DNA from: Actinomycetota bacterium
GTDB taxonomy: Bacteria > Actinomycetota > Thermoleophilia > Gaiellales > Gaiellaceae
Assembly (NCBI GenBank): GCA_003161615.1
Contig: PMOB01000016.1
Span: 1 to 64,000, forward strand
Reading direction: 5' to 3'
Length of the DNA: 64,000 bases
The position numbers and the translations under genes were made by a program. Below, piece after piece: positions 1 through 64,000 of this stretch. Numbering within the stretch: position 1 is the first letter of the stretch; each line of letters starts with the position of its first letter. A model generated the notes under the pieces. The model was not told the DNA's origin and searched no databases. It was given only the letters and a program-made list of their open reading frames with translations.

Positions 1-851
1 TCGCGGCCCGGCGGACGGCGCAGCAGGAGCGAGAGCTGGCGGTAGGCGTCTGCGTGCTTCGAGAGGTCGTCGTAGAGGACGAGGGCGTGCTGGCCCTTGT
101 AGAGGAAGTACTCGCCCATCGCGCAGCCGGCGAATGGCGCCATCCACTTGATCGGCGCAGCCTCGCTCGCAGACGCGGTAACGATCGTCGTGTACTCCAT
201 CGCGCCCGCGTCCTGCAGCCGCTCGTAGATGCCGGCGACCGTGGACTCTTTCTGGCCGATCGCGACGTAGATGCAGTGCACGTCGGTGTCGCGCTGATTG
301 AGGATCGTGTCGATGAGGATCGCGGTCTTGCCCGTCGAGCGGTCGCCGATGATCAGCTCGCGCTGACCGCGGCCGACGTTGGTCATCGCGTCGATCGCCT
401 TGATCCCGGTCTGAAGCGGCTGCTTCACCGGCTCCCGCGCGATCACGCCCGGCGCCTTGAACTCGAGCGGGCGCCTCTCCTCCGTGTCCAGCGGGCCGCG
501 GCCGTCGAGTGGGTTGCCGAGCGGATCGACGACGCGGCCGAGCAGGGCCTCGCCGACGGGGACGCTCGCGACGCGGCCGGAGCGGCGGACGGGCTCGCCC
601 TCGCTCACCTTCGGCCACTCGCCGAAGAGCGCGGCGCCGACCTGATCCTCCTCGAGGTTGAAGGCGAGGCCGACGACCTCGTGCTCGAGCTCGAGCATCT
701 CCATCGAGACGGCGTTCTCGAGCCCGTAGATGCGGGCGATGCCGTCGCCGACCTGGAGGACAGTGCCGACCTCGGCGAGGTCGGTCTCGACGTCGTACTG
801 CTCGATCCGCTGGCGCAGGATCGACGTGATCTCTTCGGGGCGCAGCTTCAA
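1..851 (-). CDS. atpA: ATP synthase F1 subunit alpha, partial at left edge
   Basis: Alpha subunit of the membrane-bound F1Fo ATP synthase; it forms the alpha3beta3 head with AtpD and binds nucleotide at the non-catalytic sites. The coding strand is minus and the 3' part lies beyond base 1; 283 codons are visible. I place the start at a TTG (849-851) because the protein then begins [19 protein letters not shown], the normal family N-terminus, and GAGGAG lies six bases upstream. The beta-barrel region is followed by [13 protein letters not shown] (~105-117), [10 protein letters not shown] (~147) and Walker A GDRSTGKT (169-176). The usual Gln in GDRQTGKT is Ser here. [19 protein letters not shown] closes the visible part. 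It is last in the visible atpB-E-F-H-A order, 10 bases after atpH. Identity is certain; only the start codon could be debated. Confidence 0.97.
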
Positions 852-861
852 AGCTCTCTCC

Positions 862-1392
862 TCATCTCTTCACGAGTTCGGTTCTCAGTCGTTCCAATCT
901 CCCGCGCACGCTCGCGTCGACGCGCAGCGAGCCCACCTGGAGGACGATGCCGCCGACGAGGTCCGCGTCGACCTTCCGTGTCGCCTCGACCTTGCGGCCG
1001 GCCGCCTCCTCGATCTGCTTCAGGATCGCGTCCGCCTCGGAGTCGCTCAGCTCGCGCGCCGTCGTCAGCTCGACGCTGAGCCGCCGCTCCTCGAGCGCCA
1101 TCAGCCGCTCGAACTCCTTCGCGATGTCCTCGATTTCGCCGGCGCGACCCTTCTCCGCCGCCACCTGAAGGAAGTGCGTGAGCAGCGGCTCGTCGTCACC
1201 GGCGAGGTCGGCCAGGATCGCCGACTTCGCGCTCGACTCGAGCTGCGGGTTGCGGAGGACGGCGCGCAGCTCCGGCGAGGCAGCCACGGCGGCCGCGAAG
1301 TCGGTCAGCGCCTCGTGCACCGGCGCGAGCCGGCCGGCGTCCTTCGCCGCGCCGAAGAGGGCTTCGGCGTAGATGCGGTGCGCGATCGCCAC
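862..1392 (-). CDS. atpH: ATP synthase F1 subunit delta (OSCP)
   Basis: Delta/OSCP subunit, the peripheral-stalk link between subunit b and the top of the alpha3beta3 head. The 176-residue protein has the family length, starts with a GTG (1390-1392) giving [20 protein letters not shown], and ends with the typical [14 protein letters not shown]-like tail. It carries the conserved late motif [16 protein letters not shown] (~140-155). There are no membrane segments. It starts directly after the atpF stop and ends 10 bases before atpA, so it is translated from the same atp mRNA. High confidence from the sequence and its position in the atp order. Confidence 0.96.
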
Positions 1393-1920
1393 CTAGGCGG
1401 ACCCCTCCAGGCGCGAGAAGTCGAGGCCGGCGATTGCCTCGGAGATCAGCTCGCCGTCACGTTCGGCGTCGAGTGTCCGGCCGACGACGCGAGACGCAGC
1501 TTCGAGCGTGAGGTCGGCGACCTCGTTGCGGATCTGCTCGAGCGCGCGCGCCGTCTCGGAGGCGATCTCCTTGCGCGTCTCCTCGAGCCGCCGCTGCCGC
1601 TCGGTCTCCGTCTCCTCTTTCATCCGCCGCTCCATCGCCTCGCGCGTGTTGCGCGCCTCGGCGAGGATCGACTCCGCTTCGCCGCGCGCCTCCGCGATCA
1701 GCTTCTTGTGCTCTTCGAGCAGCCGCTGCGCCTCGTCGCGCGCCTCGTCAGCCGACGCGATGGCCTTCTCGATGTGCTCGCGGCGCGCGTCGAGGATGCC
1801 CTGGATCCGGCCGAACGCGTACTTCCGCAGGACGAAGAAGACGATCAGGAAGAACAGGATCGTCCAGATCATCAGCCCCGGAATGATCCGGGTGAGCGGG
1901 CTGGAGACGGCGAGCAGCAT
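1393..1920 (-). CDS. atpF: ATP synthase Fo subunit b
   Basis: Peripheral stalk subunit b: one N-terminal membrane helix (about residues 15-35, LMIWTILFFLIVFFVL) followed by a long, strongly charged helix (about 40-150) expected to dimerise as a right-handed coiled coil. It is 175 residues, normal for the family. The ATG start (1918-1920) abuts the stop of atpE and the TAG stop abuts atpH. The FGRIQGILDARREHIEKAI stretch after the membrane helix is typical of bacterial b subunits. A single b gene is present, so the stalk is presumably a homodimer. Confidence 0.96.
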   Translation of the reverse strand: MLLAVSSPLTRIIPGLMIWTILFFLIVFFVLRKYAFGRIQGILDARREHIEKAIASADEARDEAQRLLEEHKKLIAEARGEAESILAEARNTREAMERRMKEETETERQRRLEETRKEIASETARALEQIRNEVADLTLEAASRVVGRTLDAERDGELISEAIAGLDFSRLEGSA

Positions 1921-2175
1921 CTACTTGACGAGCACGAAGCCGAGGAAGCCGCCGACGAGCCCGTAGAACACGACAGCCTCGGTCAGGGCGAAGCCGAGCC
2001 ACATGATCCCCTGCAGCTCGCCGCGCAGCTCGGGCTGCCGGGCGACGGACTGGATCATCGAGGCGAAGACGGTGCCGATGCCGATGCCGGCGCCGAGCGA
2101 GCCGAGGCCCATGCCGAGACCGAAGCCGAGCGCCTGGGCGGCTTTGATGATCGAGCTTGTTGCGAAGACGAGCAC
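1921..2175 (-). CDS. atpE: ATP synthase Fo subunit c (proteolipid ring)
   Basis: Subunit c of the proton-driven ring. The 84-residue protein is a two-helix hairpin: helix 1 is glycine-rich (GLGMGLGSLGAGIGIG, ~19-34), the polar loop reads RQPE (46-49), and helix 2 carries the ion-binding Glu66 in LTEAVVFY. I see no extra polar ligand pattern of the Na+-type ring next to that Glu, so proton use is more likely; this is an inference. The start is GTG at 2173-2175 with AAGGAGG just upstream, an unusually strong ribosome site that fits the high copy number of this subunit. Confidence 0.96.
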   Translation of the reverse strand: MLVFATSSIIKAAQALGFGLGMGLGSLGAGIGIGTVFASMIQSVARQPELRGELQGIMWLGFALTEAVVFYGLVGGFLGFVLVK

Positions 2176-2184
2176 GTTTCCTCC

Positions 2185-3000
2185 TTAGTGGGCCGGCTCG
2201 ATCGCCGTGCCGATGTAGATGGCGGTGAGGGCCGCGAAGATGAACGCCTGAATCGCGACGACGATGATGACTTCGAAAAAGTAGAAGAGAAGGCCGAGCA
2301 CGAGGAACGGCGGCGCGGCTATCCAGAAGGTCATACCGCTCAGAATGAAGAGAAGGCCAATGCAGACGAGGATCAGCATGTGGCCCGCGACCATGTTCGC
2401 GTAGAGCCGGACACTGAGACTGATCACGCGAAAGACGTGCGAGATCGTCTCGAGGACGGCCATCGGCCCGATCATCGCCTTCGGCACGCCCGACGGCACG
2501 AAGCTCTTGAAGTAGCCGATCCCGTTGTAACGGAAGCCCTCGACGTGCGTGAAAACGACGCTTAGGAGCGCGAGCACGAGCGTCACCGAGAGCTGCGACG
2601 TGACGGCGTAAATCCCCCAGACCGGCACGTGGTGCCACGTCTGACCGGTGAGTGGCAGCGGGATGAAGCCGACGAGATTCATAGTGAGGATGAAAAGGAA
2701 GAGGGAGGCGACGTACGGGAACCAGCGTCCGATCGCCTTCGACGGCAGGCCCTGCTCGGCGATCTGGCCCTGCGCGAGCTCGTAAAGCGCTTCCCCGACC
2801 GTCTGGCGCCGCCCCGGCAGAAGGGCAAGGCGGCTACGCATGGTGAAGAGCGCGAGCAGGATCGTCAGGAGCGCCGAGATGGCGAGATAGACGACCGCGC
2901 GGTTGATCGACATGTCGATTGGGCCGAGGTGGATCGAGATCCAGTCGTTGAGCTGGAACTCGTCCGCCGGGTTGAACGTCCCGGCCAGCAGCCCGGTCAT
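2185..3000 (-). CDS. atpB: ATP synthase Fo subunit a
   Basis: Subunit a, the stator half of the proton channel. 271 residues with five to six membrane helices. The essential arginine is Arg198 in ISLSVRLYANMVAGHM, next to the c-ring Glu. I chose the ATG at 2998-3000 (MTGLLAGTFNPADEFQ) because it overlaps the stop of the AtpI-like gene as ATGA and gives the usual length; the reading frame stays open far upstream without family similarity. Nine bases separate it from atpE. Confidence 0.96.
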   Translation of the reverse strand: MTGLLAGTFNPADEFQLNDWISIHLGPIDMSINRAVVYLAISALLTILLALFTMRSRLALLPGRRQTVGEALYELAQGQIAEQGLPSKAIGRWFPYVASLFLFILTMNLVGFIPLPLTGQTWHHVPVWGIYAVTSQLSVTLVLALLSVVFTHVEGFRYNGIGYFKSFVPSGVPKAMIGPMAVLETISHVFRVISLSVRLYANMVAGHMLILVCIGLLFILSGMTFWIAAPPFLVLGLLFYFFEVIIVVAIQAFIFAALTAIYIGTAIEPAH

Positions 3001-3389
3001 CCCAGCTTCTCCCCGGCGAAGTACTCGAGGAGCGAGACGCCGAGTGATAGCGAGTACGCGAGCGCATAGACGGCGAGCGCGGCTAGGCCGACGTGCCGGT
3101 CGCCCACGGTGACGGCGATGAGGACGATCATCACGCCGATGCCGCGGAACGAATGCGCGAGCGCGACTAAGCCGGACATGCCGATGTGGTCGGCCCCGAT
3201 CGGGAGCCGCCCGAGCCAGACGGCGAGCGCCTCTCCGGCCGCCCAGAGGACGGCGGCGAGCGCCCAGCCCGCGAGCGGGAAGCTGGCGACGAGGAAGACG
3301 GGCAGCGCGAGGACGACGACTCCGGCTCCCGCGAGCGCGGGAACGCGGCGCCCCGGCGCGGGACGCGGCGTGGACAGCAATCCCGCCAT
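2997..3389 (-). CDS. AtpI-like small membrane protein of the atp operon
   Basis: 130-residue protein with about four membrane helices (roughly 15-35, 38-58, 75-95, 103-122) and the position of AtpI, directly upstream of atpB. Its stop overlaps the atpB start (ATGA), and its ATG (3387-3389, MAGLLSTPRPAPGRRV) shares one base with the stop of the preceding small gene. AtpI proteins are thought to help ring assembly or Mg2+ handling; here sequence similarity is weak and the call rests mostly on length, topology and place in the operon. Confidence 0.7.
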   Translation of the reverse strand: MAGLLSTPRPAPGRRVPALAGAGVVVLALPVFLVASFPLAGWALAAVLWAAGEALAVWLGRLPIGADHIGMSGLVALAHSFRGIGVMIVLIAVTVGDRHVGLAALAVYALAYSLSLGVSLLEYFAGEKLG

Positions 3390-3646
3390 CACGAGAAGTA
3401 GCCCTTGTACCTGCGGTAGACGGCGAAGACTCCGGCCGGAATCCCGACCACGACTCCGGCGAGCGCGCCGTAGCCCGTGTTGCCGGCTGCCCAGCCGGCG
3501 AGCGCGCCTGCGCCGCCGCACGCACCGACCGTGCCGGCCAAAACGGCGCCCGCTTCGACGGGCTGGAAAGACGAGCCGCGAGTCCCCTGCATCCGCGGCG
3601 AGAATAGCAGCGTCGCAAGGTCGGCCCGGGGGCTACTTTGTGACAC
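3389..3646 (-). CDS. AtpZ-like two-helix membrane protein
   Basis: Small protein matching the AtpZ/AtpI-associated pattern: two glycine/alanine-rich membrane hairpins with a GY...VVGIPAGVFAVYRRYK ending. It is the first gene of the atp transcript. Two in-frame ATGs exist: 3644-3646 (85 residues) and 3590-3592 (67 residues, MQGTRGSSFQPVEAGAV). The second leaves 65 bases to the divergent hydrolase start at 3658, room for two promoters, and removes a non-conserved leader; I consider it more likely, but give the longer frame. A role in ATP synthase assembly is inferred from position. Confidence 0.65.
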   Translation of the reverse strand: MSQSSPRADLATLLFSPRMQGTRGSSFQPVEAGAVLAGTVGACGGAGALAGWAAGNTGYGALAGVVVGIPAGVFAVYRRYKGYFS

Positions 3647-3657
3647 CGAAACCCCGC

Positions 3658-4368
3658 ATGAGTAAACGTCCTCGCCTTCTGCTCGTTCATGGTTCCGTCG
3701 TCAACGCGGAGCTGACCTGGAGCGCGCAGAAACCGCTCGCCGACCGCTTCGATCTCGTCCTCCCCAACCGGCGCGGCTTCCCACCCGGGCCTGACGTCGA
3801 CCACGTCGACTTCGAGGACGAGGCAGTCTGGCTCGCGCAGTTCGTCGAACCGGGGACGCACCTGGTCGGCCACTCCTACGGCGGTGTGATCGTCCTGCTC
3901 GCGGCGGCGGCGCACCCGGAGCTCGGCTCGCTGACGGTGATCGAGCCGCCGGCGCTCGCGGTCGCACGCGGCGTCCCCGCGGTGGACGAGTTCAACGCCG
4001 TCGCGGCGCGGCACTGGAACGACGGACCGCGCGACCCAGCGGAGTTCCTGCGCGGCTTCCTCGAGCTCGTCGGCACTCCGGTTCCGCCAGGAGAGTTCAC
4101 GCCGGCGCTGCTGCAGGGAGCGCGGACGCTGATGGTCGAGCGGCCGCCGTCGGAGGCGGAGATCCCCGTCGACGAGCTCGCGGCGGCACCGTTCCCGAAG
4201 CTCGTGGTCTCCGGTGGGCACGACGCGGCGTTCGAGGCGGTGTGCGACGTGCTCGAGCAGCGGCTCGGCGCCGAGCGTGCCGTCCTCCCTGGCGCCGGCC
4301 ACTCGGTGCAGCGGCTCGGCAAGCCGTTCAACGACCTGCTGGCGGACTTCGTTACGCGGTCTTCTTGA
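3658..4368 (+). CDS. alpha/beta hydrolase
   Basis: 236-residue cytosolic alpha/beta-hydrolase fold protein. The start ATG (3658-3660, MSKRPRLLLVHGSVVNAEL) puts the first strand and the HG oxyanion motif at the N-terminus. The nucleophile elbow is GHSYGG (Ser), the likely acid is Asp in SGGHDAAF, and the likely base is His in PGAGHSVQ. No signal peptide, no cap-domain signature that names a substrate. It is the only plus-strand gene in a long minus-strand block of housekeeping genes, between wecA and the atp genes, and its 3' end overlaps wecA by 17 bases. Substrate unknown. Confidence 0.85.
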   Translation: MSKRPRLLLVHGSVVNAELTWSAQKPLADRFDLVLPNRRGFPPGPDVDHVDFEDEAVWLAQFVEPGTHLVGHSYGGVIVLLAAAAHPELGSLTVIEPPALAVARGVPAVDEFNAVAARHWNDGPRDPAEFLRGFLELVGTPVPPGEFTPALLQGARTLMVERPPSEAEIPVDELAAAPFPKLVVSGGHDAAFEAVCDVLEQRLGAERAVLPGAGHSVQRLGKPFNDLLADFVTRSS

Positions 4369-5503
4369 GCGGGTCGTCGGTGCGGCGGCGGCGCTGGATC
4401 CGGTTGCCGAGCTTGACGATCTCGAGCAGGTAGACGACGTAGACCGAGAACAGGACGGCGATCAGGCCGACCGCGGCCGCGAGCAGCGTCCACCACGGAT
4501 GCCAGACGCCGTGCGCGCGGAAGGGCACGAAGCGGGTCGCGAACGCCGCTGCCGCGAGGCAGGCGCACCAGCCCCAGATCGTCAGCGCGGCTCGCCGCTG
4601 CGAGAAGCCGCGCCGGAGGAAGCGGTGGTGGAGATGTGCCTGATCTCCCTCGAAGACGCTCTCGCCATGCCGAATGCGGCGGAGGACGACGAAGGTCGTG
4701 TCGACGATCGGCACGGCGAGCACGAGCAGCGGGAAGAACAGGGCCACGGTCGCGGCCGTCTTCAGCAGCCCCTGCACGGCGACCGTCGCGAGGACGTAGC
4801 CGAGCAGCAGCGCGCCCGAGTCGCCCATGATGATCCGCGCCGGATAGAAGTTGTGGCGCAGGAAGCCGATGCAGGCGCCGAAGACGATCGCCGAGAGAAC
4901 CGCCGCGTCCACCTTCCCGAGCGAGAGCGCGATCACGCTGAACGTGAGCCCCGAGATCGCAGCGACCCCGGCGGCGAGGCCGTCGAGCCCGTCGAGGAAG
5001 TTGAACATGTTCATGATCGCGACGATCCAGATGATCGTCAGCGGGATCCCGACCGCCTCGGGCAGCGTGTGGATGCCGACGAACGGCAGCGTGAAGCGGT
5101 CGATCCAGACCCCGAACCCGGTCGGGACGGCGGCCGCGGCAATCTGGCCGCCGAGCTTCGCGAACCACGGCAGGTTGCGGAAGTCGTCGACGAGCCCCAC
5201 CGTGACGGCGACAGCGGCGCCGAGCAGCAGGCCGCGGTTCTCCCGCCCCGTATGGAGGAACGCGAGCGCCGGCACGAGCAGGCCGAGGAACAGGCCGAGC
5301 CCGCCGAGCCGCGGCACGGGCAGCTGGTTGATGCGCCGTCCGCCGGGGAGGTCGACCACGCCGAGCCGCCGCGCCATCCCTCCCACCGCCGGGGTGAGGA
5401 GGATCACGAGCACGAGCGCGATGAGCGCGCCCCAGACGACGTCGAGGTGGTCGGCGAGCTGGTCGAGAACGCTGAGGTGCGGGCTGCTCACGCCGAAAGG
5501 CAC
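4352..5503 (-). CDS. wecA: undecaprenyl-phosphate GlcNAc-1-phosphate transferase (WecA/TagO type)
   Basis: Polytopic membrane enzyme that transfers a HexNAc-1-phosphate from UDP-sugar to undecaprenyl phosphate, the first step of cell-wall polymer synthesis. 383 residues, about ten membrane helices. Visible family motifs: VPRLGGLGLF (~64), the catalytic acidic pair in GLVDDFRNLP (~103), NMFNFLDGLDGLAAG (~165), PARIIMGDSGALLLGY (~220) and the cytosolic His motif GDQAHLHHRFL (~287), which separates WecA/TagO from MraY. In actinobacteria this gene (often called rfe) sits just before the atp operon, as here. The C-terminal ~70 residues add two helices and a basic tail. Confidence 0.92.
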   Translation of the reverse strand: MPFGVSSPHLSVLDQLADHLDVVWGALIALVLVILLTPAVGGMARRLGVVDLPGGRRINQLPVPRLGGLGLFLGLLVPALAFLHTGRENRGLLLGAAVAVTVGLVDDFRNLPWFAKLGGQIAAAAVPTGFGVWIDRFTLPFVGIHTLPEAVGIPLTIIWIVAIMNMFNFLDGLDGLAAGVAAISGLTFSVIALSLGKVDAAVLSAIVFGACIGFLRHNFYPARIIMGDSGALLLGYVLATVAVQGLLKTAATVALFFPLLVLAVPIVDTTFVVLRRIRHGESVFEGDQAHLHHRFLRRGFSQRRAALTIWGWCACLAAAAFATRFVPFRAHGVWHPWWTLLAAAVGLIAVLFSVYVVYLLEIVKLGNRIQRRRRTDDPLKKTA

Positions 5504-5539
5504 GGTCTCAGCGTATTCGCCGCCGGGGCGCTCCCGCCT

Positions 5540-6967
5540 CTAGCTAACGGGCGGGTCGAGCGGCAGGATCAGGACCGGACGCGGCTTCCGGTGGAAGTCG
5601 AAGTCGCTGGCCAGATTGCCGAGGATCTTCGCGTTCTCACGCACGTCGGGACGCGGGTCGGGCCGGCCATCGGTCTTCGGGTTGAGCCGCACGCCGCCGA
5701 GGAAATCGTCCTCGATGAACTTGAGATACGCGTCCTGGCTCAGGACCTGGTGGTCGACGTATCCCGATTTCGCGTACGGGCTGATCACGAGCCCGGGGAC
5801 GCGGATCCCGTAACCCTGGCCATCGACGTGCGGCGGCGCGACGTGGTCGTAGAAGCCACCCCAGTCGTCCCAGTTGACGAAGATCGCGGTCGAGCTCCAG
5901 GCACGCGACCGCATGATCGAGTCGATCAGGCCGGTCACGTAGGTCTGCCCGTTCGTTGTCGTGCTGGGCGGATGCTCGCTGACCCGCTCGTTGGGGACGA
6001 TCCAGGAGACCGACGGCAGGGTGTTGTGCTCCAACGCCGTGTAGAAGCCGTGCAGCGGCGTGATGTTCCGAAGCTGGTGGTCCTTGCGGACAGTGTCGAA
6101 GTACGGCAGCGGGTTCCAGATACCGGGCACCGCCGCGCTCTGCCGCACCGGCCCGCACAGCACCGCGTTGTCGGCGCAGTCCGGCTGGTTGCCCTTCGCG
6201 ACGTAATAGCTCCAGCTGACGCCGTAGCGGTGGAGGAGGTACGTGAGGTCGGTCCAGGCGTAGTCCGGTCGCTTGTTTGTCGGATTGAGCGGCTGGTGCG
6301 GCGGCGAGCCCGGGTTCTCCGGCGCGCTGCGACAGCTCATCGGGTCGGCCTTCACCTTGCAGTGCGCCGACCAGCCCGAAACGAGATAGAGGTGCTGGGG
6401 CATGCTCCACGACTTGTCCGACTCGAACATGTGGTCATGGAGGACGAAGTGGCGCGCGTAGGCCCAGTAGTTCGGGATCTCGCGCGAGTCGTGGTACCCC
6501 ATGACGTCGGGGGCTCGCTTCAGCCGTGAGCAGAGCGGATCGTTCGGGCTCTTCTGGCAGGCCGCGGTCCAGCCGGACTCCGCCTGCTTGACGAAGCCGT
6601 CCATCTTGCCGTGGTCGATGTCGGCCACCGCGGTCGCGAAGGCGTGCGGCCCGGCGGCGTTGTAGACCGAGTGGTCGTGATACGGACGATCGCAGCCGTG
6701 ATGCCGCGGATCGGGAAGGCACGGCACCTTGCCGGGATGGCCTGCGACGCCGGGGATCCCGTCCGCTCCCGGGTACGTCCCGAAGTACTCGTCGAAGGAG
6801 CGGTTCTCTTGCATGATGATCACGACGTGCTTGATCTTGTGGATGGCGGCAGGAGTGCCATCCGACAGCGGCCCTGTCCGAGGCGGCGCGGCAACGGCCG
6901 CGGCCGTCGCGCAGGCCGCGACGACTCCGAGCGCCAACCCCGCGACGCGTAGCCCTCTCCCGGTCAC
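5540..6967 (-). CDS. secreted phosphoesterase (phospholipase C / acid phosphatase family)
   Basis: 475-residue exported protein of the phosphoesterase family that includes non-hemolytic phospholipase C and AcpA-type acid phosphatases. N-terminal signal peptide (hydrophobic 8-26, then AAPP). The metal/nucleophile motif is [17 protein letters not shown] (48-64, with Glu54, Asn55 and Ser57). Later metal-binding elements include [16 protein letters not shown] (~363) and [21 protein letters not shown] (~385). No twin-arginine motif is evident, unlike many PLCs. It separates upp from wecA inside an otherwise conserved housekeeping block, so it is probably an insertion. Substrate (phospholipid or other phosphomonoester) cannot be fixed from sequence. 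Confidence 0.88.
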
Positions 6968-6973
6968 CGCCGG

Positions 6974-7606
6974 TTACTTCGTTCCGTAGAGGCGGTCGCC
7001 GGCATCGCCGAGCCCCGGGACGATGAAGCCACGGTCGTTCAGTTCGCGGTCGACGGCCGCACAGACGATGTGGATGTCGGGATGCTGGCGGTGGACTTCC
7101 TCGATCCCCGCCGGCGCGGCGACGATGCAGACGAGGGTCACCGTCTGCGCACCCGCCTCCTTCACGATGTCGATCGCGGCGCAGCTCGAGTGACCGGTGG
7201 CGAGCATCGGATCGAGCACGATCGCATCGCGATCGGCGAGGTCGACCGGCAGCTTCACGAAGTACTGCACCGCCTCGAGGGTCTCCTCGTCCCGATACAT
7301 CCCAATGAAGCCGACGCGTGCGCTCGAGACGAGGGAGAGCACGCCGTCGAGCATCCCCATCCCGGCCCGCAGCACCGGGCAGACCGCGACCTTCTTCCCC
7401 GAGATCCGCTGCGCCGTCGTCCGTTCGAGCGGCGTCTCGATCTCCCACGGCTCGGTGGGCATGTCCTTCGTCGCCTCATAGGTGAGCAGGAGCGTGATCT
7501 CGTTCGCGAGCTTGCGGAAGTGGACGGTCGGCGTCTCCTTGTCGCGGAGGTAGCCGAGCTTGTGCTGGACGAGCGGGTGCTCGACGACTGTCAGCCGGCC
7601 GCTCAC
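6974..7606 (-). CDS. upp: uracil phosphoribosyltransferase
   Basis: Pyrimidine salvage: uracil + PRPP to UMP. The 210-residue protein has the family length when started at the GTG 7604-7606 ([20 protein letters not shown]), which overlaps the glyA stop as GTGA. The frame continues upstream but without homology. Motifs: [12 protein letters not shown] (~80), PRPP loop [12 protein letters not shown] (~131), and C-terminal uracil-binding [15 protein letters not shown]. The usual Phe in the tail (GDAGDRxFGT) is Tyr here. Translationally coupled to glyA. Confidence 0.96.
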
Positions 7607-8892
7607 GCGTAATGCGTGTAGCCGCGGAAGCCGTCGTAGAGCGGCCACTTCGCGCAGAGCGCAGCGACCCGCGAGCGAAGCCCGTCCAGGTCGGCCGACT
7701 CGCTCAGCGCCTCGCAGATGATCGCGCCGACCTCGCGGAAGTCGCCCTCGTCGAAGCCGCGCATCGTCATGGCCGGCGTGCCGAGCCGGATGCCGGAGGT
7801 GACGAACGGCGAGCGCTCGTCGAACGGGATCGTGTTCCGGTTGACGGTGACGTCGATCTCGTGGAGCCGCTCCTCGGCCGCCTTCCCCGTCAGCTCCGAC
7901 CCGCGGAGGTCGACGAGAAGGAGGTGCGTGTCAGTACCGCCGGTGACGAGCGCGAGGCCTCCCTCGAGCAGCGCCTCGCCGAGGGCGTCCGCGTTGCGGC
8001 GGATCTGCGCCTGGTAGGAGCGGAACGCGTCGGTCATCGCGATCCGGAAGCACGTCGCCTTCGCGGCGATCGTGTGCTCGAGCGGGCCGCCCTGCATCCC
8101 CGGCATCACGGCCGAGTCGACCGCCTTCGCGTGCTCCTCGCGGCAGAGGATGAAGCCGGCGCGCGGGCCGGCGAGCGTCTTGTGGGTCGTGGAGGTGACG
8201 AAGTCGCAGTGCTCAACGGGGTTCGGCTGCAGGCCGGCGGCGACGAGCCCCGCGAAATGGGCCATATCGCAGAGAAGCAGCGCGCCGACCTCGTCGGCGA
8301 TGGCGCGGAAGCGGTCGGTCTCCACCGTGCGCGGGTAGGCAGACCCGCCGCAGACGATCACCTTCGGCCGCGCCTCCTTCGCCTTCGCGAGCACGTCGTC
8401 GTAGTCCACGGTGAGCGTCTCGGGCGAGACGCCGTAGTGGACGACGGAGTAGAGGCGGCCGGAGAAGTTGACCTTGTGGCCGTGCGTGAGATGGCCACCC
8501 TGGTCGAGGCGGAGCGCCATCAGCGTGTCGCCCGGCTCCATCACGGCGGCGTAGACGGCCATGTTCGTCTGCGCGCCCGCGTGGGGCTGGACGTTCGCGT
8601 GCTCGGCGCCGAACAGCTCCTTCGCCCGGTCGATCGCGAGCTGCTCGATCTCGTCGATGACCTCGCAGCCGCCGTAGTAGCGGCGACCGGGATATCCCTC
8701 CGCGTACTTGTTGGTCGCCACGGAGCCGACGGCCTCGAGCACGGCCGGCCATGTGAAGTTCTCCGAGGCGATCAGCTCGATCTGGCCGCGCTGGCGCTCG
8801 AGCTCCTTCGCGAGGAGGGCCGCGATGTCGGGATCGATCTCGTCGAGCCCGGCGTGTTTCAGCTCCTCGAACGTCGCCTGCGTCGTGGCCAC
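7603..8892 (-). CDS. glyA: serine hydroxymethyltransferase
   Basis: PLP enzyme that interconverts serine and glycine with tetrahydrofolate, the main source of one-carbon units. 429 residues. Conserved: [17 protein letters not shown] (41-57), [15 protein letters not shown] (61-75), TNMAVY (109), and the PLP lysine Lys238 in [10 protein letters not shown]. The ATG is at 8890-8892, ten bases after tsaC; its stop overlaps upp. No glycine riboswitch can fit in that 10-base gap, so expression is likely by readthrough from the prfA-prmC-tsaC transcript. Confidence 0.97.
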
Positions 8893-8902
8893 GATCCTGA
8901 TG

Positions 8903-9406
8903 CTACTCGGGGACGGGGCCGGCGCCCTCCCGAAGAACCCGCGGCTCTCCGGTCGTAAGGTCGATCACAGTGGACGGGACGCCCGGCAGCTCGCCGGCGT
9001 CGACGAGCGCGCCGCACGCCGTGCGGATCTCCTCCGGCACGTCCTCGACGCGGCGCGGGTCCGGCCCGCCGGAGAGGTTCGCGCTCGTCGCGGCGACGAC
9101 GCCGACTGCGCGGAGGACGTCGGCGGCAGCTTTCGGGAGGTCTGGGACGCGGACGCCGACGCCGACGAAGACGAGCGTGTACGCACCTGGGAGGTAGCGC
9201 TCGAGCACCTCGCGGTCGAGCTCCGGCCGCGCTGCGAGGAGCGCATCGATGTCGGCGGCGAGGAGCGCGACCGGCTTCGAGCGGTCGCGGCCCTTCAGCT
9301 CGTAGAGGACGTCCTCGTGCTCTGGCAGCGCGCACAAGCCGTAGACGGTGTCGGTCGGCAGGATCACCGCCTGCCCGGCGCGGAGCGCGGCCACGGCGTC
9401 GTTCAC
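8903..9406 (-). CDS. tsaC: L-threonylcarbamoyladenylate synthase (Sua5/YciO/YrdC)
   Basis: Makes threonylcarbamoyl-AMP for the t6A37 modification of ANN-decoding tRNAs. 167 residues: the YrdC domain only, without the C-terminal Sua5 domain. Motifs: LPTDTVYGL (16-24), [13 protein letters not shown] (37-49) and the SANLSGGP loop (~109-116). Start GTG 9404-9406 overlaps the prmC stop (GTGA). The prmC-tsaC pair beside prfA is standard in actinobacteria. Confidence 0.94.
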
Positions 9407-10185
9407 TTGAAGCCGTCCACGACGCGCTCTTTCCCGCTCAGGTCCGGCGTGACGCGGACGTCGCGCCAGCCGGCCGCCGCGAGCGCCTCCGCCACCTCGG
9501 GCGCCTGCCCGTCGCCGACTTCGAGGACGAGGAAGCGCGCTTGCGCAACTCGCGCCAGCCGCTCATGCTCGCCGTGGCCGACGAGCGCGACCTCCGGCTC
9601 CCAATGGAGCTCCGGCTGCAGGCCGGCGAGGCTGTCGACGTAGGGCGGGTTGGCGACGACGAGATCCCAGCCCTCGGCGGCCGCCTCCGCCCCGTCCCCC
9701 AGCCGCAGCTCGACGTCGAGCCCGAGCCGCGCAGCGTTCTCGCGTGCGAGCGCGAGCGCGTCGGCCGAGACGTCTACGCCGACGACCTCCGCATCCGGCT
9801 TCTCGTCCTTGAGCGCGAGCGCGATCGCGCCGGAGCCGACGCCGACGTCGAGGAGCCGCGGCCGCTCGATGTCTTCCGCGAGCGCGAGCGCGCGCTCGAC
9901 GAGCGTCTCGGTCTCCGGCCGAGGCACGAGCGCGCGGGCGTCGGTCTTCAGCGTCAGTCGCCGGAACCCCCACTCGCCGAGGATGTAGGCGAGCGGCTCC
10001 CGCGCCTCGCGTCGCACGAGGAGCGGCTCGAGTCCTTTCACGTCGGAGTCCAAGCTCGCCGCCACGCCCGACCGAGTCGTCCCGAGGAGATGCGCGACGA
10101 GCCACTCGGCATCGACGCGCGGCGATTCGACGCCTGCCGCGCCGAGCCTCCGCTCGGCCTCGGCCAGCGCTTCGCGAGCCGTCAT
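9403..10185 (-). CDS. prmC: release factor glutamine methyltransferase
   Basis: SAM-dependent enzyme that methylates the Gln of the GGQ motif of release factors, here encoded next door by prfA. 260 residues from the ATG at 10183-10185, which overlaps the prfA stop (ATGA). The N-terminal helical domain (1-75) contains [14 protein letters not shown]; the SAM site is [15 protein letters not shown] (~111); catalytic NPPY is in [12 protein letters not shown] (~175). The segment after NPPY ([19 protein letters not shown]) is shorter than in most homologs, which usually have a longer EPxxALdGG...YrrI loop; function is probably kept because NPPY and the SAM motif are intact. Confidence 0.94.
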
Positions 10186-11225
10186 TCCCCGAGGGCGCGG
10201 CGCCGGTCGTCGGTCGTCAGCGCCTCGGTGAAGTCGTCGAGCTCGCCCTGCAGGATCCGGTCGAGCTGGTGGACGGTCAGCTTGACGCGGTGGTCGGTGA
10301 GCCGGTTCTCGGGGAAGTTGTAGGTGCGGATCTTCTCCGCGCGCCCGCCGCCGCCGATCTGCGCATTGCGCGTCGCGTCGAGCTCGGCGCGCTGCAACGC
10401 GAGCTCGCGGTCGTAGAGCCGCGCGCGCAGGACGCGCATCGCCTTCTCGCGGTTCTGCAGCTGCGACTTCTCGTCCTGCATCGAGACGACGACGCCGGTC
10501 GGCAGGTGCGTGATCCGCACTGCAGAGTCCGTGGTGTTCACCGACTGGCCGCCGGGGCCGGTCGAGCGGTAGACGTCGATCTTGAGGTCGTTGGGGTCGA
10601 TCTCGATCTCCACCTCTTCGGCCTCCGGCATCACCGCGACCGTCGCGGTGGAGGTGTGGATGCGCCCCTGGCTCTCGGTCTCGGGGACGCGCTGGACGCG
10701 GTGCGTGCCGCCCTCCCATTTGAAGACGGAGTACGCGCCGTCTCCCTTGACCGCGAAGGTGACCTCCTTGTAGCCGCCGCCGTCCGATGGGCTCGCCTCG
10801 AGCTCCTCGACCTTGTAGCCCCGCCGCTCGGCGTAGCGCGCGAGCATCCGGTAGACGTCGCCGGCCCAGAGCGCGGCCTCGTCGCCGCCGACGCCCTGCC
10901 GCACCTCGACGATCACGTCCTTGCGGTCGGCGGGATCTGTCGGAACGAGCGCGACGCGCAGGGCCTCCTCGATCGTCGCTGTGCGCTGCTCGAGCTCGGC
11001 GACGAGCTCCCGCAGGTCGGAGTCGTCACGCGCCGCAGCGAGGTCTTCCTGCGCCAGCTTCCACTCTTGCGCGAGCTTGTACGGCCGCTCGAGCTCCTTC
11101 AGGCGCCGGCCGACGTCCGCCGCCTCGCGGTGATCGTTGTAGACGGACGGATCGGACAGCCGGGCCTGCAGCTCCTCGTAGGAGCGCTCGAGATTCGCAA
11201 CGAGGTTGTCGAAGTCCGTCGCCAT
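10182..11225 (-). CDS. prfA: peptide chain release factor 1
   Basis: RF1, which recognises UAA and UAG. 347 residues. The codon-recognition tripeptide is of the PxT type (PET, 181-183, in [18 protein letters not shown]) rather than the SPF of RF2, and the peptidyl-hydrolysis loop is GPGGQSVN (Gly-Gly-Gln at 225-227). Start ATG is at 11223-11225. Coupled by overlap to prmC, which modifies its Gln227. Confidence 0.97.
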
Positions 11226-11233
11226 GGCGACGG

Positions 11234-11665
11234 TCAGCCTAGCTTCGCCTCCAGGGAGATCTCCGGCACGCCGGCGAGCGCCTTCGAGACGGGGCAGTTC
11301 TCCTTCGCGGTCTGCGCTGCCTCCGCGAAGCCGTCGGCGTCGAGGCCCGGAACGCGGCCTTCGACGGTCAGCGCGATCCGCGTGATGCCCTCACCCGGCT
11401 GAAAGGTCACGGTCGCGGAGGTACGGAGCTCCTCGGGCGGATTGCCGCCCTTGGCGAGACCACTCGAGAGCGCCATCGAGAAGCAGGCAGCGTGCGCGGC
11501 CGCGATCAGCTCCTCGGGGCTCGTCGACGTCGGCGAGTCCTCGGCGCGGTTCGGCCAGCTCACGGGCTGATCCCCGATCGCGCCGCTCGTAGTGGAGACG
11601 ATCATCCCGGAGCCGTCCATCAGGCTCCCCTGCCAGACCACCTCGGCGCGCCTGTCGGTCGCCAC
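11234..11665 (-). CDS. OsmC/Ohr-family peroxide-reducing protein
   Basis: 143 residues with the OsmC fold signature: the first reactive Cys in [18 protein letters not shown] (~60) and the second in [10 protein letters not shown] (~122), the pair used to reduce organic hydroperoxides. The TTTSGA and [13 protein letters not shown] segments are those of OsmC proper more than Ohr. Start GTG at 11663-11665 shares a base with the DUF1385 stop. It lies between DUF1385 and prfA on the same strand, nine bases before prfA, and is not part of the textbook order, so it is probably an insertion into the block. Confidence 0.88.
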
Positions 11666-12570
11666 TACGCCATCACCTCCACGAGAGTTTCGCCGGACAT
11701 TCCTTCGAGATCGAGCACCTCGCGCAACGCGCGGATCGAGACTTCGAGCTGGTCGAGGGTCGGCTCTCGGGTCGTCAACCGCTGCAGCCACATGCCAGGC
11801 GCGAGCAGCGTCATCAGCACACGGTTGCCCGAGTGCTTGCCGGCGAAACGGATCAGCTCGTACGCGAGCCCCGCGATCACCGGCAGCAGGAGGATCCGCG
11901 TTGCGATGAGCCAGTACCAGGCCGGCCGGCCGAAGAAGGCGAAGACGAAGACCGCGATGACCATCACCCAGAGCAGGAACGCCGTCCCGCAGCGTGGATG
12001 GATGAGCGAGTAGCGCTGCACGATCTCCGGCTCGAGCGGCTCTCCCGCCTCGTAGGCGTTGATCGCCTTGTGCTCGGCGGCGTGGTACTGGAAGACGCGC
12101 CGGAGGTCGGGCAGGAGTGAAATGAGGGACAGGTACGCGACGAACATCGTCACGCGGATAAGCCCCTCGACGATCACGAACCAGCCGCCACTGCGAATCG
12201 GCAGCGCGTCCGTGATCAGCGCCGGGCCGACCTTGAAGACCATCACGGCGAAACCGATCGCGACGGCGAACGCGAAGATCAGGGCGCCGCGCGAGAGCTC
12301 CGTCTCGACCTCGCCGTCCTCCCCTTCCACCTGCGCCGCGTACTGCGTCGAGATGGCGAGGGCCCGGAAGCCGATCGCCAGCGACTCGCCGAGTGCGATA
12401 ACGCCACGAACGATCGGCAGCCGAAAGACGAAATGCCGCGCCATCGGTGACGAGATCGGACGCGAGACCTGTGCGATGTCGCCTTTCGGCGTCCGAACCG
12501 CGACGGCCCAGTTTCCGGCGCCGCGCATCATCACGCCCTCGAGGACGGCCTGGCCTCCGACGTTCGCCAT
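11665..12570 (-). CDS. DUF1385 membrane protein (YqhQ-like)
   Basis: 301-residue membrane protein of unknown biochemical role, widely found between rpmE and prfA. Start ATG 12568-12570 gives MANVGGQAVLEGVMMRG, the family's diagnostic N-terminus. Other family marks: RGVIALGESLAIGFRAL (~57), FQYHAAEHKAINAYEAGE (~161), HPRCGTAFL (~190). At least four membrane helices lie at roughly 100-120, 125-155, 195-215 and 220-240. Its two conserved histidine-containing cytosolic motifs suggest catalysis or metal binding, but no activity is established to my knowledge. Confidence 0.9.
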   Translation of the reverse strand: MANVGGQAVLEGVMMRGAGNWAVAVRTPKGDIAQVSRPISSPMARHFVFRLPIVRGVIALGESLAIGFRALAISTQYAAQVEGEDGEVETELSRGALIFAFAVAIGFAVMVFKVGPALITDALPIRSGGWFVIVEGLIRVTMFVAYLSLISLLPDLRRVFQYHAAEHKAINAYEAGEPLEPEIVQRYSLIHPRCGTAFLLWVMVIAVFVFAFFGRPAWYWLIATRILLLPVIAGLAYELIRFAGKHSGNRVLMTLLAPGMWLQRLTTREPTLDQLEVSIRALREVLDLEGMSGETLVEVMA

Positions 12571-12581
12571 AGGGACGCCCG

Positions 12582-12794
12582 CTAGCTCGACTGCTTCGCG
12601 CGCTCGAGCCGGCGCTGGAACCGCTCGACGCGGCCGCCCGTGTCCATGAGCTTCTGCTTGCCCGTGTAGAACGGGTGGCACTGGGAGCAGATCTCGACGT
12701 GCAGCTCGGACTTCGTCGAGCGCGTCTGGAACGCGTTTCCGCACGAGCACGTCACCGTGGCGAGGACGTACTCGGGATGAATACCGGCCTTCAT
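12582..12794 (-). CDS. rpmE: 50S ribosomal protein L31 (zinc-binding form)
   Basis: 70 residues: [10 protein letters not shown] start and CxC...CxxC zinc ligands at Cys16, Cys18, Cys36 and Cys39, i.e. the L31A (C+) paralog rather than the zinc-free form. The long basic tail ([15 protein letters not shown]) is typical. Start ATG overlaps the dehydratase stop as ATGA and the gene is 11 bases before DUF1385. In the common actinobacterial order rho or thrB/C precedes rpmE; here a PLP dehydratase does. Confidence 0.96.
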
Positions 12795-13717
12795 TGCCCT
12801 TCCAAGATAGCAGCGGCCATATGGGCTTCCACGTTGCCGCCGGAGACGATCACAGCGACGCCGGGACCGGCCTCGACCTTGCCCGCGAGCACGGCTCCGA
12901 GCGCCGCCGCGCCCGCCGGCTCACACGCGAGCTTCGCGCGCGCATAGAGAAAACGCATCCCCTCGGCGATCTCCTCCTCGCTCACGAGGACGCTCTCGAC
13001 GCGGTCGCGGCAGATCGCGAGCGGCAGCTCGCCGGCGAAGGGAGGCGCCAGCCCGTCCGCGATCGTGTCTGTCCCGACGCGGACGCTCTCGCCCGCCGCG
13101 AGGCCCGCACTGAGGGCCGGCGAGTTCTCGGGCTCGACCGCGACGACCCGGGCGCGGCCGTCGAGCGCGACGACGATGCCGGAGACGAGCCCGCCGCCGC
13201 CGACGCCGACGACGACCGTGTCCAGCTGTGGCACGTCCTCGAGGAGCTCGAGCGCGAGCGTTCCGTGCCCGGCGACGACGAACGGGTCGCTGTGCGGGTG
13301 GACGAAGACGCGCCCCTCCCGCTCGACCACCTCGAGCGTCCGGTCGTACGCCACCGCGGGATCGGGCGAGGACGTGTCGACTGTCGCGCCGTAGGCGCGC
13401 GCCCTCTCGACCTTGAACGCGCTCGCGGTCTGCCACATCTCGACGAGACAGTCGACTCCTTCCTCCGCCGCCGCCCAGGCCACCGCCTGCGCGTGGTTCC
13501 CGGCCGACCAGGTCACGACGCCACGCCGGCGCTCCTCCTCGTTCAGCGACGCCAGCCGGTTGAGCGCGCCGCGCACCTTGAAGGAGCCGGTCTCCTGGAA
13601 AAGCTCGGCCTTCAGCTGGACACTGCCCGCCGCTGTCGAGCGCAGCGTCGGCGTGCGGAGGACCCGGCCCGCAAGCCGCGCGCGGGCCTGCTCGACATCC
13701 TCGCGCTTCGGGATCAC
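12791..13717 (-). CDS. threonine/serine ammonia-lyase, short unregulated form
   Basis: Fold-type II PLP enzyme that deaminates threonine (to 2-oxobutyrate) or serine (to pyruvate). 308 residues. PLP Lys47 is in [14 protein letters not shown], the phosphate-binding glycine loop is [12 protein letters not shown] (~170), and the substrate loop is [11 protein letters not shown]. The regulatory ACT-like domain of biosynthetic IlvA is absent, so isoleucine feedback is not expected. Start: GTG at 13715-13717 ([15 protein letters not shown]) with AAGG four bases upstream; another in-frame GTG lies at 13730-13732. Divergent from the next gene with ~41 bases between. Could also be annotated tdcB or serine/threonine dehydratase. 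Confidence 0.88.
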
Positions 13718-13758
13718 GCGGCCTTGTACCACGCCGGGGACTGTGCTACTAACCGCAC

Positions 13759-14739
13759 GTGATGCGGCGGCTCGTCCTCCTCGCGTTCGTTCTCGCGGCA
13801 ACGGCCCTCCTCGTCTCCGGCAGCGGATCCGCGGCGCGAAGCGCCGCGCCGGCAGCGGATCTCTACCTCGGGCAGTGGACACCGGACACGACCTCCAACG
13901 CCGCGACACAGGGCCACACGTTCACGTTGCAGAGCTCGGACGAATCGGGCGCGCGGGCGTTGACCGGCAACTCGTCAGGCGCGTTCGACGACTACTGCAA
14001 GTCCATTTATCCAGGCGTTCAGCCGGTTGCGTACTTCATCGTCACAACCTCCTGGAACAACGCCACGCAGCTGGGAGGCTGCCAGTCCGGCAAGACCGGC
14101 GGGCACGTCTACGCCTGGACATCGACCCAGATCTGGTTCGCGCACTACGCCTTGATCAAGGGCCTACCGAAGCTGATTGGGGTCTGGGAGCCGACGGGAA
14201 ACCGGAACGTGAGCGACAAGTTCACGGCGGACCATCCCGCCGCGCGCTTCCTGACGAAGGTCAAATACACGTCGGTCGGCAAGAAGGGTGGCCGGATCGC
14301 GGAGCTGATCACCGCTGCCGGAACCGGCGAGGTGGCCGTCCCCGAGAAGCCCGGGAACTGCGACAGCACCGATGTCCTTGGCGGCTTCGGGGCGATCACG
14401 GTCAAAGTCGTGAAGGTCGGCGGCCCGAAGCTGGTCGAACTCAACGACGTCACCGTCAAGCTTGTCCCTTCAGCCGGGGAATACGAGGACTGCGACACGC
14501 AAGAGCTCCTCAAGGCCATCCCCGTTGTGGTGAAGACAGCGGACTCGTCCGAGGAGGACGCGTGTCCCGTCGGATCGGCGGGCTCGCTCTACCTCTCCGA
14601 CCGCACCTCGAAATACGGCAGCGACGGCTTCGCCCTCGAGGTCGCGAAGTGTCATCTCGCGGTCAACGTGCAGCAGGCGAAGGCGAAGAAGGGAAGCCAC
14701 GTCGCGGTGGCCGTCACCCTCGACGAGAAGGGCTACTGA
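13759..14739 (+). CDS. secreted protein of unknown function
   Basis: I do not recognise this family. 326 residues starting GTG-ATG (13759-13764), a clear signal peptide (RRLVLLAFVLAATALLVSGS) with cleavage expected near Ala25-Ala28, then a globular, Thr/Gly-rich extracellular region with paired cysteines (CKS ~80, GGCQSG ~107, GNCD ~200, EDCD ~243, EDACPVGS ~267, KCHL ~300) that could form disulfides. The region ~110-160 has WTSTQIWFAHYALIKGLPK. No repeats, anchor or sorting signal. Convergent with the histidine kinase, overlapping its stop by 7 bases. Possibly a surface or exported binding protein; no function claimed. Confidence 0.75.
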   Translation: MMRRLVLLAFVLAATALLVSGSGSAARSAAPAADLYLGQWTPDTTSNAATQGHTFTLQSSDESGARALTGNSSGAFDDYCKSIYPGVQPVAYFIVTTSWNNATQLGGCQSGKTGGHVYAWTSTQIWFAHYALIKGLPKLIGVWEPTGNRNVSDKFTADHPAARFLTKVKYTSVGKKGGRIAELITAAGTGEVAVPEKPGNCDSTDVLGGFGAITVKVVKVGGPKLVELNDVTVKLVPSAGEYEDCDTQELLKAIPVVVKTADSSEEDACPVGSAGSLYLSDRTSKYGSDGFALEVAKCHLAVNVQQAKAKKGSHVAVAVTLDEKGY

Positions 14740-16064
14740 GCGACTAACTCTTCGCGTGCCGCGACCGGCGTGCGCAGTCGCACGGTGAAGACGGTCAGCT
14801 CGCCGGGACGGCTCTCGACGTCGACGCTGCCGCCCATCGCGAGCGTCAGCTCCTTGACGATCGCGAGCCCGAGCCCCGTGCCGACCGGACGCTCCCGGCC
14901 GTAGCGCTCGTGGAGGTAGAAGCGATCGAAGGCGCGCTCGCGGTCGGACTCCAGGAGGCCCGGCCCTGTGTCCTCGACACGAAGCTCGCCGGGAGCCGCC
15001 ACGACCCGCACCTCGCCGCCCGGCTGCGTCAGGCGTAGCGCGTTCTCGACCAGGTTCGAGACGACCTGGAGGACACGGTCGGCGTCGGCATCCGCCGGCG
15101 CCGGCCCATCGGTCACAGCATGGAGCGAGACGCCGAAGCCGGCCGCCTGCGGCTGGTAGCGCCGCACCGCATCCTCCACCACCTCCGCGAGGTCGATCTC
15201 GGCGTTGTGGACGCTGAAGTCGGTGCGGTTCATCCGGGCGAGGTCGAGCAGGTCCTTGACGAGGCGCTCGAGCCGGCGCGCCTCCGCCGTCACGGTCGCA
15301 GCCGCCTCGCGCGGGTCGACGACGCCGTCCTGCACTGCCTCGGCGTAGCCGCGGATCGCGGTCAGCGGCGTCTTCAGCTCGTGACTGACCGAGAGGAGGA
15401 AGTTCCGCTCGGCCTCCTGCGCCCGCTGCAGCTGCTCGACGAGATCGTTGAAGGCGATGGCTAGCGTCGCGATCTCGGCGGCGCCCTCGACGGGGACCGG
15501 CTCGGGATGCGTGCCGCGTGTGAGGCTCCGCGCCGCTGCGGCGATGCGGTCGACCGGCCGCGAGATGCGCCGCGCCAGGAGGAGGGCCGCGATCGCCGCG
15601 AGCAGGCCGCCGGCGCCGGCTGCGATGAGCAGTCCCCAGATGTACGGCGACCAGCGAGCGCCAGCGGTGCTCTGCGGCCGCAGGAGGATGAACGTCCCCG
15701 GGTTCAGCGGCTGCGCAGCGAAGTACTCCGCGACGCCGTTGTAGTCGATCGTTCCCTGGGCCGGCAGCAAGTGCGCGAGCCTGTCCTGCGCCCGCGTGGG
15801 GAGAAGCTCCGCCTGGTTCGTGAGCCACTGTTCGTGCTGCTGCTTGAAGTACGGGGTGAGCTGTTCGAGGCTGTTCTTCGCCGAGGCGACCGAGTTCCGC
15901 AGCGAGGGCGCGATCAGGTCGACCTGGTGGGCCAGGTCCTGCAGCGTCGCCTTCTGAACCGCCCGCCGCGTGAGGACCAGGCCGAGCCCGATCGTGAGCG
16001 CGACGCAGATGAGGACGACGACACCGATCGCCTGGAACAGCCTCGAGCGGAGGCCGCCGCGCAT
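14733..16064 (-). CDS. sensor histidine kinase
   Basis: Membrane-bound kinase of a two-component pair. 443 residues: helix 1 (~12-32), external sensing domain ~33-140 (no recognisable fold), helix 2 (~141-164), HAMP (~165-215), dimerisation/phosphoacceptor domain with His228 in SVSHELKTPLTAIRGY, and ATPase domain with N-box NLVENALRLT, G1 VEDTGPGL and G2 GTGLGLAIVKE. The ATG shares a base with the regulator's stop (TGATG), so it is co-translated with it. The signal is unknown; the adjacent small exported protein upstream of the regulator may be part of the sensing unit. Confidence 0.93.
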   Translation of the reverse strand: MRGGLRSRLFQAIGVVVLICVALTIGLGLVLTRRAVQKATLQDLAHQVDLIAPSLRNSVASAKNSLEQLTPYFKQQHEQWLTNQAELLPTRAQDRLAHLLPAQGTIDYNGVAEYFAAQPLNPGTFILLRPQSTAGARWSPYIWGLLIAAGAGGLLAAIAALLLARRISRPVDRIAAAARSLTRGTHPEPVPVEGAAEIATLAIAFNDLVEQLQRAQEAERNFLLSVSHELKTPLTAIRGYAEAVQDGVVDPREAAATVTAEARRLERLVKDLLDLARMNRTDFSVHNAEIDLAEVVEDAVRRYQPQAAGFGVSLHAVTDGPAPADADADRVLQVVSNLVENALRLTQPGGEVRVVAAPGELRVEDTGPGLLESDRERAFDRFYLHERYGRERPVGTGLGLAIVKELTLAMGGSVDVESRPGELTVFTVRLRTPVAAREELVAQ

Positions 16065-16753
16065 CAGCTCGCCGGCATCAGCTTGTAGCCGGCGCCGCGC
16101 ACGGTGCGGATCCCCTCGGCGTCACCGAGCTTCCGCCGCAGTTGGGCGACATGCACGTCGACGGTGCGCGTGCCGCCGGGATAGGTCATGCCCCAGACCA
16201 GGTCGAGCAGCCGCTCGCGCGAGAGGACGATCCCCGGATGTTCGAGGAAGCAGGCGAGGAGGTCGAACTCCTTGCTGGTCAGCTCGACCACTGTCCCGGC
16301 GACGGTCACCTCCCGCGAGTCGCGCCGCAGCACGACCTCGCGCGCGGAGAGCACCTCGTCCTCCGTCGTTCGCTCGGCACGGCGGAGGATCGCCTTGATC
16401 CGAGCCGAGAGCTCGCGCGGCGAGAAGGGCTTCGAGACGTAGTCGTCGGCGCCGAGCTCGAGCCCGGCGACGCGGTCGGGCTCCTCATCCCGCGCGGTGA
16501 GCATCACGATCGGCACCTTGGAGCCGGCCCGGATGCGGCGACAGACCTCGAAGCCGTCGATCCCGGGCAGTCCGATGTCGAGCACGACGAGCCTGACCGG
16601 GTGGCTGCGCAGCTCGGCGAGCACGTCCTCACCCGAGCGCAGCCAGACGACGCGCCAGCCGTCCTGCTGCTCGAGGTACTGCTTGACGAGGCGTCCGATT
16701 GCGTCGTCGTCTTCGACGAGCAGGAGAACGCCCCCAGTCGCGCTCGCACTCAC
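16064..16753 (-). CDS. OmpR/PhoB-family response regulator
   Basis: 229 residues: receiver domain 1-120 with acidic pocket VEDDD (13-17), phosphoacceptor Asp59 in VVLDIGLPGIDG, Thr in VMLTARDE and Lys in YVSKPFSPREL; winged-helix DNA-binding domain ~130-228 ending RTVRGAGYKLMPAS. Partner of the overlapping histidine kinase. Its target sites are not evident. It begins 18 bases after the small exported-protein gene, so the three are probably one transcript. Confidence 0.94.
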   Translation of the reverse strand: MSASATGGVLLLVEDDDAIGRLVKQYLEQQDGWRVVWLRSGEDVLAELRSHPVRLVVLDIGLPGIDGFEVCRRIRAGSKVPIVMLTARDEEPDRVAGLELGADDYVSKPFSPRELSARIKAILRRAERTTEDEVLSAREVVLRRDSREVTVAGTVVELTSKEFDLLACFLEHPGIVLSRERLLDLVWGMTYPGGTRTVDVHVAQLRRKLGDAEGIRTVRGAGYKLMPAS

Positions 16754-16771
16754 GGTGTCAGGATAAGCGAG

Positions 16772-17212
16772 CTACCCGTGGGAGCGGCCGCGGCCGCCGC
16801 CGAGGCCGTTGCTCTTGCCGCGCTTCTCGACCTTCACCAGGTCGGCCGTGCCGTTGGCCGGCCAGGTCACGAGGACACGCCAGCCGCGCGTGAGCAGAGC
16901 GGGCGGCAGCACCCGGCCGGCGACAGTCACGACGCCCGTCGCGCTCGAGAGACCGATCGCCTGGAGTCGGCCGTCCGCCTCCTTCAGCGTGAGCTGCGTG
17001 GAGCTGACCTGTGTGATCACGCCGCGATCGACACGCCAGTCGGCGGTCGAGCCGGTGCCGGTGTTGACGATCACCTCGGCCCGAACGAGGTTCTTCCCAA
17101 AGAGCGACGGCAGCGCGACCTGCCGGAGCGCGAGACCGACCGGTGTCAGCCAGAGCGCGACGTTCAACGTCACGAGGACGGCTGCAAGGAGAAGGAAGCG
17201 CCTGCTGACCAT
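16772..17212 (-). CDS. small exported or membrane-anchored protein, unknown
   Basis: 146 residues: N-terminal hydrophobic segment (~6-30) as signal anchor or signal peptide, then a beta-rich domain (DWRVDRGVITQVSSTQLTLKEADGR ... GVVTVAGRVLPPALLTRGWRVLVTWPANG) resembling a small OB-like barrel, and a glycine/arginine tail (SNGLGGGRGRSHG). It is in the same direction as the two-component genes and 18 bases from them; a periplasmic or exported accessory of that system is a guess. The family is not recognised with confidence. Confidence 0.7.
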   Translation of the reverse strand: MVSRRFLLLAAVLVTLNVALWLTPVGLALRQVALPSLFGKNLVRAEVIVNTGTGSTADWRVDRGVITQVSSTQLTLKEADGRLQAIGLSSATGVVTVAGRVLPPALLTRGWRVLVTWPANGTADLVKVEKRGKSNGLGGGRGRSHG

Positions 17213-17261
17213 GGCTCAATTGTGCGGGTTCCCGGGCCGCTTGAAGTAAATCCGCGGTAAA

Positions 17262-18953
17262 TCAGGTCTGGGTGTATTCGGGCCCGGAGCCGCCCTCGGG
17301 CGGCGTGAGGCGGCCGCCCTTCGCGGTGATCGCCCCGCATTGGACGCAATTCGACGGCGCGACCTCGACCGTGACCGTGCCGTCGCCATCCTCGGCTCCG
17401 ACCTCGTAGACCTGAGCCGGGCACATCCGCGCCCACATCTGGGCGACGTCGCGGGGCACGCGCTGCTCGATCCGGATGTGGCTCGGCTGGTCGTCGCGGG
17501 TCTTGTTCCCGGACGCGAATACGGAGGAAAGCTTGTCGAACGTGAGCTTCCCGTCCGGCGCCGGATAACTCTCGGCGCGCCCGGTCGTGAGGAGCGACTG
17601 GTCGGCGTCCGGCTCGGCCTGCATCTTCCCGAGCTCGACGCGTCCCTTCGAGACCGTCATCGCACTCGCGAGCGCGCCGCCGACGACGAAGCCGCGGCCG
17701 AAGACCTGGCGCATGTTCCGCACTTCGTAGAGGTCGTCCCAGATGAAGCTCTCGCGCACGGCGTCGTCGTAGGAAGAGAGCGCGCTCGCCGGCGTCTCCC
17801 CGCGCTGCAGCGCGCGGAAGGCCGCCTCCGCCGCGAGCCGTCCCGACTCGATCGCGTAGTGGACGCCCTTGAGGCGCGGGATGTTGACCATGCCGGCGCC
17901 GTCGCCGCAGAGCAGAAGGCCCGGCGCGTGAAGTTTGCGCGGCCGCGAGTGGAAGCCGCCACTCGGGATCGTCTTCGCCCCCCACTGCAGCCGCTCGCCA
18001 CCCTCGAGGATCTTCGCGATCTTCGGGTGAGTCTTCAGCTCCTGCAGCAGATCGTGGACAGAGAGCTCCGAGTCGCGGTAGTCGAGCCCGACGACGAGGC
18101 CGATGGTGACCATGTCGTTGCCCATCGGATAGATGAAGGAGCCGCCGAACTCTCGGTACTTCGCGCCTGCGCGCAGCGGCCAGCCCATCGTGTGGACGAT
18201 GTGCTTGAGCGGCTTGGCGACCTTCCAGACCTCCTTGACCCCGAGCTCCCAGACCTGCGGCTCGTTGCCGCGCAGGCCGAAGCGGTCGAGAGCGACGCCG
18301 GTCAGGTGGCCCTGCGTTCCTTCGGCGAGGACGGTCACCTTGGCGACGAGGTCGGAGCCCGACTCGAAGTTCGGCAGCTCCTGGCCCTCGCGCCCACGCC
18401 CCTTGTCGCCGGTGCGGACGCCGACGACACGCCCGTGCGAGACGAGGAGCTTCTGCGCCGCCGTCTCGGGCAGCAGCATCGCGCCTCCCTCCTCCGCCTT
18501 TTCCGCGAGGAAACGGCCGAGCTGCGAGAGGGAGAAAATCCAGTTGCCGTGGTTCCGCATCGGCGGCGGCGGCGGGATGCGCAGGGCGGCGCGCTTCGTC
18601 AGGAGATAGACGGCCTCGCCGGGCACCTCGCCGTACGACGGCAGGTCCTGGAGGCGCAGCCGGTCGCCGAACAGCCGCTGCAACCCGCGCGGATCGACGA
18701 CCGCGCCGGAAAGAAGATGCGAGCCCGGCTGCTTGCCCTTCTCGAGCAGCGCGACAGGCACTTCGCCGAGGCGCTCGGTGACGTCGGGGTTCTCCTCGAG
18801 CAGCTGGCCGAGCCGGATCGCGCACGCGAGCCCGGCCGGACCCGCGCCTGCAATGAGGACGCCTACCTCGATCCGCTCGTCCGCCGGGTCGGTCGGCTCG
18901 GCGACGAAGTCCGCGGCGTTGAACGGCGGCGGAAAGTCGGACGGCCTGCTCAC
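17262..18953 (-). CDS. electron-transfer flavoprotein:quinone oxidoreductase
   Basis: Moves electrons from reduced ETF to membrane quinone. 563 residues: FAD-binding GVLIAGAGPAGLACAIRL (~30), LSGAVVDPRGL (~80), FAD-II KGVHYAIESGRLAAEAAF (~345), and a C-terminal ferredoxin-like region beginning CPAQVYE (Cys511). The start is GTG 18951-18953, overlapping the etfA stop as GTGA; the frame is open further upstream but is not ETF-QO. The cluster motif is altered: NCVQCGAI has Cys536 and Cys539 but Ile542 where the third cysteine of CxxCxxC normally sits. Order etfB-etfA-ETF-QO implies co-expression with the acyl-CoA dehydrogenation systems elsewhere in the window. Confidence 0.93.
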   Translation of the reverse strand: MSRPSDFPPPFNAADFVAEPTDPADERIEVGVLIAGAGPAGLACAIRLGQLLEENPDVTERLGEVPVALLEKGKQPGSHLLSGAVVDPRGLQRLFGDRLRLQDLPSYGEVPGEAVYLLTKRAALRIPPPPPMRNHGNWIFSLSQLGRFLAEKAEEGGAMLLPETAAQKLLVSHGRVVGVRTGDKGRGREGQELPNFESGSDLVAKVTVLAEGTQGHLTGVALDRFGLRGNEPQVWELGVKEVWKVAKPLKHIVHTMGWPLRAGAKYREFGGSFIYPMGNDMVTIGLVVGLDYRDSELSVHDLLQELKTHPKIAKILEGGERLQWGAKTIPSGGFHSRPRKLHAPGLLLCGDGAGMVNIPRLKGVHYAIESGRLAAEAAFRALQRGETPASALSSYDDAVRESFIWDDLYEVRNMRQVFGRGFVVGGALASAMTVSKGRVELGKMQAEPDADQSLLTTGRAESYPAPDGKLTFDKLSSVFASGNKTRDDQPSHIRIEQRVPRDVAQMWARMCPAQVYEVGAEDGDGTVTVEVAPSNCVQCGAITAKGGRLTPPEGGSGPEYTQT

Positions 18954-19912
18954 GAGCCGCGGCGCTGCTGGACGAGCTCGGTCAGCTTCGGAACGATCTC
19001 GTGGACGTCGCCGACGACGCCGAAGTCGCTGAACTCGAAGATCGGCGCGTTCGCGTCCTTGTTGATGGCGACGATCGTGCCGGAGCTCTGCATGCCGACC
19101 TTGTGCTGGATCGCCCCGGAGATGCCGAGCGCGACATAGAGCTTCGGCGAGACGGTCTTGCCGGTCTGGCCGATCTGTGCGGAATACGGATACCAGCCGG
19201 CGTCGACGACCGCGCGCGTCGCACCGACCGCGCCGCCGAGCGCCTTGGCTAGCTCCTCGGCGAGCGTGAAGTTCTCCGGCGCGCCGAGGCCGCGGCCGCC
19301 GGCGACGATCACGCCCGCGTCCTCGATCGACGGACCGCTCGACTCCTCTGCGTCCTGGCCGACGAGCTTCACCGAGGTGGAGTGCGCCGCATAGGACGGC
19401 GAGACGTCGACGATCTCGGGCTCGCCGCCGCCCGACTCCTGCGCGTCGAACGAGCCGGCGCGGAACAGCGCGATCCGCGGCGTGCTCGTCCAGCCGACAT
19501 CGGCGTAGACAGTGTCCTGCAGAGCCGGCCGCTTGCCGACGAGATCGCCGCCCTGCAGCTCGACGTCGACGAGATCCCAGTTGAGGCCGGCGTCGAGCCG
19601 GGCCGCAAGCCCCGCCGCGATATCGGCGGCGAGGACGGAGTTCGCAAAGAGAACGGTGTCGTAGCCACCGTCGGAGACGACCTTGGCCAGCACGTCCACG
19701 CGCGGCTGCGGAACGGGCTGCGCAACCTCCGCGTCCTCGCACGCAAAGACTTTCGCCGCGCCGTAGGCCCCCGCCTGCGCCGCGAGACCCTTGGCGCCCT
19801 CGCCGATGATCACGGCGTCCGCGCCGCCGAGCGCAACAGCCTTCGTGAGCACGCCGAGCGAGCCCTTCTGCAGCTCGTCGCCGTGGTGCTCGAGGAAGAC
19901 GAGCGTCGCCAC
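18950..19912 (-). CDS. etfA: electron transfer flavoprotein subunit alpha
   Basis: 320-residue FAD-binding subunit of ETF, which collects electrons from acyl-CoA dehydrogenases. The N-terminal domain is followed by the FAD domain with GRGLGAPENFTLAEELAKAL (~205), YSAQIGQTGKTVSPKLYVALG (~245), SGAIQHKVGM (~266) and IVAINKDANAPIFEFSDFGVVGD (~282), all diagnostic. GTG start 19910-19912 shares one base with the etfB stop; the stop overlaps the ETF-QO start. Heterodimer with EtfB. Confidence 0.97.
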   Translation of the reverse strand: MATLVFLEHHGDELQKGSLGVLTKAVALGGADAVIIGEGAKGLAAQAGAYGAAKVFACEDAEVAQPVPQPRVDVLAKVVSDGGYDTVLFANSVLAADIAAGLAARLDAGLNWDLVDVELQGGDLVGKRPALQDTVYADVGWTSTPRIALFRAGSFDAQESGGGEPEIVDVSPSYAAHSTSVKLVGQDAEESSGPSIEDAGVIVAGGRGLGAPENFTLAEELAKALGGAVGATRAVVDAGWYPYSAQIGQTGKTVSPKLYVALGISGAIQHKVGMQSSGTIVAINKDANAPIFEFSDFGVVGDVHEIVPKLTELVQQRRGS

Positions 19913-20682
19913 TAGATGAGCCTCTTCTCTGCGAGGAAGTCGACGATTGCCTGCGCTGCGTTGCCGTCGTCTTCGATCTTCTGCGAATCCGCACGCGCCG
20001 GCGGGTCGCCGAGCGCAAGCACCGTGGTGCGGGAGCCGGCCTCGCCCGCATCGCCCGCATCGACGCCGAGGTCGGCAAGGGAGAGGACGTCCTGCGGCTT
20101 CTTCTTCGCGCCCATGATCCCCTTGAGAGACGGGTAGCGCGGCTCGTTGATCGCGTCGCTCACCGCGACGACCGCGGGGAGAGGCGCCTCGATCGTGTCG
20201 TAGCCGTGCTCGGTCTGGCGCTTCACGTGAACGGTGCCACCGTCGACCGAGAGCTCCATCGCCTGCGAGACGACCGGGCGTCCGAGCCGCTCCGCGACCG
20301 CCGCCCAGAGAACGGCGCCATCGGCGTCGGAGGCCTGCTGCCCGAAGAGGACGAGATCGGGCTCCTCCTTCGCGAGCGCGGCCGCGAGGAGACGGCTCGT
20401 CGCGACGAGGTCGGAGCCGGCAGCCGCGTCGTCGGAGACGAGCACGGCGCGGTCGGCGCCCATCGCGAGGGCCTTGCGCAGCGAGTCGAGCGCCTTCTGC
20501 GGGCCGAGCGAGACGGCGACCACCTCGGTGTCGGAGTCACCCTTGAGGCGCAGCGCTTCCTCGACGGCGTTCGCGTCGAAGTGGTTGAGCGCGCCCTCGC
20601 CGGCGCGATCGAGGCGCTTCGTGCCGGGGTCGATCCGGCTCGTCCCCTCGGGGACGTGCTTGACGCAGACGGCGATCTTCAT
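19912..20682 (-). CDS. etfB: electron transfer flavoprotein subunit beta
   Basis: 256-residue AMP-binding partner of EtfA. Start ATG 20680-20682 gives MKIAVCVKHVPEGTSRID, the standard N-terminus. Conserved: LNHFDANAVEEALRLK (~33), ALAMGADRAVLVSD (~70), FGQQASDADGAVLWAAVAERLG (~113) and the ETF-beta signature VKRQTEHGYDTIEAPLPAVVAVSD (~152). First gene of the etf operon; 38 bases separate it from the transglycosylase stop. Confidence 0.97.
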   Translation of the reverse strand: MKIAVCVKHVPEGTSRIDPGTKRLDRAGEGALNHFDANAVEEALRLKGDSDTEVVAVSLGPQKALDSLRKALAMGADRAVLVSDDAAAGSDLVATSRLLAAALAKEEPDLVLFGQQASDADGAVLWAAVAERLGRPVVSQAMELSVDGGTVHVKRQTEHGYDTIEAPLPAVVAVSDAINEPRYPSLKGIMGAKKKPQDVLSLADLGVDAGDAGEAGSRTTVLALGDPPARADSQKIEDDGNAAQAIVDFLAEKRLI

Positions 20683-20720
20683 TCCGGGCGGGACTCTAGT
20701 GAGCCGCGCCGGACGCTGAC

Positions 20721-21824
20721 TCACATGCGGTGCGAGAGGGCGAGCACGTCGGCGACGAAACGGCGGCTTACCTTGAAGACACCGTCGCGCCGAACCGCAC
20801 CCTCCCCCTGGTACCACGCCGCGAGCGCGAGCCGCTCGTTGCCGTGGAAGACCCGCAGGAGGTGGTGGATGAGCGCAACGCCGACGCGGGTGTTGCCGGC
20901 CGCGTCATGGCGGACGCGGTGATGGACGAGCGACATCTCGACGTAGCGCCACGTCGACGGTAGGAGCTGCATGATCCCGCGCGCCCCTGCCGGTGAGACG
21001 AGCGAGTTGTTGTAGCCCGACTCCATCCAGGCCAGCGCGCGGACGAGATGCTTGTCGACGCCGTAGTGCGCCGCCCACCGGTCGAGGAGGACACGCACGG
21101 GCGCTACTGGGCCTGTCCGCTCGGCAGTGCGAACGACGCGGGCGCCGGACCGGGCGGCCGGGATCCGCAGCCTCGTCCCGACCAGAAGGACGTGCGCAGG
21201 GTTCAGGTGGTTGAGCCGCGCGAGGCGGGCGACCGAGGTGTGGTACCGCCGCGCCAGCTCGGAGAGGTACTCGCCCTGCCGCACGACGTGGATCCGGTGG
21301 CGGACGCGGACGTGCCGGGCAACGAGGTGCCGCGGCGCGACCGGCAGCGGCTCCCGCCGCACGATCGCGGTCAGCGTGTGGTTGCCGACGACACCGTCCG
21401 TCCGCAGGTGGAGGCGCTTCTGCAGGAGGCGCACTCCGCGCAGAGTCGGGCCGTCGTAGTACGCGTTCACCGGCACGGCGATCCCCTGCCGGACGAGCAG
21501 GAACTGGAGGACGGCGACGTCCCAGCCGAAGTCGCCGCGCCGAAGCGTGCGCGCGCCGAAGAGCGGCCGGCCGAGCGGGCCGAACTGACGGCGGGTGCGC
21601 GCGTCGGCGATCCCGGTCACGGGCAGGCCATGGATCCGCTGGAAGGCCCGAATCGCGGCGACGGTGCGCGGGCCGGAAATCGCGTCGATGGGGCCGTGGT
21701 AGAGGCCCTGCGCGCGCAGCGCGACCTGGAGGCCGGCGGTCTGGGGATTGCCGACCGAGGCGAGCGCAGCCGGCGCCAGCCATACCGCGACAAAGAGAAC
21801 TGCAAGAACGGAGCGAACACGCAT
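20721..21824 (-). CDS. exported peptidoglycan enzyme: two PG-binding domains, LysM and lytic transglycosylase
   Basis: 367-residue secreted wall hydrolase. Signal peptide 1-22; PG_binding_1-like repeat ~25-85 (GLQVALRAQGLYHGPIDAISGP) and a second ~95-155 (DVAVLQFLLVRQGI); LysM ~176-222 (HVVRQGEYLSELARRYHTSV); SLT domain ~240-350 with catalytic Glu in ALAWMESGYNNSLVSPAGARG and GIMQLLPSTW. It cleaves glycan strands between MurNAc and GlcNAc in this family. The architecture with two binding modules plus LysM suggests tight wall retention. Monocistronic by spacing: 59 bases to the crotonase gene behind it. Confidence 0.92.
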   Translation of the reverse strand: MRVRSVLAVLFVAVWLAPAALASVGNPQTAGLQVALRAQGLYHGPIDAISGPRTVAAIRAFQRIHGLPVTGIADARTRRQFGPLGRPLFGARTLRRGDFGWDVAVLQFLLVRQGIAVPVNAYYDGPTLRGVRLLQKRLHLRTDGVVGNHTLTAIVRREPLPVAPRHLVARHVRVRHRIHVVRQGEYLSELARRYHTSVARLARLNHLNPAHVLLVGTRLRIPAARSGARVVRTAERTGPVAPVRVLLDRWAAHYGVDKHLVRALAWMESGYNNSLVSPAGARGIMQLLPSTWRYVEMSLVHHRVRHDAAGNTRVGVALIHHLLRVFHGNERLALAAWYQGEGAVRRDGVFKVSRRFVADVLALSHRM

Positions 21825-21883
21825 GGGGCTTCGACTACGAGCCGCCGGCGCATCCTCCTTGTGCGCTTTACCGAGGCCTTACG

Positions 21884-22639
21884 TCAGCGGCCGGTGAAAC
21901 GTGGCGTCCGCTTCTCGGCGAACGCGGCGAGGCCCTCCTTGGCGTCCTCGCTCGCGAACAGGTCGCCGAACTCCTCCGCCTCGCGCTCGAGCGCACCGGG
22001 GGAGAGATTGAGCAAGCGCTTCGCGACCCGCAACGCCCCCGGGCTCTTCTCCGCCAGCTTCGCTGCGACCTCGAGTGCGCGGTCGAGGACAGGGTCGACG
22101 ACGGCGTTGACGAGACCGATGCGGAGCGCCTCTTCGGCGTCGACCATGCGGCCGGTCAGGACGAGATCCTTCGCAACGCCGAGGCCGCAGACCCGCGCAA
22201 GCCGCTGCGTGCCTCCCCAGCCCGGGACGATGCCGAGGTCGATCTCGGGCTGGCCGAGCCGAGCACGGCTCGAGGCGTAACGGAGATCGCAGCCAAGCGC
22301 GAGCTCGCAACCGCCGCCGAGCGCGAAGCCATTGATCGCGGCGATCGTCGGCTTCGGCATCTCCTCGAGCAACCGCGCCGCCTCGTGGCCGAGCGCGCCC
22401 CACGCCTTCGCCTCATCGGGAGCGAGGCTCCCCATGTACTTGATGTCGGCGCCGGCGACGAAAGCCTTCTCTCCTGCGCCGGTCAGGACGACGACGCGCG
22501 CCGACTCGTCCTCGGCGAGCTCGCGCAGCCGGTCGCGCAGTTCGGTCAGCGTCTCGACGTTGAGCGCGTTGAGCGCGTCCTGGCGGTCGATCGTGACGAG
22601 GACGACTCCGCCGTCCCGACGGTCGACGAGGACGCTCAC
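21884..22639 (-). CDS. enoyl-CoA hydratase/crotonase family
   Basis: 251 residues, crotonase fold. CoA/oxyanion region [14 protein letters not shown] (~60-74); [22 protein letters not shown] (~102) carries the first catalytic Glu; [19 protein letters not shown] (~128) the second, so hydratase activity on 2-enoyl-CoA is likely. The GTG start overlaps the stop of the mutase small subunit, so it is co-translated with a B12-dependent acyl-CoA mutase; a role in short or branched-chain acyl-CoA degradation follows by context. Confidence 0.92.
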
Positions 22640-23031
22640 GCGGGAACGGCGCCGCGGATGAAGTCGACGATCTCGCCCGTCGTGGCACCCGGCCCGAAGA
22701 CGCCGGCGATCCCGAGCTTGCGGAGCTCGTCCGCGTCGTCGTCCGGGATCGTCCCGCCGACCACGACGACGACGTCGTCCGCCGCCTGCTCCCGCAGCAG
22801 CTCGACGATGCGCGGCACGAGTGTCATGTGCGCGCCCGAGAGGATCGAGATGCCGACCGCGTCCGCGTCCTCCTGAATCGCCGTCTCGACGATCTGCTCG
22901 GGCGTCTGGTGAAGGCCGGTGTAGATGACCTCCATGCCTGCGTCGCGGAGCGCGCGGGCGATGATCTTGGCGCCGCGGTCGTGCCCGTCGAGGCCCGGCT
23001 TCGCAACGACCACGCGGATTGTCCCTGCCAC
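22636..23031 (-). CDS. icmB: acyl-CoA mutase small subunit, B12-binding (isobutyryl-CoA mutase type)
   Basis: 131-residue stand-alone cobalamin-binding subunit. The DxHxxG signature is Asp15-Gly16-His17-Asp18-Arg19-Gly20 in [18 protein letters not shown]; His17 would be the lower axial ligand of cobalt. [14 protein letters not shown] and [11 protein letters not shown] are the other B12-fold motifs. Length and separate coding match IcmB of isobutyryl-CoA mutase rather than the fused methylmalonyl-CoA mutase chain. Its large subunit lies 1.2 kb upstream in the same direction, interrupted by a broken gene. The symbol rests on the large-subunit residues. Confidence 0.85.
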
Positions 23032-23050
23032 GGCCGGGAGCCTAGTCGAA

Positions 23051-24168
23051 CTAGCGCTTGACCAAGCCGCCGACGGCCCACACGTCCGTCGGCGAGACCT
23101 CCGCCACCGCGCCGAGTCCGTGCCTGGTTTCGAGCTTCGTCGCGACGGCCCACAGGTGGCCGTTCCAGTGCATCACCTCGCCGCGGCCCGCGTAGGAGCC
23201 GCCTACCGCCCACGCATCGTTCGCGGCGAGCGCGGACACGGCGGCGAGGGCAGGGCCGGTCGTGTGCACGACGCTCCAGCGCTGACCGTTCCAGCGCTCG
23301 GCGAGCGCGTGTCGCGCCCCGTGGCGATTGATGCCTCCGACCGCCCAGGCCTCTGTCATCGAGGGCGCCGCCACGCCGTTGAGGAAGCTCACGTGCCCAG
23401 TAACCGTAGAGGGGCTCGGAACGAGCTTCCAGCTGCTGCCGTCCCAGTGGAGCACGAGCGCGCGCGACCCGCGGATGCCGTTGGCCCAGAGTTAGTACTG
23501 GCCGACCGCCCACACGTCCTGCCCGGAGCTGCCGGCGACCGCGGCGAGGATGTTGCTGACGACGAGGCGGGCATCGTGGACGGCGCAGGATTCGGGGTCG
23601 GCACCTGCCTCCACGCCACGCCGTTCCAGTGGAGCGTGAGCGCCAGGCGCTCGAAGCCGTTCGCCGTGGAGACGCTCGCATCGCCGACCGCCCAAACGTC
23701 GTTCGCCGAGAGCGCAGCGACCCCATAGAGCTCGGAGCGGGCCGGCGGTCCGGAAACGAGCTGCCAGCGACTGCCGTTCCAGTGGTCGATGATCGCGTGC
23801 TCAGGGGCATGGGCCGGTGCGACGCTGCCGACGGCCCAGATGTCGTCGGGAGATACGGCCGCGGCCCCCCAGAACGCGGGAGCAGCGGACTCCTTCGGGA
23901 TCGGCAGCGGCACGCGGTGCCACGACGACCCGTCCCAGTGCACGGCGACGCGCGACGTGCCGAAGGCCCAGACGTCGGACGCAGACGGCGCCACGACGGC
24001 GGTCAGCCCGGGCCCGCTGGGGACGCCTGCAACCTGCATCCACGAGCTCCCGTCCCAGTGCTCCACGAGCGGGCCGACGAGGAGGGATTGCGCCGACGCC
24101 GAGCCGCCGAGGGCGCAACCGAGGAGCACGGCCAGAACGACCACCACACGAAGACGCGGCACGTTCAT
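23051..24168 (-). pseudogene. broken exported seven-repeat beta-propeller gene
   Basis: Read with two repairs, this encodes a signal peptide (MNVPRLRVVVVLAVLLGCAL) and seven repeats of a HWDGSSW ... DVWAVG motif ([70 protein letters not shown]), i.e. one complete seven-bladed propeller. The frame is lost near 23573-23600 (one base too few after VPTPNPAPST) and the continuing frame then meets an in-frame TAA at 23492-23494 directly after DVWAVGQY; the similarity resumes in that same frame to the TAG at 23051. Two independent lesions argue for a decayed gene, although a sequencing or assembly error at either site cannot be excluded. It sits between the two mutase subunit genes. Confidence 0.85.
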
Positions 24169-24216
24169 AGCTCGAACGGTACTCCCGCCTGCCAACGTCC
24201 CTCTAACGAAAACAGG

Positions 24217-25881
24217 CTAGAAGACGGGCGTCTCGCGCCACGTGCCCCAGACTTCCCGCAGCGCGTCGCACATCTCACCCATCGTCACGTACGCCCGCGC
24301 CGCGTCCATCATCGGCTCCATGAGGTTGCGGCCCTCGACCGCGGCGTCCTCCTTGAGCCGCGTGAGCGCCGCCTCGGCCGTCGCGGAGTCGCGTGACGCG
24401 CGCACTGCCTGCACGCGCTCGATCTGCTTCTGCTCGAGCGCCGGGTCGATCCGGAGGATCTCGATCGGCTGCTCCTCCTCGACCGTGTAGCGATTGACGC
24501 CGACCACGACGCGCTCGCCGCGCTCGACCTCGGACTGGTAGCGGAAGCTCGCCTCCGCGATCTCGCGCTGCTGGAAGTTCTGCTCGATCGCGGGAATGAC
24601 CCCGCCGAGCTCCTCGATCCGCTCGAAGTACTCGTACGCCTGGCGCTCGAGCTCGTTCGTCAGCTGCTCAAGATAGTAGGAGCCGCCGAGCGGGTCGATC
24701 GTGTTCACGACGCCGGTCTCGTGCGCGATCACCTGCTGCGTCCGCAACGCGAGACGCACGGCGTGCTCCGTCGGTAGCGCAAGCGCCTCGTCGAAGGAGT
24801 TCGTGTGGAGGGACTGCGTCCCGCCGAGCACCGCCGCGAGCGCCTCGATCGCCGTCCGGATCAGGTTCACCTCGGGCTGCTGCGCGGTGAGCGAGACGCC
24901 GGCCGTCTGCGTGTGGAAGCGCATCAGCCACGAGCGCGGATCGCGGGCGCCGTACTTGTCGCGCATCTGCGTCGCCCAGATCCGCCGCGCGGCCCGGTAC
25001 TTCGCGATCTCCTCGAAAAAGTCGAGGTGCGCGTTGAAAAAGAAGGAGAGGCGCGGCGCGAAGGCATCGACCTCGAGGCCGCGCTCGAGACACGCCTCGA
25101 CGAGCGCGAAGCCGTTGGAGAGCGTGAACGCGAGCTCTTGCGCCGCGTTCGAGCCCGCCTCGCGGATGTGGTAGCCGGAGATCGAGACCGGATGCATGCG
25201 CGGGAGCCGCTCCGAGCACCACTCGACCATGTCCACGACGAGCCTCATCGACGGCGCCGGCGGGAAGATCCACTCCTTCTGGGCGATGTACTCCTTGAGG
25301 ATGTCCGTCTGGACAGTGCCGCGCAGCTGCTCGAGCGGGACGCCCTGCTCTTCGCCGACGCACGCATAGAAAGCAAGGAGCATCGCGGCGGGGCCGTTGA
25401 TCGTCATCGAGGTCGAGACCTCGCCGAGCGGGATCCCGTCGAAGAGCGTCTCCATGTCCGCAAGCGAGTCGATCGCGACGCCCTCGCGCCCGACCTCGCC
25501 GAGCGAGCGCGGATGGTCGGAGTCGTAGCCCATCAGCGTCGGCATGTCGAAGGCCGTCGAAAGGCCCGTCTGGCCGTGCTCGGTCAGGTAGCGGAAGCGC
25601 GCGTTCGTCTCCTCCGCCGTCCCGAAGCCCGCGAACTGGCGCATCGTCCAGAGCCGGCCGCGGTACATCGAGGGATAGACGCCTCGCGTGAACGGATACG
25701 TGCCCGGCCAGCCGAGCTCGCGCTCGTAGTCGATCTCGACGTTTTCGGGCGAATAGAGCGGCTCGTTCTCGACGCCCGAGATGGTGGAAAAGAGCTCGCC
25801 CTGCCGTTCCGGCGTCGCCTCGTAGCGCTCGCGCCATTCGCCGGCGCCCTCGACGCGCTTCCCCCTGTCCGTCGCAGCCAT
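24217..25881 (-). CDS. icmA: B12-dependent acyl-CoA mutase large subunit with isobutyryl-CoA mutase residues
   Basis: 554-residue catalytic TIM-barrel subunit of the methylmalonyl-CoA mutase family: carbon-skeleton rearrangement using adenosylcobalamin. Family motifs: [19 protein letters not shown] (73-91), [17 protein letters not shown] (~108), [10 protein letters not shown] (~157), [19 protein letters not shown] (~240). Two substrate-specificity positions differ from methylmalonyl-CoA mutase and match isobutyryl-CoA mutase: Phe83 in RQFAGF (Tyr in MCM) and Gln201 in [10 protein letters not shown] (Arg in MCM), with the same 118-residue separation. The predicted reaction is isobutyryl-CoA to n-butyryl-CoA. 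The B12 domain is on the separate small subunit. A cobalamin adenosyltransferase gene lies at 39589-40119. Automatic annotation would probably say methylmalonyl-CoA mutase. Confidence 0.9.
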
Positions 25882-25923
25882 CGGAACCTCAGTCTAGAGG
25901 TGGGTAGGAAGGACCTAGCCTTA

Positions 25924-25951
25924 TAAGGGGATCTCGCACTAAATCCCCCTA
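25924..25951. promoter_or_regulatory. GGGGAT/ATCCCC dyad upstream of the SipW-type cluster
   Basis: Imperfect inverted repeat TAAGGGGAT (25924-25932) and ATCCCCCTA (25943-25951) with a 10-base spacer, in the 241-base gap between icmA and the first fibre-type gene (26123). The right arm recurs inverted as TAGGGGGAT at 35170. The spacing fits a dimeric regulator. The rest of the gap (25952-26122) shows no clear -10/-35 pair to my eye; it ends with AAGGAG six bases before the ATG. Function inferred. Confidence 0.4.
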
Positions 25952-26122
25952 ACGAGGGAGTGGACGGTCCAAGTTCTTACGACACTCTGTGAATGCCCAG
26001 GAGAAGGAGGACGCATAGGACCGACGAACCCGCTCGCACTGCGGCCACTACGCGAGCGGAACAGGCGGCCGCGCGTTCAAAAAACTCTCTCGTAAGCGCT
26101 GTACGGAGCTAAGGAGCAGAAA

Positions 26123-27214
26123 ATGTCTAGGAAGCACGTCAAGCAGTACCTCATGCTGCTGTTGGCGGTAGGGGTAATCGCTGTGTCCCTCTCCGGAGGC
26201 GGCACGTTCGCGACCTTCAACGCACAGGTTGCGAACAAGAACAACACCTTCAAGACCGGCACCCTCTACCTGCACGAGTCAGCGACTAACACGTGCACGT
26301 CGGAGTCGGCCCAGAGCAACAGCAACCTGAACACCAGCGGCACCCACCTCGGTGACGCGTGCGACATCTTGTTCACCGGCGTACCGGCCGGGGACACGAC
26401 TGTCGGGCTCGACATGAAGAACGCCGGCTCGCTCGACGGCGACGGATTGCACCTCGCCCTCGGCAACACGGCAGACGGGTTCGCACAGACCGGCTGCAAC
26501 AGCAGCGTCGACTACCAGACCGTCGGGACCGTCGCGGCTAGCAACGGCTTCACGACCGTCTCGCCTGGCGGCCTGCAGAACTCGGTCGCGCAGAGCGACA
26601 CGATCAGCGCGATTCACCTCACCTCGGCGCTCGGTATTTCGCTGTGGAATGGGGCAACGATCGAGCTCGTGAACGGCTCGAGCCAGACGGAGACGTTCAC
26701 GACGACCGCGATCGTCTCGCCGACCGCGACGACCATCCCGGTCACGAACCCGACGACGATCACGCCGGCTGCCGGCTTCACGGGCGGCAACGCGGTCAAG
26801 TACTCGCCGCAGTTCTCCGGCGGCGGCGGCAACCTCTGCACCGATCTCCGTCTCGAGATCGTCGAGGTGCCGACGCTCGGCGACCTGTCCAGCGTCACGA
26901 TCGACCAGACGACGGGCGACACGAGCGCGGTTGCCGGATCGAAGTGCGTGTACGCCGGCGCGACGAACGGGACGAACGGTTGCGACTTCACGAACGCGAC
27001 CGATCTCAGCACGATCCCGAACTACTCGACGTTCGACGATCTGAGCCTGAAGAGTCTCGCGGGCACGGATCCGAACACGCTGACGGGTCTCGACGCAGGC
27101 ACGCACCGCTACATCGTGCTCGCGCTCATCCTCGACCCGGCCGCGGACAACTCCATCCAGGGTCTCCAGGCGACGTTCGACCTCGTCTGGAACATGAACC
27201 AGTTCGTCTCATAA
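26123..27214 (+). CDS. SipW-tagged TasA/camelysin-like secreted protein 1
   Basis: 363-residue exported protein. Start ATG preceded by AAGGAG (26112-26117). Hydrophobic helix ~9-24 is followed by the SipW-class strand signature GGGTFATFNAQVANKN and NTFKTGTLYL (~25-51), in which the mature protein begins close to TFATF. The body is Ser/Thr/Asn/Gly-rich and beta-predicted, with cysteines at C58, C79, ~C120, ~C240, ~C275 and ~C287, and ends NSIQGLQATFDLVWNMNQ, the C-terminal strand shared with TasA/CalY proteins and with three other genes here. TasA-type proteins form extracellular fibres by donor-strand exchange; that role is inferred. First gene of the cluster. Confidence 0.85.
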   Translation: MSRKHVKQYLMLLLAVGVIAVSLSGGGTFATFNAQVANKNNTFKTGTLYLHESATNTCTSESAQSNSNLNTSGTHLGDACDILFTGVPAGDTTVGLDMKNAGSLDGDGLHLALGNTADGFAQTGCNSSVDYQTVGTVAASNGFTTVSPGGLQNSVAQSDTISAIHLTSALGISLWNGATIELVNGSSQTETFTTTAIVSPTATTIPVTNPTTITPAAGFTGGNAVKYSPQFSGGGGNLCTDLRLEIVEVPTLGDLSSVTIDQTTGDTSAVAGSKCVYAGATNGTNGCDFTNATDLSTIPNYSTFDDLSLKSLAGTDPNTLTGLDAGTHRYIVLALILDPAADNSIQGLQATFDLVWNMNQFVS

Positions 27215-27254
27215 GGGGCTGAGGCAGCAACGAGAGAGATAGGGCATGAGACCT

Positions 27255-27320
27255 GAGCCGGATCCGCTCCTGTCCGGCTCACAGGACACAGGAGCCGTCG
27301 CCCACCACGGCGGCGGCTCC
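27255..27320 (+). other. two tandem RNA hairpins between fibre genes 1 and 2
   Basis: Hairpin 1: GAGCCGGA (27255-27262) pairs perfectly with TCCGGCTC (27273-27280). Hairpin 2: GGAGCCG (27291-27297) pairs with CGGCTCC (27314-27320). Neither is followed by a T-run. They lie in the 129-base gap between two same-strand genes and could act as a partial terminator or an RNA stabiliser that sets different amounts of the two products. The next gene has AAAGGAAGAGC before its ATG. Confidence 0.45.
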
Positions 27321-27343
27321 TCACGCCCACTCAAAGGAAGAGC

Positions 27344-29257
27344 ATGAGCAGCAATAAGGGGTATCCCGATCACCATCACCGCAGGCGCAGCCGGTTCGAG
27401 CATCTCGACCGGCTGATTCCGCTTCTTGCGCTTGGCGTCATCGCGTACTTCGCGAGCCGGGCCACCGCCGAGCGTCGCGCCGCACAGCGGCAGCTCGCCG
27501 ATCTTCTCGCCGCCGCAGCGATCAACGCAGCACCGGTGGCGCCGAATGCGGAACCTGCGGAGCGCGGCAAGATCCGCACCGGCCTCAACCGTTTTGGGAC
27601 GACGAAGAAGTTCCTCGTCCTCGCGATGCTCGTAGCGCTCATCGCCTACGTGATGGGCGGCTCGACCTTCGCAACCTTCAGCGCAGAGACCGGCAACCCG
27701 GCCAGCACCGTCTCCTCCGGCACGCTGACGTTGAGCGACCAGGTCAACGCCGCGACGGTCTGCAACTCGTACGGGGCCAACTCGCAGGACAACTACAACG
27801 CCGCCTGCGACGCGATCCTCGCGCTGACGAACCAGGCGCCGGGCGCCACGGACACGAGCGGCACCTACATCGGCGGCTACGCCAAGGTGACGATCAAGAA
27901 CACCGGCTCGATCGACGCCTCGCTCTTCTCCCTCTTCGGGCCGTACGTAAACGGCGTTCTGAGCACCCAGGTGAATTCCGGCGCGATGGTCGGCACCGGC
28001 CAGACCGTGACGGGCTTCACGGTGTCGGCGCTCGAAGGTCCGGTCTCGACGAACGACAAGATCATCCTCAACTTCGGCGCGACGAACCAGGAGTTCTGCG
28101 CCGGCAGCAGCGTCGGCGCGAGCAATACCACGACGACGATCCCGATCTCGGGCGGCTACTCGGTCGCAGCAGGCACCAGCAACGCCTGCCCCGGCGCCTC
28201 CGGCGCGATCGCCGCCGGCACGACGTTCGCGGTGGGTACGCGCCTGAACGACACGAGCAGCGACACCACGCCGAGCAACACGGACTGCTACGACGTGAAG
28301 ACGACCACCTCCCCGGTCGTCGGCGCTACGAAGGGCACCGACCTCAACTTCAACCCGCTCACCGGCAATCCGTTCTGCAGCACCGCGCTGTTCTGGATCC
28401 AGGAGCAGTCGGTTGTCGGCGGCAACACCTACAACTACTGCTGGTTCGGACGCGGCTCCCCGTTCGGCGACCAGGGCGGCAACACCGAGGACTCGAACGG
28501 GCAGTGCCGCACGCCGACGCAGATGACGCTGTCCTCCAACGTGACCACCAGCGCGGCCACGACCACGACGCTCAACGGCGCGATCAACAACGTCACGACG
28601 GCAGTGGTCGTCAACAGCGGCGCGAGCTTCAGCAACGGCGACACGGTCGTGATCGATTCGGAGGAGATGACCATCGTCAGCGGCGGCGGCACGAACTCGT
28701 GGGTCGTCACCCGCGCCGTCAACGGCACGACCGCCGCGAGTCACTCCAACAGCGCGACGGTCACGAAGACGGCGGCCTTCAGCCTCAACGACGGCGGCAA
28801 CCTCCACGGCAACATCCGGACGAACGACCAGATCACCCTCGTGGAGAGCGGCTCGACGCTGACCTGCTACTCGACGGCCAACTACTACATCGCGGCGAGC
28901 TCGACGATCTCGGTCACTGGTTGCTACGGCGCGCCGAGCACGACCTTCGACGGCAGCGCGGCCGTGAAGGACACCACCGCTCTCACGGCCCTCAACGGCT
29001 CGAACCCGTCGAGCACGATCTCCAACTTCGACACGGCCCACTTGGCGACGGGCGCGATCTTCATGCCGCCGCTCACGGCCAACGGAACGGACAACCCGGC
29101 TGCGACGGTGCAGCTCGCGGCGCACGGCGACCCGAACAGCAAGGACATTCGGATCTTCTACGTCGGCGTCTACTTCCCGTCACCGGCGGGCACCAACCAG
29201 AACTACCTCCAGGGCCTGCTGTCGACGTTCGGGCTGAACTTCCACATCGACCAGTGA
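27344..29257 (+). CDS. SipW-tagged secreted protein 2, with long cytosolic leader and repeat module
   Basis: 637 residues. Unusual N-terminus: a basic His/Arg stretch (YPDHHHRRRSRFEHLDRL), a first hydrophobic helix (~24-38), an Ala-rich amphipathic linker, then a second hydrophobic helix (~88-105) followed by the SipW signature GGSTFATFSAETGNPASTVSSGTL in abbreviated form (~106-128). The body is a beta-rich extracellular domain with several Cys. One copy of the ~65-residue module (TTLNGAINNVTTAVVV ... GTTAASHSNSATV) lies at ~408-473. The end YLQGLLSTFGLNFHIDQ matches the shared C-terminal strand. The first helix plus linker, ahead of the signal helix, is odd and may be an anchoring or regulatory leader. 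The stop overlaps the next start (TGATG). Confidence 0.82.
   Translation: MSSNKGYPDHHHRRRSRFEHLDRLIPLLALGVIAYFASRATAERRAAQRQLADLLAAAAINAAPVAPNAEPAERGKIRTGLNRFGTTKKFLVLAMLVALIAYVMGGSTFATFSAETGNPASTVSSGTLTLSDQVNAATVCNSYGANSQDNYNAACDAILALTNQAPGATDTSGTYIGGYAKVTIKNTGSIDASLFSLFGPYVNGVLSTQVNSGAMVGTGQTVTGFTVSALEGPVSTNDKIILNFGATNQEFCAGSSVGASNTTTTIPISGGYSVAAGTSNACPGASGAIAAGTTFAVGTRLNDTSSDTTPSNTDCYDVKTTTSPVVGATKGTDLNFNPLTGNPFCSTALFWIQEQSVVGGNTYNYCWFGRGSPFGDQGGNTEDSNGQCRTPTQMTLSSNVTTSAATTTTLNGAINNVTTAVVVNSGASFSNGDTVVIDSEEMTIVSGGGTNSWVVTRAVNGTTAASHSNSATVTKTAAFSLNDGGNLHGNIRTNDQITLVESGSTLTCYSTANYYIAASSTISVTGCYGAPSTTFDGSAAVKDTTALTALNGSNPSSTISNFDTAHLATGAIFMPPLTANGTDNPAATVQLAAHGDPNSKDIRIFYVGVYFPSPAGTNQNYLQGLLSTFGLNFHIDQ
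28565..28762 (+). repeat. shared module copy (fibre gene 2)
   Basis: Coding repeat of 66 codons: T-L-N-G-A ... F-x-x-G-x-x-V-I-D-x-E-x-M ... W-V-V-T-R-A-V-N-G-T-x-A-A-S-H. It is closely similar at DNA level to 29965-30162 in the next gene, including the run ctcaacggcgcgatcaacaa and the run atcgtcagcggcggcggcac. Confidence 0.8.
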
Positions 29258-30945
29258 TGACCGGCGGAACGTCCTCCACCCGGAGCCGCCGCCGGGTAAA
29301 GCTCGTGCTCGTTTCCGTGCTGGCGGTCGGCGCGATCGCCTCGGTGAGCGCGCGCGGCGTCTACGCGCTTCTCAACGGTCAGACCGGCAACGCGGGCTCG
29401 AGCATCGCGACCGGCACGCTCACGCTCGAGAACACACAGTCGCTGGGAAGCGGCACCTCGACGACGCTGAGCGCGAAGGTCGGCGTGACGACGCTGAACG
29501 GAGCCTTGAGCGCGGCGACGACGTCGGTCATCGTCACCGCGAACAGTTCCTTCCCGGGCAGCGGCAACTACACGATCATCGTCGACAACGAGGAGATGAC
29601 CGTGACCGCCGGCCAGGGCACCAACACCTGGACGGTCACCCGCGGCGTCAACGGAACGCAGGCCGCGAGCCACTCCTCGAGCGCGAACGTCTACCAGGCG
29701 AGCGTCGGCGTCTCGTCCGCGACCGGCTTCCCGAGCACTGGCGACTACACCGTTCTCGTAGACAGCGAGAAGATGATGGTCACCGGCGGCCAGGGCACGA
29801 CCACGTGGACGGTCACGCGCGGAGTCGACGGCACGACAGTCGCCAGCCACGCTTCTGCCGCCACGATCGGGACGACGACCTGCAAGACGATCAACGGCAC
29901 GAGCAACGTCAACAACTCGTGCGACTCGGTGCTCACGTTCTCGCCGGCGGCGATCGCCGTCCAGACGACCCTCAACGGCGCGATCAACAACAGCACGACG
30001 TCGATCACCGTCACGAGCGGCACGGGCTTCTCGAACGGCCAGATCGTGGTGATCGACGCCGAGGCGATGTCGATCGTCAGCGGCGGCGGCACGACCTCGT
30101 GGACGGTGACGCGCGCAGTCGACGGCACTACGGCGGCGAGCCACTCCAACGCCGCCTTCGTCTCTCACCAGACGCTCGGAGAGGCCTATCCGGGCATGCC
30201 GGTCACGACGCCGGTGACGATCAAGGACAGCGGCTCCATCGACGTCAAGGATCTCGAGGTCTACATGCCGGTCTGCCTGCGCGGGATTACGGCGGACGCG
30301 CCGTTCGCACCCTCCACCCCGGCTGCGCCGAGCTTCAGCGGCGCGTCGACGACCGGCGGGCATCTCGCCGGCGGTACGACCTACTACTACGAGGTCACCG
30401 CGGTCGTCGGCGGCACGGAATCCGTCGCCGGAGCCGAGGCGAGCTACACGCCGCCGCTCGGAACGAACACGAACCAGATCGCGCTCTCCTGGGCGGCGGT
30501 GACCGGAGCGAGCTCGTACAAGGTCTATCGCGCGACGACCGAGGGAAGCGAGGCATTGCTCGCGAGCGGGATCGGGACGACGTCGTACACCGACAACTCC
30601 GCGACGAGCCCCTCGGGCTCTCCCCCCTCCGGCACCGGCTCCGGCGACCCGTGCGTGACGGGCAACGGCGGCCTCTACATCCAGGAGACGAACTCGAGCG
30701 GCACCGCCACGGCGTGCTTCTATCCGAACACGAACCCGACGTGCACGTTCGACGGCACGATTGACCTCGGGCTCTTCGCCAGCTCCTTCAACACGCTCGG
30801 CCAGTCGCTCGATCTCGGCTCCGGGCCGACCGCGACGAACACGCGCTACTTCACGGTCGGGCTCGAGCTCCCGAGCGGCGCCGGCAACTCGCTGCAGGGA
30901 ACGGAAGCCCTCTTCACCCTTAATTGGTACGCCCAGCAGAGCTGA
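29257..30945 (+). CDS. SipW-tagged secreted protein 3 with three modules and an FN3-like domain
   Basis: 562 residues from the ATG at 29257-29259, which overlaps the previous stop (TGATG); the frame upstream is open but lies antisense-like over gene 2. Basic leader RSRRRVKLVLVSVLAVGAIA, then a degenerate SipW signature RGVYALLNGQTGNAGSS and IATGTLTLE. Three successive ~60-residue modules (codons at 29488-29697, 29698-29868, 29965-30162), then a fibronectin-III-like domain (~350-455: TYYYEVTAVVGGTESVAG ... ISWAAV-type strand, YKVYRAT), then the shared end NSLQGTEALFTLNWYAQQ. The pattern suggests a fibre-associated adhesin or tip protein; inference. Confidence 0.82.
   Translation: MTGGTSSTRSRRRVKLVLVSVLAVGAIASVSARGVYALLNGQTGNAGSSIATGTLTLENTQSLGSGTSTTLSAKVGVTTLNGALSAATTSVIVTANSSFPGSGNYTIIVDNEEMTVTAGQGTNTWTVTRGVNGTQAASHSSSANVYQASVGVSSATGFPSTGDYTVLVDSEKMMVTGGQGTTTWTVTRGVDGTTVASHASAATIGTTTCKTINGTSNVNNSCDSVLTFSPAAIAVQTTLNGAINNSTTSITVTSGTGFSNGQIVVIDAEAMSIVSGGGTTSWTVTRAVDGTTAASHSNAAFVSHQTLGEAYPGMPVTTPVTIKDSGSIDVKDLEVYMPVCLRGITADAPFAPSTPAAPSFSGASTTGGHLAGGTTYYYEVTAVVGGTESVAGAEASYTPPLGTNTNQIALSWAAVTGASSYKVYRATTEGSEALLASGIGTTSYTDNSATSPSGSPPSGTGSGDPCVTGNGGLYIQETNSSGTATACFYPNTNPTCTFDGTIDLGLFASSFNTLGQSLDLGSGPTATNTRYFTVGLELPSGAGNSLQGTEALFTLNWYAQQS
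29488..30162 (+). repeat. three copies of the shared module (fibre gene 3)
   Basis: Copies at 29488-29697, 29698-29868 and 29965-30162. Common core: x-x-G-F-P-x-x-G-x-Y-x-x-x-V-D-x-E-x-M-x-V-T-x-G-Q-G-T-x-T-W-T-V-T-R-G-V-x-G-T. Copy three resembles the single copy of gene 2 more than its own neighbours, suggesting exchange between genes. Confidence 0.8.
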
Positions 30946-30970
30946 GAAAGGGAGACAGGACTAGTCAACG

Positions 30971-31573
30971 ATGAGCGGAACTGGTATGGAAGCTGTGATG
31001 GAGCCGCCCGTCGTTACTCCCGAGCAGGTCGACGCACGCCCTGGCAGTGCCGGCTGGCGCTGGACAAAGCGCCTCGTCGGCGGTCTCGTGATCCTCGTGG
31101 TCTCCGTGATCGTGCTTGGCCTCGCGGCGATCACGATCGGCCCGCGCCTCTTCTCGTACCAGGCTCTCGTCGTGCGGTCGGGCTCGATGGCGCCGACGAT
31201 TCCGACCGGCTCGATCGTCTTCTACCGGCCGATCGCGGCCGCCGACGTCAAGGTCCGCGACATCATCGTCTTCTCCGAGCCGGGGCAGCCGAACGTGAAG
31301 GTCACCCACCGCGTGGTGTCGATCGGCAACAGCCCGACCGGCAAGTACTTCATCACCCAAGGTGACGCGAACGGCGGCCCGGACCAGTGGCACATCCCGG
31401 CGGTCGGAACCGGCTGGAAGGCCGTCTTCCATGTGCCATACGTCGGTTACATCCTCTTCGACATCCAGTCGACCTACGGACGTCTGCTCTTGCTTCTCGT
31501 ACCTGCGGCGATTCTCGCTCTGATCACGCTCTGGGAGATCTGGGAGGGCCGGCGCCAGAGCGCGGCGACCTGA
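30971..31573 (+). CDS. sipW: signal peptidase I, SipW/ER type (Ser/His)
   Basis: 200-residue membrane peptidase with one N-terminal helix (~33-57) and one C-terminal helix (~170-190). Nucleophile Ser72 is in VVRSGSMAPTIPTGS. The general base position is His113 in VKVTHRVVSIG instead of the Lys of ordinary bacterial signal peptidase I, and ITQGDANGGPD is the ER-type box with its Asp. This Ser/His form is the SipW class that processes TasA/camelysin-like proteins in Bacillus. It lies inside the run of four SipW-tagged genes, so it is very probably their dedicated peptidase. An AAGGGAG sits 16 bases before the ATG, rather far; another ATG is at 30986. Confidence 0.92.
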   Translation: MSGTGMEAVMEPPVVTPEQVDARPGSAGWRWTKRLVGGLVILVVSVIVLGLAAITIGPRLFSYQALVVRSGSMAPTIPTGSIVFYRPIAAADVKVRDIIVFSEPGQPNVKVTHRVVSIGNSPTGKYFITQGDANGGPDQWHIPAVGTGWKAVFHVPYVGYILFDIQSTYGRLLLLLVPAAILALITLWEIWEGRRQSAAT

Positions 31574-31574
31574 G

Positions 31575-33176
31575 GTGAACGCTCGCAGGCGCCCTTGGTG
31601 GCGCTCCACGTACGTCGTCCTCGCAGCGGCCGTCCTCTTCGCCTCCGGCGCCGTCGTCGTCGGCAGCACGCTCGCGAACTTCACGACGGAGACCGACAAC
31701 GGCACGTCGACCTTCCCGGGCGGCTTTGTCGGCGCCGCCTCGAGCCTGACCGACACGCCGAGCGGCTACGACGCAAGTCTTGCCTGGACGGCGGGCACGC
31801 ACGGGCCGGTCACCGGCCAGCAGCTCTACTCCCTGGACAACGGCTCGAGCTCCTCCTGCCCGGCGAGCGGCTACTCGCTCGTCGCGAACATGGCCTCGGC
31901 GAGCACCAATAGCTATACCGCCTCGAACCCGGCCAGCACGACGCTGACGGACAAGGTCGGCGTGACGACGCTCGGCACAGCCCTCCCGGCGCCGACCACG
32001 ATCAACATGGCCGGCGGCTTCAGCAACGTCGCAACATCGCTGACGGTCACGAGCACCACCGGCATGCCGGCCGCCCCCTTCGAGATTCAGGTCGACACCG
32101 GCGCGAACCTCGAGGACATGCACGTCACTGCCAAGGCCGGCAACGTCCTCACGGTGACCCGCGGCCAAGACGGCACCAGCGCGGTGGCCCACGCGAACGG
32201 AGTGAGCGTGAACGTCGCGACGGTCAAGCCGACCGCAGCAACGACGTTCCCGTCGTCGAACGGCTACACGTTCCAGATCGGCTCGGAGGACATGGTTGTC
32301 CTCTCGGGGGCCGGGACGACCACGTGGATCGTGACGCGCGGCGCGCTGAGCACCACCATCGCGACGCACGCTGCGGCCGCGCCGCTCAACCAGATCAGCG
32401 TCCCGGTCGCAAATGCGACCGGCTTTCCCCAGAGCGGCAACTTCACGATCCTCGTCGACTCCGAGCAGATGACCGTCACGAGCGGCCAGGGCACCGGCGC
32501 CCAGACGTTCATCGTGACGCGCGCGGCGAACAGTACGACGGCCGCCGCTCACGCGTCCGGCGCACACGTGTTCCAGACAACCGATCCGATCAACGGCCAC
32601 TACTACTGCTACGAGATGGTCAGCACGTCGGCGACGAACTGGACTGCGACGGCGAGCTTCCCCGCCACGCAGGTGGGCCTCGTCGTCCAGAGCATCACGC
32701 TCGCCAACGGCGGCGGCGGCACTGCAGGTCACATCGACACGGGCGACACGATCACGATCGTCTTCAACCAGGCGCCGACCGGGATCACCACCGGCTCCGG
32801 GCGCAGCGTCTGCCTCGTCGACACCGTGAGCCCGGCGAAGATCGTCCTCGGCGACACCGGAGGCTGCGCGGGAGCGGGCGACGCCAACGACACCGGCGTG
32901 ATCAGCGGTCTCACGATGGCCGGCGGCGGAATGGCAGGAGCCAACGCCATCGTCAACTGCAGCACCAGCACGTTCTCGATCACGAGCTCGACGCTGACAA
33001 TCACGGTCGGCGGTGCAGGAGCGTGCGCTGCCGGATCCGGAACCCCGGTGACCGACAGCGGCAGCGGCACGTACACGCCCGCCTCGACGATCAAGTCGTC
33101 GGCCACCACCGACCAGGCGCTGGTCTGCACGAACGCGACCTACAGCTGCCTGCTGACGACGACCGGCACCTCCTAG
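31575..33176 (+). CDS. SipW-tagged secreted protein 4 with divergent modules
   Basis: 533 residues from GTG 31575-31577, one base after the signal peptidase stop. Leader RRRPWWRSTYVVLAAAVLFASG, then the tag GSTLANFTTETDNGTSTFPGG (split here, ~30-50). A segment resembling an Ig/FN3 strand pair (GYDASLAWTAGTHGPVTGQQ ~65) is followed by three diverged modules (~130-334) and a Gly/Thr-rich C-terminal domain with several Cys (CLVDT, GGCAG, NCSTST, GACAAGS, CTNATYSCLL). It lacks the QGxxATFxLxW C-terminal strand of the other tagged proteins, so it may be a non-polymerising partner or cap. Inference only. Confidence 0.8.
   Translation: MNARRRPWWRSTYVVLAAAVLFASGAVVVGSTLANFTTETDNGTSTFPGGFVGAASSLTDTPSGYDASLAWTAGTHGPVTGQQLYSLDNGSSSSCPASGYSLVANMASASTNSYTASNPASTTLTDKVGVTTLGTALPAPTTINMAGGFSNVATSLTVTSTTGMPAAPFEIQVDTGANLEDMHVTAKAGNVLTVTRGQDGTSAVAHANGVSVNVATVKPTAATTFPSSNGYTFQIGSEDMVVLSGAGTTTWIVTRGALSTTIATHAAAAPLNQISVPVANATGFPQSGNFTILVDSEQMTVTSGQGTGAQTFIVTRAANSTTAAAHASGAHVFQTTDPINGHYYCYEMVSTSATNWTATASFPATQVGLVVQSITLANGGGGTAGHIDTGDTITIVFNQAPTGITTGSGRSVCLVDTVSPAKIVLGDTGGCAGAGDANDTGVISGLTMAGGGMAGANAIVNCSTSTFSITSSTLTITVGGAGACAAGSGTPVTDSGSGTYTPASTIKSSATTDQALVCTNATYSCLLTTTGTS
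31965..32577 (+). repeat. three diverged module copies (fibre gene 4)
   Basis: Three units sharing the VDxExM / VTRG / AHAxGA core with the modules of genes 2 and 3 (for example FTILVDSEQMTVTSGQGT and FIVTRAANSTTAAAHASGA), but with lower mutual similarity. The unit is therefore shared by three neighbouring genes. Confidence 0.7.
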
Positions 33177-33185
33177 GGCGGCGCG

Positions 33186-34142
33186 GTGTCCCTCGCCGAG
33201 CGCCCGATCCATGGGGAGCGTCCCGCCGCACCGCGGGAGCCTCTGTACCGGCGGAGGGAGTTGCACCTCGTCATCGGCGTGATCGTCGCCGCGCTGACCG
33301 TCGCCTTCGCCTCGCAGCGCGCCACCGACGGCGCGCGCGCTGTCCTCGACAACCGGCTCCTCCACGCCGGCGCAGGCGCGGACGCGGGGATCGTGGATGT
33401 CGAGTCCTTGCAGCTCTCCGCCGTCCGCTCGATCGCCTTCACCCCGGGAGTGGCGACCGACCTCGCCGCGCTCGACGGGCCTGCGCTGAACAAGCTCGTC
33501 GCCCCCTTGCAGGCGAACTCGACCGTGCCGATGGTGGACATGGTGGTTCCGGACGGACGCGTTCTCCTCGCGGTGCGCTCGAAGGGCGCCCCTCTGCCCG
33601 TGCGCACGCACAAGGGTGTGAAGGCGCTCGCCTGGGCGTTCTCCCACGCGCACGGCCCGCGCGGCGGCCGCCTGAGCCAGATCGTCGTCTTCAAGCGTGG
33701 TGGCGCGACCCTCGTCACGGTCAGCCCGGTCATGTCGCGCGGCAAGGCGGTCGGCGCAGTGATGGCGATGACACCGCTCGCGAACGTCCTCGGCCGGCTC
33801 TCGCAGGAGGTCTGGTCCGATCTGACCGTCTACAACTCCGACGGCGCCCCGGTCGTCACGACCGGGGACTTCACACCGAAGCCGCTGTCGAGCGCGGACG
33901 CGAAGACGCTCATCGCGGGCGGCGCGGTCGAGACGCGCTACGTCTACGCGGATCACCGTGAGAAGCTCGGCCGTCTGATCGTCGACCACACAGCTCAGGC
34001 CGTGCTCGGCGTCTCCCTCGAGGACGACTCGAACGTCGTCGGACGGATGGTGGCGCTCTACGCCGTGATCGGCCTGATCTGCACCGTGCTCATCCTCGCG
34101 ACCTTCTGGGCGCGGGTCGTCCACTCACGCCGGGTGGAATGA
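33186..34142 (+). CDS. two-helix membrane protein with large external (Cache-like) domain
   Basis: 318 residues, GTG start, cytosolic leader ~27 residues, helix 1 ~28-44 (HLVIGVIVAALTVAFAS), external domain ~45-285, helix 2 ~288-310, then a tail of only ~8 residues. The external part has the feel of a double-Cache sensor: MVDMVVPDGRVLLAVRSKG, LVTVSPVMSRGKAVGAVMAMTPL, DLTVYNSDGAPVVTTGDF. Such domains normally feed a kinase, cyclase or HAMP module; none follows here. It overlaps the next gene by 4 bases (ATGA) and is probably co-transcribed with the fibre genes, so it could be an assembly-site receptor. Function unknown. Confidence 0.75.
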   Translation: MSLAERPIHGERPAAPREPLYRRRELHLVIGVIVAALTVAFASQRATDGARAVLDNRLLHAGAGADAGIVDVESLQLSAVRSIAFTPGVATDLAALDGPALNKLVAPLQANSTVPMVDMVVPDGRVLLAVRSKGAPLPVRTHKGVKALAWAFSHAHGPRGGRLSQIVVFKRGGATLVTVSPVMSRGKAVGAVMAMTPLANVLGRLSQEVWSDLTVYNSDGAPVVTTGDFTPKPLSSADAKTLIAGGAVETRYVYADHREKLGRLIVDHTAQAVLGVSLEDDSNVVGRMVALYAVIGLICTVLILATFWARVVHSRRVE

Positions 34143-35146
34143 ACAGGCTGCGCGCACTCCTCCTCGTCGGGCTTCTCGTCGCTCTCGCAGCGACGTCGGC
34201 GGCGAGCGGCCAGAAGACGGAGCCCGTCCTCCGTCGGCCGAACCCGCTCTTCGTCAGCCTCGGCCTCGACTACGTAAACCCGATCCCGGCGCCGGGCGGC
34301 GGCTTCGCGATGTTCGACCCCGAGCAGCGGGCGGCGATCAGCGCGTCCGTCCGCGACCTCAAGTTTCTCGAGTATGAGCGCCGAGACGACCTCGGCGGCT
34401 TCATCCCCGCACCGCTCGGCTGGCTGGCTACCGGCAGCTGCCGGCCCAAGGTCAACCTGAGTAATAGACCGTGCCCCGGCATAACGCTCTTGGGCGGCGG
34501 TGGGCCGACGGAGATCACGCTGTACTCACACAACAAGGTCAGCGGCAAGATCGACAGCTTCACCTGGAAGAAGCACCACATCGGCCCGCCTGGACCACCT
34601 TGCACGCCCTATCCCGCTTGCACGCTCATCGCCCCCGGTGGCCCGTTCCCGAACAACGTGCCGGTGCCGTCGGCGAACGGCGGCTTCGGCGGTAATAGCC
34701 CGCCTCCGAAGAAGCCGAAACCGCCGGTGACCGTCGGCCCCAAGGGCGACTGCGGCACGCCCGGTATCTCGATCGTCAGCAACCTCCCGCACTGCCAGAT
34801 CTACGTCGTCAACCAGGAGCCGGGCGACGGGACGTTCGAGAAGATGACGATCACCAACACGACGAACGTCAAGTACTTCCTCTCGCTCAAAGCGACGGGG
34901 ACGCCGAACAGGCTGTGGGACGACCTCGAGATGGGCATCTGGGAAGAGGGCACTCCCGCACCGACGCCGCTGCCGCCACTCCGTTTCTGGACGCAGCAGT
35001 TCAACAACCTGCTCACACTCGACCCCGGCCAGGTCGTCCACTACCGGATCGAGCTGTTCCTCCCGCTGACCGCCGGGAACGGCGACCAGCATCTGCCGGC
35101 GATCATCGACTTCAACTGGCACGCAGTCCAGAAGCCGTCCGGCTGA
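34139..35146 (+). CDS. secreted protein with TasA-like C-terminal domain, unknown
   Basis: 335 residues with an ordinary Sec signal peptide (MNRLRALLLVGLLVALAATS, cleavage near ASG), without the SipW tag. N-terminal domain ~30-150 unrecognised; a Pro/Lys linker (SPPPKKPKPPVTVGPKG ~190); then ~205-335 resembles the second half of the TasA/camelysin fold: KMTITNTTNVKYFLSLKATG, DPGQVVHYRIELFLPLTAG and the final strand IDFNWHAVQ. It may act as a chain starter or anchor for fibres made of the tagged proteins; this is inference from position and the shared strand. Confidence 0.75.
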   Translation: MNRLRALLLVGLLVALAATSAASGQKTEPVLRRPNPLFVSLGLDYVNPIPAPGGGFAMFDPEQRAAISASVRDLKFLEYERRDDLGGFIPAPLGWLATGSCRPKVNLSNRPCPGITLLGGGGPTEITLYSHNKVSGKIDSFTWKKHHIGPPGPPCTPYPACTLIAPGGPFPNNVPVPSANGGFGGNSPPPKKPKPPVTVGPKGDCGTPGISIVSNLPHCQIYVVNQEPGDGTFEKMTITNTTNVKYFLSLKATGTPNRLWDDLEMGIWEEGTPAPTPLPPLRFWTQQFNNLLTLDPGQVVHYRIELFLPLTAGNGDQHLPAIIDFNWHAVQKPSG

Positions 35147-35169
35147 GCCGTTTCGCCTCGATCACCCGA

Positions 35170-35201
35170 TAGGGGGATTTTTCGCCCACCCCCCTTCGGG
35201 G
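35170..35201. promoter_or_regulatory. TAGGGGGAT element and C-rich hairpin before the giant Ig protein
   Basis: TAGGGGGAT (35170-35178) is the exact reverse complement of the right arm at 25943-25951. A second, weaker arm ACCCCCCTT follows at 35188-35196, and CCCC-TTC-GGGG (35191-35201) can fold. It lies in the 99-base gap before the 35246 gene; TATATCT just downstream (35203-35209) could be a -10. No good ribosome site precedes the ATG. Confidence 0.35.
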
Positions 35202-35245
35202 CTATATCTCGGTAGGGGCGCGGCTCGTACGCTGCCTTTACCCTG

Positions 35246-38200
35246 ATGCATGCGGCGAAGGTAAACGGCACGGGGCGGCGGCGGCTGCTCACTCTGCTCA
35301 CTGCGATCCTCGCGATCGCGGTGACGCTTTCGTTCGGGCTGATGCGCGCGACCGCCGGAACGCTTCAGGTCACGACGACGTCGCTCAGCATCACCGACGC
35401 GAATACGGGGAACCCGATCACCGGCACGATCCCCTCGACTGAGCTCGTGACGCTCACAGCCACCGTCACGGGAACGACCTCGGCGCCGACAGGCACGATC
35501 GGCTTCCAGACGACGACCGACGGCTTCAACTACTCGACGATGTGCGACTCCGGCAGCAATTGCAGCTGGAACGTCTCGCCGACCGGCGCGCTCACCTCGC
35601 AGGGCTCGGTGACGATGTACCTGCCCGCCGGCACGTACGACGTCCAGGCGACCTTCCGCGGCACTAACGGCTCGATCAACGGCAGCTCGCCGAAGCCGGG
35701 CACACCGGTCGTCGTCACGCAGGTCACCGTCCACAACACGACGACCTCCGTCGTCGCAGACCCGAACTCGATCACGACCGGCGACTCGACGAAGATCACC
35801 GCCACGGTGACGACGGACGACATGAGCGCGATCCCCTCGGGGACGGTCACGTTCTACGCGACGAGCGGGAACACAAAGACCTTCATCACGACCGGCACGC
35901 TCGACGCGAACGGCCAAGCGTCGTTCTCGAGCTCCGCCTGGGCCGCGCAGGCCTACACGATCGAGGCGGACTACCTTGGCCGGACGTTCGTGGACAACAA
36001 CGGCAACGTCGTCCAGTTCCAGACGTCGACCGGGACCGCGCTCCTGAACGTCGGGGCCAAGACCAATCCGCAGGTCACGACGACGACGACCGTCACCGCT
36101 ACGCCGAACCCGATCCGGAGCGACCAGAGCGTCCACGTCGTTGCCACCGTCGTCCAGAACGGCGCCTCGACGGTGGACGGCGCGACGCTCGCGAGCAACG
36201 TGACCTTCAGCGCGATCAGCCAGACCGGCTCCGCCGTGCTCGGCACGGCGCCGCTGGTCCCGAACGGCGACGGGACCGGCACCGCCGTCCTCGACAAGGG
36301 CGGCTGGATCCCCGGGACGTACACGATCCAGGCGCAGTACTTCGGCAACATCTACTTCCTCGGCTCCTCCGGCTCGACGTCGACCATCGTCGTCAACCAG
36401 GCGCGCCCGACGGTCACGACGTACCTTCACGACACGCAGACCTACGTCGGCGACAACGCGACCCTCTCGGCGCAGGTCATCGACCAGGTGACCCGCCAGC
36501 CGGTTCCCGCCGGCGAGACCGTCGCCCTGACGGCGAGCGACGCGGCCGGCACGGGGTGCCTCGGCATCACCGACAGCAACGGGATCGCCACCTGCGGCGT
36601 CCAGTTCCCGGCGCCCGGCACCTTCACGGTCACCGCCGGCTACGGAGGCGACTCGACCTACGACCCGAGCAGCGGCTTCGGCCAGATCACAGTCCTCCAG
36701 GTTCCGACGAACGTCACGGTGACCGCCTCGCCGAACCCTGTCCCGACCGGCGTCTCGGACACGCTGACCGGCCATCTCACGGATGCGCGCAACGGCTCGC
36801 CGATCGCCGGCAAGACGCTGACGCTGCAGCTGAACAACAACGAGACCTGCACCGCCGGCCCGACCGACGCGAGCGGCAACGCCTCTTGCGCCGTCACCGT
36901 CTCCGAGGGCACGGGCACCTACCAGACTTCCGTCTCGTTCGCGGGTGACGGCCCGACCGGCCGCTACCTCCCCAGCAACGGCACCGGTTCGCTGAGCGTC
37001 ACCAACGTCCTCCCCACCAACTGGACGTACACCGGCACCACGAGCGTCTACGCCGGCCAGCCCGCGACTATCAGCTTCGTCCTCTCAGACAACACCGGAC
37101 AGGTCATGGGCAACCGGAACGTCACGCTGAGCCTGAACGGAACGAACTACCCGGTCACGACCGACGCGAACGGCGTCGCGACCCAGGCGGTCACCGCGCC
37201 GGCGACGGCTGGAGCATATACCCCGACGGCGTCCTACGGCGGCGAGCCCGGCTACCTCGCGAGCACCGGCAGCGGCGCGCTCCAGGTCAACACGATCCCG
37301 ACAAGCCTCACGTACACCGGCAGCACGACGGTCTACGGCGGCACGCCGGCGACGATCAGCTTCGTCCTCACGGACGTGAACGGGAATCCGCTCGCCGGCA
37401 AGAGCGTGACGCTCGGGCTGCCGGGCGGCGGCTCGTTCACGGGAACGACCGACGCTGGCGGCGCGGTCTCGGACACGATCACGGCACCAACGCCGGGCGC
37501 GAACACGACGTACACGCCGACCGCGACGTTCACCGGCTCGCTGCCGTATCTCGCTAGCAACGGCAGCGGCTCGCTCACGGTCAACGTCGTGCCGACGACG
37601 ATCACGTACACGGGCGACACGAACGTCAACGCCGGCCAGCCGGCCCGGATCAGCTTCGTCCTCACCGACCAGACGAACGGTCAGGTCCTGGTGAACATGC
37701 CCGTGACGCTGACCCTGCCCGACGGCTCGACGTACTCGACCACGACGGACGCGAACGGCGCCGCCTCGAAGACGGTGAACGCGCCGACGGCGACCGGATC
37801 GTTCCCGGTTTCCGAGTCCTTCGCCGGCCAGGCGCAGTACCTGCCGAGCTCCGGATCGGGCGCAGTCGTCGTCACGACGATCCCGACCACGGTCACGTAC
37901 GTCGGCGACACCTCCGTGTCCCAGGGCGGCACCGCGACGCTGGCGGCCAAGCTGCTAGACAACAGCGGGAACCCGCTCGCGAACGAGCGCCTGACGCTGA
38001 CGCTCGCCACCGGCGAGACGTGTTCCGGGATCACGAACGCGTCGGGCATCGCCTCGTGCCAGGTGGTCGTCAACGAGCCGACGACGCTGCCGGGCAGCCC
38101 GTACAACGTCGCGATCTCCTTCGCCGGTGACCTGCCGTACCTCCCGAGCACCGGCAACGGCTCCCTCGCAGTGACCGCTCAGTACACGGCTCCCGCGGGC

Positions 38201-39592
38201 GGCTTCTGCTCCGCGAACAAGTGTGAGTCGATCATCGCGAACCCGACCGTCGTCTCCCCCACGCAGCTCCAGGTGCTCTACACGGACGACTCGGTGCTGC
38301 CGACCAACGCCGCGCACGCGCCGACCGCGGTGCTCGACGGCGGCCAGCAGCTCGTCGTCACGGTGACTCCGACGAGCGGCGTGACGCCGTCCTACGTCGA
38401 CACCTACGGCGGTTCCACCGCGACGAAGAATCAGGACCTGGTCAACGTCAACCTGCCGAGCGGCCTCGCTCCGGGCAACCACACGATCCGCGTCTTCATC
38501 TACGACGGTGACGGCGACTGGGATCAGTGGACGTGGACGATCGCGGTCGGCTCAAACGGCAGCATCGGCACGGCGAACCCCGGCCCCGGCACCGTCGACT
38601 GCTCCGCGAAGGCGACGAAGTGCGAGTCGCTCCTCGCCGACCCGGCCGTCGTCTCCAACTCGCAGCTCTCGATCGTCGCGATGGACGACTCCGCCATCCC
38701 GATGGCCGGCGTCAATGCCCCGAGCGCGACGCTGAACGGCCAGGCTCTCGCGGTCTCTACGAGCGCGACGAGCGGTCAGCCGCAGAACTACGTGGACAAC
38801 ACGGGCGGCTCGCTGTCCACCGCGTACCAGGCGCTGATCAAGATCAACCTCCCGAGCGGCCTCGCGGCGGGCAACTATTCGATCCTCGTCACCGCCTACG
38901 ACAGCGACGGCGACCTCGACCAGTGGAGCTGGCCGATCACGGTCGCGAGCAACGGCACCGTGACGAGCAACTTCACGGGCGGCGGCATGACCGGGAAGAG
39001 CAAGGCGAGCTCGATCTCCGCCAACCTCAGCAACGCCGTGAACGCCGGCAACACGCTCTGGCTCTCCAACTCCACCAAGGTCACCGCCCTGCCGCCGAAG
39101 GGTGCGACGATCATGTTCACGAACCAGACCGTCACGATCGGCTCGACGACGATCTCCCTGCCGGACGCCGAGGTCTACTACTCGCCGTACGCGACCACGG
39201 CCACGACGGTCTGGGATCCGGTGAACAACGAGTGGGATACGACGGTGCCGAAGGCACTCGGCGGGAACATCTTCGCCTCCGGTTTCGGCTATGCCGTTCC
39301 GGCCGCGATCGCCAAGGGCGCGAAGGTCACGTGGTCGGCGACGATCTCCTCGGATACTCCGGGCGTCACGGTCGCGTGGCAGTGGGCGGCGGCGGCCTAC
39401 ACGATCTTCAACGGCGACCTGAGCCAGCTCGGCATCAAGCCGTGCGACGACCCGAAGGCGAGCGTCTACCAGAACAAGGACAAGGCCGGCACGCCTGAGA
39501 ACTACGAGTCATCCGTCACGGCGGGTGGGATGGGCGCCGGTGGCGCGAACTACACCGGTACCAACACCGCCGCCACCAGCTTCAAGTTCTAG
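35246..39592 (+). CDS. giant secreted Ig-repeat surface protein
   Basis: 1448 residues. Signal peptide: basic leader GRRR then [19 protein letters not shown]. About nine bacterial Ig-like repeats of ~90-105 residues follow (~40-980), each opening with a PTxVTYTGDT-like strand and carrying GxPLAGKxVTL and TDANGxA motifs. Next come two ~125-residue units with a CESxxAxPxVVS motif, YxDDS and a D/W-rich [11 protein letters not shown] or [11 protein letters not shown] loop (possible Ca2+ site), then a ~230-residue C-terminal domain ([32 protein letters not shown]) ending ATSFKF. No LPXTG, SLH or other anchor is seen, so attachment must be indirect. Likely adhesin or scaffold of the same extracellular structure. 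Confidence 0.85.
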
Positions 39593-40119
39593 CGCTCGCC
39601 GCCGGGCTTCCAGAGCGGCTCGTTCCCGCCGTTCGCCGCGCGCGCGAGCACGAAGAGCAGGTCGGAGAGCCGGTTGAGGTAGACGGCCGCGAGCGAATTG
39701 GCGCCGTCAAGCGCGAGAACGCTCCGCTCGGCACGCCGGCAGACCGCCCGCGCGAGGAAGAGGCGCGCGGCCGCCTCCGTCCCACCCGGAAGAACGAAGC
39801 TCTTGAGCGGCTCGAGGCGTTCGTTCGCCTCGTCGATCTCGGCCTCGAGCCGGTCGACATACGGCTGCTCGATCCGGAGCCCTTCGTCATCCGGACGGCT
39901 GAGGTCAGCGCCGAGGTCGAAGAGCTCGTTCTGGATCCGCTCGAGCCCCGCATCGGCCCAGCCGAGCATGGAGTTCAGCTCGTCAACATCGCCCATCGCC
40001 ACAACGCGCGCGTCGGTCTTCGGCACGCGGGAGCCGTCGCCGAGGCTCGTCTCCCCCGCGTCGCCGCCACGCGTGTAGATGCGCGTCAGGCGAACGGGCT
40101 CGTTCGGGTCGCGAGGCAC
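39589..40119 (-). CDS. ATP:cob(I)alamin adenosyltransferase, PduO type
   Basis: Makes adenosylcobalamin, the cofactor of the acyl-CoA mutase encoded at 22636-25881. 176 residues, GTG start (40117-40119). Motifs: [19 protein letters not shown] (16-34) binds ATP phosphates; [25 protein letters not shown] (~108-132) and [14 protein letters not shown] (~147-160) complete the PduO fold. Convergent with the Ig-repeat gene with a 4-base overlap. Could be called mmaB, cobO or pduO by different pipelines. Confidence 0.93.
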
Positions 40120-40139
40120 GCTCGAAGCCTACGCCCGCG

Positions 40140-41672
40140 CTAGCCGCCGGTCTCCAGCTGCGCGCGCAGCAGCTGGGCGGAGACGGGCGCGAGCAGTTGT
40201 TCGACCGGAGCATGGTCATCGGTCAGAACGACGCTGTGCCCCCCGGCGACGAACCGGTCGAGCGACACCGGAGAGACGACCGGCAGCCGCTCGCTGGGTG
40301 CGGCCTTCGAGGCGACGAGCACATACGAGATCCGCACGGGGCCCGGAGGCCAGGCGCCCGGGGCGGCTACGACGGTCACGTACGGGAACACCTGTTGAAG
40401 CGTCCGCAGCTCCGAGCGGAGAAGGTCGTCGTGAACACCGTCGATCAGGTTGACGAGGAGGATCCCGCGCGACCGAAGATGAGCCGCAACGAGCGCGTCG
40501 AACTGGCGCGTCGTCAACTGCCACGGCACCTCCATCCCGTTGAACGCATCGCCGATGATCGCGTCGTAGCGGTCCGACGCGGGCAGCCCCGCAAGGACGC
40601 GGCGAGCATCGCCCGTCCGCACCCGCAATCGCGCGGACGGTCGTAGACCGAGGTAGCGCTCCGCGACCGCGGTGACTGCTGGGTCGATCTCTGCGACCAC
40701 GCTTCCGCCTCGGTAGTGCGCCTCGAGCCAGCGAGGGAAGACGTAGCCGCCGCCGCCGAGGAAGAACGCGTCGAGACGGCTGTGCAGCGGATACGCGGCC
40801 TTCAGGATCGAGGCGTAGAGGCCTTCGTACGAATACGTCAGCTTCGCAGGGTCGGCAAGGTCGACGGTCGCATGCGGGAGGCCGTCGAGCTCGAGTGTTC
40901 GCTCGGACGCCCTGACCGATGGCCCCGGAACGAGGGTGATGCAGTAGTAGTTGCTCTCACGGAGACACGCGTTTCCGGCGGCCCAGCCGGCGCCGACTGC
41001 GACCCCGGCGAGCGCAATGATCGTCAAGAGGCCGGCGGCAGTGGAAACGCCACGCGGCCGGCCGAGCCAGCGCGGCCGCGAGAGGACGCAGAGCACGAGC
41101 AAGACGCACGCGATGCCGGCGACGATGTGCCGAGTGCCGAACCACGAGATGAGGAAGAACCCCGTTAGGAACGTCCCGACGATGCTGCCGAGCGCGGCAG
41201 CAGCCTGGATCCTCCCGACGACGCGGCCGCCCTCCTCGACCGAAGCGAGCGAGAGGCGCGTCAATAACGGTGTCGGCATGGCGAGGAGCGTCGCGGGAAG
41301 AAGAAACAGGAGCGCCGTGACCCAGACCACCTGGAGGAGTGCGGGCGCTGTCGCCGGCAGCTCGATCGAATGGACGACCTGCAGGACGCCGAGAACGACG
41401 AGCGCGGCGGCCGAGCCGGCGAGGTAGAGAAGCGCGAGCGTGGACGTGTCCGGGCGCCGATCGGCCAGGCGCCCACCGAGGAAGTTCCCGAGCGTCACGC
41501 CTGCGAGCACGACACCGATGACCGACGTCCAGGTGTACAGCGAAACGCCAAGATCCGGCGCGATCAGCCGCGCTGCCACGATCTCGAGCACGAGGAGGCA
41601 GCCGCTGCCGACGAAGGCGAGGGCCGGCGCCAGCATCCGCACCGACGGCGAGACGGAACTCCTCGACAACAC
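40140..41672 (-). CDS. membrane protein fused to spermidine-synthase-like domain
   Basis: 510 residues. N-terminal half (~10-235) has about seven membrane helices with transporter-like character (GVTLGNFLGGRLADRRPD, TRLSLASVEEGGRVVGRIQAA, GSIVGTFLTGFFLI); C-terminal half (~265-490) is a Rossmann methyltransferase-like domain of the polyamine synthase type: YEGLYASIL, FFLGGGGYVFPRWLEAHY, VVAEIDPAVTAVAERYLGL, RVRTGDARRVL, YDAIIGDAFN. Such fusions are common in actinobacteria; polyamine synthesis is not demonstrated for most. Start GTG 41670-41672 leaves 17 bases to the divergent GNAT gene; ATG at 41634-41636 is an alternative that leaves promoter room. Confidence 0.85.
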   Translation of the reverse strand: MLSRSSVSPSVRMLAPALAFVGSGCLLVLEIVAARLIAPDLGVSLYTWTSVIGVVLAGVTLGNFLGGRLADRRPDTSTLALLYLAGSAAALVVLGVLQVVHSIELPATAPALLQVVWVTALLFLLPATLLAMPTPLLTRLSLASVEEGGRVVGRIQAAAALGSIVGTFLTGFFLISWFGTRHIVAGIACVLLVLCVLSRPRWLGRPRGVSTAAGLLTIIALAGVAVGAGWAAGNACLRESNYYCITLVPGPSVRASERTLELDGLPHATVDLADPAKLTYSYEGLYASILKAAYPLHSRLDAFFLGGGGYVFPRWLEAHYRGGSVVAEIDPAVTAVAERYLGLRPSARLRVRTGDARRVLAGLPASDRYDAIIGDAFNGMEVPWQLTTRQFDALVAAHLRSRGILLVNLIDGVHDDLLRSELRTLQQVFPYVTVVAAPGAWPPGPVRISYVLVASKAAPSERLPVVSPVSLDRFVAGGHSVVLTDDHAPVEQLLAPVSAQLLRAQLETGG

Positions 41673-41689
41673 GTCCCTACAGTACGCGG

Positions 41690-42112
41690 GTGATCCGACG
41701 AGCGACCGCTGCAGACGTCGAGGAGATCGTCGGGATCATCGAGCCCTCCTTCGCGCTGCTCGACTTCCTGCCGAACCTTCACACGCATGAGGAAGGCCTT
41801 GCGTTCTTCGGTCAAGCGGTGCAGAACGGAGAGGCGTACATCCTCGGCCGCGGCGTCGCGATCCTTGCCGGCGACCGGCTGACGCACCTCTACATCCACC
41901 CCGACGAGATCGGTACCGGAGTCGGTCACGCGCTCTTCGAGCACGTCAAGACCTTGCGGCCGGAAGGCTTCGACTTCTGGGTCTTCCAGCAGAACGACCG
42001 CGCGCGACGCTTCTACGAGACCCACGGCGCGGTGGCGCTCGAGTTCACCGACGGCGCCGGCAACGAGGAGAAGACGCCGGACGTCCGCTACGAGTGGAAG
42101 CCGGAGCGCTAA
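41690..42112 (+). CDS. GNAT-family N-acetyltransferase
   Basis: 140 residues, GTG start (MIRRATAADVEEIVGIIE). Acetyl-CoA loop is in LYIHPDEIGTGVGHALFEHVK (~66-86), replacing the R/QxxGxG/A motif with EIGTGVG; the last helix carries FQQNDRARRFYETHGAVALEF. Acceptor unknown. Divergent from the spermidine-synthase-like gene; convergent with the following small gene by 4 bases. Confidence 0.85.
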   Translation: MIRRATAADVEEIVGIIEPSFALLDFLPNLHTHEEGLAFFGQAVQNGEAYILGRGVAILAGDRLTHLYIHPDEIGTGVGHALFEHVKTLRPEGFDFWVFQQNDRARRFYETHGAVALEFTDGAGNEEKTPDVRYEWKPER

Positions 42113-42513
42113 GCGCGCGAGACCCAGCAGGACGAGACGCCGGCGGCGGCGCCCGCGCAGCGGACACGGACGAGCCGGTTCCCGGAGTTGAGCGCTGGCG
42201 CGCGTTGGATGCCCCTGACCGGAAACCGGCCATCCGCAAAGCCGAAGCTGTTGCTCACGCCTCCAGGCGCGAATCTCTCGCCGCCAAGCCCGGGCATTGC
42301 AATCCAGATCAGCGCCACCGCGACAACCGCCGCCGTAAGCCAGGCGACGAACCGCCAAGCCGAAGGCCATGCGACAACTGCTCGGCTCGGCGACTGAAGG
42401 ACAACACTCGACACATCTCTAAGGTCGGCACGGGAGCCCGGCGTCCGCGCGTAGAAGTCCACGCCTGGCGCAGACGAATCCCTCAGCTCGTTCGAGGCGA
42501 CCCCCATGCCCAC
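42109..42513 (-). CDS. small predicted membrane protein, doubtful
   Basis: 134 codons with one hydrophobic segment (~50-72, WRFVAWLTAAVVAVALIWIAMP) and a C-terminal part with two Cys (VRVRCAGAAAGVSSCWVSRA). The N-terminal 40 residues look non-native; later in-frame starts are possible. It is the only candidate in 42113-42614, a region otherwise empty apart from the palindrome at 42543. I cannot tie it to a family; the single plausible helix and reasonable composition are the only support. Confidence 0.4.
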   Translation of the reverse strand: MGMGVASNELRDSSAPGVDFYARTPGSRADLRDVSSVVLQSPSRAVVAWPSAWRFVAWLTAAVVAVALIWIAMPGLGGERFAPGGVSNSFGFADGRFPVRGIQRAPALNSGNRLVRVRCAGAAAGVSSCWVSRA

Positions 42514-42542
42514 AGCTTCGGCGCAGGCGGGGAGTCTGCGAA

Positions 42543-42552
42543 AGATGCATCT
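42543..42552. promoter_or_regulatory. perfect palindrome AGATGCATCT before PAS-LuxR gene
   Basis: Ten-base perfect palindrome 63 bases upstream of the LuxR-type regulator start, extended by TGCATC half-repeats just downstream (42551-42556 region and 42578-42584). The identical palindrome with the same following G recurs at 45600-45609, upstream of the HD-GYP regulator gene. AT-rich palindromes are rare in this GC-rich DNA. Possible site of the LuxR protein; inferred. Confidence 0.4.
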
Positions 42553-42614
42553 GCATCGTCTGCCGCGATTTGGGGCATTTGCATCAAGCCTGTGCCAGAC
42601 TCCCGCCCAGCGGC

Positions 42615-43208
42615 ATGAGCGATCTGGCGGAGGAGCTCGAGGAGCTCGGCGGCGCCGACATCACAGAGGCGCTCGAAGAGGTGCCCGTGCATGCGTTCGT
42701 GCTCGACTCGGACGCCATCGTCCGTTGGCAGAACAAGGCGGCGCGGGAGACGATCGGCGACCGGGTCGGCAAGAAGTGGGCCGCCGTGATGACCGAGCGC
42801 AGCATTCGCGACGTCGAGAACGTCTGGCCTAAGCTCCTTGGTTCGGGCGACGCGGCCGAGGTCACGGTCGAGGCAGTGCGCCCCGACGGAACCATCGAGC
42901 GGCGCGACGTGAGCGTGGCGCCGTTGAAGGAGGGCGGCAGCGTCGTCGGCGTTTTCGGTCTCGGCGTGCCGGCAACCGGAGGCTGCGACCCCATCGAACC
43001 GGGCCGGTTCAACCTCACGAAGCGGCAGCTCGAGGTGCTCCAGCTCCTTGCCGACGGCAAGTCGACGGAGCAGATTGCGTCGGAGCTCTACATCTCCAAG
43101 ACGACGGTGCGGAACCACGTCGCGCGCCTGCTCGCGGCGCTCCACGTACACACGCGAGTACAGGCGGTCATCGTCGCCAGCCGCGCAGGTCTGATCAGGA
43201 TGCGCTGA
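42615..43208 (+). CDS. PAS-domain LuxR-type transcription regulator
   Basis: 197 residues. Start ATG 42615-42617 (MSDLAEELEELGGADITEAL). PAS-like domain ~20-115 (VPVHAFVLDSDAIVRWQNKAARETIGD, TVEAVRPDGTIERRDVSVAPL), then a LuxR/FixJ helix-turn-helix ~130-195: LTKRQLEVLQLLADGKSTEQI, with recognition part LYISKTTVRNHVARLLAAL. One-component design: the PAS senses, the HTH binds DNA. A single Cys (GGCDP ~125) lies in the linker. 3' end overlaps the convergent acyl-CoA dehydrogenase by 14 bases. Confidence 0.9.
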   Translation: MSDLAEELEELGGADITEALEEVPVHAFVLDSDAIVRWQNKAARETIGDRVGKKWAAVMTERSIRDVENVWPKLLGSGDAAEVTVEAVRPDGTIERRDVSVAPLKEGGSVVGVFGLGVPATGGCDPIEPGRFNLTKRQLEVLQLLADGKSTEQIASELYISKTTVRNHVARLLAALHVHTRVQAVIVASRAGLIRMR

Positions 43209-44355
43209 CGGCGCGTTCGGCCAGGCCGAGGACGGACCGGGCGATGACGAGCCGCTGGATCTCGCTCGTTCCCTCGTAGATTTCCGTGATCTTCGCGTCG
43301 CGGTAGTACCGCTCGACGGGGAACTCCTTCGTGTAGCCGTAGCCGCCGAGGATCTGAATCGCCTCGCCGGTCTGCCGGCGCGCCATCTCCGACGCGAAGA
43401 GCTTGGCCTTGGCGCCCGTCTCCGTGTGCGGCAGGTCGTTCTGCTTCAGCCAGGCGGCGCGATGGACGAGCAGTCGCGCAGCTTCGATCTCGGTCGCCAT
43501 GTCCGCGAGCTTGAACTGGATCGCCTGAAACTTCGCGATCGGTTGCCCGAACGCGTGGCGTTCCTTCGCGTACTCCCGGGCGACGTCGTACGCGGCCTGC
43601 GTGATCCCGACGGCCTGTGCAGCGATCCCAATCCGTCCACCGTCCAGAGTCGCCATCGCTACGTGGAACCCCTTCCCCTCGTCGTGCAACAGCCGGTCGG
43701 CGTCGACGAGGGAGTCGACCGCGATCGAGTTCGTCGTCGAGGAGTTGAGCCCGAGTTTCTCCTCGCGCCCGGTGACGCGGACCTGGTCGGCGTCGAGGAT
43801 GAAGGCCGAGATGCCGCCCGCCCCCGGCGTGTCGGGATCGGTGCGCGCGAAGAGGAGGAACGTGCCGGCGTATTCCGCCGTGGAAATGAACTGCTTGGCG
43901 CCGGAGATCCGCCAGCCGCCGTCCTCGCGCGTCGCGGAAGTGCGCAGCGCGGCAGCATCGGAGCCCGCCTCCGCCTCGGTGAGCGCGAATGCGCCGATCA
44001 GTTCGCCGCGCGCGAGCGGCGGCACGAAGCGGGAGCGCTGCTCGTCCGTCCCGAACAGAAGCAGCGGCAGCGTCACCGCGCTCGTGTGGACGGCGACCGT
44101 GACGCCGACGCCGGCGTCGCCCCGCGACAGCTCCTCGAGGACGAGCATGTACGCGAGGAAATCCGCGCCGGCTCCTCCGTACTCCTCCGGCACGCAGGTC
44201 CCCATCAGGCCGAGCTCGGCAAGCTTCGCGTAGACCTCGCGCGGGAAGTGGTGCTCGCGATCCCACTCCGTTGCGTGCGGCTCGATCTCCGCGCGCACGA
44301 AGTCACGCGTCAGCGCCTGGATCTCCTTCTGCTCCGGCGAGAGGTCGAAATCCAC
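43195..44355 (-). CDS. acyl-CoA dehydrogenase
   Basis: 386-residue FAD enzyme of the short/medium-chain type that oxidises acyl-CoA to 2-enoyl-CoA and reduces ETF. Motifs: GLMGTCVPEEYGGAGADFLAY (~50), FALTEAEAGSDAAALRTSA (~122), WRISGAKQFIS (~148), RHAFGQPIAKFQAIQFKLAD (~265), QILGGYGYTKEFPVER (~335) and the catalytic Glu in ITEIYEGTSEIQRL (~360). The C-terminus is complete. Electron acceptor is presumably the EtfAB encoded at 18950-20682. Confidence 0.95.
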   Translation of the reverse strand: MDFDLSPEQKEIQALTRDFVRAEIEPHATEWDREHHFPREVYAKLAELGLMGTCVPEEYGGAGADFLAYMLVLEELSRGDAGVGVTVAVHTSAVTLPLLLFGTDEQRSRFVPPLARGELIGAFALTEAEAGSDAAALRTSATREDGGWRISGAKQFISTAEYAGTFLLFARTDPDTPGAGGISAFILDADQVRVTGREEKLGLNSSTTNSIAVDSLVDADRLLHDEGKGFHVAMATLDGGRIGIAAQAVGITQAAYDVAREYAKERHAFGQPIAKFQAIQFKLADMATEIEAARLLVHRAAWLKQNDLPHTETGAKAKLFASEMARRQTGEAIQILGGYGYTKEFPVERYYRDAKITEIYEGTSEIQRLVIARSVLGLAERAVSAS

Positions 44356-44373
44356 GCCGAGATCGTACGCGCC

Positions 44374-45465
44374 TCAGGCGGCGGCGACTCGCGCTCCGCT
44401 CGTCACGCGGAGATCCTCCTCGCAGTCGACGAAGGCCTCGACGACGTGCGGGTCGAACTGCCGGGACGCCTGCGCGAGGATCTCCTCCCGCGCCGCCTCC
44501 CAGGGCAGCGCGCTGCGGTACGGCCGGTCGCTCGTCATCGCGTCGAGCGCATCGGCAACCGCGAAGACTCGGGCCGGGATCGGGATCTCGTGCTCCGCGA
44601 TCCCGTCGGGATAGCCGCCGCCGTCCCAGCGCTCGTGGTGCGAGCGGACGACGCGAAGCCCCTCGCCCTCGAGGAACGGGATGCCCGTGAGCATCCGCTC
44701 GCCGATCAGCGTGTGGGTCTGCATCCGTAGCCGCTCTGCGCGGGTGAGGAGCCCGCGCTTGCGAAGGATCGAGTCCGGGATCCCGATCTTGCCGACGTCG
44801 TGGAGGAGGAAGCCATGCTCGATCCCCGGGTTCTGCTCGAGCGCCGCCGGGTCGACCGCCTCGAGCAGCGTCACCGCGTAGCCGCGCACCCGCTGCGAAT
44901 GGCGGGCGCTGCCGACGTCCTTCGACTCGAGCGCGCCGGCCAGCGCCGAGACGGTGGCGCGGAAGGACGTCGTGAGGAGCAGCCGCTGCGCGCGCTCCAC
45001 CTCGATCAGGTGCGTGAGGTCGCGCGCGTAGAGGAGGAGCTCCTCGTCGAGCGGCGCCGCCGCCCGCGGACGCGTCGGCATCCGCGCCTCCCGGCCGGTG
45101 AGCCGCTCGACGATCGCCAGCAGCTCGAGCGGGCTGAACGGCTTCCGGACGACCTCGTCCGCTCCGGCCTGGCGCGCTCGCTCCAGCTCGTGGCTGTCGC
45201 CGCCGCTCAGGACGACGATCGGAAGCTGGGACGTGAGCTCGTCCCTGCGCAACCGGCGGCAAAGATCCGAGCCTTCGATGCCTGGCAGCCGTAGGTCGAG
45301 GACGATCGCGTCCGGCAGCTCCCGGCCGAGCAGCGCCAGCGCTTCCTCGCCCGATGCCGCCTCGACGACGGTGACCTCCGCGCCCTCGAACGTGACGCGC
45401 AGCAGCTCGCGCAGAGCCGGCTCGTCATCAACGAGCAAGATCCGCAGATCACTGGCCGTACGCAT
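44374..45465 (-). CDS. response regulator with HD-GYP cyclic-di-GMP phosphodiesterase domain
   Basis: 363 residues. Receiver 1-120 with phosphoacceptor Asp57 in AIVLDLRLPGIEG and Lys in VVRKPFSPLEL; linker helix; HD-GYP domain ~160-345 with HSQRVRGYAVTLLEAV, HD and Lys in GFLLHDVGKIGIPDSIL, HH and GYP in SHHERWDGGGYPDG, and RVFAVADALDAMTSDRPYR. It should degrade c-di-GMP when phosphorylated. The ATG (45463-45465) is preceded by GGGGGG in AAGGGGGGATCCAGG. No kinase is adjacent. Upstream lie two putative sites (45525-45540 and 45600-45609). Confidence 0.9.
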   Translation of the reverse strand: MRTASDLRILLVDDEPALRELLRVTFEGAEVTVVEAASGEEALALLGRELPDAIVLDLRLPGIEGSDLCRRLRRDELTSQLPIVVLSGGDSHELERARQAGADEVVRKPFSPLELLAIVERLTGREARMPTRPRAAAPLDEELLLYARDLTHLIEVERAQRLLLTTSFRATVSALAGALESKDVGSARHSQRVRGYAVTLLEAVDPAALEQNPGIEHGFLLHDVGKIGIPDSILRKRGLLTRAERLRMQTHTLIGERMLTGIPFLEGEGLRVVRSHHERWDGGGYPDGIAEHEIPIPARVFAVADALDAMTSDRPYRSALPWEAAREEILAQASRQFDPHVVEAFVDCEEDLRVTSGARVAAA

Positions 45466-45524
45466 CCTGGATCCCCCCTTCGATCCGTCGCATCGGCTCG
45501 CGCAAAGCGCGGCTGAAGCGCTTA

Positions 45525-45540
45525 TACCCCTTTTGGGGGA
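45525..45540. promoter_or_regulatory. TACCCC-TTTT-GGGGGA dyad before HD-GYP gene
   Basis: Inverted repeat TACCCC/GGGGGA about 60 bases upstream of the HD-GYP start (minus strand). It resembles the 7-2-7 layout used by NarL/LuxR-type regulators and the G/C dyads at 25924 and 35170. On the minus strand it is followed by TATAAG, a possible -10. The gap 45466-45637 holds nothing else but the palindrome at 45600. Confidence 0.4.
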
Positions 45541-45599
45541 GTCAATCCTCGGCCCTTCTTCCACACGAACAGGGTCGGCGCAGCCGCACCCGCTCCGCA

Positions 45600-45609
45600 A
45601 GATGCATCT
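45600..45609. promoter_or_regulatory. second AGATGCATCT palindrome
   Basis: Same perfect 10-base palindrome as at 42543-42552, followed by G in both. Here it lies 135 bases upstream of the HD-GYP regulator and 28 bases downstream of the 3-hydroxyacyl-CoA dehydrogenase stop. Confidence 0.35.
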
Positions 45610-45637
45610 GGCTCATCTTGTCCTGCGGCGAAGCGGC

Positions 45638-46468
45638 TCAGTACACGTAGAAGCCGCGGCCGGATTTCCGGCCGAGCCGGCCCGCTTCGACGTGATCGCG
45701 CAGGAGCGGGCATGGCGCGTACTTGTCGTCGCCGAGGCCTTCGTGCAGCACCTCCATGATCGCGACGCACGTGTCGAGGCCGATCAGGTCGGCGAGCGCG
45801 AGCGGCCCCATCGGATGCGCGAAGCCGAGCTTCGCGATCGTGTCGATCGCCTCCGGCTCGGCGACGCCGTCGTGCAGGGCCCAGACGGCCTCGTTGATGA
45901 ACGGCATCAGGATCCGGTTGGAGACGAAGCCTGGGAAGTCGTTCGCGACCGCCGGCGTCTTCCCGAGCTCCTCGGCGAGAGCGACGATCGCGGCGGCCGT
46001 CTCGTCGGACGTCTCGCGGCCGCGCACGATCTCGACGAGCTTGAGGACCGGGACAGGGTTGAAGAAGTGCATGCCGATCACCCGGTCGGGGCGTGAGGTG
46101 GCGGCGGCGAGCGACGTGATCGGGATGGACGACGTGTTGGACGCGAGGATCGCCCCGGCCGGCAGAACGGCGTCGGCGCGCCGGAAGACGTCCTGCTTGA
46201 TCTCGGCGTCCTCGATCACCGCCTCGACCATCAGATCGGCCGGGACGAGGTCGTCGACGACCTCGACGCGCGCGAGCACCTCGTCGGGATCGGCGCCGCC
46301 CTTCTCCGCGAGCTTCTCGAGGCTTCGCCGCATCGCGGCAAGCCTGCGCTCGGTTGCCCCCGGTGCGGCGTCGTAAAGGGAGACGCGGCGGCCCGAGGCG
46401 GCCACGACCTGCGCAATGCCGCCGCCCATCTGGCCGGCGCCGACGACGAGAACGTGTTCGAAGTCCAT
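45638..46468 (-). CDS. hbd: 3-hydroxyacyl-CoA (3-hydroxybutyryl-CoA) dehydrogenase
   Basis: 276 residues, NAD(P)-dependent. Start ATG 46466-46468 ([20 protein letters not shown]) with the Rossmann GxGxMGxGIA; [15 protein letters not shown] (~108) contains the substrate Ser/Asn; [18 protein letters not shown] (~131) carries the catalytic His; [19 protein letters not shown] (~178) and [15 protein letters not shown] (~221) complete the fold. Stand-alone (not fused to a hydratase), the form typical of butyrate/PHB and short-chain pathways. Divergent from the hydrolase with 23 bases between starts. Confidence 0.93.
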
Positions 46469-46491
46469 GGCGGAGAGGCTAACGTCGCCGC

Positions 46492-47265
46492 ATGTCTTCG
46501 GCAGAGGTGAATGGCGCGAGGCTCTGGTACGACGAAGCCGGCAGCGGGCGGGCCCTCCTTCTCCTGCACGGCGGGCTCGGCGACTCGGAGCTCTGGGAGC
46601 CGGTCGTGCCGTTCCTCGCGGAGCGGTTCCGGACGATCCGTACCGATCTCCGGTTCTACGGCCGCTCGACCGGGCCGGCAGCACCGTGGTCGTGGCCCGA
46701 CGACGTGATCGGAGTCCTCGACGAGCTGGGGATCGAGCGGGCCGCGCTGGCCGGGCTCTCCCTGGGCGGGCGGATCGCCGTCGACCTCGCGCTCGCGAAC
46801 CCCGACCGCGTGGAGGCGCTCGCGCTCGTCGCGCCGGGTCTCGGCGGCCACGACGGCGGCGGATATACCGAGGAAATGGAGGCGCGGTACGAGGCCGCGC
46901 TCGCGGCGAACGACGGCGAGGCGATGATGGCTGTCGATCTCGAGCCGTGGGCGCCCCTCGGGGTCGACGACCGGATCCGGCGGCTCTGGCACTCGACCCC
47001 GGACGCGAACCCTCTCCCGGACGGCATCGAGCCCCTCCCCACTCCTGGCCCGCCGGCCGCCGAACGGCTCGGCGAACTGTCCGTCCCCACGCTCGTCGTC
47101 ACCGTGTCGCACGATCCGCCGGGAATGCAAGAGATCGGGCCGCTCGTCGCGCGCGAAGCCCCGGACGCCCGCCACGTCGAGCTCGACTCCGACCACTATG
47201 TGACGCTGCGCGAGCCGGAGCTCGTCGCGCGGACGCTGCTCGAGTTCCTCTCAGACCTCGACTAG
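46492..47265 (+). CDS. alpha/beta hydrolase
   Basis: 257 residues. HGG oxyanion motif in [14 protein letters not shown] (~22-35), nucleophile Ser in [12 protein letters not shown] (~86-97), base His in [13 protein letters not shown] (~235-247). Similar to the 3-oxoadipate enol-lactonase/haloperoxidase-like group, but the substrate cannot be named. It lies between fatty-acid-type genes (hbd and thiolase) on the opposite strand; its end overlaps the thiolase stop by 15 bases. Confidence 0.85.
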
Positions 47266-48402
47266 GAGCGCGTCGCCCTGGCCGCCGCCGGAGCAGATTG
47301 CGGCTAGGCCATAGCCGCCGCCTGAGCGGCGCAGGTCGTGGATCATCGTCCCGAGGATCCGGCCGCCGCTCGCGCCGATCGGATGGCCGAGCGCGACCGC
47401 TCCACCGTTGACATTTGCGGTTGCGGGGTCTGCTTCGAGCATGGCCAAGGAGTTGAGGGCGACCGAGCAGAACGCCTCGTTGATCTCGATGCGCTTGACG
47501 TCGGAGATCGTCTTTCCCGCCTTCTCGAGCGCCTGGCGTCCGGCGTTGGCGGGCGTGCGCGCGAGCCACGCGAACTCGTCGGCGACGTAGCCCTGCGCGA
47601 CGATCGTCGCGAGCGGCTCGAGCCCGCGCCGCTTGGCGAACTCCTCCGAGCAGACGATCACGCACGAGGCGCCGTCGTTGACGCCCGGCGCGTTGCCGGC
47701 GGTGACCGTCCCCTCGGGATCCATGACCGGCTTCAGCGAGGCGAGCTTCTCGAGCGTCGTGTCGCGCCGGACGGATTCGTCGGCGGTAACGTCGCCGACG
47801 GGGACGATCTCGTCGGCGAAGTGCCCGGCGTCCTGCGCGGCCGCAGCGCGCTCGTGCGAACGGAAGGCCCACGCGTCCTGATCCTCGCGAGAGACACCGA
47901 GCTCACGCGCGACCTTCGCCGCCTGCTGAACCATGTGGAGATCGTCGAAGGTCGAGCGAAGGCCGTCCCAGATCATCAGATCGACTAGGGACCCGTCCCC
48001 CATCCGATAGCCCTGGCGCGCCTTCGGCAGCGCGTACGGCGCGTTCGTCATCGACTCCATCCCGCCCGTGACTACGAGCTCGACGTCGCCGGCGCGGATC
48101 ATGGAGTCGGCGATCTCGACCGCGCGGATCGAGGAGGCGCAAACCTTGTTGACGGTGTCGGAGGGGACGTCGATCGGGATGCCGCCGCCGACCGCCGCCT
48201 GCCGCGCGGGCGCCTGCCCCGCGCCAGCCTGCAGCACCTGGCCCATGATCGCGTAGTCGACCTCGCTTCCCTCGAGCCCGACACGCTCGAGCGCGGCGCG
48301 GATCGCGACCGCCCCGAGCTCGGTCGCCGAATGACCCGCGAGGCCGCCGTTCAGCTTCCCGAACGGGGTCCGGACCGCGGAGACGATGACGGAGCGGCTC
48401 AC
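47251..48402 (-). CDS. acetyl-CoA acetyltransferase (thiolase)
   Basis: 383 residues. Nucleophilic Cys88 in DTVNKVCASSIRA; catalytic His in GGAVALGHPIGASGGRI (~335); second Cys in [16 protein letters not shown] (C-terminus). The length and VCASS/CSGGG motifs fit biosynthetic/degradative acetoacetyl-CoA thiolase. With hbd, crotonase, acyl-CoA dehydrogenase and ETF in the window it completes a C4 beta-oxidation set. Ten bases after the M42 peptidase gene stop. Confidence 0.94.
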   Translation of the reverse strand: MSRSVIVSAVRTPFGKLNGGLAGHSATELGAVAIRAALERVGLEGSEVDYAIMGQVLQAGAGQAPARQAAVGGGIPIDVPSDTVNKVCASSIRAVEIADSMIRAGDVELVVTGGMESMTNAPYALPKARQGYRMGDGSLVDLMIWDGLRSTFDDLHMVQQAAKVARELGVSREDQDAWAFRSHERAAAAQDAGHFADEIVPVGDVTADESVRRDTTLEKLASLKPVMDPEGTVTAGNAPGVNDGASCVIVCSEEFAKRRGLEPLATIVAQGYVADEFAWLARTPANAGRQALEKAGKTISDVKRIEINEAFCSVALNSLAMLEADPATANVNGGAVALGHPIGASGGRILGTMIHDLRRSGGGYGLAAICSGGGQGDALLVEV

Positions 48403-48411
48403 GCTCCCACG

Positions 48412-49467
48412 TTAGCCAGCGAGGCTCAGGCCGGGCTCGAGCCGCTGCGCGAAGGCGGTGAGAAGTTGCACCGCGCGCTCGATGTCCTCGAGGTCGACCA
48501 TCTCGACCGGTGAGTGCATGTAACGAAGCGGCACCGAGACGAGCCCAGTCGCGACTCCGCGCCGGCTGAGATAGACGGCGTCGGCATCGGTGTTCGTGTG
48601 GCCTCGTGAGACCTCAACCGCGAACGGGATTCCCTCCTTCTCGGCCGTCTCGTGGAGGAGCTCGAAGACCGTCGGGTGGAGCGACGGGCCGCGCTGCAGC
48701 GTCGGGCCGCCGCCGAGGACGACCTTGCCCTCGTCCTCGTGATCGCCACCGCGGACGTCGGTCGCGTGCGTCACGTCGACGGCGATGGCGATCTCCGGCT
48801 CGGTCGCAAAGGCCGTCGTCCGGGAGCCGGCGAAGTCGCCGACCTCCTCCTGCACCGCCGCAACCGCGATCACGTCACCGCGCGGGCCGCCGTGCTCGGC
48901 GACCCGCCGCGCCGTCTCGAGAGCGACGTAGCAACCGATCCTGTTGTCGAATGCGCGTGATACGACACGGCTGCCGTGCAGCGCGAGCGGCGAGCCGTGC
49001 CAGACCGCGCCGTCGCCGGGCCGCACGAGCGTGCCGAGCTCCTCTGCGTCCTTTGCGCCGACGTCGAGGAAAAGGTCGTCGTAGTCGAGCGGCTTGCGGT
49101 CGGCGCCGCGCTTGAGCTTCTGCTTGCGTGCATGGACAACGCCGGGGATCGTGCCGTCCCGCGTGAGCACCGAGACACGCTGGCCGAGGATCACGTGCGG
49201 GTCGAAGCCGCCGATCGGGCGCACGGCCGCAAAGCCGTCGTCACCGAGATGCGTGATGACCACGCCGATCTCGTCGATGTGACCGACGATCGCGAGCGAC
49301 GGCCCACCGGCCGTGCCGGGAACGCGGACCCACGAGCTGCCGAGGACGTCGGACGAGACCTCGCCGACGGCGCCGGCGGCCTTGCGCCAGACGGCAGCGA
49401 CGGTCCGCTCCTGGCCTGACGGGCCGGGAGTCGTGAGAAGTTGTTCGAGGAGATCGGGAAGCGGCAT
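48412..49467 (-). CDS. M42-family metallo-aminopeptidase
   Basis: 351-residue cytosolic co-catalytic zinc peptidase (glutamyl aminopeptidase/tetrahedral aminopeptidase group, sometimes labelled endoglucanase M). Ligands and catalytic residues are visible: His in IVGHIDEIGVVITHL (~61), Asp in SRAFDNRIGCYVAL (~170), Glu-Glu in AAVQEEVGDFAGSRTTA (~205), Asp in AIAVDVTHATD (~232) and His in LRYMHSPVEMVDL (~320). Oligomeric particle formation is usual in the family. Divergent from the ACT/trp operon, 55 bases between starts. Confidence 0.92.
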   Translation of the reverse strand: MPLPDLLEQLLTTPGPSGQERTVAAVWRKAAGAVGEVSSDVLGSSWVRVPGTAGGPSLAIVGHIDEIGVVITHLGDDGFAAVRPIGGFDPHVILGQRVSVLTRDGTIPGVVHARKQKLKRGADRKPLDYDDLFLDVGAKDAEELGTLVRPGDGAVWHGSPLALHGSRVVSRAFDNRIGCYVALETARRVAEHGGPRGDVIAVAAVQEEVGDFAGSRTTAFATEPEIAIAVDVTHATDVRGGDHEDEGKVVLGGGPTLQRGPSLHPTVFELLHETAEKEGIPFAVEVSRGHTNTDADAVYLSRRGVATGLVSVPLRYMHSPVEMVDLEDIERAVQLLTAFAQRLEPGLSLAG

Positions 49468-49522
49468 CGGCGCGCGACTCTACCTGCGCGGCGCCGCGCG
49501 GCTCCGCGATAGCGTCCCGGCC

Positions 49523-49897
49523 GTGCAGCTTCGGACGCTTCCCGACAGCTACGCCGTCGTCCGCCTCCATCCCGGCGCTGAGCTGCCCGAGTGGGTCGAC
49601 AAAGGCCCGTTCCGCTCGGTCACCCGGACCGACCACGAGGTCTCAGTCGTCTGCCGTGACCCCGACGTCCCGGAGGGCGAGAGCGTCGACCGCGGCTGGA
49701 CGGTGCTCGAGGTGATGGGGCCGCTCGACTTCTCGCTCACGGGCGTGATCGCCGCGCTCGTTGCGCCACTCGCAAAAGCAGAGGTGCCGATCTTCGTCAT
49801 CTCGACATTCGAGTCGGACTACGTGCTCGTCCGCTCCTCCGACCTCGGCCGCGCCGCCGACGCGCTCGAGGAAGCCGGTCACGTCTTCGCCGCCTGA
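49523..49897 (+). CDS. ACT-domain protein leading the trp operon
   Basis: 124 residues from GTG 49523-49525 (VQLRTLPDSYAVVRLHPG). Two ACT-like halves; the second is clear: WTVLEVMGPLDFSLTGVIAALVAPLAKAEVPIFVISTFESDYVLVRSSDL (split across ~58-110). This is the ACT_7/CASTOR-like type that binds amino acids. It is immediately upstream of trpE in the same direction, so a role in sensing an amino acid for tryptophan synthesis is possible, but related proteins occur in other contexts. Confidence 0.8.
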   Translation: MQLRTLPDSYAVVRLHPGAELPEWVDKGPFRSVTRTDHEVSVVCRDPDVPEGESVDRGWTVLEVMGPLDFSLTGVIAALVAPLAKAEVPIFVISTFESDYVLVRSSDLGRAADALEEAGHVFAA

Positions 49898-49910
49898 GCT
49901 CCCCGCCGAC

Positions 49911-51113
49911 CTGCTGACGCCACTCGGCGCCTACTTGCGACTGCGCGAGAGAGGACGCGCGGCATTTCTCCTCGAGTCGGTCGAGCGCGGACGTCTCGGC
50001 CGTCACAGCTTCGTCGGAGCCGGAACTCGGCTCGTCTCCTTCGAGGAGGCGGAGCAGCTCGGCGAGCCCGTCGTCGGCTATCTCGGCTACGACGCCGTCG
50101 CCCGGTTCGAGCCGACGGTGCCGCTGCCGGACGACGGGCCGGACACGGCCGAGAGCGTCTTCCTCGTCCCCGATGTGCTCATCCGCTTCGATCACGCTCG
50201 CGGCATCGCGGAACTGCTGCGCGGCGACGCGGACGCGCTGAGCGGCGAGGAGCCTGAGCTCCCGCACGGCGGCGGCGAGCGCGGCCCGCTCGAGCGCGAG
50301 CCGTCCCGCGAAGAGCACATTCGCCGCATCGAGCGGGCGAAGGACCACATCCGCGAGGGCGACGTCTTCCAGGTCGTCATCTCCCAACGCGCGACGTGGC
50401 CCACATCGGCGTCGGCGGTCGAGCTCTACCGCGCCCTCCGCCGCGTCAACCCGTCCCCGTACCTCTTCCTTTTGGAGCTGGACGACCTCGCCCTCGTGGG
50501 CAGCTCGCCGGAGACGGTGGTCAAGTGCAGCGGCGCTCACGCCGAGCTCAACCCGATCGCCGGGACGATCTGGCCGGCAGGCGGAGACGAATCCGCGCTC
50601 CTCGCGTCGGAGAAGGACCGCGCGGAGCACACGATGCTCGTCGACCTCGGCCGCAACGACCTCTCGCGCGTCTGCGTCCCCGGCTCCGTGCGCGTCGAGC
50701 GCTTCATGGAGGCCGAGCGCTACTCCCACGTCACGCATCTCGTCTCCGAGGTCGCCGGCGAGTTGCAGGAGGGCGTGACGCCGTTCGAGCTCCTCCGCGC
50801 CTGCTTCCCCGCCGGCACCGTCTCGGGCGCACCGAAAGTCCGCGCGATGCAGATCATCAGCGAGCTCGAAGGCTTCCGGCGCGGGATCTACGCGGGCGCG
50901 GTCGGCTACTTCCTGCCGGCTGAGCGGGAGCTCGACACGTGCATCGCGATCCGGACGCTGTGGCTCCGGGCCGGCGTCGCGCACCTCCAGGCCGGCGGCG
51001 GGATCGTCGCCGACTCGGATCCGGCCGCCGAGCACGACGAGTGTCTCGCCAAGCTGCGGGCTCTGGAGACGGCGATCGAGCTGGCAGAGTCGGAGCAGGA
51101 CGCGGTGTCGTGA
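49911..51113 (+). CDS. trpE: anthranilate synthase component I, compact; start uncertain
   Basis: Chorismate + ammonia to anthranilate, with TrpG. Motifs: TPLGAYLRL at the N-terminus, VVGYLGYDAVARFEP (~60), GDVFQVVISQRATW (~152), SSPETVVKCSG (~196), PIAGTIWPAG (~210), DLGRNDLSRVC (~246), SHVTHLVSEVAG (~271) and FPAGTVSGAPKVRAM (~300). About 400 residues, roughly 100 shorter than usual: the segment between HSFVGAG and the GYLGYD motif is largely missing. There is no ATG, GTG or TTG between the ACT gene stop (49897) and the conserved TPLGAYLRL; an in-frame ATG at 49761 lies far inside the ACT gene, and a TTG at 49935 would cut the motif. I give CTG 49911 as a best guess. The stop overlaps trpG (GTGA). 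Confidence 0.9.
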   Translation: MLTPLGAYLRLRERGRAAFLLESVERGRLGRHSFVGAGTRLVSFEEAEQLGEPVVGYLGYDAVARFEPTVPLPDDGPDTAESVFLVPDVLIRFDHARGIAELLRGDADALSGEEPELPHGGGERGPLEREPSREEHIRRIERAKDHIREGDVFQVVISQRATWPTSASAVELYRALRRVNPSPYLFLLELDDLALVGSSPETVVKCSGAHAELNPIAGTIWPAGGDESALLASEKDRAEHTMLVDLGRNDLSRVCVPGSVRVERFMEAERYSHVTHLVSEVAGELQEGVTPFELLRACFPAGTVSGAPKVRAMQIISELEGFRRGIYAGAVGYFLPAERELDTCIAIRTLWLRAGVAHLQAGGGIVADSDPAAEHDECLAKLRALETAIELAESEQDAVS

Positions 51114-51673
51114 TCCTTCTCATCGACAACTACGACTCGTTCTCGTACAACCTCGCGCACCTGTTCGGAGCGGAGGGCGCGGAGGTTCTCGTGCGCCGGA
51201 ACGACGAGCTCGACGCCGACGAGGCGGAGCGGCTCGCGCCGTCGCACCTCGTCGTCTCCCCCGGGCCGGGGCGACCGAGAGCCGCGGGCGCTACCTGCGC
51301 GATCCTCGAGCGCCTCCTCCCCACGACCCCCACGCTAGGCGTCTGCCTCGGCCACCAGGCCCTCGTCGAGGTCTGCGGCGGCGAGGTCGGCTACGCGCGC
51401 GAGCTCGTGCATGGCAAGGCGAGCCCCGTCCGGCACGAGGGAACGGGCCTCTTCACCGGACTGCCGGATCCCTTCGACGCCGGCCGCTACCACTCGCTCG
51501 CGGCGACCCGGTTGCCGGACTCGCTCGAACCGACGGCGTTTGCGGACGATGGCGAGGTGATGGCAGTGCGCCACCGGGAACTGCCGGCGGTCGGCGTCCA
51601 GTTCCACCCCGAGTCGGTGCTCACGCCCGAAGGCCCCGCGCTCGCGCGCAACTTCCTCGAGGACCGACTGTGA
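51110..51673 (+). CDS. trpG: anthranilate synthase component II (glutamine amidotransferase)
   Basis: 187-residue class I amidotransferase. Start GTG 51110-51112 overlapping the trpE stop gives VILLIDNYDSFSYNLAHLFG. Nucleophile Cys in TLGVCLGHQALVEVCGG (~75), oxyanion PGPGRPRAAG (~48), HGKASPVRHEG (~102) and the His/Glu pair in VGVQFHPESVLTPEG (~163). TrpG rather than PabA by operon context. Confidence 0.95.
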   Translation: MILLIDNYDSFSYNLAHLFGAEGAEVLVRRNDELDADEAERLAPSHLVVSPGPGRPRAAGATCAILERLLPTTPTLGVCLGHQALVEVCGGEVGYARELVHGKASPVRHEGTGLFTGLPDPFDAGRYHSLAATRLPDSLEPTAFADDGEVMAVRHRELPAVGVQFHPESVLTPEGPALARNFLEDRL

Positions 51674-52680
51674 TCCAGCAGGTCGTCTCCCGGCTGCTCG
51701 ACGGCCACGACCTCTCGCGGGAAGAGGCGCGCGCGACGATGGGCGAGATCATGGCCGGCGAGGCGACGCAGGCCCAGATCGCGGGCTTCCTCGTCGCGCT
51801 GCGCGCGAAGGGCGAGACGGCGGAGGAGATCGTCGGCTGCGCCGAGGCGATGCGCGAGCACGTCCTCCACGTCCACCCGAAGCGCACCGACATCGTCGAC
51901 GTCGTCGGCACCGGCGGGGACGGCGCGAACACGTACAACATCTCGACCGCAGCAACTCTCGTCGCGGCAGCGGCGGGAGCGGCAGTGGCGAAGCACGGCA
52001 ACCGCGCGGCGTCGTCGCAGACGGGCTCCGCGGACGTGCTCGAGGCGCTCGGCTTCCGCCTGGAACTGCCGCCCGAGCGGATCGAGCGCTCGATCGACGA
52101 GCTCGGCTTCGGCTTCCTCTTCGCGCAGGCGCACCACCCCGCGATGCGCTACGCCGCGCCGGTTCGACGCGAGCTTGCGACGCGTACCGTGTTCAACGTG
52201 CTCGGCCCGCTCACGAACCCCGCCGGGGCGCGCGCCCTCGTCCTCGGGACCTACTCGCCTGAGCTTGCGCGAACGCTCGCGCAGGCGCTCGTCCAGCTGG
52301 AAGCGACGCGCGCCTACGTCGTGCACGGCGCCGGCGGCATCGACGAGCTCTCGCCGTGCGGCCCGAACCTCGTCTGCGAAGTGGAGAACGGCGCCGTCCG
52401 TGAGTACGAGCTCGACCCGCTCGAGCTCGGCATCGAGCGCTGCGACCCGCAGGAGCTGCGCGGCGGCGATCCGGCGAAAAACGCGGCGGCGTTGCGCGAG
52501 GTGCTCGACGGCGAGGAGGGCGGGCACCGGTCGGCGGTGATCCTCAACGCCGCGGGCGGGATCGCGGCGGCCGGTCGCGCCGAGAGCCTCCGCGAGGGGA
52601 TCGCGCGCGCCCGCGAGGCGATCGACTCCGGCGATGCGCTGACGCGGCTCGACGAGCTCGTGGAGTTCTCCCAGGCATGA
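51670..52680 (+). CDS. trpD: anthranilate phosphoribosyltransferase
   Basis: 336 residues, GTG start overlapping trpG by 4 bases. PRPP-binding DVVGTGGDGANTYNIST (~77-93), KHGNRAASSQTGSADVLEALG (~109), FLFAQAHHPAMRYAAPVRRELATRTVFNVLGPLTNPAG (in pieces, ~150-188) and YVVHGAGGIDELSP (~215) are all family standard. Separate from trpG, unlike the E. coli fusion. The stop overlaps the next start (ATGA). Confidence 0.96.
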   Translation: MIQQVVSRLLDGHDLSREEARATMGEIMAGEATQAQIAGFLVALRAKGETAEEIVGCAEAMREHVLHVHPKRTDIVDVVGTGGDGANTYNISTAATLVAAAAGAAVAKHGNRAASSQTGSADVLEALGFRLELPPERIERSIDELGFGFLFAQAHHPAMRYAAPVRRELATRTVFNVLGPLTNPAGARALVLGTYSPELARTLAQALVQLEATRAYVVHGAGGIDELSPCGPNLVCEVENGAVREYELDPLELGIERCDPQELRGGDPAKNAAALREVLDGEEGGHRSAVILNAAGGIAAAGRAESLREGIARAREAIDSGDALTRLDELVEFSQA

Positions 52681-53834
52681 GGTTCGCCGAGGCCCTCTCC
52701 CAGCCGGGACTCGGCGCCGTCGCCGAGTTCAAGCGGCGCTCGCCGTCCGCCGGCGACATCCGGCCGGACGCCCGCGTGACAGACGTCGTCCCGGCCTATG
52801 CCGTCGCCGGCGCGAGGGCCGTCTCCGTGCTCGTGGACGAGCGTTTCGGCGGCACCCTCGACGACCTGCGCGCGGCACGAGCCGCCACCACTCTGCCGCT
52901 GCTCGCGAAAGGCTTCTTCTTGACGGAGGGCGATCTGCTGGAGCTGCGTGACGCAGGCGCTGACGCGGCGCTGCTCATCCTCCGCGACCTCGACGACGCG
53001 ACCGCGACGCGCCTCATGGCCGAGGCGGAGCGGCTCGGTCTCGACACGCTCGTCGAGGCGCACGACGAGGAGGAGCTCGAACGCGCGACGGCCCTCGGCG
53101 CGACGGTGATCGGCGTCAACGCGCGCGACCTCTCGACGTTCCACATCGACCGCCACGCGCAGCTCGACCTCGTGGCGCGCGCGCCACACGACCGGATCGT
53201 GATCGCCGAGAGCGCGATCCACACGCGCGCGCAGGCTGCGGCTGCGGAGCTTGCGGGAGCCGACGCAGTCCTCGTCGGCACCTCCCTCATGCGCGCCGCC
53301 GATCCGGCGGCGAAGCTGCGCGAGCTGTTCTCCCGTCCGCTCGTCAAGGTCTGCGGACTGACACGACAGGAGGATGTCGACGCAGCGGGCGAGGCGGGCG
53401 CCGACCTCGTCGGCTTCGTCTTCGCCGAGGGATCGCCGCGCCGCGCGCCGGCCCTGCTCGACGTCCCCGAGACGACGCTCTCCGTCGCCGTCCAGGTCGG
53501 CGAGCCGCAGGAGACCGGCGCCGACCTCGTCCAGCTCTACCCCGACGACGGCGGCACGGTGCGCGGCCGCGACGCCGTCCTGCTCCGCGGCGGCGAGGAG
53601 GTCGCCCGCGTTCTCGATCTGCCCTGGCAAGGAGACGACCCCGATCACTGGCGGAAGGCAGCCGCCACCGACGGCCGCGTCATGCTCGCCGGCGGGCTCG
53701 GCCCGGAGAACGTCCGCGAGGCGATCGAGACCGTGCGACCATGGGCCGTTGACGCCTCCTCGTCGCTCGAACGGGAGCCGGGAATCAAAGACCACGACCG
53801 CGTCCGCGCCTTCGTCGAGGCGGCCCGCGGATGA
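52677..53834 (+). CDS. trpCF: bifunctional indole-3-glycerol-phosphate synthase / phosphoribosylanthranilate isomerase
   Basis: 385-residue fusion. TrpC domain ~1-218: [14 protein letters not shown] (Glu/Lys of the active site), [15 protein letters not shown] (catalytic Lys; the common RKDF is AKGF), [42 protein letters not shown]. TrpF domain ~220-385: [21 protein letters not shown] (catalytic Cys), [44 protein letters not shown]. Both halves are short: TrpC lacks the usual ~40-residue N-terminal extension and TrpF is ~165 residues against ~200. No in-frame stop separates them. The start overlaps trpD and the stop overlaps trpB. Confidence 0.95.
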
Positions 53835-54946
53835 GCACCTTCGGCGAGTACGGCGGGCGCTACGTCCCCGAGACGCTGATCCCGGCGCTCGACGAGCTCG
53901 AGCGCGGCTGGCGGGAGGCGTGCGAGGACGACAGTTTCCGCACCGAGCTGCACGAGCTGCTGACGACGTACGCCGGCCGGCCGACTCCGCTCACGCTCGC
54001 GGAGCGCTTCGCGCCGGGCAAGCGGATCTACCTCAAGCGCGAAGACCTCCTCCACACCGGCGCGCACAAGCTCAACAACGCGCTCGGCCAGGCGGTGCTC
54101 GCGCGGCGGCTCGGCAAGCACCGCATCGTCGCCGAGACCGGCGCCGGCCAGCACGGCGTCGCGACCGCGACCGTCTGCGCCCGCTTCGGCCTCGAGTGCG
54201 TCGTCTACATGGGTGAGGAGGACATGCGCCGCCAGCAGCCCAACGTCGAGCGGATGGGTCTGCTCGGCGCCGAGGTGCGGCCGGTGGACTTCGGCACGAA
54301 GACGCTGAAGGAGGCGACGAGCGAGGCGATCCGCGACTGGATCACGAACGTCTCCACGACGCACTACCTGATCGGCTCCTGCGTGGGCCCAGCGCCGTAT
54401 CCCGAGATCGTGCGCAACCTGCAGCGCGTGATCGGAGGCGAAGCGCGCGAGCAGATCCTCGCAGCCGAGGGTCGGCTCCCCGAGGTGGTCGTCGCCTGCG
54501 TCGGCGGTGGCTCGAACGCGATCGGGATCTTCTACGGCTTCCTCGAAGACGAAAACGTCCGGCTCGTCGGCGTCGAGGCGGCCGGCGCAGCATCGCTCGG
54601 CTCCGGCCGCGCCGCCGTCCTCCACGGCGCGCGCTCGTCCGTTCTCGCCGACGAGGACGGTCAGATCGAGGACGCGCACTCGATCTCGGCCGGGCTCGAC
54701 TACCCGGGCGTCGGCCCCGAGCACGCCTTCCTCCGCGACAGCGGCCGCGCCGAATACACGGTGGCGACGGACGAAGAGGCGCTCGCCGCTTTCCGCGACC
54801 TCGCCCGCACCGAAGGCATCGTCCCGGCACTGGAGCCGGCGCACGCCCTCGCCCGCGCGCGCGACATCGACGCGGAACTGATTCTCGTCGGCCTGAGCGG
54901 GCGCGGCGACAAGGACCTGGCCGAAGCGCTCGCTCGCCTCGCGTGA
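53831..54946 (+). CDS. trpB: tryptophan synthase beta chain
   Basis: 371 residues, ATG overlapping trpCF (ATGA). PLP Lys in [20 protein letters not shown] (~70-88), [14 protein letters not shown] (~100), COMM region [16 protein letters not shown] (~130), phosphate-binding [14 protein letters not shown] (~220), [13 protein letters not shown] (~290). It is the canonical TrpB1 that pairs with TrpA next door. The N-terminus ([20 protein letters not shown]) is ~20 residues shorter than usual. Confidence 0.97.
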
Positions 54947-55641
54947 AGACGCTCGTCATCTATCTGATGGCCGAGCCCGAGACGCCGGAACTCGCGCGCG
55001 CGGCGGTCGAGGGAGGCGCGGATGTCGTCGAGCTCGGCTTCCCGTTCTCGGACCCGCTTGCAGACGGCCCGGTCATCCGCCGCGCCGCAGAGCGCGCGCT
55101 CGCGCGCGGGATGCGGACACAGGCGTGCCTCGACGTCCTCGCGCGCACGCGCGAGCTCCTCCCCGAGACGCCGCTCATCCCGATGACGTACGCGTCGCTC
55201 CTCGAGGCGCGCGGCTGGGAGAAGTTCGCCTCCGACGCGGCGGCAGCCGGAGCGACCAGCCTGATCGTGGCGGACCTCCCCGCGGGAGATCGCCCCGACC
55301 TCCGCCGCATCCAACTCGTCGCTCCGACCTCCACCGACGAGCGGATCCGCCTCGCGGGAGAAGAGACGGACGGCTGGCTCTATCTCGTCACCGTTGCCGG
55401 CACGACGGGCGCCCGCGACGACCTCTCCCCTGCCCTCGCGTCCCTCGTCGAGAGGGCGCGCGCCGCGACCGGCGTGCCGCTCTACGCCGGCTTCGGAATC
55501 TCGACGCCGGACCACGCACGCGCAGCTGCTGAGCTCACGGACGGGGTCGTCGTCGGCTCCCGTGCCCTGCTCGCAGCCGAAGAGGGAGCGGACGCGCTGC
55601 GCGACTACGTCGCCTCGTTGCGCACGGCTCTCGATTCTTAG
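54943..55641 (+). CDS. trpA: tryptophan synthase alpha chain
   Basis: 232 residues, GTG start overlapping trpB (GTGA). Catalytic Glu and Asp in [18 protein letters not shown] (~27-44); [17 protein letters not shown] (~81); [11 protein letters not shown] (~123); [15 protein letters not shown] (~143); [12 protein letters not shown] (~180); [10 protein letters not shown] (~200). About 30 residues shorter than most homologs, lacking part of the N-terminal helix. Last gene of the operon; a strong hairpin follows at 55790. Confidence 0.96.
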
Positions 55642-55789
55642 CGACCTCTCACGGCGGGTTCAGGTCGCTCTCACACTCGGCGGCGACGATGCCCCCGTGA
55701 CCCTCACGAGCATCATCGTTCTGAACGCCGACGAGGACGAACTCCTGGCCGAGGCGGCGTAGCGCAAGCAGGACCCGGATCCGCGCCCC

Positions 55790-55826
55790 GGCGCCGGCCC
55801 TAACCCCCTCATCCCAGGCCGGCGCC
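55790..55826. terminator. strong hairpin after the trp operon
   Basis: Perfect 10-bp stem GGCGCCGGCC (55790-55799) / GGCCGGCGCC (55817-55826) with a 17-base loop. No T-run follows, as often in GC-rich actinobacteria. It lies in the 249-base gap between trpA and the oxidase cluster (55642-55890), where I see no convincing gene. Probable terminator. Confidence 0.55.
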
Positions 55827-55890
55827 GTGGTGTGCGGTGCGAAAGCGCGCTTGACGCGCTCCATCGCAACGTGATACGAACGCACCCGGG

Positions 55891-56589
55891 ATGCGCGTCG
55901 GGGGGAAACTCCTACTTGTAGTTCTGGCGGTCGCCGCGGCTGGCGTCCTGATCGGCCTGTACGCGTGGCGCCTCACCTACCTCGCCGGCTCGCCCGCCTA
56001 CAAGCTCCCGGTCAAGACCGCCAACGGCCATCAAGTCGTCGACCTGAAGATCATGACGGTCGCGGCAATCGGGCCGAAGCTGAGCCAGAACCCCGACTGG
56101 GTCTCCTACCTCGTCCAGACGCCGAAAGGCTGGAAGCGCGAGACCGTCTGGGATCTGCCGGCGAACGCGACGATCAACGTCACGATCTACAACTTCGACG
56201 GGCAGAGCGGACTGCGGAACCCGCTCTACGGAAAGATGGTCGGCGTCACCGCCGGCGCGAGCGGCGCCTCCAACCAGATCCTCCTCAACGGCAAGCCGAC
56301 CACGGAAATCGATCCGGCGACGGCTTCGCACGTGTTCGCGGTGCCGGACCTCGGCATCGACGTCGCCATCCGCGGCGTCGACGACAACGCGAAGAACCAG
56401 TGCGGCTTCGCCCCGTGCCAGATGCAGAACGCGCACGAGACGATCACGTTCACGTTCCACACGACGACGCCGGGCCATTTCCGCTGGCAGTGCTTCGTGC
56501 CGTGCGCCGCCGGCTGGATCGACGGCTGGGGCGGGCCGATGCAGACAATCGGCTACATGGACGGCTTCCTCAACGTGAAGGCGGCCTAG
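55891..56589 (+). CDS. membrane-anchored COX2-like cupredoxin with altered CuA site
   Basis: 232 residues: one N-terminal helix (~7-26) then a cupredoxin domain. It has the CuA-type HVFAVPDLGIDVAIRG strand (His147) and the Cys pair CFVPC (Cys201, Cys205), but the His expected four residues after the second Cys is Trp209 and the Met is displaced (Met217). A second Cys pair CGFAPC (171-176) is additional. It therefore looks like a relative of oxidase subunit II with a rebuilt or lost copper site. First gene of the oxidase cluster, stop directly followed by ctaC; probably an electron-transfer or copper-delivery partner. The exact role is unknown. Confidence 0.8.
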   Translation: MRVGGKLLLVVLAVAAAGVLIGLYAWRLTYLAGSPAYKLPVKTANGHQVVDLKIMTVAAIGPKLSQNPDWVSYLVQTPKGWKRETVWDLPANATINVTIYNFDGQSGLRNPLYGKMVGVTAGASGASNQILLNGKPTTEIDPATASHVFAVPDLGIDVAIRGVDDNAKNQCGFAPCQMQNAHETITFTFHTTTPGHFRWQCFVPCAAGWIDGWGGPMQTIGYMDGFLNVKAA

Positions 56590-57450
56590 GTGGCGGCGGA
56601 GCCCATGGCAGCCAGACCGAGCGACGGCGTCAGCCACGGCCGCCGCGTCATCACCGCGTGGCTCGTCGTCAGCGCGATCGCCACCCCGCTCGTCGTCGTT
56701 CTCGTCGGCCCGCTCCTGCCGCCCGGCAACGCCAGCACGCAGGCGTCGCAGCAGGTCATCGACAACACCGTGATCACCGGGATCGTCACCCCGGTCGTCT
56801 GCCTCATCTTCGTCTTCTTTGTCTACGCGCTCCTCAACTTCCGCGCCCCGAAAGGCGGAGCCCTCGTCGATGGCCCGCCGCTGCGGAACCACGCCGGCAT
56901 CCAGATCGCGTGGATGGTGATCACCTCGGTCACCGTCCTCTTCCTGGCCGGCTTCGGCACGTACGAGCTGCTTCAGAACGGCGCCGGCGGCGGCCAGGGG
57001 CCGTCGCCCGTGGCAGTGCCGGGCGGCAAGAAGATCGCGGTTCAGGTCATCGCCCAGCAGTGGGAGTTCACGTATCGCTATCCCGGCTTCGGCGGCTTCG
57101 AGTCGCACGAGCTCGTGCTGCCTGAGGACACATACGTCGTCCTCCACGTCACCTCGCTCGACGTCGTCCACTCGTTCTGGGCGTACGAGCTCGGCGTCAA
57201 GGCCGACGCGAACCCGCGCGTCGACAACGTCGCCTTCGTCCGGACGAAAGCGCCCGGTATGTTCCAGGTCCGCTGCGCCGAGCTCTGCGGCCTCTGGCAC
57301 GGCTACATGTACAACAACGGCCACGTCGTCTCGGCTGACCAGTTCCATGCGTGGGTCAAGTCGCAGCAGGCGCTGTACAAGCCGATCGCCAAGTACCTGC
57401 CGGGCTTCCGCCGCGAATACCTTCCTGCCCCGGTGAGGAGAGGAGGCTGA
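56590..57450 (+). CDS. ctaC: cytochrome c oxidase subunit II
   Basis: 286 residues, GTG start. Two membrane helices (~22-42 and ~64-85, a third hydrophobic stretch ~104-124) then the CuA domain: QQWEFTYRYP (~157), VVHSFW (His194), and CAELCGLWHGYM with Cys229, Cys233, His237, Met240, all CuA ligands present. There is no C-terminal cytochrome c domain, so this is not a caa3-type subunit; electrons come from a separate carrier. One base from the ctaD start. Confidence 0.95.
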   Translation: MAAEPMAARPSDGVSHGRRVITAWLVVSAIATPLVVVLVGPLLPPGNASTQASQQVIDNTVITGIVTPVVCLIFVFFVYALLNFRAPKGGALVDGPPLRNHAGIQIAWMVITSVTVLFLAGFGTYELLQNGAGGGQGPSPVAVPGGKKIAVQVIAQQWEFTYRYPGFGGFESHELVLPEDTYVVLHVTSLDVVHSFWAYELGVKADANPRVDNVAFVRTKAPGMFQVRCAELCGLWHGYMYNNGHVVSADQFHAWVKSQQALYKPIAKYLPGFRREYLPAPVRRGG

Positions 57451-57451
57451 G

Positions 57452-59317
57452 TTGGCCGCCGCGCGTCGCCTGATCGGCTTCAACCTGCTGACCGCGATCG
57501 TGCTCGGGATCGGTGGTTGGTACGCGGGCTGGTTCGGCGCCCATGCGATCACCGGCCCGAGCCTCGACTGGTTCAGCGCTGCCGACTACAACGAGGTCTC
57601 GGTCTTCATGGCCTACATCGGCGGCGTGATCGGCTTTCTCGCCGGCCTCGGCTTCCTCAACTACCCGTTCGCGCGGCTACGGGGCTATCCGCCGTCGCTG
57701 CGCGAGAAGGAGACCGGCGGCTGGTCGCGCTACTTCAGCCTCTGCACCGACCACAAGGTCGTCGGCATCCAGTACCTGTGGGGAATCGGGCTGTTCTTCT
57801 TCATCGGCGGCCTGAACGCGATGCTCATCCGCACCGAGCTGCTACGGCCCGCCCACCAGGTCTTCCCGGCCGGCACGTACCTGACGATCGTCGGCATGCA
57901 CGGCACGATGATGATGGGGATGATGTCGAGCGGGATCCTCGGCCCGTTCGCCAACTACTTCGTCCCCATCCTGATCGGCGCGCGGCGGATGGCCTTCCCC
58001 CGCATCGAAGCGCTGACCTTCTGGCTGCTGATGGCGGCCGGAGGGATCCTGACGACGACGATCTTCTTCGGCGGCTTCCCCACCGGCTGGACGGGCTATC
58101 CGCCGCTCGAGTCGCAGGCCAACGCGGGGATGGACTGCTACATCCTCTTCTTCGCGCTCGTCGGGATCTCGATGACCCTGCTCGGCCTGAACATGATCGC
58201 GACGATCCTGACGATGCGCGCGCCGGGCCTGACGTGGACTCGGCTGCCGATCTTCGTCTGGGGGGTCATCTCCACCGCGTCGCTCATGGTGCTCGCGGCG
58301 CCGGTGCTCATCGCGACGCTCGGCATGGCCGCATTCGACCGCGCCATCAACACGACATTCTTCGTGGCAGGAGGTGGTGGCTCGAACTACCTCTACCAGA
58401 ACCTCTTCTGGGTCTTCGGCCATCCGGAGGTCTATATCCTCGCGCTGCCCGGCTTCGCGATCGTGCTCGAGTTGCTGCCGGTCTTCTCCCGCAAGCCGCT
58501 CTGGGGCTACCGGCTCGCCGTCGCAGGGCTGCTCGGCGTGACGCTCCTCTCGTGGATGGTCTGGCAGCACCACCTCTTCGTGAGCGGCATCAACGGCGAC
58601 CTGCGTCCCTTCTACATGCTCTCGACCGAGCTGATCTCGATCCCGACAGGCTTCACGTTCATCTGCGGGATGATGACCATCTGGCGCGGGCAGATCCGTT
58701 TCACGGTGCCGATGCTCTTCTGCCTCGCGTGGTTCTTCAACTTCCTGCTCGGCGGTCTCTCGGGCGTCTTCCTCTCCGACGTTCCGAGCGACGTGACGAC
58801 GCACGGCAGCTTCTTCTCGATGGCCCACTTCCATTACACGATCATGGGCGGGCTGATCTTCACGTTCTTCGCCGCGGTCTACTACTGGGTGCCGAAGATG
58901 ACCGGCTGGCAGCTGAACGAGCGGCTCGGGAAGATCCACTTCTGGACGATGTTCGTCTTCTTCAACTCGACGTTCGCGCCCCTCTTCGCGCTGGGCTTCA
59001 TGGGGATGCCGCGCCGCGTCGTCACGTACGACCCCAGCTTCCAGTTCCTCAACGACTGGGTCTCGGTCTCGGCCTTCCTCCTGGGGATCTCGATGCTGGT
59101 CTTCCTCTTCAACCTCGTCTGGTCGCTGGCGTTCAAGAAGGTTCCGGCGGAGGCGAACCCGTGGGGATCGCGGTCGATCGAGTTCCAGCTGCCGTCCCCG
59201 GTGCCCGTCCACAACTTCGACCGCATCCCGGTCTTCACCGATGATCCGTACGGCTACGGCGAAGGGCCCGCGCCGCAGTGGGTCGTTCCGGCCGGCGCAC
59301 CGGCGGGGAGGGAGTGA
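57452..59317 (+). CDS. ctaD: cytochrome c oxidase subunit I, N-terminally extended and with altered proton channels
   Basis: 621 residues, TTG start. Residues 1-75 add two membrane helices before the normal beginning (GGWSRYFSLCTDHKVVGIQYL ~89). Heme/copper ligands are complete: His150, His324, His373, His374, His459, His461; the cross-linked Tyr is Tyr328 in FGHPEVY with Glu326. The D-channel entry Asp (GAPDMAFPRxN in A-type oxidases) is Arg179 in GARRMAFPRIEAL and the Asn is Glu186. The K-channel Lys (PTGxK) is Thr402 in SIPTGFTFICG. So it reduces oxygen by ligand set, but pumping by the standard paths is doubtful. Confidence 0.95.
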   Translation: MAAARRLIGFNLLTAIVLGIGGWYAGWFGAHAITGPSLDWFSAADYNEVSVFMAYIGGVIGFLAGLGFLNYPFARLRGYPPSLREKETGGWSRYFSLCTDHKVVGIQYLWGIGLFFFIGGLNAMLIRTELLRPAHQVFPAGTYLTIVGMHGTMMMGMMSSGILGPFANYFVPILIGARRMAFPRIEALTFWLLMAAGGILTTTIFFGGFPTGWTGYPPLESQANAGMDCYILFFALVGISMTLLGLNMIATILTMRAPGLTWTRLPIFVWGVISTASLMVLAAPVLIATLGMAAFDRAINTTFFVAGGGGSNYLYQNLFWVFGHPEVYILALPGFAIVLELLPVFSRKPLWGYRLAVAGLLGVTLLSWMVWQHHLFVSGINGDLRPFYMLSTELISIPTGFTFICGMMTIWRGQIRFTVPMLFCLAWFFNFLLGGLSGVFLSDVPSDVTTHGSFFSMAHFHYTIMGGLIFTFFAAVYYWVPKMTGWQLNERLGKIHFWTMFVFFNSTFAPLFALGFMGMPRRVVTYDPSFQFLNDWVSVSAFLLGISMLVFLFNLVWSLAFKKVPAEANPWGSRSIEFQLPSPVPVHNFDRIPVFTDDPYGYGEGPAPQWVVPAGAPAGRE

Positions 59318-59318
59318 C

Positions 59319-60011
59319 GTGAGCGCAGAGCTGGCGAGCGGCGACGCAGGCTACGAGGTTCTCGAGGGCGAGCCGCCGGAGGTGCTCGCGCGCAACCTCG
59401 TCACGGCCGGGTACCTACTCGCGGGCGCGACGGCGTTCTTCTTCGTCGCCTTCGTCTTCGCGTTCTTCTATCTCCGCTCGATCGACAGCGTTTCGCAGTG
59501 GAAGCCGCACGGCGTGGACGCGTCGATCGGCTGGGGGACGGCGATCATCGCCTGCTGGGTCGTGAGCACGGTGCTCGTTCGGCTCGGCGAGCTCGACCAG
59601 GCCGCCGACCGGCGTCCGCAGTGGCGGCTGAAGGGACTCGCCGCGCTCCTGCTCGGGCTCGCCGGTCTCGTCCTCCAGGTCGTCGCCTGGACCCAGAACG
59701 GGTTCGGGCCGACCGACGGCGCCTTCGCGAGCGTCTACGTCGGTTGGACAGCGTTCCTGTCTCTCTTCGTCCTTCTCACGCTCTTCTGGCTCGAGACGAC
59801 GCTCGCAACCTCCTGGCGCTACCGAAACGAGCTGTTCGGCGCCGCCGAGGTGCCCGCCGGCCACGCCTCGGGCGACCCTGACCGGACCGCCCACGACATC
59901 CGCAACCCGGTCGACCTGAACCGCGCCGAGCTCGCCGCGCTCGGCTTCTACTGGACGTTCCTCGCCGGCGTCGCCGTCGTCGCCTGGGTCATCCTCTACC
60001 TGGTCGCCTAG
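59319..60011 (+). CDS. ctaE: cytochrome c oxidase subunit III-like
   Basis: 230 residues from GTG 59319-59321, one base after the ctaD stop. About five membrane helices (~28-52, 70-90, 105-125, 140-165, 205-228), fewer than the seven of classical subunit III, with a charged loop (ASGDPDRTAHDIRNPVDLNRAEL) before the last helix. ARNLVTAGYLLAGATAFFFVAF and YLRSIDSVSQWKPHG mark it as the actinobacterial/short type. It forms the oxidase core with CtaC and CtaD. Confidence 0.88.
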   Translation: MSAELASGDAGYEVLEGEPPEVLARNLVTAGYLLAGATAFFFVAFVFAFFYLRSIDSVSQWKPHGVDASIGWGTAIIACWVVSTVLVRLGELDQAADRRPQWRLKGLAALLLGLAGLVLQVVAWTQNGFGPTDGAFASVYVGWTAFLSLFVLLTLFWLETTLATSWRYRNELFGAAEVPAGHASGDPDRTAHDIRNPVDLNRAELAALGFYWTFLAGVAVVAWVILYLVA

Positions 60012-60017
60012 ACCGCC

Positions 60018-60836
60018 ATGTCCGTCCCGCCGCTCGTCTTCTGCGTCGTGGCGGCAACGCTCTACGCCCTCGGCGGCCGTGGCAGGCACCGCTGGATGAG
60101 GGAGATCTGCTTCTACCTCGGGATCGCGACGTTGTTCGTGGTGCTCGAGCCGCCGTTCGACGACTGGGCAGACACGTCGTTCGCGATGCACATGACCCAG
60201 CACGTCTTCCTGCTCACGGTCGCACCGCCGCTGCTCGTGCTCGGCCGGCCGTGGCCAAGGATGTGGATGCCGTTCCCCGCCGCCGCACGCCGGAGCGTCG
60301 CGCGCGGTCTGGCGCTCGGCGGCTGGTCAGCACCGTTGCGACTCGCGGCTCGGACACTGACCCGGCCGCCGGTCTCGGTTTCCGTCCTCACTGTGGTTCT
60401 CGTCGTCTGGCACATCCCCTGGATGTACGGGGCGGCGGTCGTCCACGAGAGCGTCCACCTGCTCGAGCACACGTGCTTCATCGCCGCCGCTTTGCTGTTC
60501 TGGGGGCCCCTCCTCGACGCGCCGCCCGTGCGCTCGCGCCTCGACCATTTGCGCCGGGCCGGCTGGTTCGTCGCCGCAAGCGTCCCCGGCTGGATCCTCG
60601 CCATCGTGCTCGCCTATGCGCACCATCCGCTGTACCCGGTCTACGCAACGCTCCACCACCGCGCCTTCGGTCTCACGCCGCTCGGCGACCAGGAGCTCGC
60701 GGCCGGGATCATGTGGGTGCCCGGTTCGCTCGCCTACGTCATCGCTGCATTCATCGCCTTCTACCGCTGGCTCGCGCCGACCGCCGCTGACCTGCCGACG
60801 GCCGAGCCCCGACCCGAGGAGCTTTCATGGACCTGA
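60018..60836 (+). CDS. ctaG: CtaG-like cytochrome c oxidase assembly protein
   Basis: 272 residues, about seven membrane helices, of the caa3-type CtaG family (unrelated to Cox11). Conserved histidine/metal-like motifs: FAMHMTQHVFLLTVAPPLL (~55), VWHIPWMYGAAVVHESVHLLEH (split, ~130-150) and YAHHPLYPVY (~200). Thought to help copper insertion into the oxidase. Six bases after ctaE. Confidence 0.9.
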   Translation: MSVPPLVFCVVAATLYALGGRGRHRWMREICFYLGIATLFVVLEPPFDDWADTSFAMHMTQHVFLLTVAPPLLVLGRPWPRMWMPFPAAARRSVARGLALGGWSAPLRLAARTLTRPPVSVSVLTVVLVVWHIPWMYGAAVVHESVHLLEHTCFIAAALLFWGPLLDAPPVRSRLDHLRRAGWFVAASVPGWILAIVLAYAHHPLYPVYATLHHRAFGLTPLGDQELAAGIMWVPGSLAYVIAAFIAFYRWLAPTAADLPTAEPRPEELSWT

Positions 60837-60940
60837 TCGCCGACTTCCTCACCGGCTCGATCCTCTCGCTCGTACTGCCGGTCGGCCTTCTGCTCTCCAT
60901 CGGCGTTTGGTGGATCACCATCCTCCGGCGCCGCAGCTAG
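60827..60940 (+). CDS. 37-residue membrane peptide at the end of the oxidase operon
   Basis: ATG 60827-60829 overlaps the ctaG end by 10 bases; GAGGAG lies just upstream (60816-60821 region). The peptide is MDLIADFLTGSILSLVLPVG followed by a continuing hydrophobic stretch and a basic end (LRRRS): one membrane helix with N-out/C-in charge bias. Small single-helix subunits are common in heme-copper oxidases (CtaF, CcoQ-like), so an accessory subunit or assembly peptide is plausible. Only composition, position and ribosome site support it. Confidence 0.65.
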   Translation: MDLIADFLTGSILSLVLPVGLLLSIGVWWITILRRRS

Positions 60941-60953
60941 TTAGCTCGCTTCC

Positions 60954-61394
60954 CTATCCCTGAAGATCGACGACCGAGGGCTTGCCGCGCCGGACGACCT
61001 TGAGCACGTCCCACATCCGAGCGCCCTCGTGGCCCGGCACGAGGCAGGCGAAGCGGAAGACGCCGGTCCTCGTCGCGCGGAAGGAGAACGTCGCAGTCTT
61101 TCCCGGTGCCAGGCCGGTCTTCGGCTGCGGCGTCGCGGCGCCGCGGAAGGCGGGCTTCGTCGACGTCGCGCCGGAGACGACCGCGCACGAATGGCGCAGA
61201 GGCCCGCGGTTCTTGCAGACGACCCGCACGGTCCAGCCGCGCGGCACCGTCCACATCAGCTCCCGCGAATAGCCGTCGAAGTTGAAGCCGTTGTTCGCCC
61301 CGTCGTATGCGGCGATCAGCGTCACGGTCGCCGTGTGGGCGCGGGCGTCCACGCGGAGGAAGTGTGCGGGCGGCGGAGGGGGCGCAGCGATCAC
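60954..61394 (-). CDS. sulfocyanin-like blue copper protein
   Basis: 146 residues from GTG 61392-61394. The whole domain matches sulfocyanin/rusticyanin-like cupredoxins: NGFNFDGYSRELMWTVPRGW (35-54), GPLRHSCAVV (His68), TKPAFRGAATP (79-89), and RFACLVPGHEGARMWDVLKV with Cys117, His122 and Met127: a complete type-1 copper site. I see no signal peptide or membrane anchor in frame upstream, which is odd for this family. It converges on the oxidase genes (13-base gap to the 37-residue peptide), so it may be the soluble donor to CtaC. Confidence 0.8.
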   Translation of the reverse strand: MIAAPPPPPAHFLRVDARAHTATVTLIAAYDGANNGFNFDGYSRELMWTVPRGWTVRVVCKNRGPLRHSCAVVSGATSTKPAFRGAATPQPKTGLAPGKTATFSFRATRTGVFRFACLVPGHEGARMWDVLKVVRRGKPSVVDLQG

Positions 61395-61435
61395 CCCCGT
61401 AGCATCGCAGAGCGAAGCGGCAGGCGGAAGCTCGC

Positions 61436-61894
61436 CTAGGCGGACGCGGCGGGCTCGATCGCGGCCCAGCCGTACGACTCCGCCGCGGGCTCCGCGGCAG
61501 GAGCTGCGGCGGAGACGGGCGGCACGCCGGCGGGCACGTACGGCGGCACTGCGGCGACCGGCGTCTTCGTCTCCTCCACCTCCGCGGCGCGCGCGAGAGT
61601 CGAGCGCTCGAACTGGAGCTGATGCTGGGCAAGCTCGGCCTGGAGGCGCAACCCCATCGCCCGCGTCGTGCCGAGCGAGCGGCCGAGGACGCAGCCTGCA
61701 ACGGCGCCGAGAACGACGAGGAGGTACGCGTGGCGATGGTGAAGCGGCCAGTTCGCCCACGACGTGAGCATCACCGAGCCGAGGATGCCGCCGAGGACTG
61801 CGCCCCCGACTGTCCAGCGCAGGACGATGCCGCCGGCCCTGCGCCAGAGATACTCGGCATAGCGATGAAAGACGGCTGCGTCGCGCTCGTCCAC
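61436..61894 (-). CDS. two-helix membrane protein with Ala/Pro-rich tail, unknown
   Basis: 152 residues: cytosolic N-terminus, helices ~22-45 (GGIVLRWTVGGAVLGGILGSVML) and ~56-72, an amphipathic helix ~75-105, then a low-complexity tail rich in Ala, Pro, Val and Glu (~105-152). I do not recognise a family. Upstream of, and same direction as, the sulfocyanin-like gene with 41 bases between; a membrane anchor for that copper protein is a speculation. Confidence 0.6.
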   Translation of the reverse strand: MDERDAAVFHRYAEYLWRRAGGIVLRWTVGGAVLGGILGSVMLTSWANWPLHHRHAYLLVVLGAVAGCVLGRSLGTTRAMGLRLQAELAQHQLQFERSTLARAAEVEETKTPVAAVPPYVPAGVPPVSAAAPAAEPAAESYGWAAIEPAASA

Positions 61895-62030
61895 CGGTTC
61901 CAGTATCGGCGCGCGGGGCAGTTGGCTTGAGAGGACAGGCGCTCTTAAGCGATGCTCACAGCACTCTCATGCTGGTCCTAGGCGAGATGGGCACTCTGGG
62001 AGAGACAAAACTGCCAAGGAGACCGCAAAG

Positions 62031-63158
62031 ATGAATCCCCGTTCCGCAGCACGCCGCTTCCTGCCCCTGCTCGTCGCTGCCGTCATTGGTGGCGGCGCCG
62101 GCGTGGCCGCCTACGCCTTGAGCAGTCACGGCTCCCCCACCGTTACGACGAAGGTCGTCGTCCCGGCCCAGAACGCCTCGTCGACTTCGAGCAGCAACAC
62201 GCTCGCGCAGGACTACGCGGCGGACGCACCCGGCGTCGTCGATATCACCGTCACGTCGAACGGAAGCTCCGGCTCGAGCGGCGGCGGCGGCTTCAACCCG
62301 TTCGGGATCCCGAACCAGCAGCAGCCGCAGCAGAAGCAGCAGGCTGAGGGAACGGGCTTCGTGATCGACACGAAGGGCGACATCCTCACCGCGGAGCACG
62401 TCGTGACCGGCGCGAACTCGATCAAGGTCCAGTTCCAGGACGGCTCGACGACGACCGCAACCCTCGTCGGCACGGATACGTCGACCGACAGCGCCGTGAT
62501 TCACGTCAACGTCGACGCATCGAAGCTCCATCCGCTCGCGCTCGGCGATTCCTCCGCCGTCCTGCCCGGCCAGGACGTCGCGGCGATCGGTAGCCCGTTC
62601 GGATTGCCCGAGACGTTGACCGCCGGGATCGTCAGCGCGGTCAACCGCGACATCACCGCCCCGAACCAGTTCTCGATCTCCGGCGCCATCCAGACCGACG
62701 CGGCGATCAACCACGGCAACTCCGGCGGCCCCCTCATCGACGTCGCCACGAACACCGTGATCGGGATCAACGATCAGATCGAGAGCGACACCAACGACAA
62801 CTCCGGCGTCGGCTTCGCTGTCCCGATCAACGCGGCGAAGGCGACCGCGCGGACGCTGATCTCCGGCGGAACCGTCCGGCACGCCTTCATGGGCGTCGAG
62901 ATCGGCGACGCGCCGAACGCCGCCGGCGCCAAGGTCGGGCACGTCGAGCCCGGTTCACCCGCCGCGAAGGCCGGTCTCAAGGCAGGGGACATCGTCACCT
63001 CCTGGAACGGCACGGCCATCCACAACTCGGACGGTCTCACGTCGTCGGTGACCGCCTCCAAGCCCGGTGACACCGTCAAGCTCACCGTCGACCGGAACGG
63101 CGCGACGAAGCACCTCACCATGAAGCTCGGCGTCCAGCCGTCGCATCCCTCCTCGTAG
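62031..63158 (+). CDS. htrA: HtrA/DegP-type serine protease with PDZ domain
   Basis: 375 residues. Membrane anchor/signal ~10-30; Ser/Gln-rich linker (~46-105); trypsin-like domain with His123 (LTAEHVVTG), Asp153 (STDSAVIHV) and Ser231 (NHGNSGGPLID); PDZ ~275-365 (HAFMGVEIGDAPNAAGAKVGHVEPGSPAAKAGLKAGD, in pieces). Extracytoplasmic quality-control protease of the S1C family. AAGGAG lies about ten bases before the ATG. The 136 bases upstream (61895-62030) contain no clear operator. Confidence 0.93.
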   Translation: MNPRSAARRFLPLLVAAVIGGGAGVAAYALSSHGSPTVTTKVVVPAQNASSTSSSNTLAQDYAADAPGVVDITVTSNGSSGSSGGGGFNPFGIPNQQQPQQKQQAEGTGFVIDTKGDILTAEHVVTGANSIKVQFQDGSTTTATLVGTDTSTDSAVIHVNVDASKLHPLALGDSSAVLPGQDVAAIGSPFGLPETLTAGIVSAVNRDITAPNQFSISGAIQTDAAINHGNSGGPLIDVATNTVIGINDQIESDTNDNSGVGFAVPINAAKATARTLISGGTVRHAFMGVEIGDAPNAAGAKVGHVEPGSPAAKAGLKAGDIVTSWNGTAIHNSDGLTSSVTASKPGDTVKLTVDRNGATKHLTMKLGVQPSHPSS

Positions 63159-63170
63159 CTTCCTGCACAG

Positions 63171-63196
63171 CGGGGCGCGGCGAACGTCGCGCCCCG
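63171..63196. terminator. bidirectional terminator hairpin
   Basis: Stem of 11 pairs (63171-63181 with 63186-63196, one G-U) closed by a GAAC tetraloop, CGGGGCGCGGC / GTCGCGCCCCG. It sits between two convergent genes (htrA and the cytochrome b) in a 45-base gap, so it can stop transcription from both sides. Confidence 0.7.
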
Positions 63197-63203
63197 GCTC
63201 CTC

Positions 63204-63806
63204 CTACTCGAAGATCTTCCAGCGGCCGTGATGCCGCTTCGCCCAGTCCTCGCGCACGGTCCCCAGCACCATGCCGTGCAGCGCATGCCGGGTCGCAGGA
63301 TGGATCAGCGTGAGGTAGAGGTGGCCGAGCAGCAGGACGAGCGAGATGTAGAGGAGCCCGTCGTGGAGGAGCACGGTGCTGGCGAAGCGGAAACGCGTGT
63401 CCTGCTCCCCGGCCCAGAGCAGCAGTCCCGAGACGAGGAAGAGGATCACGAACGCCGCCGTGAGAATGGCGTTGAGCTTTTGGCCGGCGTTGAAGCGGTC
63501 CTGCTCGCGCGGCCGGCGCCCGCGCAGCCAGTTGACGTCCTCCCGCTCGAACACGTCGAGCTCGCGCGCCAGCCTCAGCATCCCGCGGCGGTCGCCGAGC
63601 AGCACGATCAGGATGAGCGCCGCCACCCAGCCGATTCCGCCCCAGAAGTGAATGTTCTTGATCAGCGGCCGCCGCCCGACGTCCACCGAGAGCGAGGGCA
63701 GGTAGAGGATCAGCCCGGTCGTGAGAAGGAGGAAGAATCCCGTCGCATTCACCCAGTGGAGCGTCCGCTCGGTGCGCGAGAAACGCCGGATGTAGCCGGG
63801 CTTCAC
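63204..63806 (-). CDS. membrane cytochrome b (formate dehydrogenase gamma / b561 type)
   Basis: 200 residues from GTG 63804-63806 (VKPGYIRRFSRTERTLHWVNATGF), overlapping the stop of the molybdoenzyme gene (GTGA). Four membrane helices with heme-ligand histidines: RTLHWVNATG, IHFWGGIGW, LLHDGLLYISLVLLLGHLY and LIHPATRHALHGM. Family members carry two b hemes and exchange electrons with quinone. Overlap with a sulfite-oxidase-like gene suggests the two form one membrane-bound redox enzyme. Confidence 0.88.
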   Translation of the reverse strand: MKPGYIRRFSRTERTLHWVNATGFFLLLTTGLILYLPSLSVDVGRRPLIKNIHFWGGIGWVAALILIVLLGDRRGMLRLARELDVFEREDVNWLRGRRPREQDRFNAGQKLNAILTAAFVILFLVSGLLLWAGEQDTRFRFASTVLLHDGLLYISLVLLLGHLYLTLIHPATRHALHGMVLGTVREDWAKRHHGRWKIFE

Positions 63807-64000
63807 GAGTAGTAGCCGTTGGAGCGGCCGACCCAGGCGTCCCGGTCGTAGCCGAGCAGCTCCCAGTAGCCGTTCCCCGGCTTGGGGACGAGGTTGATCT
63901 CCTCGACCCACTTGACGTTCTTGTAGCCGTACATGTCGGGGATCACGACCCGGACGGGCGCGCCGTGCTCCTGCAGGAGCGGCTTGCCGTCCATCTCCCA
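63803..64000 (-). CDS. molybdopterin oxidoreductase (sulfite oxidase/MsrP-like), partial at right edge
   Basis: Only the C-terminal 65 residues are inside the window; the gene starts beyond base 64000. WEMDGKPLLQEHGAPVRVVI, then DMYGYKNVKWVEEI and GYWELLGYDRDAWVG are the typical end of the oxidoreductase molybdopterin-binding domain (YedY/MsrP, sulfite oxidase group). Coupled by overlap to the cytochrome b gene, which would act as its membrane partner, as MsrQ does for MsrP although that partner is of a different family. Substrate unknown. Confidence 0.88.
   Translation of the reverse strand, partial: WEMDGKPLLQEHGAPVRVVIPDMYGYKNVKWVEEINLVPKPGNGYWELLGYDRDAWVGRSNGYYS

Follow-up and report, generated by a model that had tools for sequence, protein, structure and literature searches.

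A family A heme-copper oxidase lineage with a dismantled K channel and a relocated D-channel carboxylate

The gene ctaD from the window (the whole 64,000 nt stretch of DNA analysed, to which all coordinates refer) encodes subunit I of a family A heme-copper oxygen reductase (57452–59317, + strand; assigned by COX1 PF00115, alignment and model). It belongs to a lineage in which the K channel is dismantled as a unit and the D entrance is relocated, not lost, with its single carboxylate shifted seven residues inward, from position 124 to position 131. These channel changes are a lineage trait and not a local oddity of one CtaD. From the sequence patterns, our preferred reading, to which we assign a probability of roughly 0.55, is that a family A (aa3-type) oxidase may have turned into a one-channel enzyme, fed through a modified D channel by E186. 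The observation made in a preliminary description of this DNA stands, with one correction to its interpretation: the D entrance moved and is not missing. The variant oxidase is a natural counterpart of the changes that biochemists engineer to study proton pumping, in a little-known branch spanning two phyla.

The ctaD ORF starts with TTG, codes for 621 aa and matches COX1 (PF00115) with 417.7 bits. Its AlphaFold2 model (pLDDT 89.3) superposes on subunit I of R. sphaeroides and P. denitrificans with an rmsd of 1.1–1.4 Å (TM up to 0.92 of target), so that the alignment is firm, as had been claimed; likewise, the spacings Glu326-His373 (47) and His374-Thr402 (28) match those of classical enzymes exactly. 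A register shift behind the channel changes is ruled out by this superposition and by the gap-free motifs, and a sequencing error or pseudogene by the presence of the same state in 88 relatives. The secondary structure of the model indicates two additional N-terminal transmembrane helices (residues 12–31 and 48–66; 57485–57649, + strand). With subunit I of P. denitrificans (Pd, sequence of 1ar1) as the reference for numbering, the alignment equates R179 with Pd D124, E186 with N131, T402 with K354 and L339 with S291, and bears out the three changed entry residues (Arg179, Glu186, Thr402) of the preliminary description. Further equivalences are T399 with T351, E326 with E278, Y328 with Y280, N168 with N113, N247 with N199, T189 with S134, and Y108 with Y35. 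The heme and copper ligands, also as described, are all kept (H150, H324, H373, H374, H459 and H461; R521/R522 are present too), as are the channel-top Glu (E278) and the cross-linked Tyr (Y280), which align with E326-V-Y328 (58427–58435, + strand). By phylogeny, fold, heme/CuB ligands and the helix VI Tyr, CtaD is a family A member of the heme-copper superfamily.

The K channel has lost K354, S291 and the subunit II residue E78. In the alignment, T402 (58655–58657, + strand) occupies the position of the K-channel Lys, K354, which in the clade defined by E186 is Ile, Leu, Thr or Val, and Lys in 0/89 proteins. L339-E340 (58466–58471, + strand) align with S291-H292, and the K-channel Ser is replaced in the clade mostly by Leu and otherwise by another non-Ser residue. 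In subunit II, CtaC has Q105 (codon 56902–56904, + strand) where Pd has E78, the Glu at the entrance of the K channel. This position was compared in two sets of proteins, with one gapped row per set and one misplaced clade protein in the first set put aside. Glu occurs there in the canonical proteins (38 and 41), but in no protein of the E186 clade (56 and 39), where Gln or some other residue takes its place; among 26 K-less proteins that have D124, a single one has Glu. The joint loss of these residues from two subunits indicates that the K channel as such was given up. On this point the claim that the oxidase is without either entrance holds, and more strongly than it was made, with Lys, Ser and subunit II Glu absent together.

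For the D channel the same claim largely fails, as E186 replaces D124. R178-R179 (57983–57988, + strand) align with P123-D124, the latter being the D-channel entrance Asp, and E186 (58007–58009, + strand) aligns with N131 as a relocated D-channel carboxylate. D124 is absent from 89/89 clade members, where it is substituted by R, K, G or N, and in each of the 89 position 178, position 179 or both are basic; position 131 is Glu in 89/89 clade members and Asn in all 128 other proteins. The variable replacement of D124, while N131 is invariably Glu, indicates that the Glu is the selected element. Within the entrance segment D124 is the sole acid lost and E186 the sole acid gained, so one carboxylate is retained. 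Higher in the channel, Y35 (88/89), N113 (85/89), N199 (89/89) and E278 (89/89) are conserved in the clade, as is Y280 (89/89); S193, one of the two upper-channel serines, is Met in most members. The invariance of E186 in place of D124, together with the conservation of most upper-channel residues, speaks for a D entrance that has moved, not one that has vanished. The preliminary description had allowed for an acid displaced along the helix that serves the same entrance, and E186, two helical turns inward and invariant in the clade, is largely such a residue.

The changes are common to related Thermoleophilia, as the preliminary description had proposed to check, and extend well beyond them. 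We assembled 217 non-redundant COX1 sequences from a scan of genome contigs and from searches in Thermoleophilia, Actinomycetota, Acidimicrobiaceae, Chloroflexota and Pseudomonadota. Only three states were found at D124/N131/K354, with no mixtures: D/N/K (101 proteins), D/N/not-K (27) and not-D/E/not-K (89). The last group, from Actinomycetota and Chloroflexota, forms a single clade with 99% support, and on a tree built with the trait columns masked the state of N131 switches once. Because the K-less proteins that still have D124 and N131 adjoin the E186 clade in the tree, whose root is not fixed, the loss of K probably preceded the change of the D entrance. These K-less proteins (L202-L218, L121-L127, L134, L135), from Chloroflexota and Actinomycetota, make up a broader branch that has no K channel, and some have Ala at E278 (HPAVY). 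A separate COX1 from a Burkholderiales-labelled MAG (L160) keeps D124/N131 and has Gln at K354 (IPSTIQVF), an independent K-channel change. Four clade members (L015, L016, L020, L037) come from Acidobacteriota-, Gemmatimonadota- or Burkholderiales-labelled bins and lie amid actinobacterial sequences; they are probably mis-binned or mislabelled contigs. Pseudomonadota were rejected as a source of the variant, the best 30 matches from 398 genomes being all D/N/K, and plasmid records gave no match above 60% identity, the best matches listed being 40–44% identical.

The operon has the conserved gene order CUP1-CtaC-CtaD-CtaE, followed in the window by ctaG. CUP1 (55891–56589, + strand; from model and synteny) is a membrane-anchored cupredoxin-fold protein; where the flank of a clade locus is long enough, its gene is almost always found ahead of ctaC. 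We found no family for it in Pfam or NCBIfam, and the nearest fold to its model is, weakly, that of rusticyanin. It has invariant H147, C201-x3-C205 and M217 plus a further, largely conserved Cys pair; the C-x3-C is like that of CuA, but without the subsequent His, and the protein lacks the His/Cys/His/Met ligand pattern of AcoP from A. ferrooxidans. CtaC (56590–57450, + strand) is, by its sequence, a subunit II whose CuA motif is complete and which carries no cytochrome c fusion. CtaE (59241–60011, + strand) is a very divergent subunit III, with a COX3 score of 15.8 bits, below the 23.8 cut-off; the listed ORF overlaps ctaD, and GTG at 59319 is a likelier start. In classical enzymes, subunit III adjoins the D-channel mouth. 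The assembly factor CtaG (60018–60836, + strand) matches PF09678 with 170.9 bits. Two further redox loci lie nearby: a sulfocyanin-like (SoxE, PF06525) cupredoxin (60954–61760, − strand), conserved in the nearest relatives, and, at and just past the window edge, a pair of cytochrome b561 and molybdopterin oxidoreductase (Oxidored_molyb) (63204–63911, − strand, and L250:3804-4511).

The same genome encodes two other A-type COX1 proteins that retain D, N and K; ahead of each lies a gene for a subunit II in which a CxxCH motif marks a fused cytochrome c domain. CtaD from the window is thus a third, additional A-type oxidase. In Acidimicrobiaceae, to which Ferrithrix thermotolerans belongs, a match in the score range of the E186 clade occurs in 28 of 42 genomes, and 26 of these 28 also have a second A-type COX1. 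The Acidimicrobiaceae are a family of iron oxidisers. Iron-grown Acidimicrobium and Ferrimicrobium have a-type cytochromes (PMC5143472). Given these cytochromes, the Acidimicrobiaceae carriers and the neighbouring CUP1, a link of the variant oxidase to high-potential donors is plausible. Many carriers are soil Thermoleophilia, for which we know of no iron metabolism.

In the one-channel reading, E186, at a basic mouth lined with Arg/Lys, would collect protons for O2 reduction. These would then move via N113/N199 and waters, first to E326 and from there to the active site; the protons normally delivered by the K channel would take this path too. E393 and S396 in TM VIII would compensate charge in place of K354, and pumping would reach at most one proton per electron, plausibly less, which would suit high-potential copper-protein donors. 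The strict joint states among the 217 COX1, the single change at N131, the retention of E278/Y280, the one carboxylate kept at the D entrance, the distribution of the subunit II Glu, the behaviour of the classical mutants and the conserved operon order count for this reading; against it, S193 is mostly Met in the clade, and the Arg/Lys at 178/179 could form a pair with E186 that blocks it. By analogy with engineered enzymes, where N131D decouples and loss of D124 together with N131D reportedly recouples, pumping of the variant would be reduced or uncertain. In classical enzymes, D91N stops uptake and K319M stops the reductive phase, N98D retains O2 reduction with loss of pumping and restores a step that the Lys mutant lacks, and the classical example of decoupling is N131D, with normal O2 reduction and no pumping (PMC10194837, PMC12901375).

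Other residues that mark these proteins bear on where protons might enter. E393 and S396 (TM VIII, motif TELISIPTG; 58628–58639, + strand) align as polar residues new in K-less proteins, and a further segment (58739–58807, + strand) has gained N430, S442 and D443 and has G452 in place of the Mg-site Asp, D404. Alignment A2 shows no variation at E393, S396 and D443, which track the loss of the K channel rather than that of the D entrance. G452 marks the E186 clade as well as roughly half of the remaining K-less proteins. The helix limits of the model place D443 at the P-side end of TM IX and E393 about one third down TM VIII. This distribution and topology, with the loss of D404, would also fit an unlikely alternative, by analogy with the cytochrome c-dependent NO reductases, in which the K-channel proton or all chemical protons come from outside via E393, S396, N430 and D443, with little energy conserved; such an enzyme would have no need for E278 and the D channel, yet E278 and most of that channel are conserved. 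Next to the CuB ligand H373, Q372 (58565–58567, + strand) aligns with A324, a position that is Gln in 88/89 clade members and Ala in 101/101 canonical proteins, with one Gln exception outside the clade. Given the changes in the Mg-site Asp and in this CuB neighbour, the exit side of the variant oxidase may work differently too, a further point against the one-channel reading.

It is also conceivable, if doubtful, that a salt bridge between E186 and R178/R179 closes the D entrance and that protons use another route from the N side, for instance through E340 at the bottom of TM VI. Basic residues at 178/179 and Glu or Asp at 340 occur in 89/89 clade members, but a basic residue at 178 is also seen in canonical and K-less proteins with D124, E340 is common in canonical enzymes (66/101), and the residues above the putative plug stay conserved. 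Quite unlikely, in turn, is a full pump, in which moving the carboxylate from 124 to 131 would restore coupling and the enzyme would pump like any A-type oxidase. The natural change affects the same pair of positions as the R. sphaeroides double mutant D132N/N139D, in which Branden et al. in 2006 are said to have found that the enzyme pumps again with the entrance Asp gone; however, the K channel is gone here too, residue 131 is Glu instead of Asp, and residue 124 is Arg instead of Asn. As a long shot, the whole K-less family A branch might draw on the P side for its K-channel proton(s), via D443, N430, E393 and S396 toward T399/Tyr280, with the subclade of the window later rewriting its D entrance; these would be the first A-type oxidases with mixed-sided uptake or uptake of reduced electrogenicity, tuned to high-potential donors. 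A NO reductase-like member (eNOR and kin) instead of an oxygen reductase, which the unusual Q372 near CuB and the cupredoxin partner might suggest, is very improbable with Tyr280 kept in 89/89 proteins and all CuB ligands present.

This is a natural, stable lineage with no K channel and a carboxylate at the decoupling position, which directly tests the need for two inputs and for the mouth Asp in O2 reduction and pumping. It also hints at a way in which oxidases may adjust to donors from which little energy is left to drive a pump. The published definition of type A rests on the very residues absent from it. By channel residues, type A has D124, N131, N113, N199, Y35, S134, S193 and E278 in the D channel and K354, T351, S291 and Y280 in the K channel (Sousa 2011, PMC3084760). 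CtaD falls outside type A so defined, for both channels. In the clade D124 and N131 are absent and S193 is mostly Met, the rest of the D set being largely kept; of the K set T351 and Y280 are kept, and K354 and S291 are lost together with the subunit II entrance Glu. Among 1216 sequences surveyed in 2011, only four lacked the channel residues of their own type, all of them assigned to type B (PMC3084760). CtaD does not belong to type B (ba3), which has Thr, Ser and Tyr at K354, T351 and S291 where CtaD has Thr, Thr and Leu and the clade mostly Ile, Thr and Leu; its match to ba3 is weak. Type C (cbb3), with a Tyr in helix VII and none in helix VI, is ruled out by Tyr280, kept in 89/89, and CcoN is at most a remote profile match. 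The same Tyr excludes eNOR, defined by Gln in place of the cross-linked helix VI Tyr (PMC8756737).

With the canonical A1 oxidases (Paracoccus, Rhodobacter, mycobacterial aa3) CtaD shares the fold, the ligands, E278, Y280, most of the upper D channel and a CuA subunit II; it differs in lacking K354, S291, D124 and subunit II E78, in having Glu at N131 and Gly at D404, and in its two extra N-terminal helices. The mutants N131D (Paracoccus, 3ehb) and N139D (Rhodobacter) have a carboxylate at the same channel-neck position but retain D124 and the K channel, whereas CtaD has Glu there and neither of the two. The main text of Degli Esposti et al. (2021, PMC8239418) describes a "2TM" COX1 lineage, with two extra N-terminal TM helices and linked to iron oxidisers, and the paper also notes that archaeal family A lost the K channel repeatedly. 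As far as that main text goes, CtaD has the two helices in common with the "2TM" lineage, both have carriers in Acidimicrobiaceae, and the move of the carboxylate from D124 to N131 is absent from it. Finally, the rus operon of A. ferrooxidans is arranged as cup-coxB-coxA-coxC (PMC2754497) and, as in the operon of CtaD, a cupredoxin gene immediately precedes coxB-coxA-coxC, the likeness being one of gene order.
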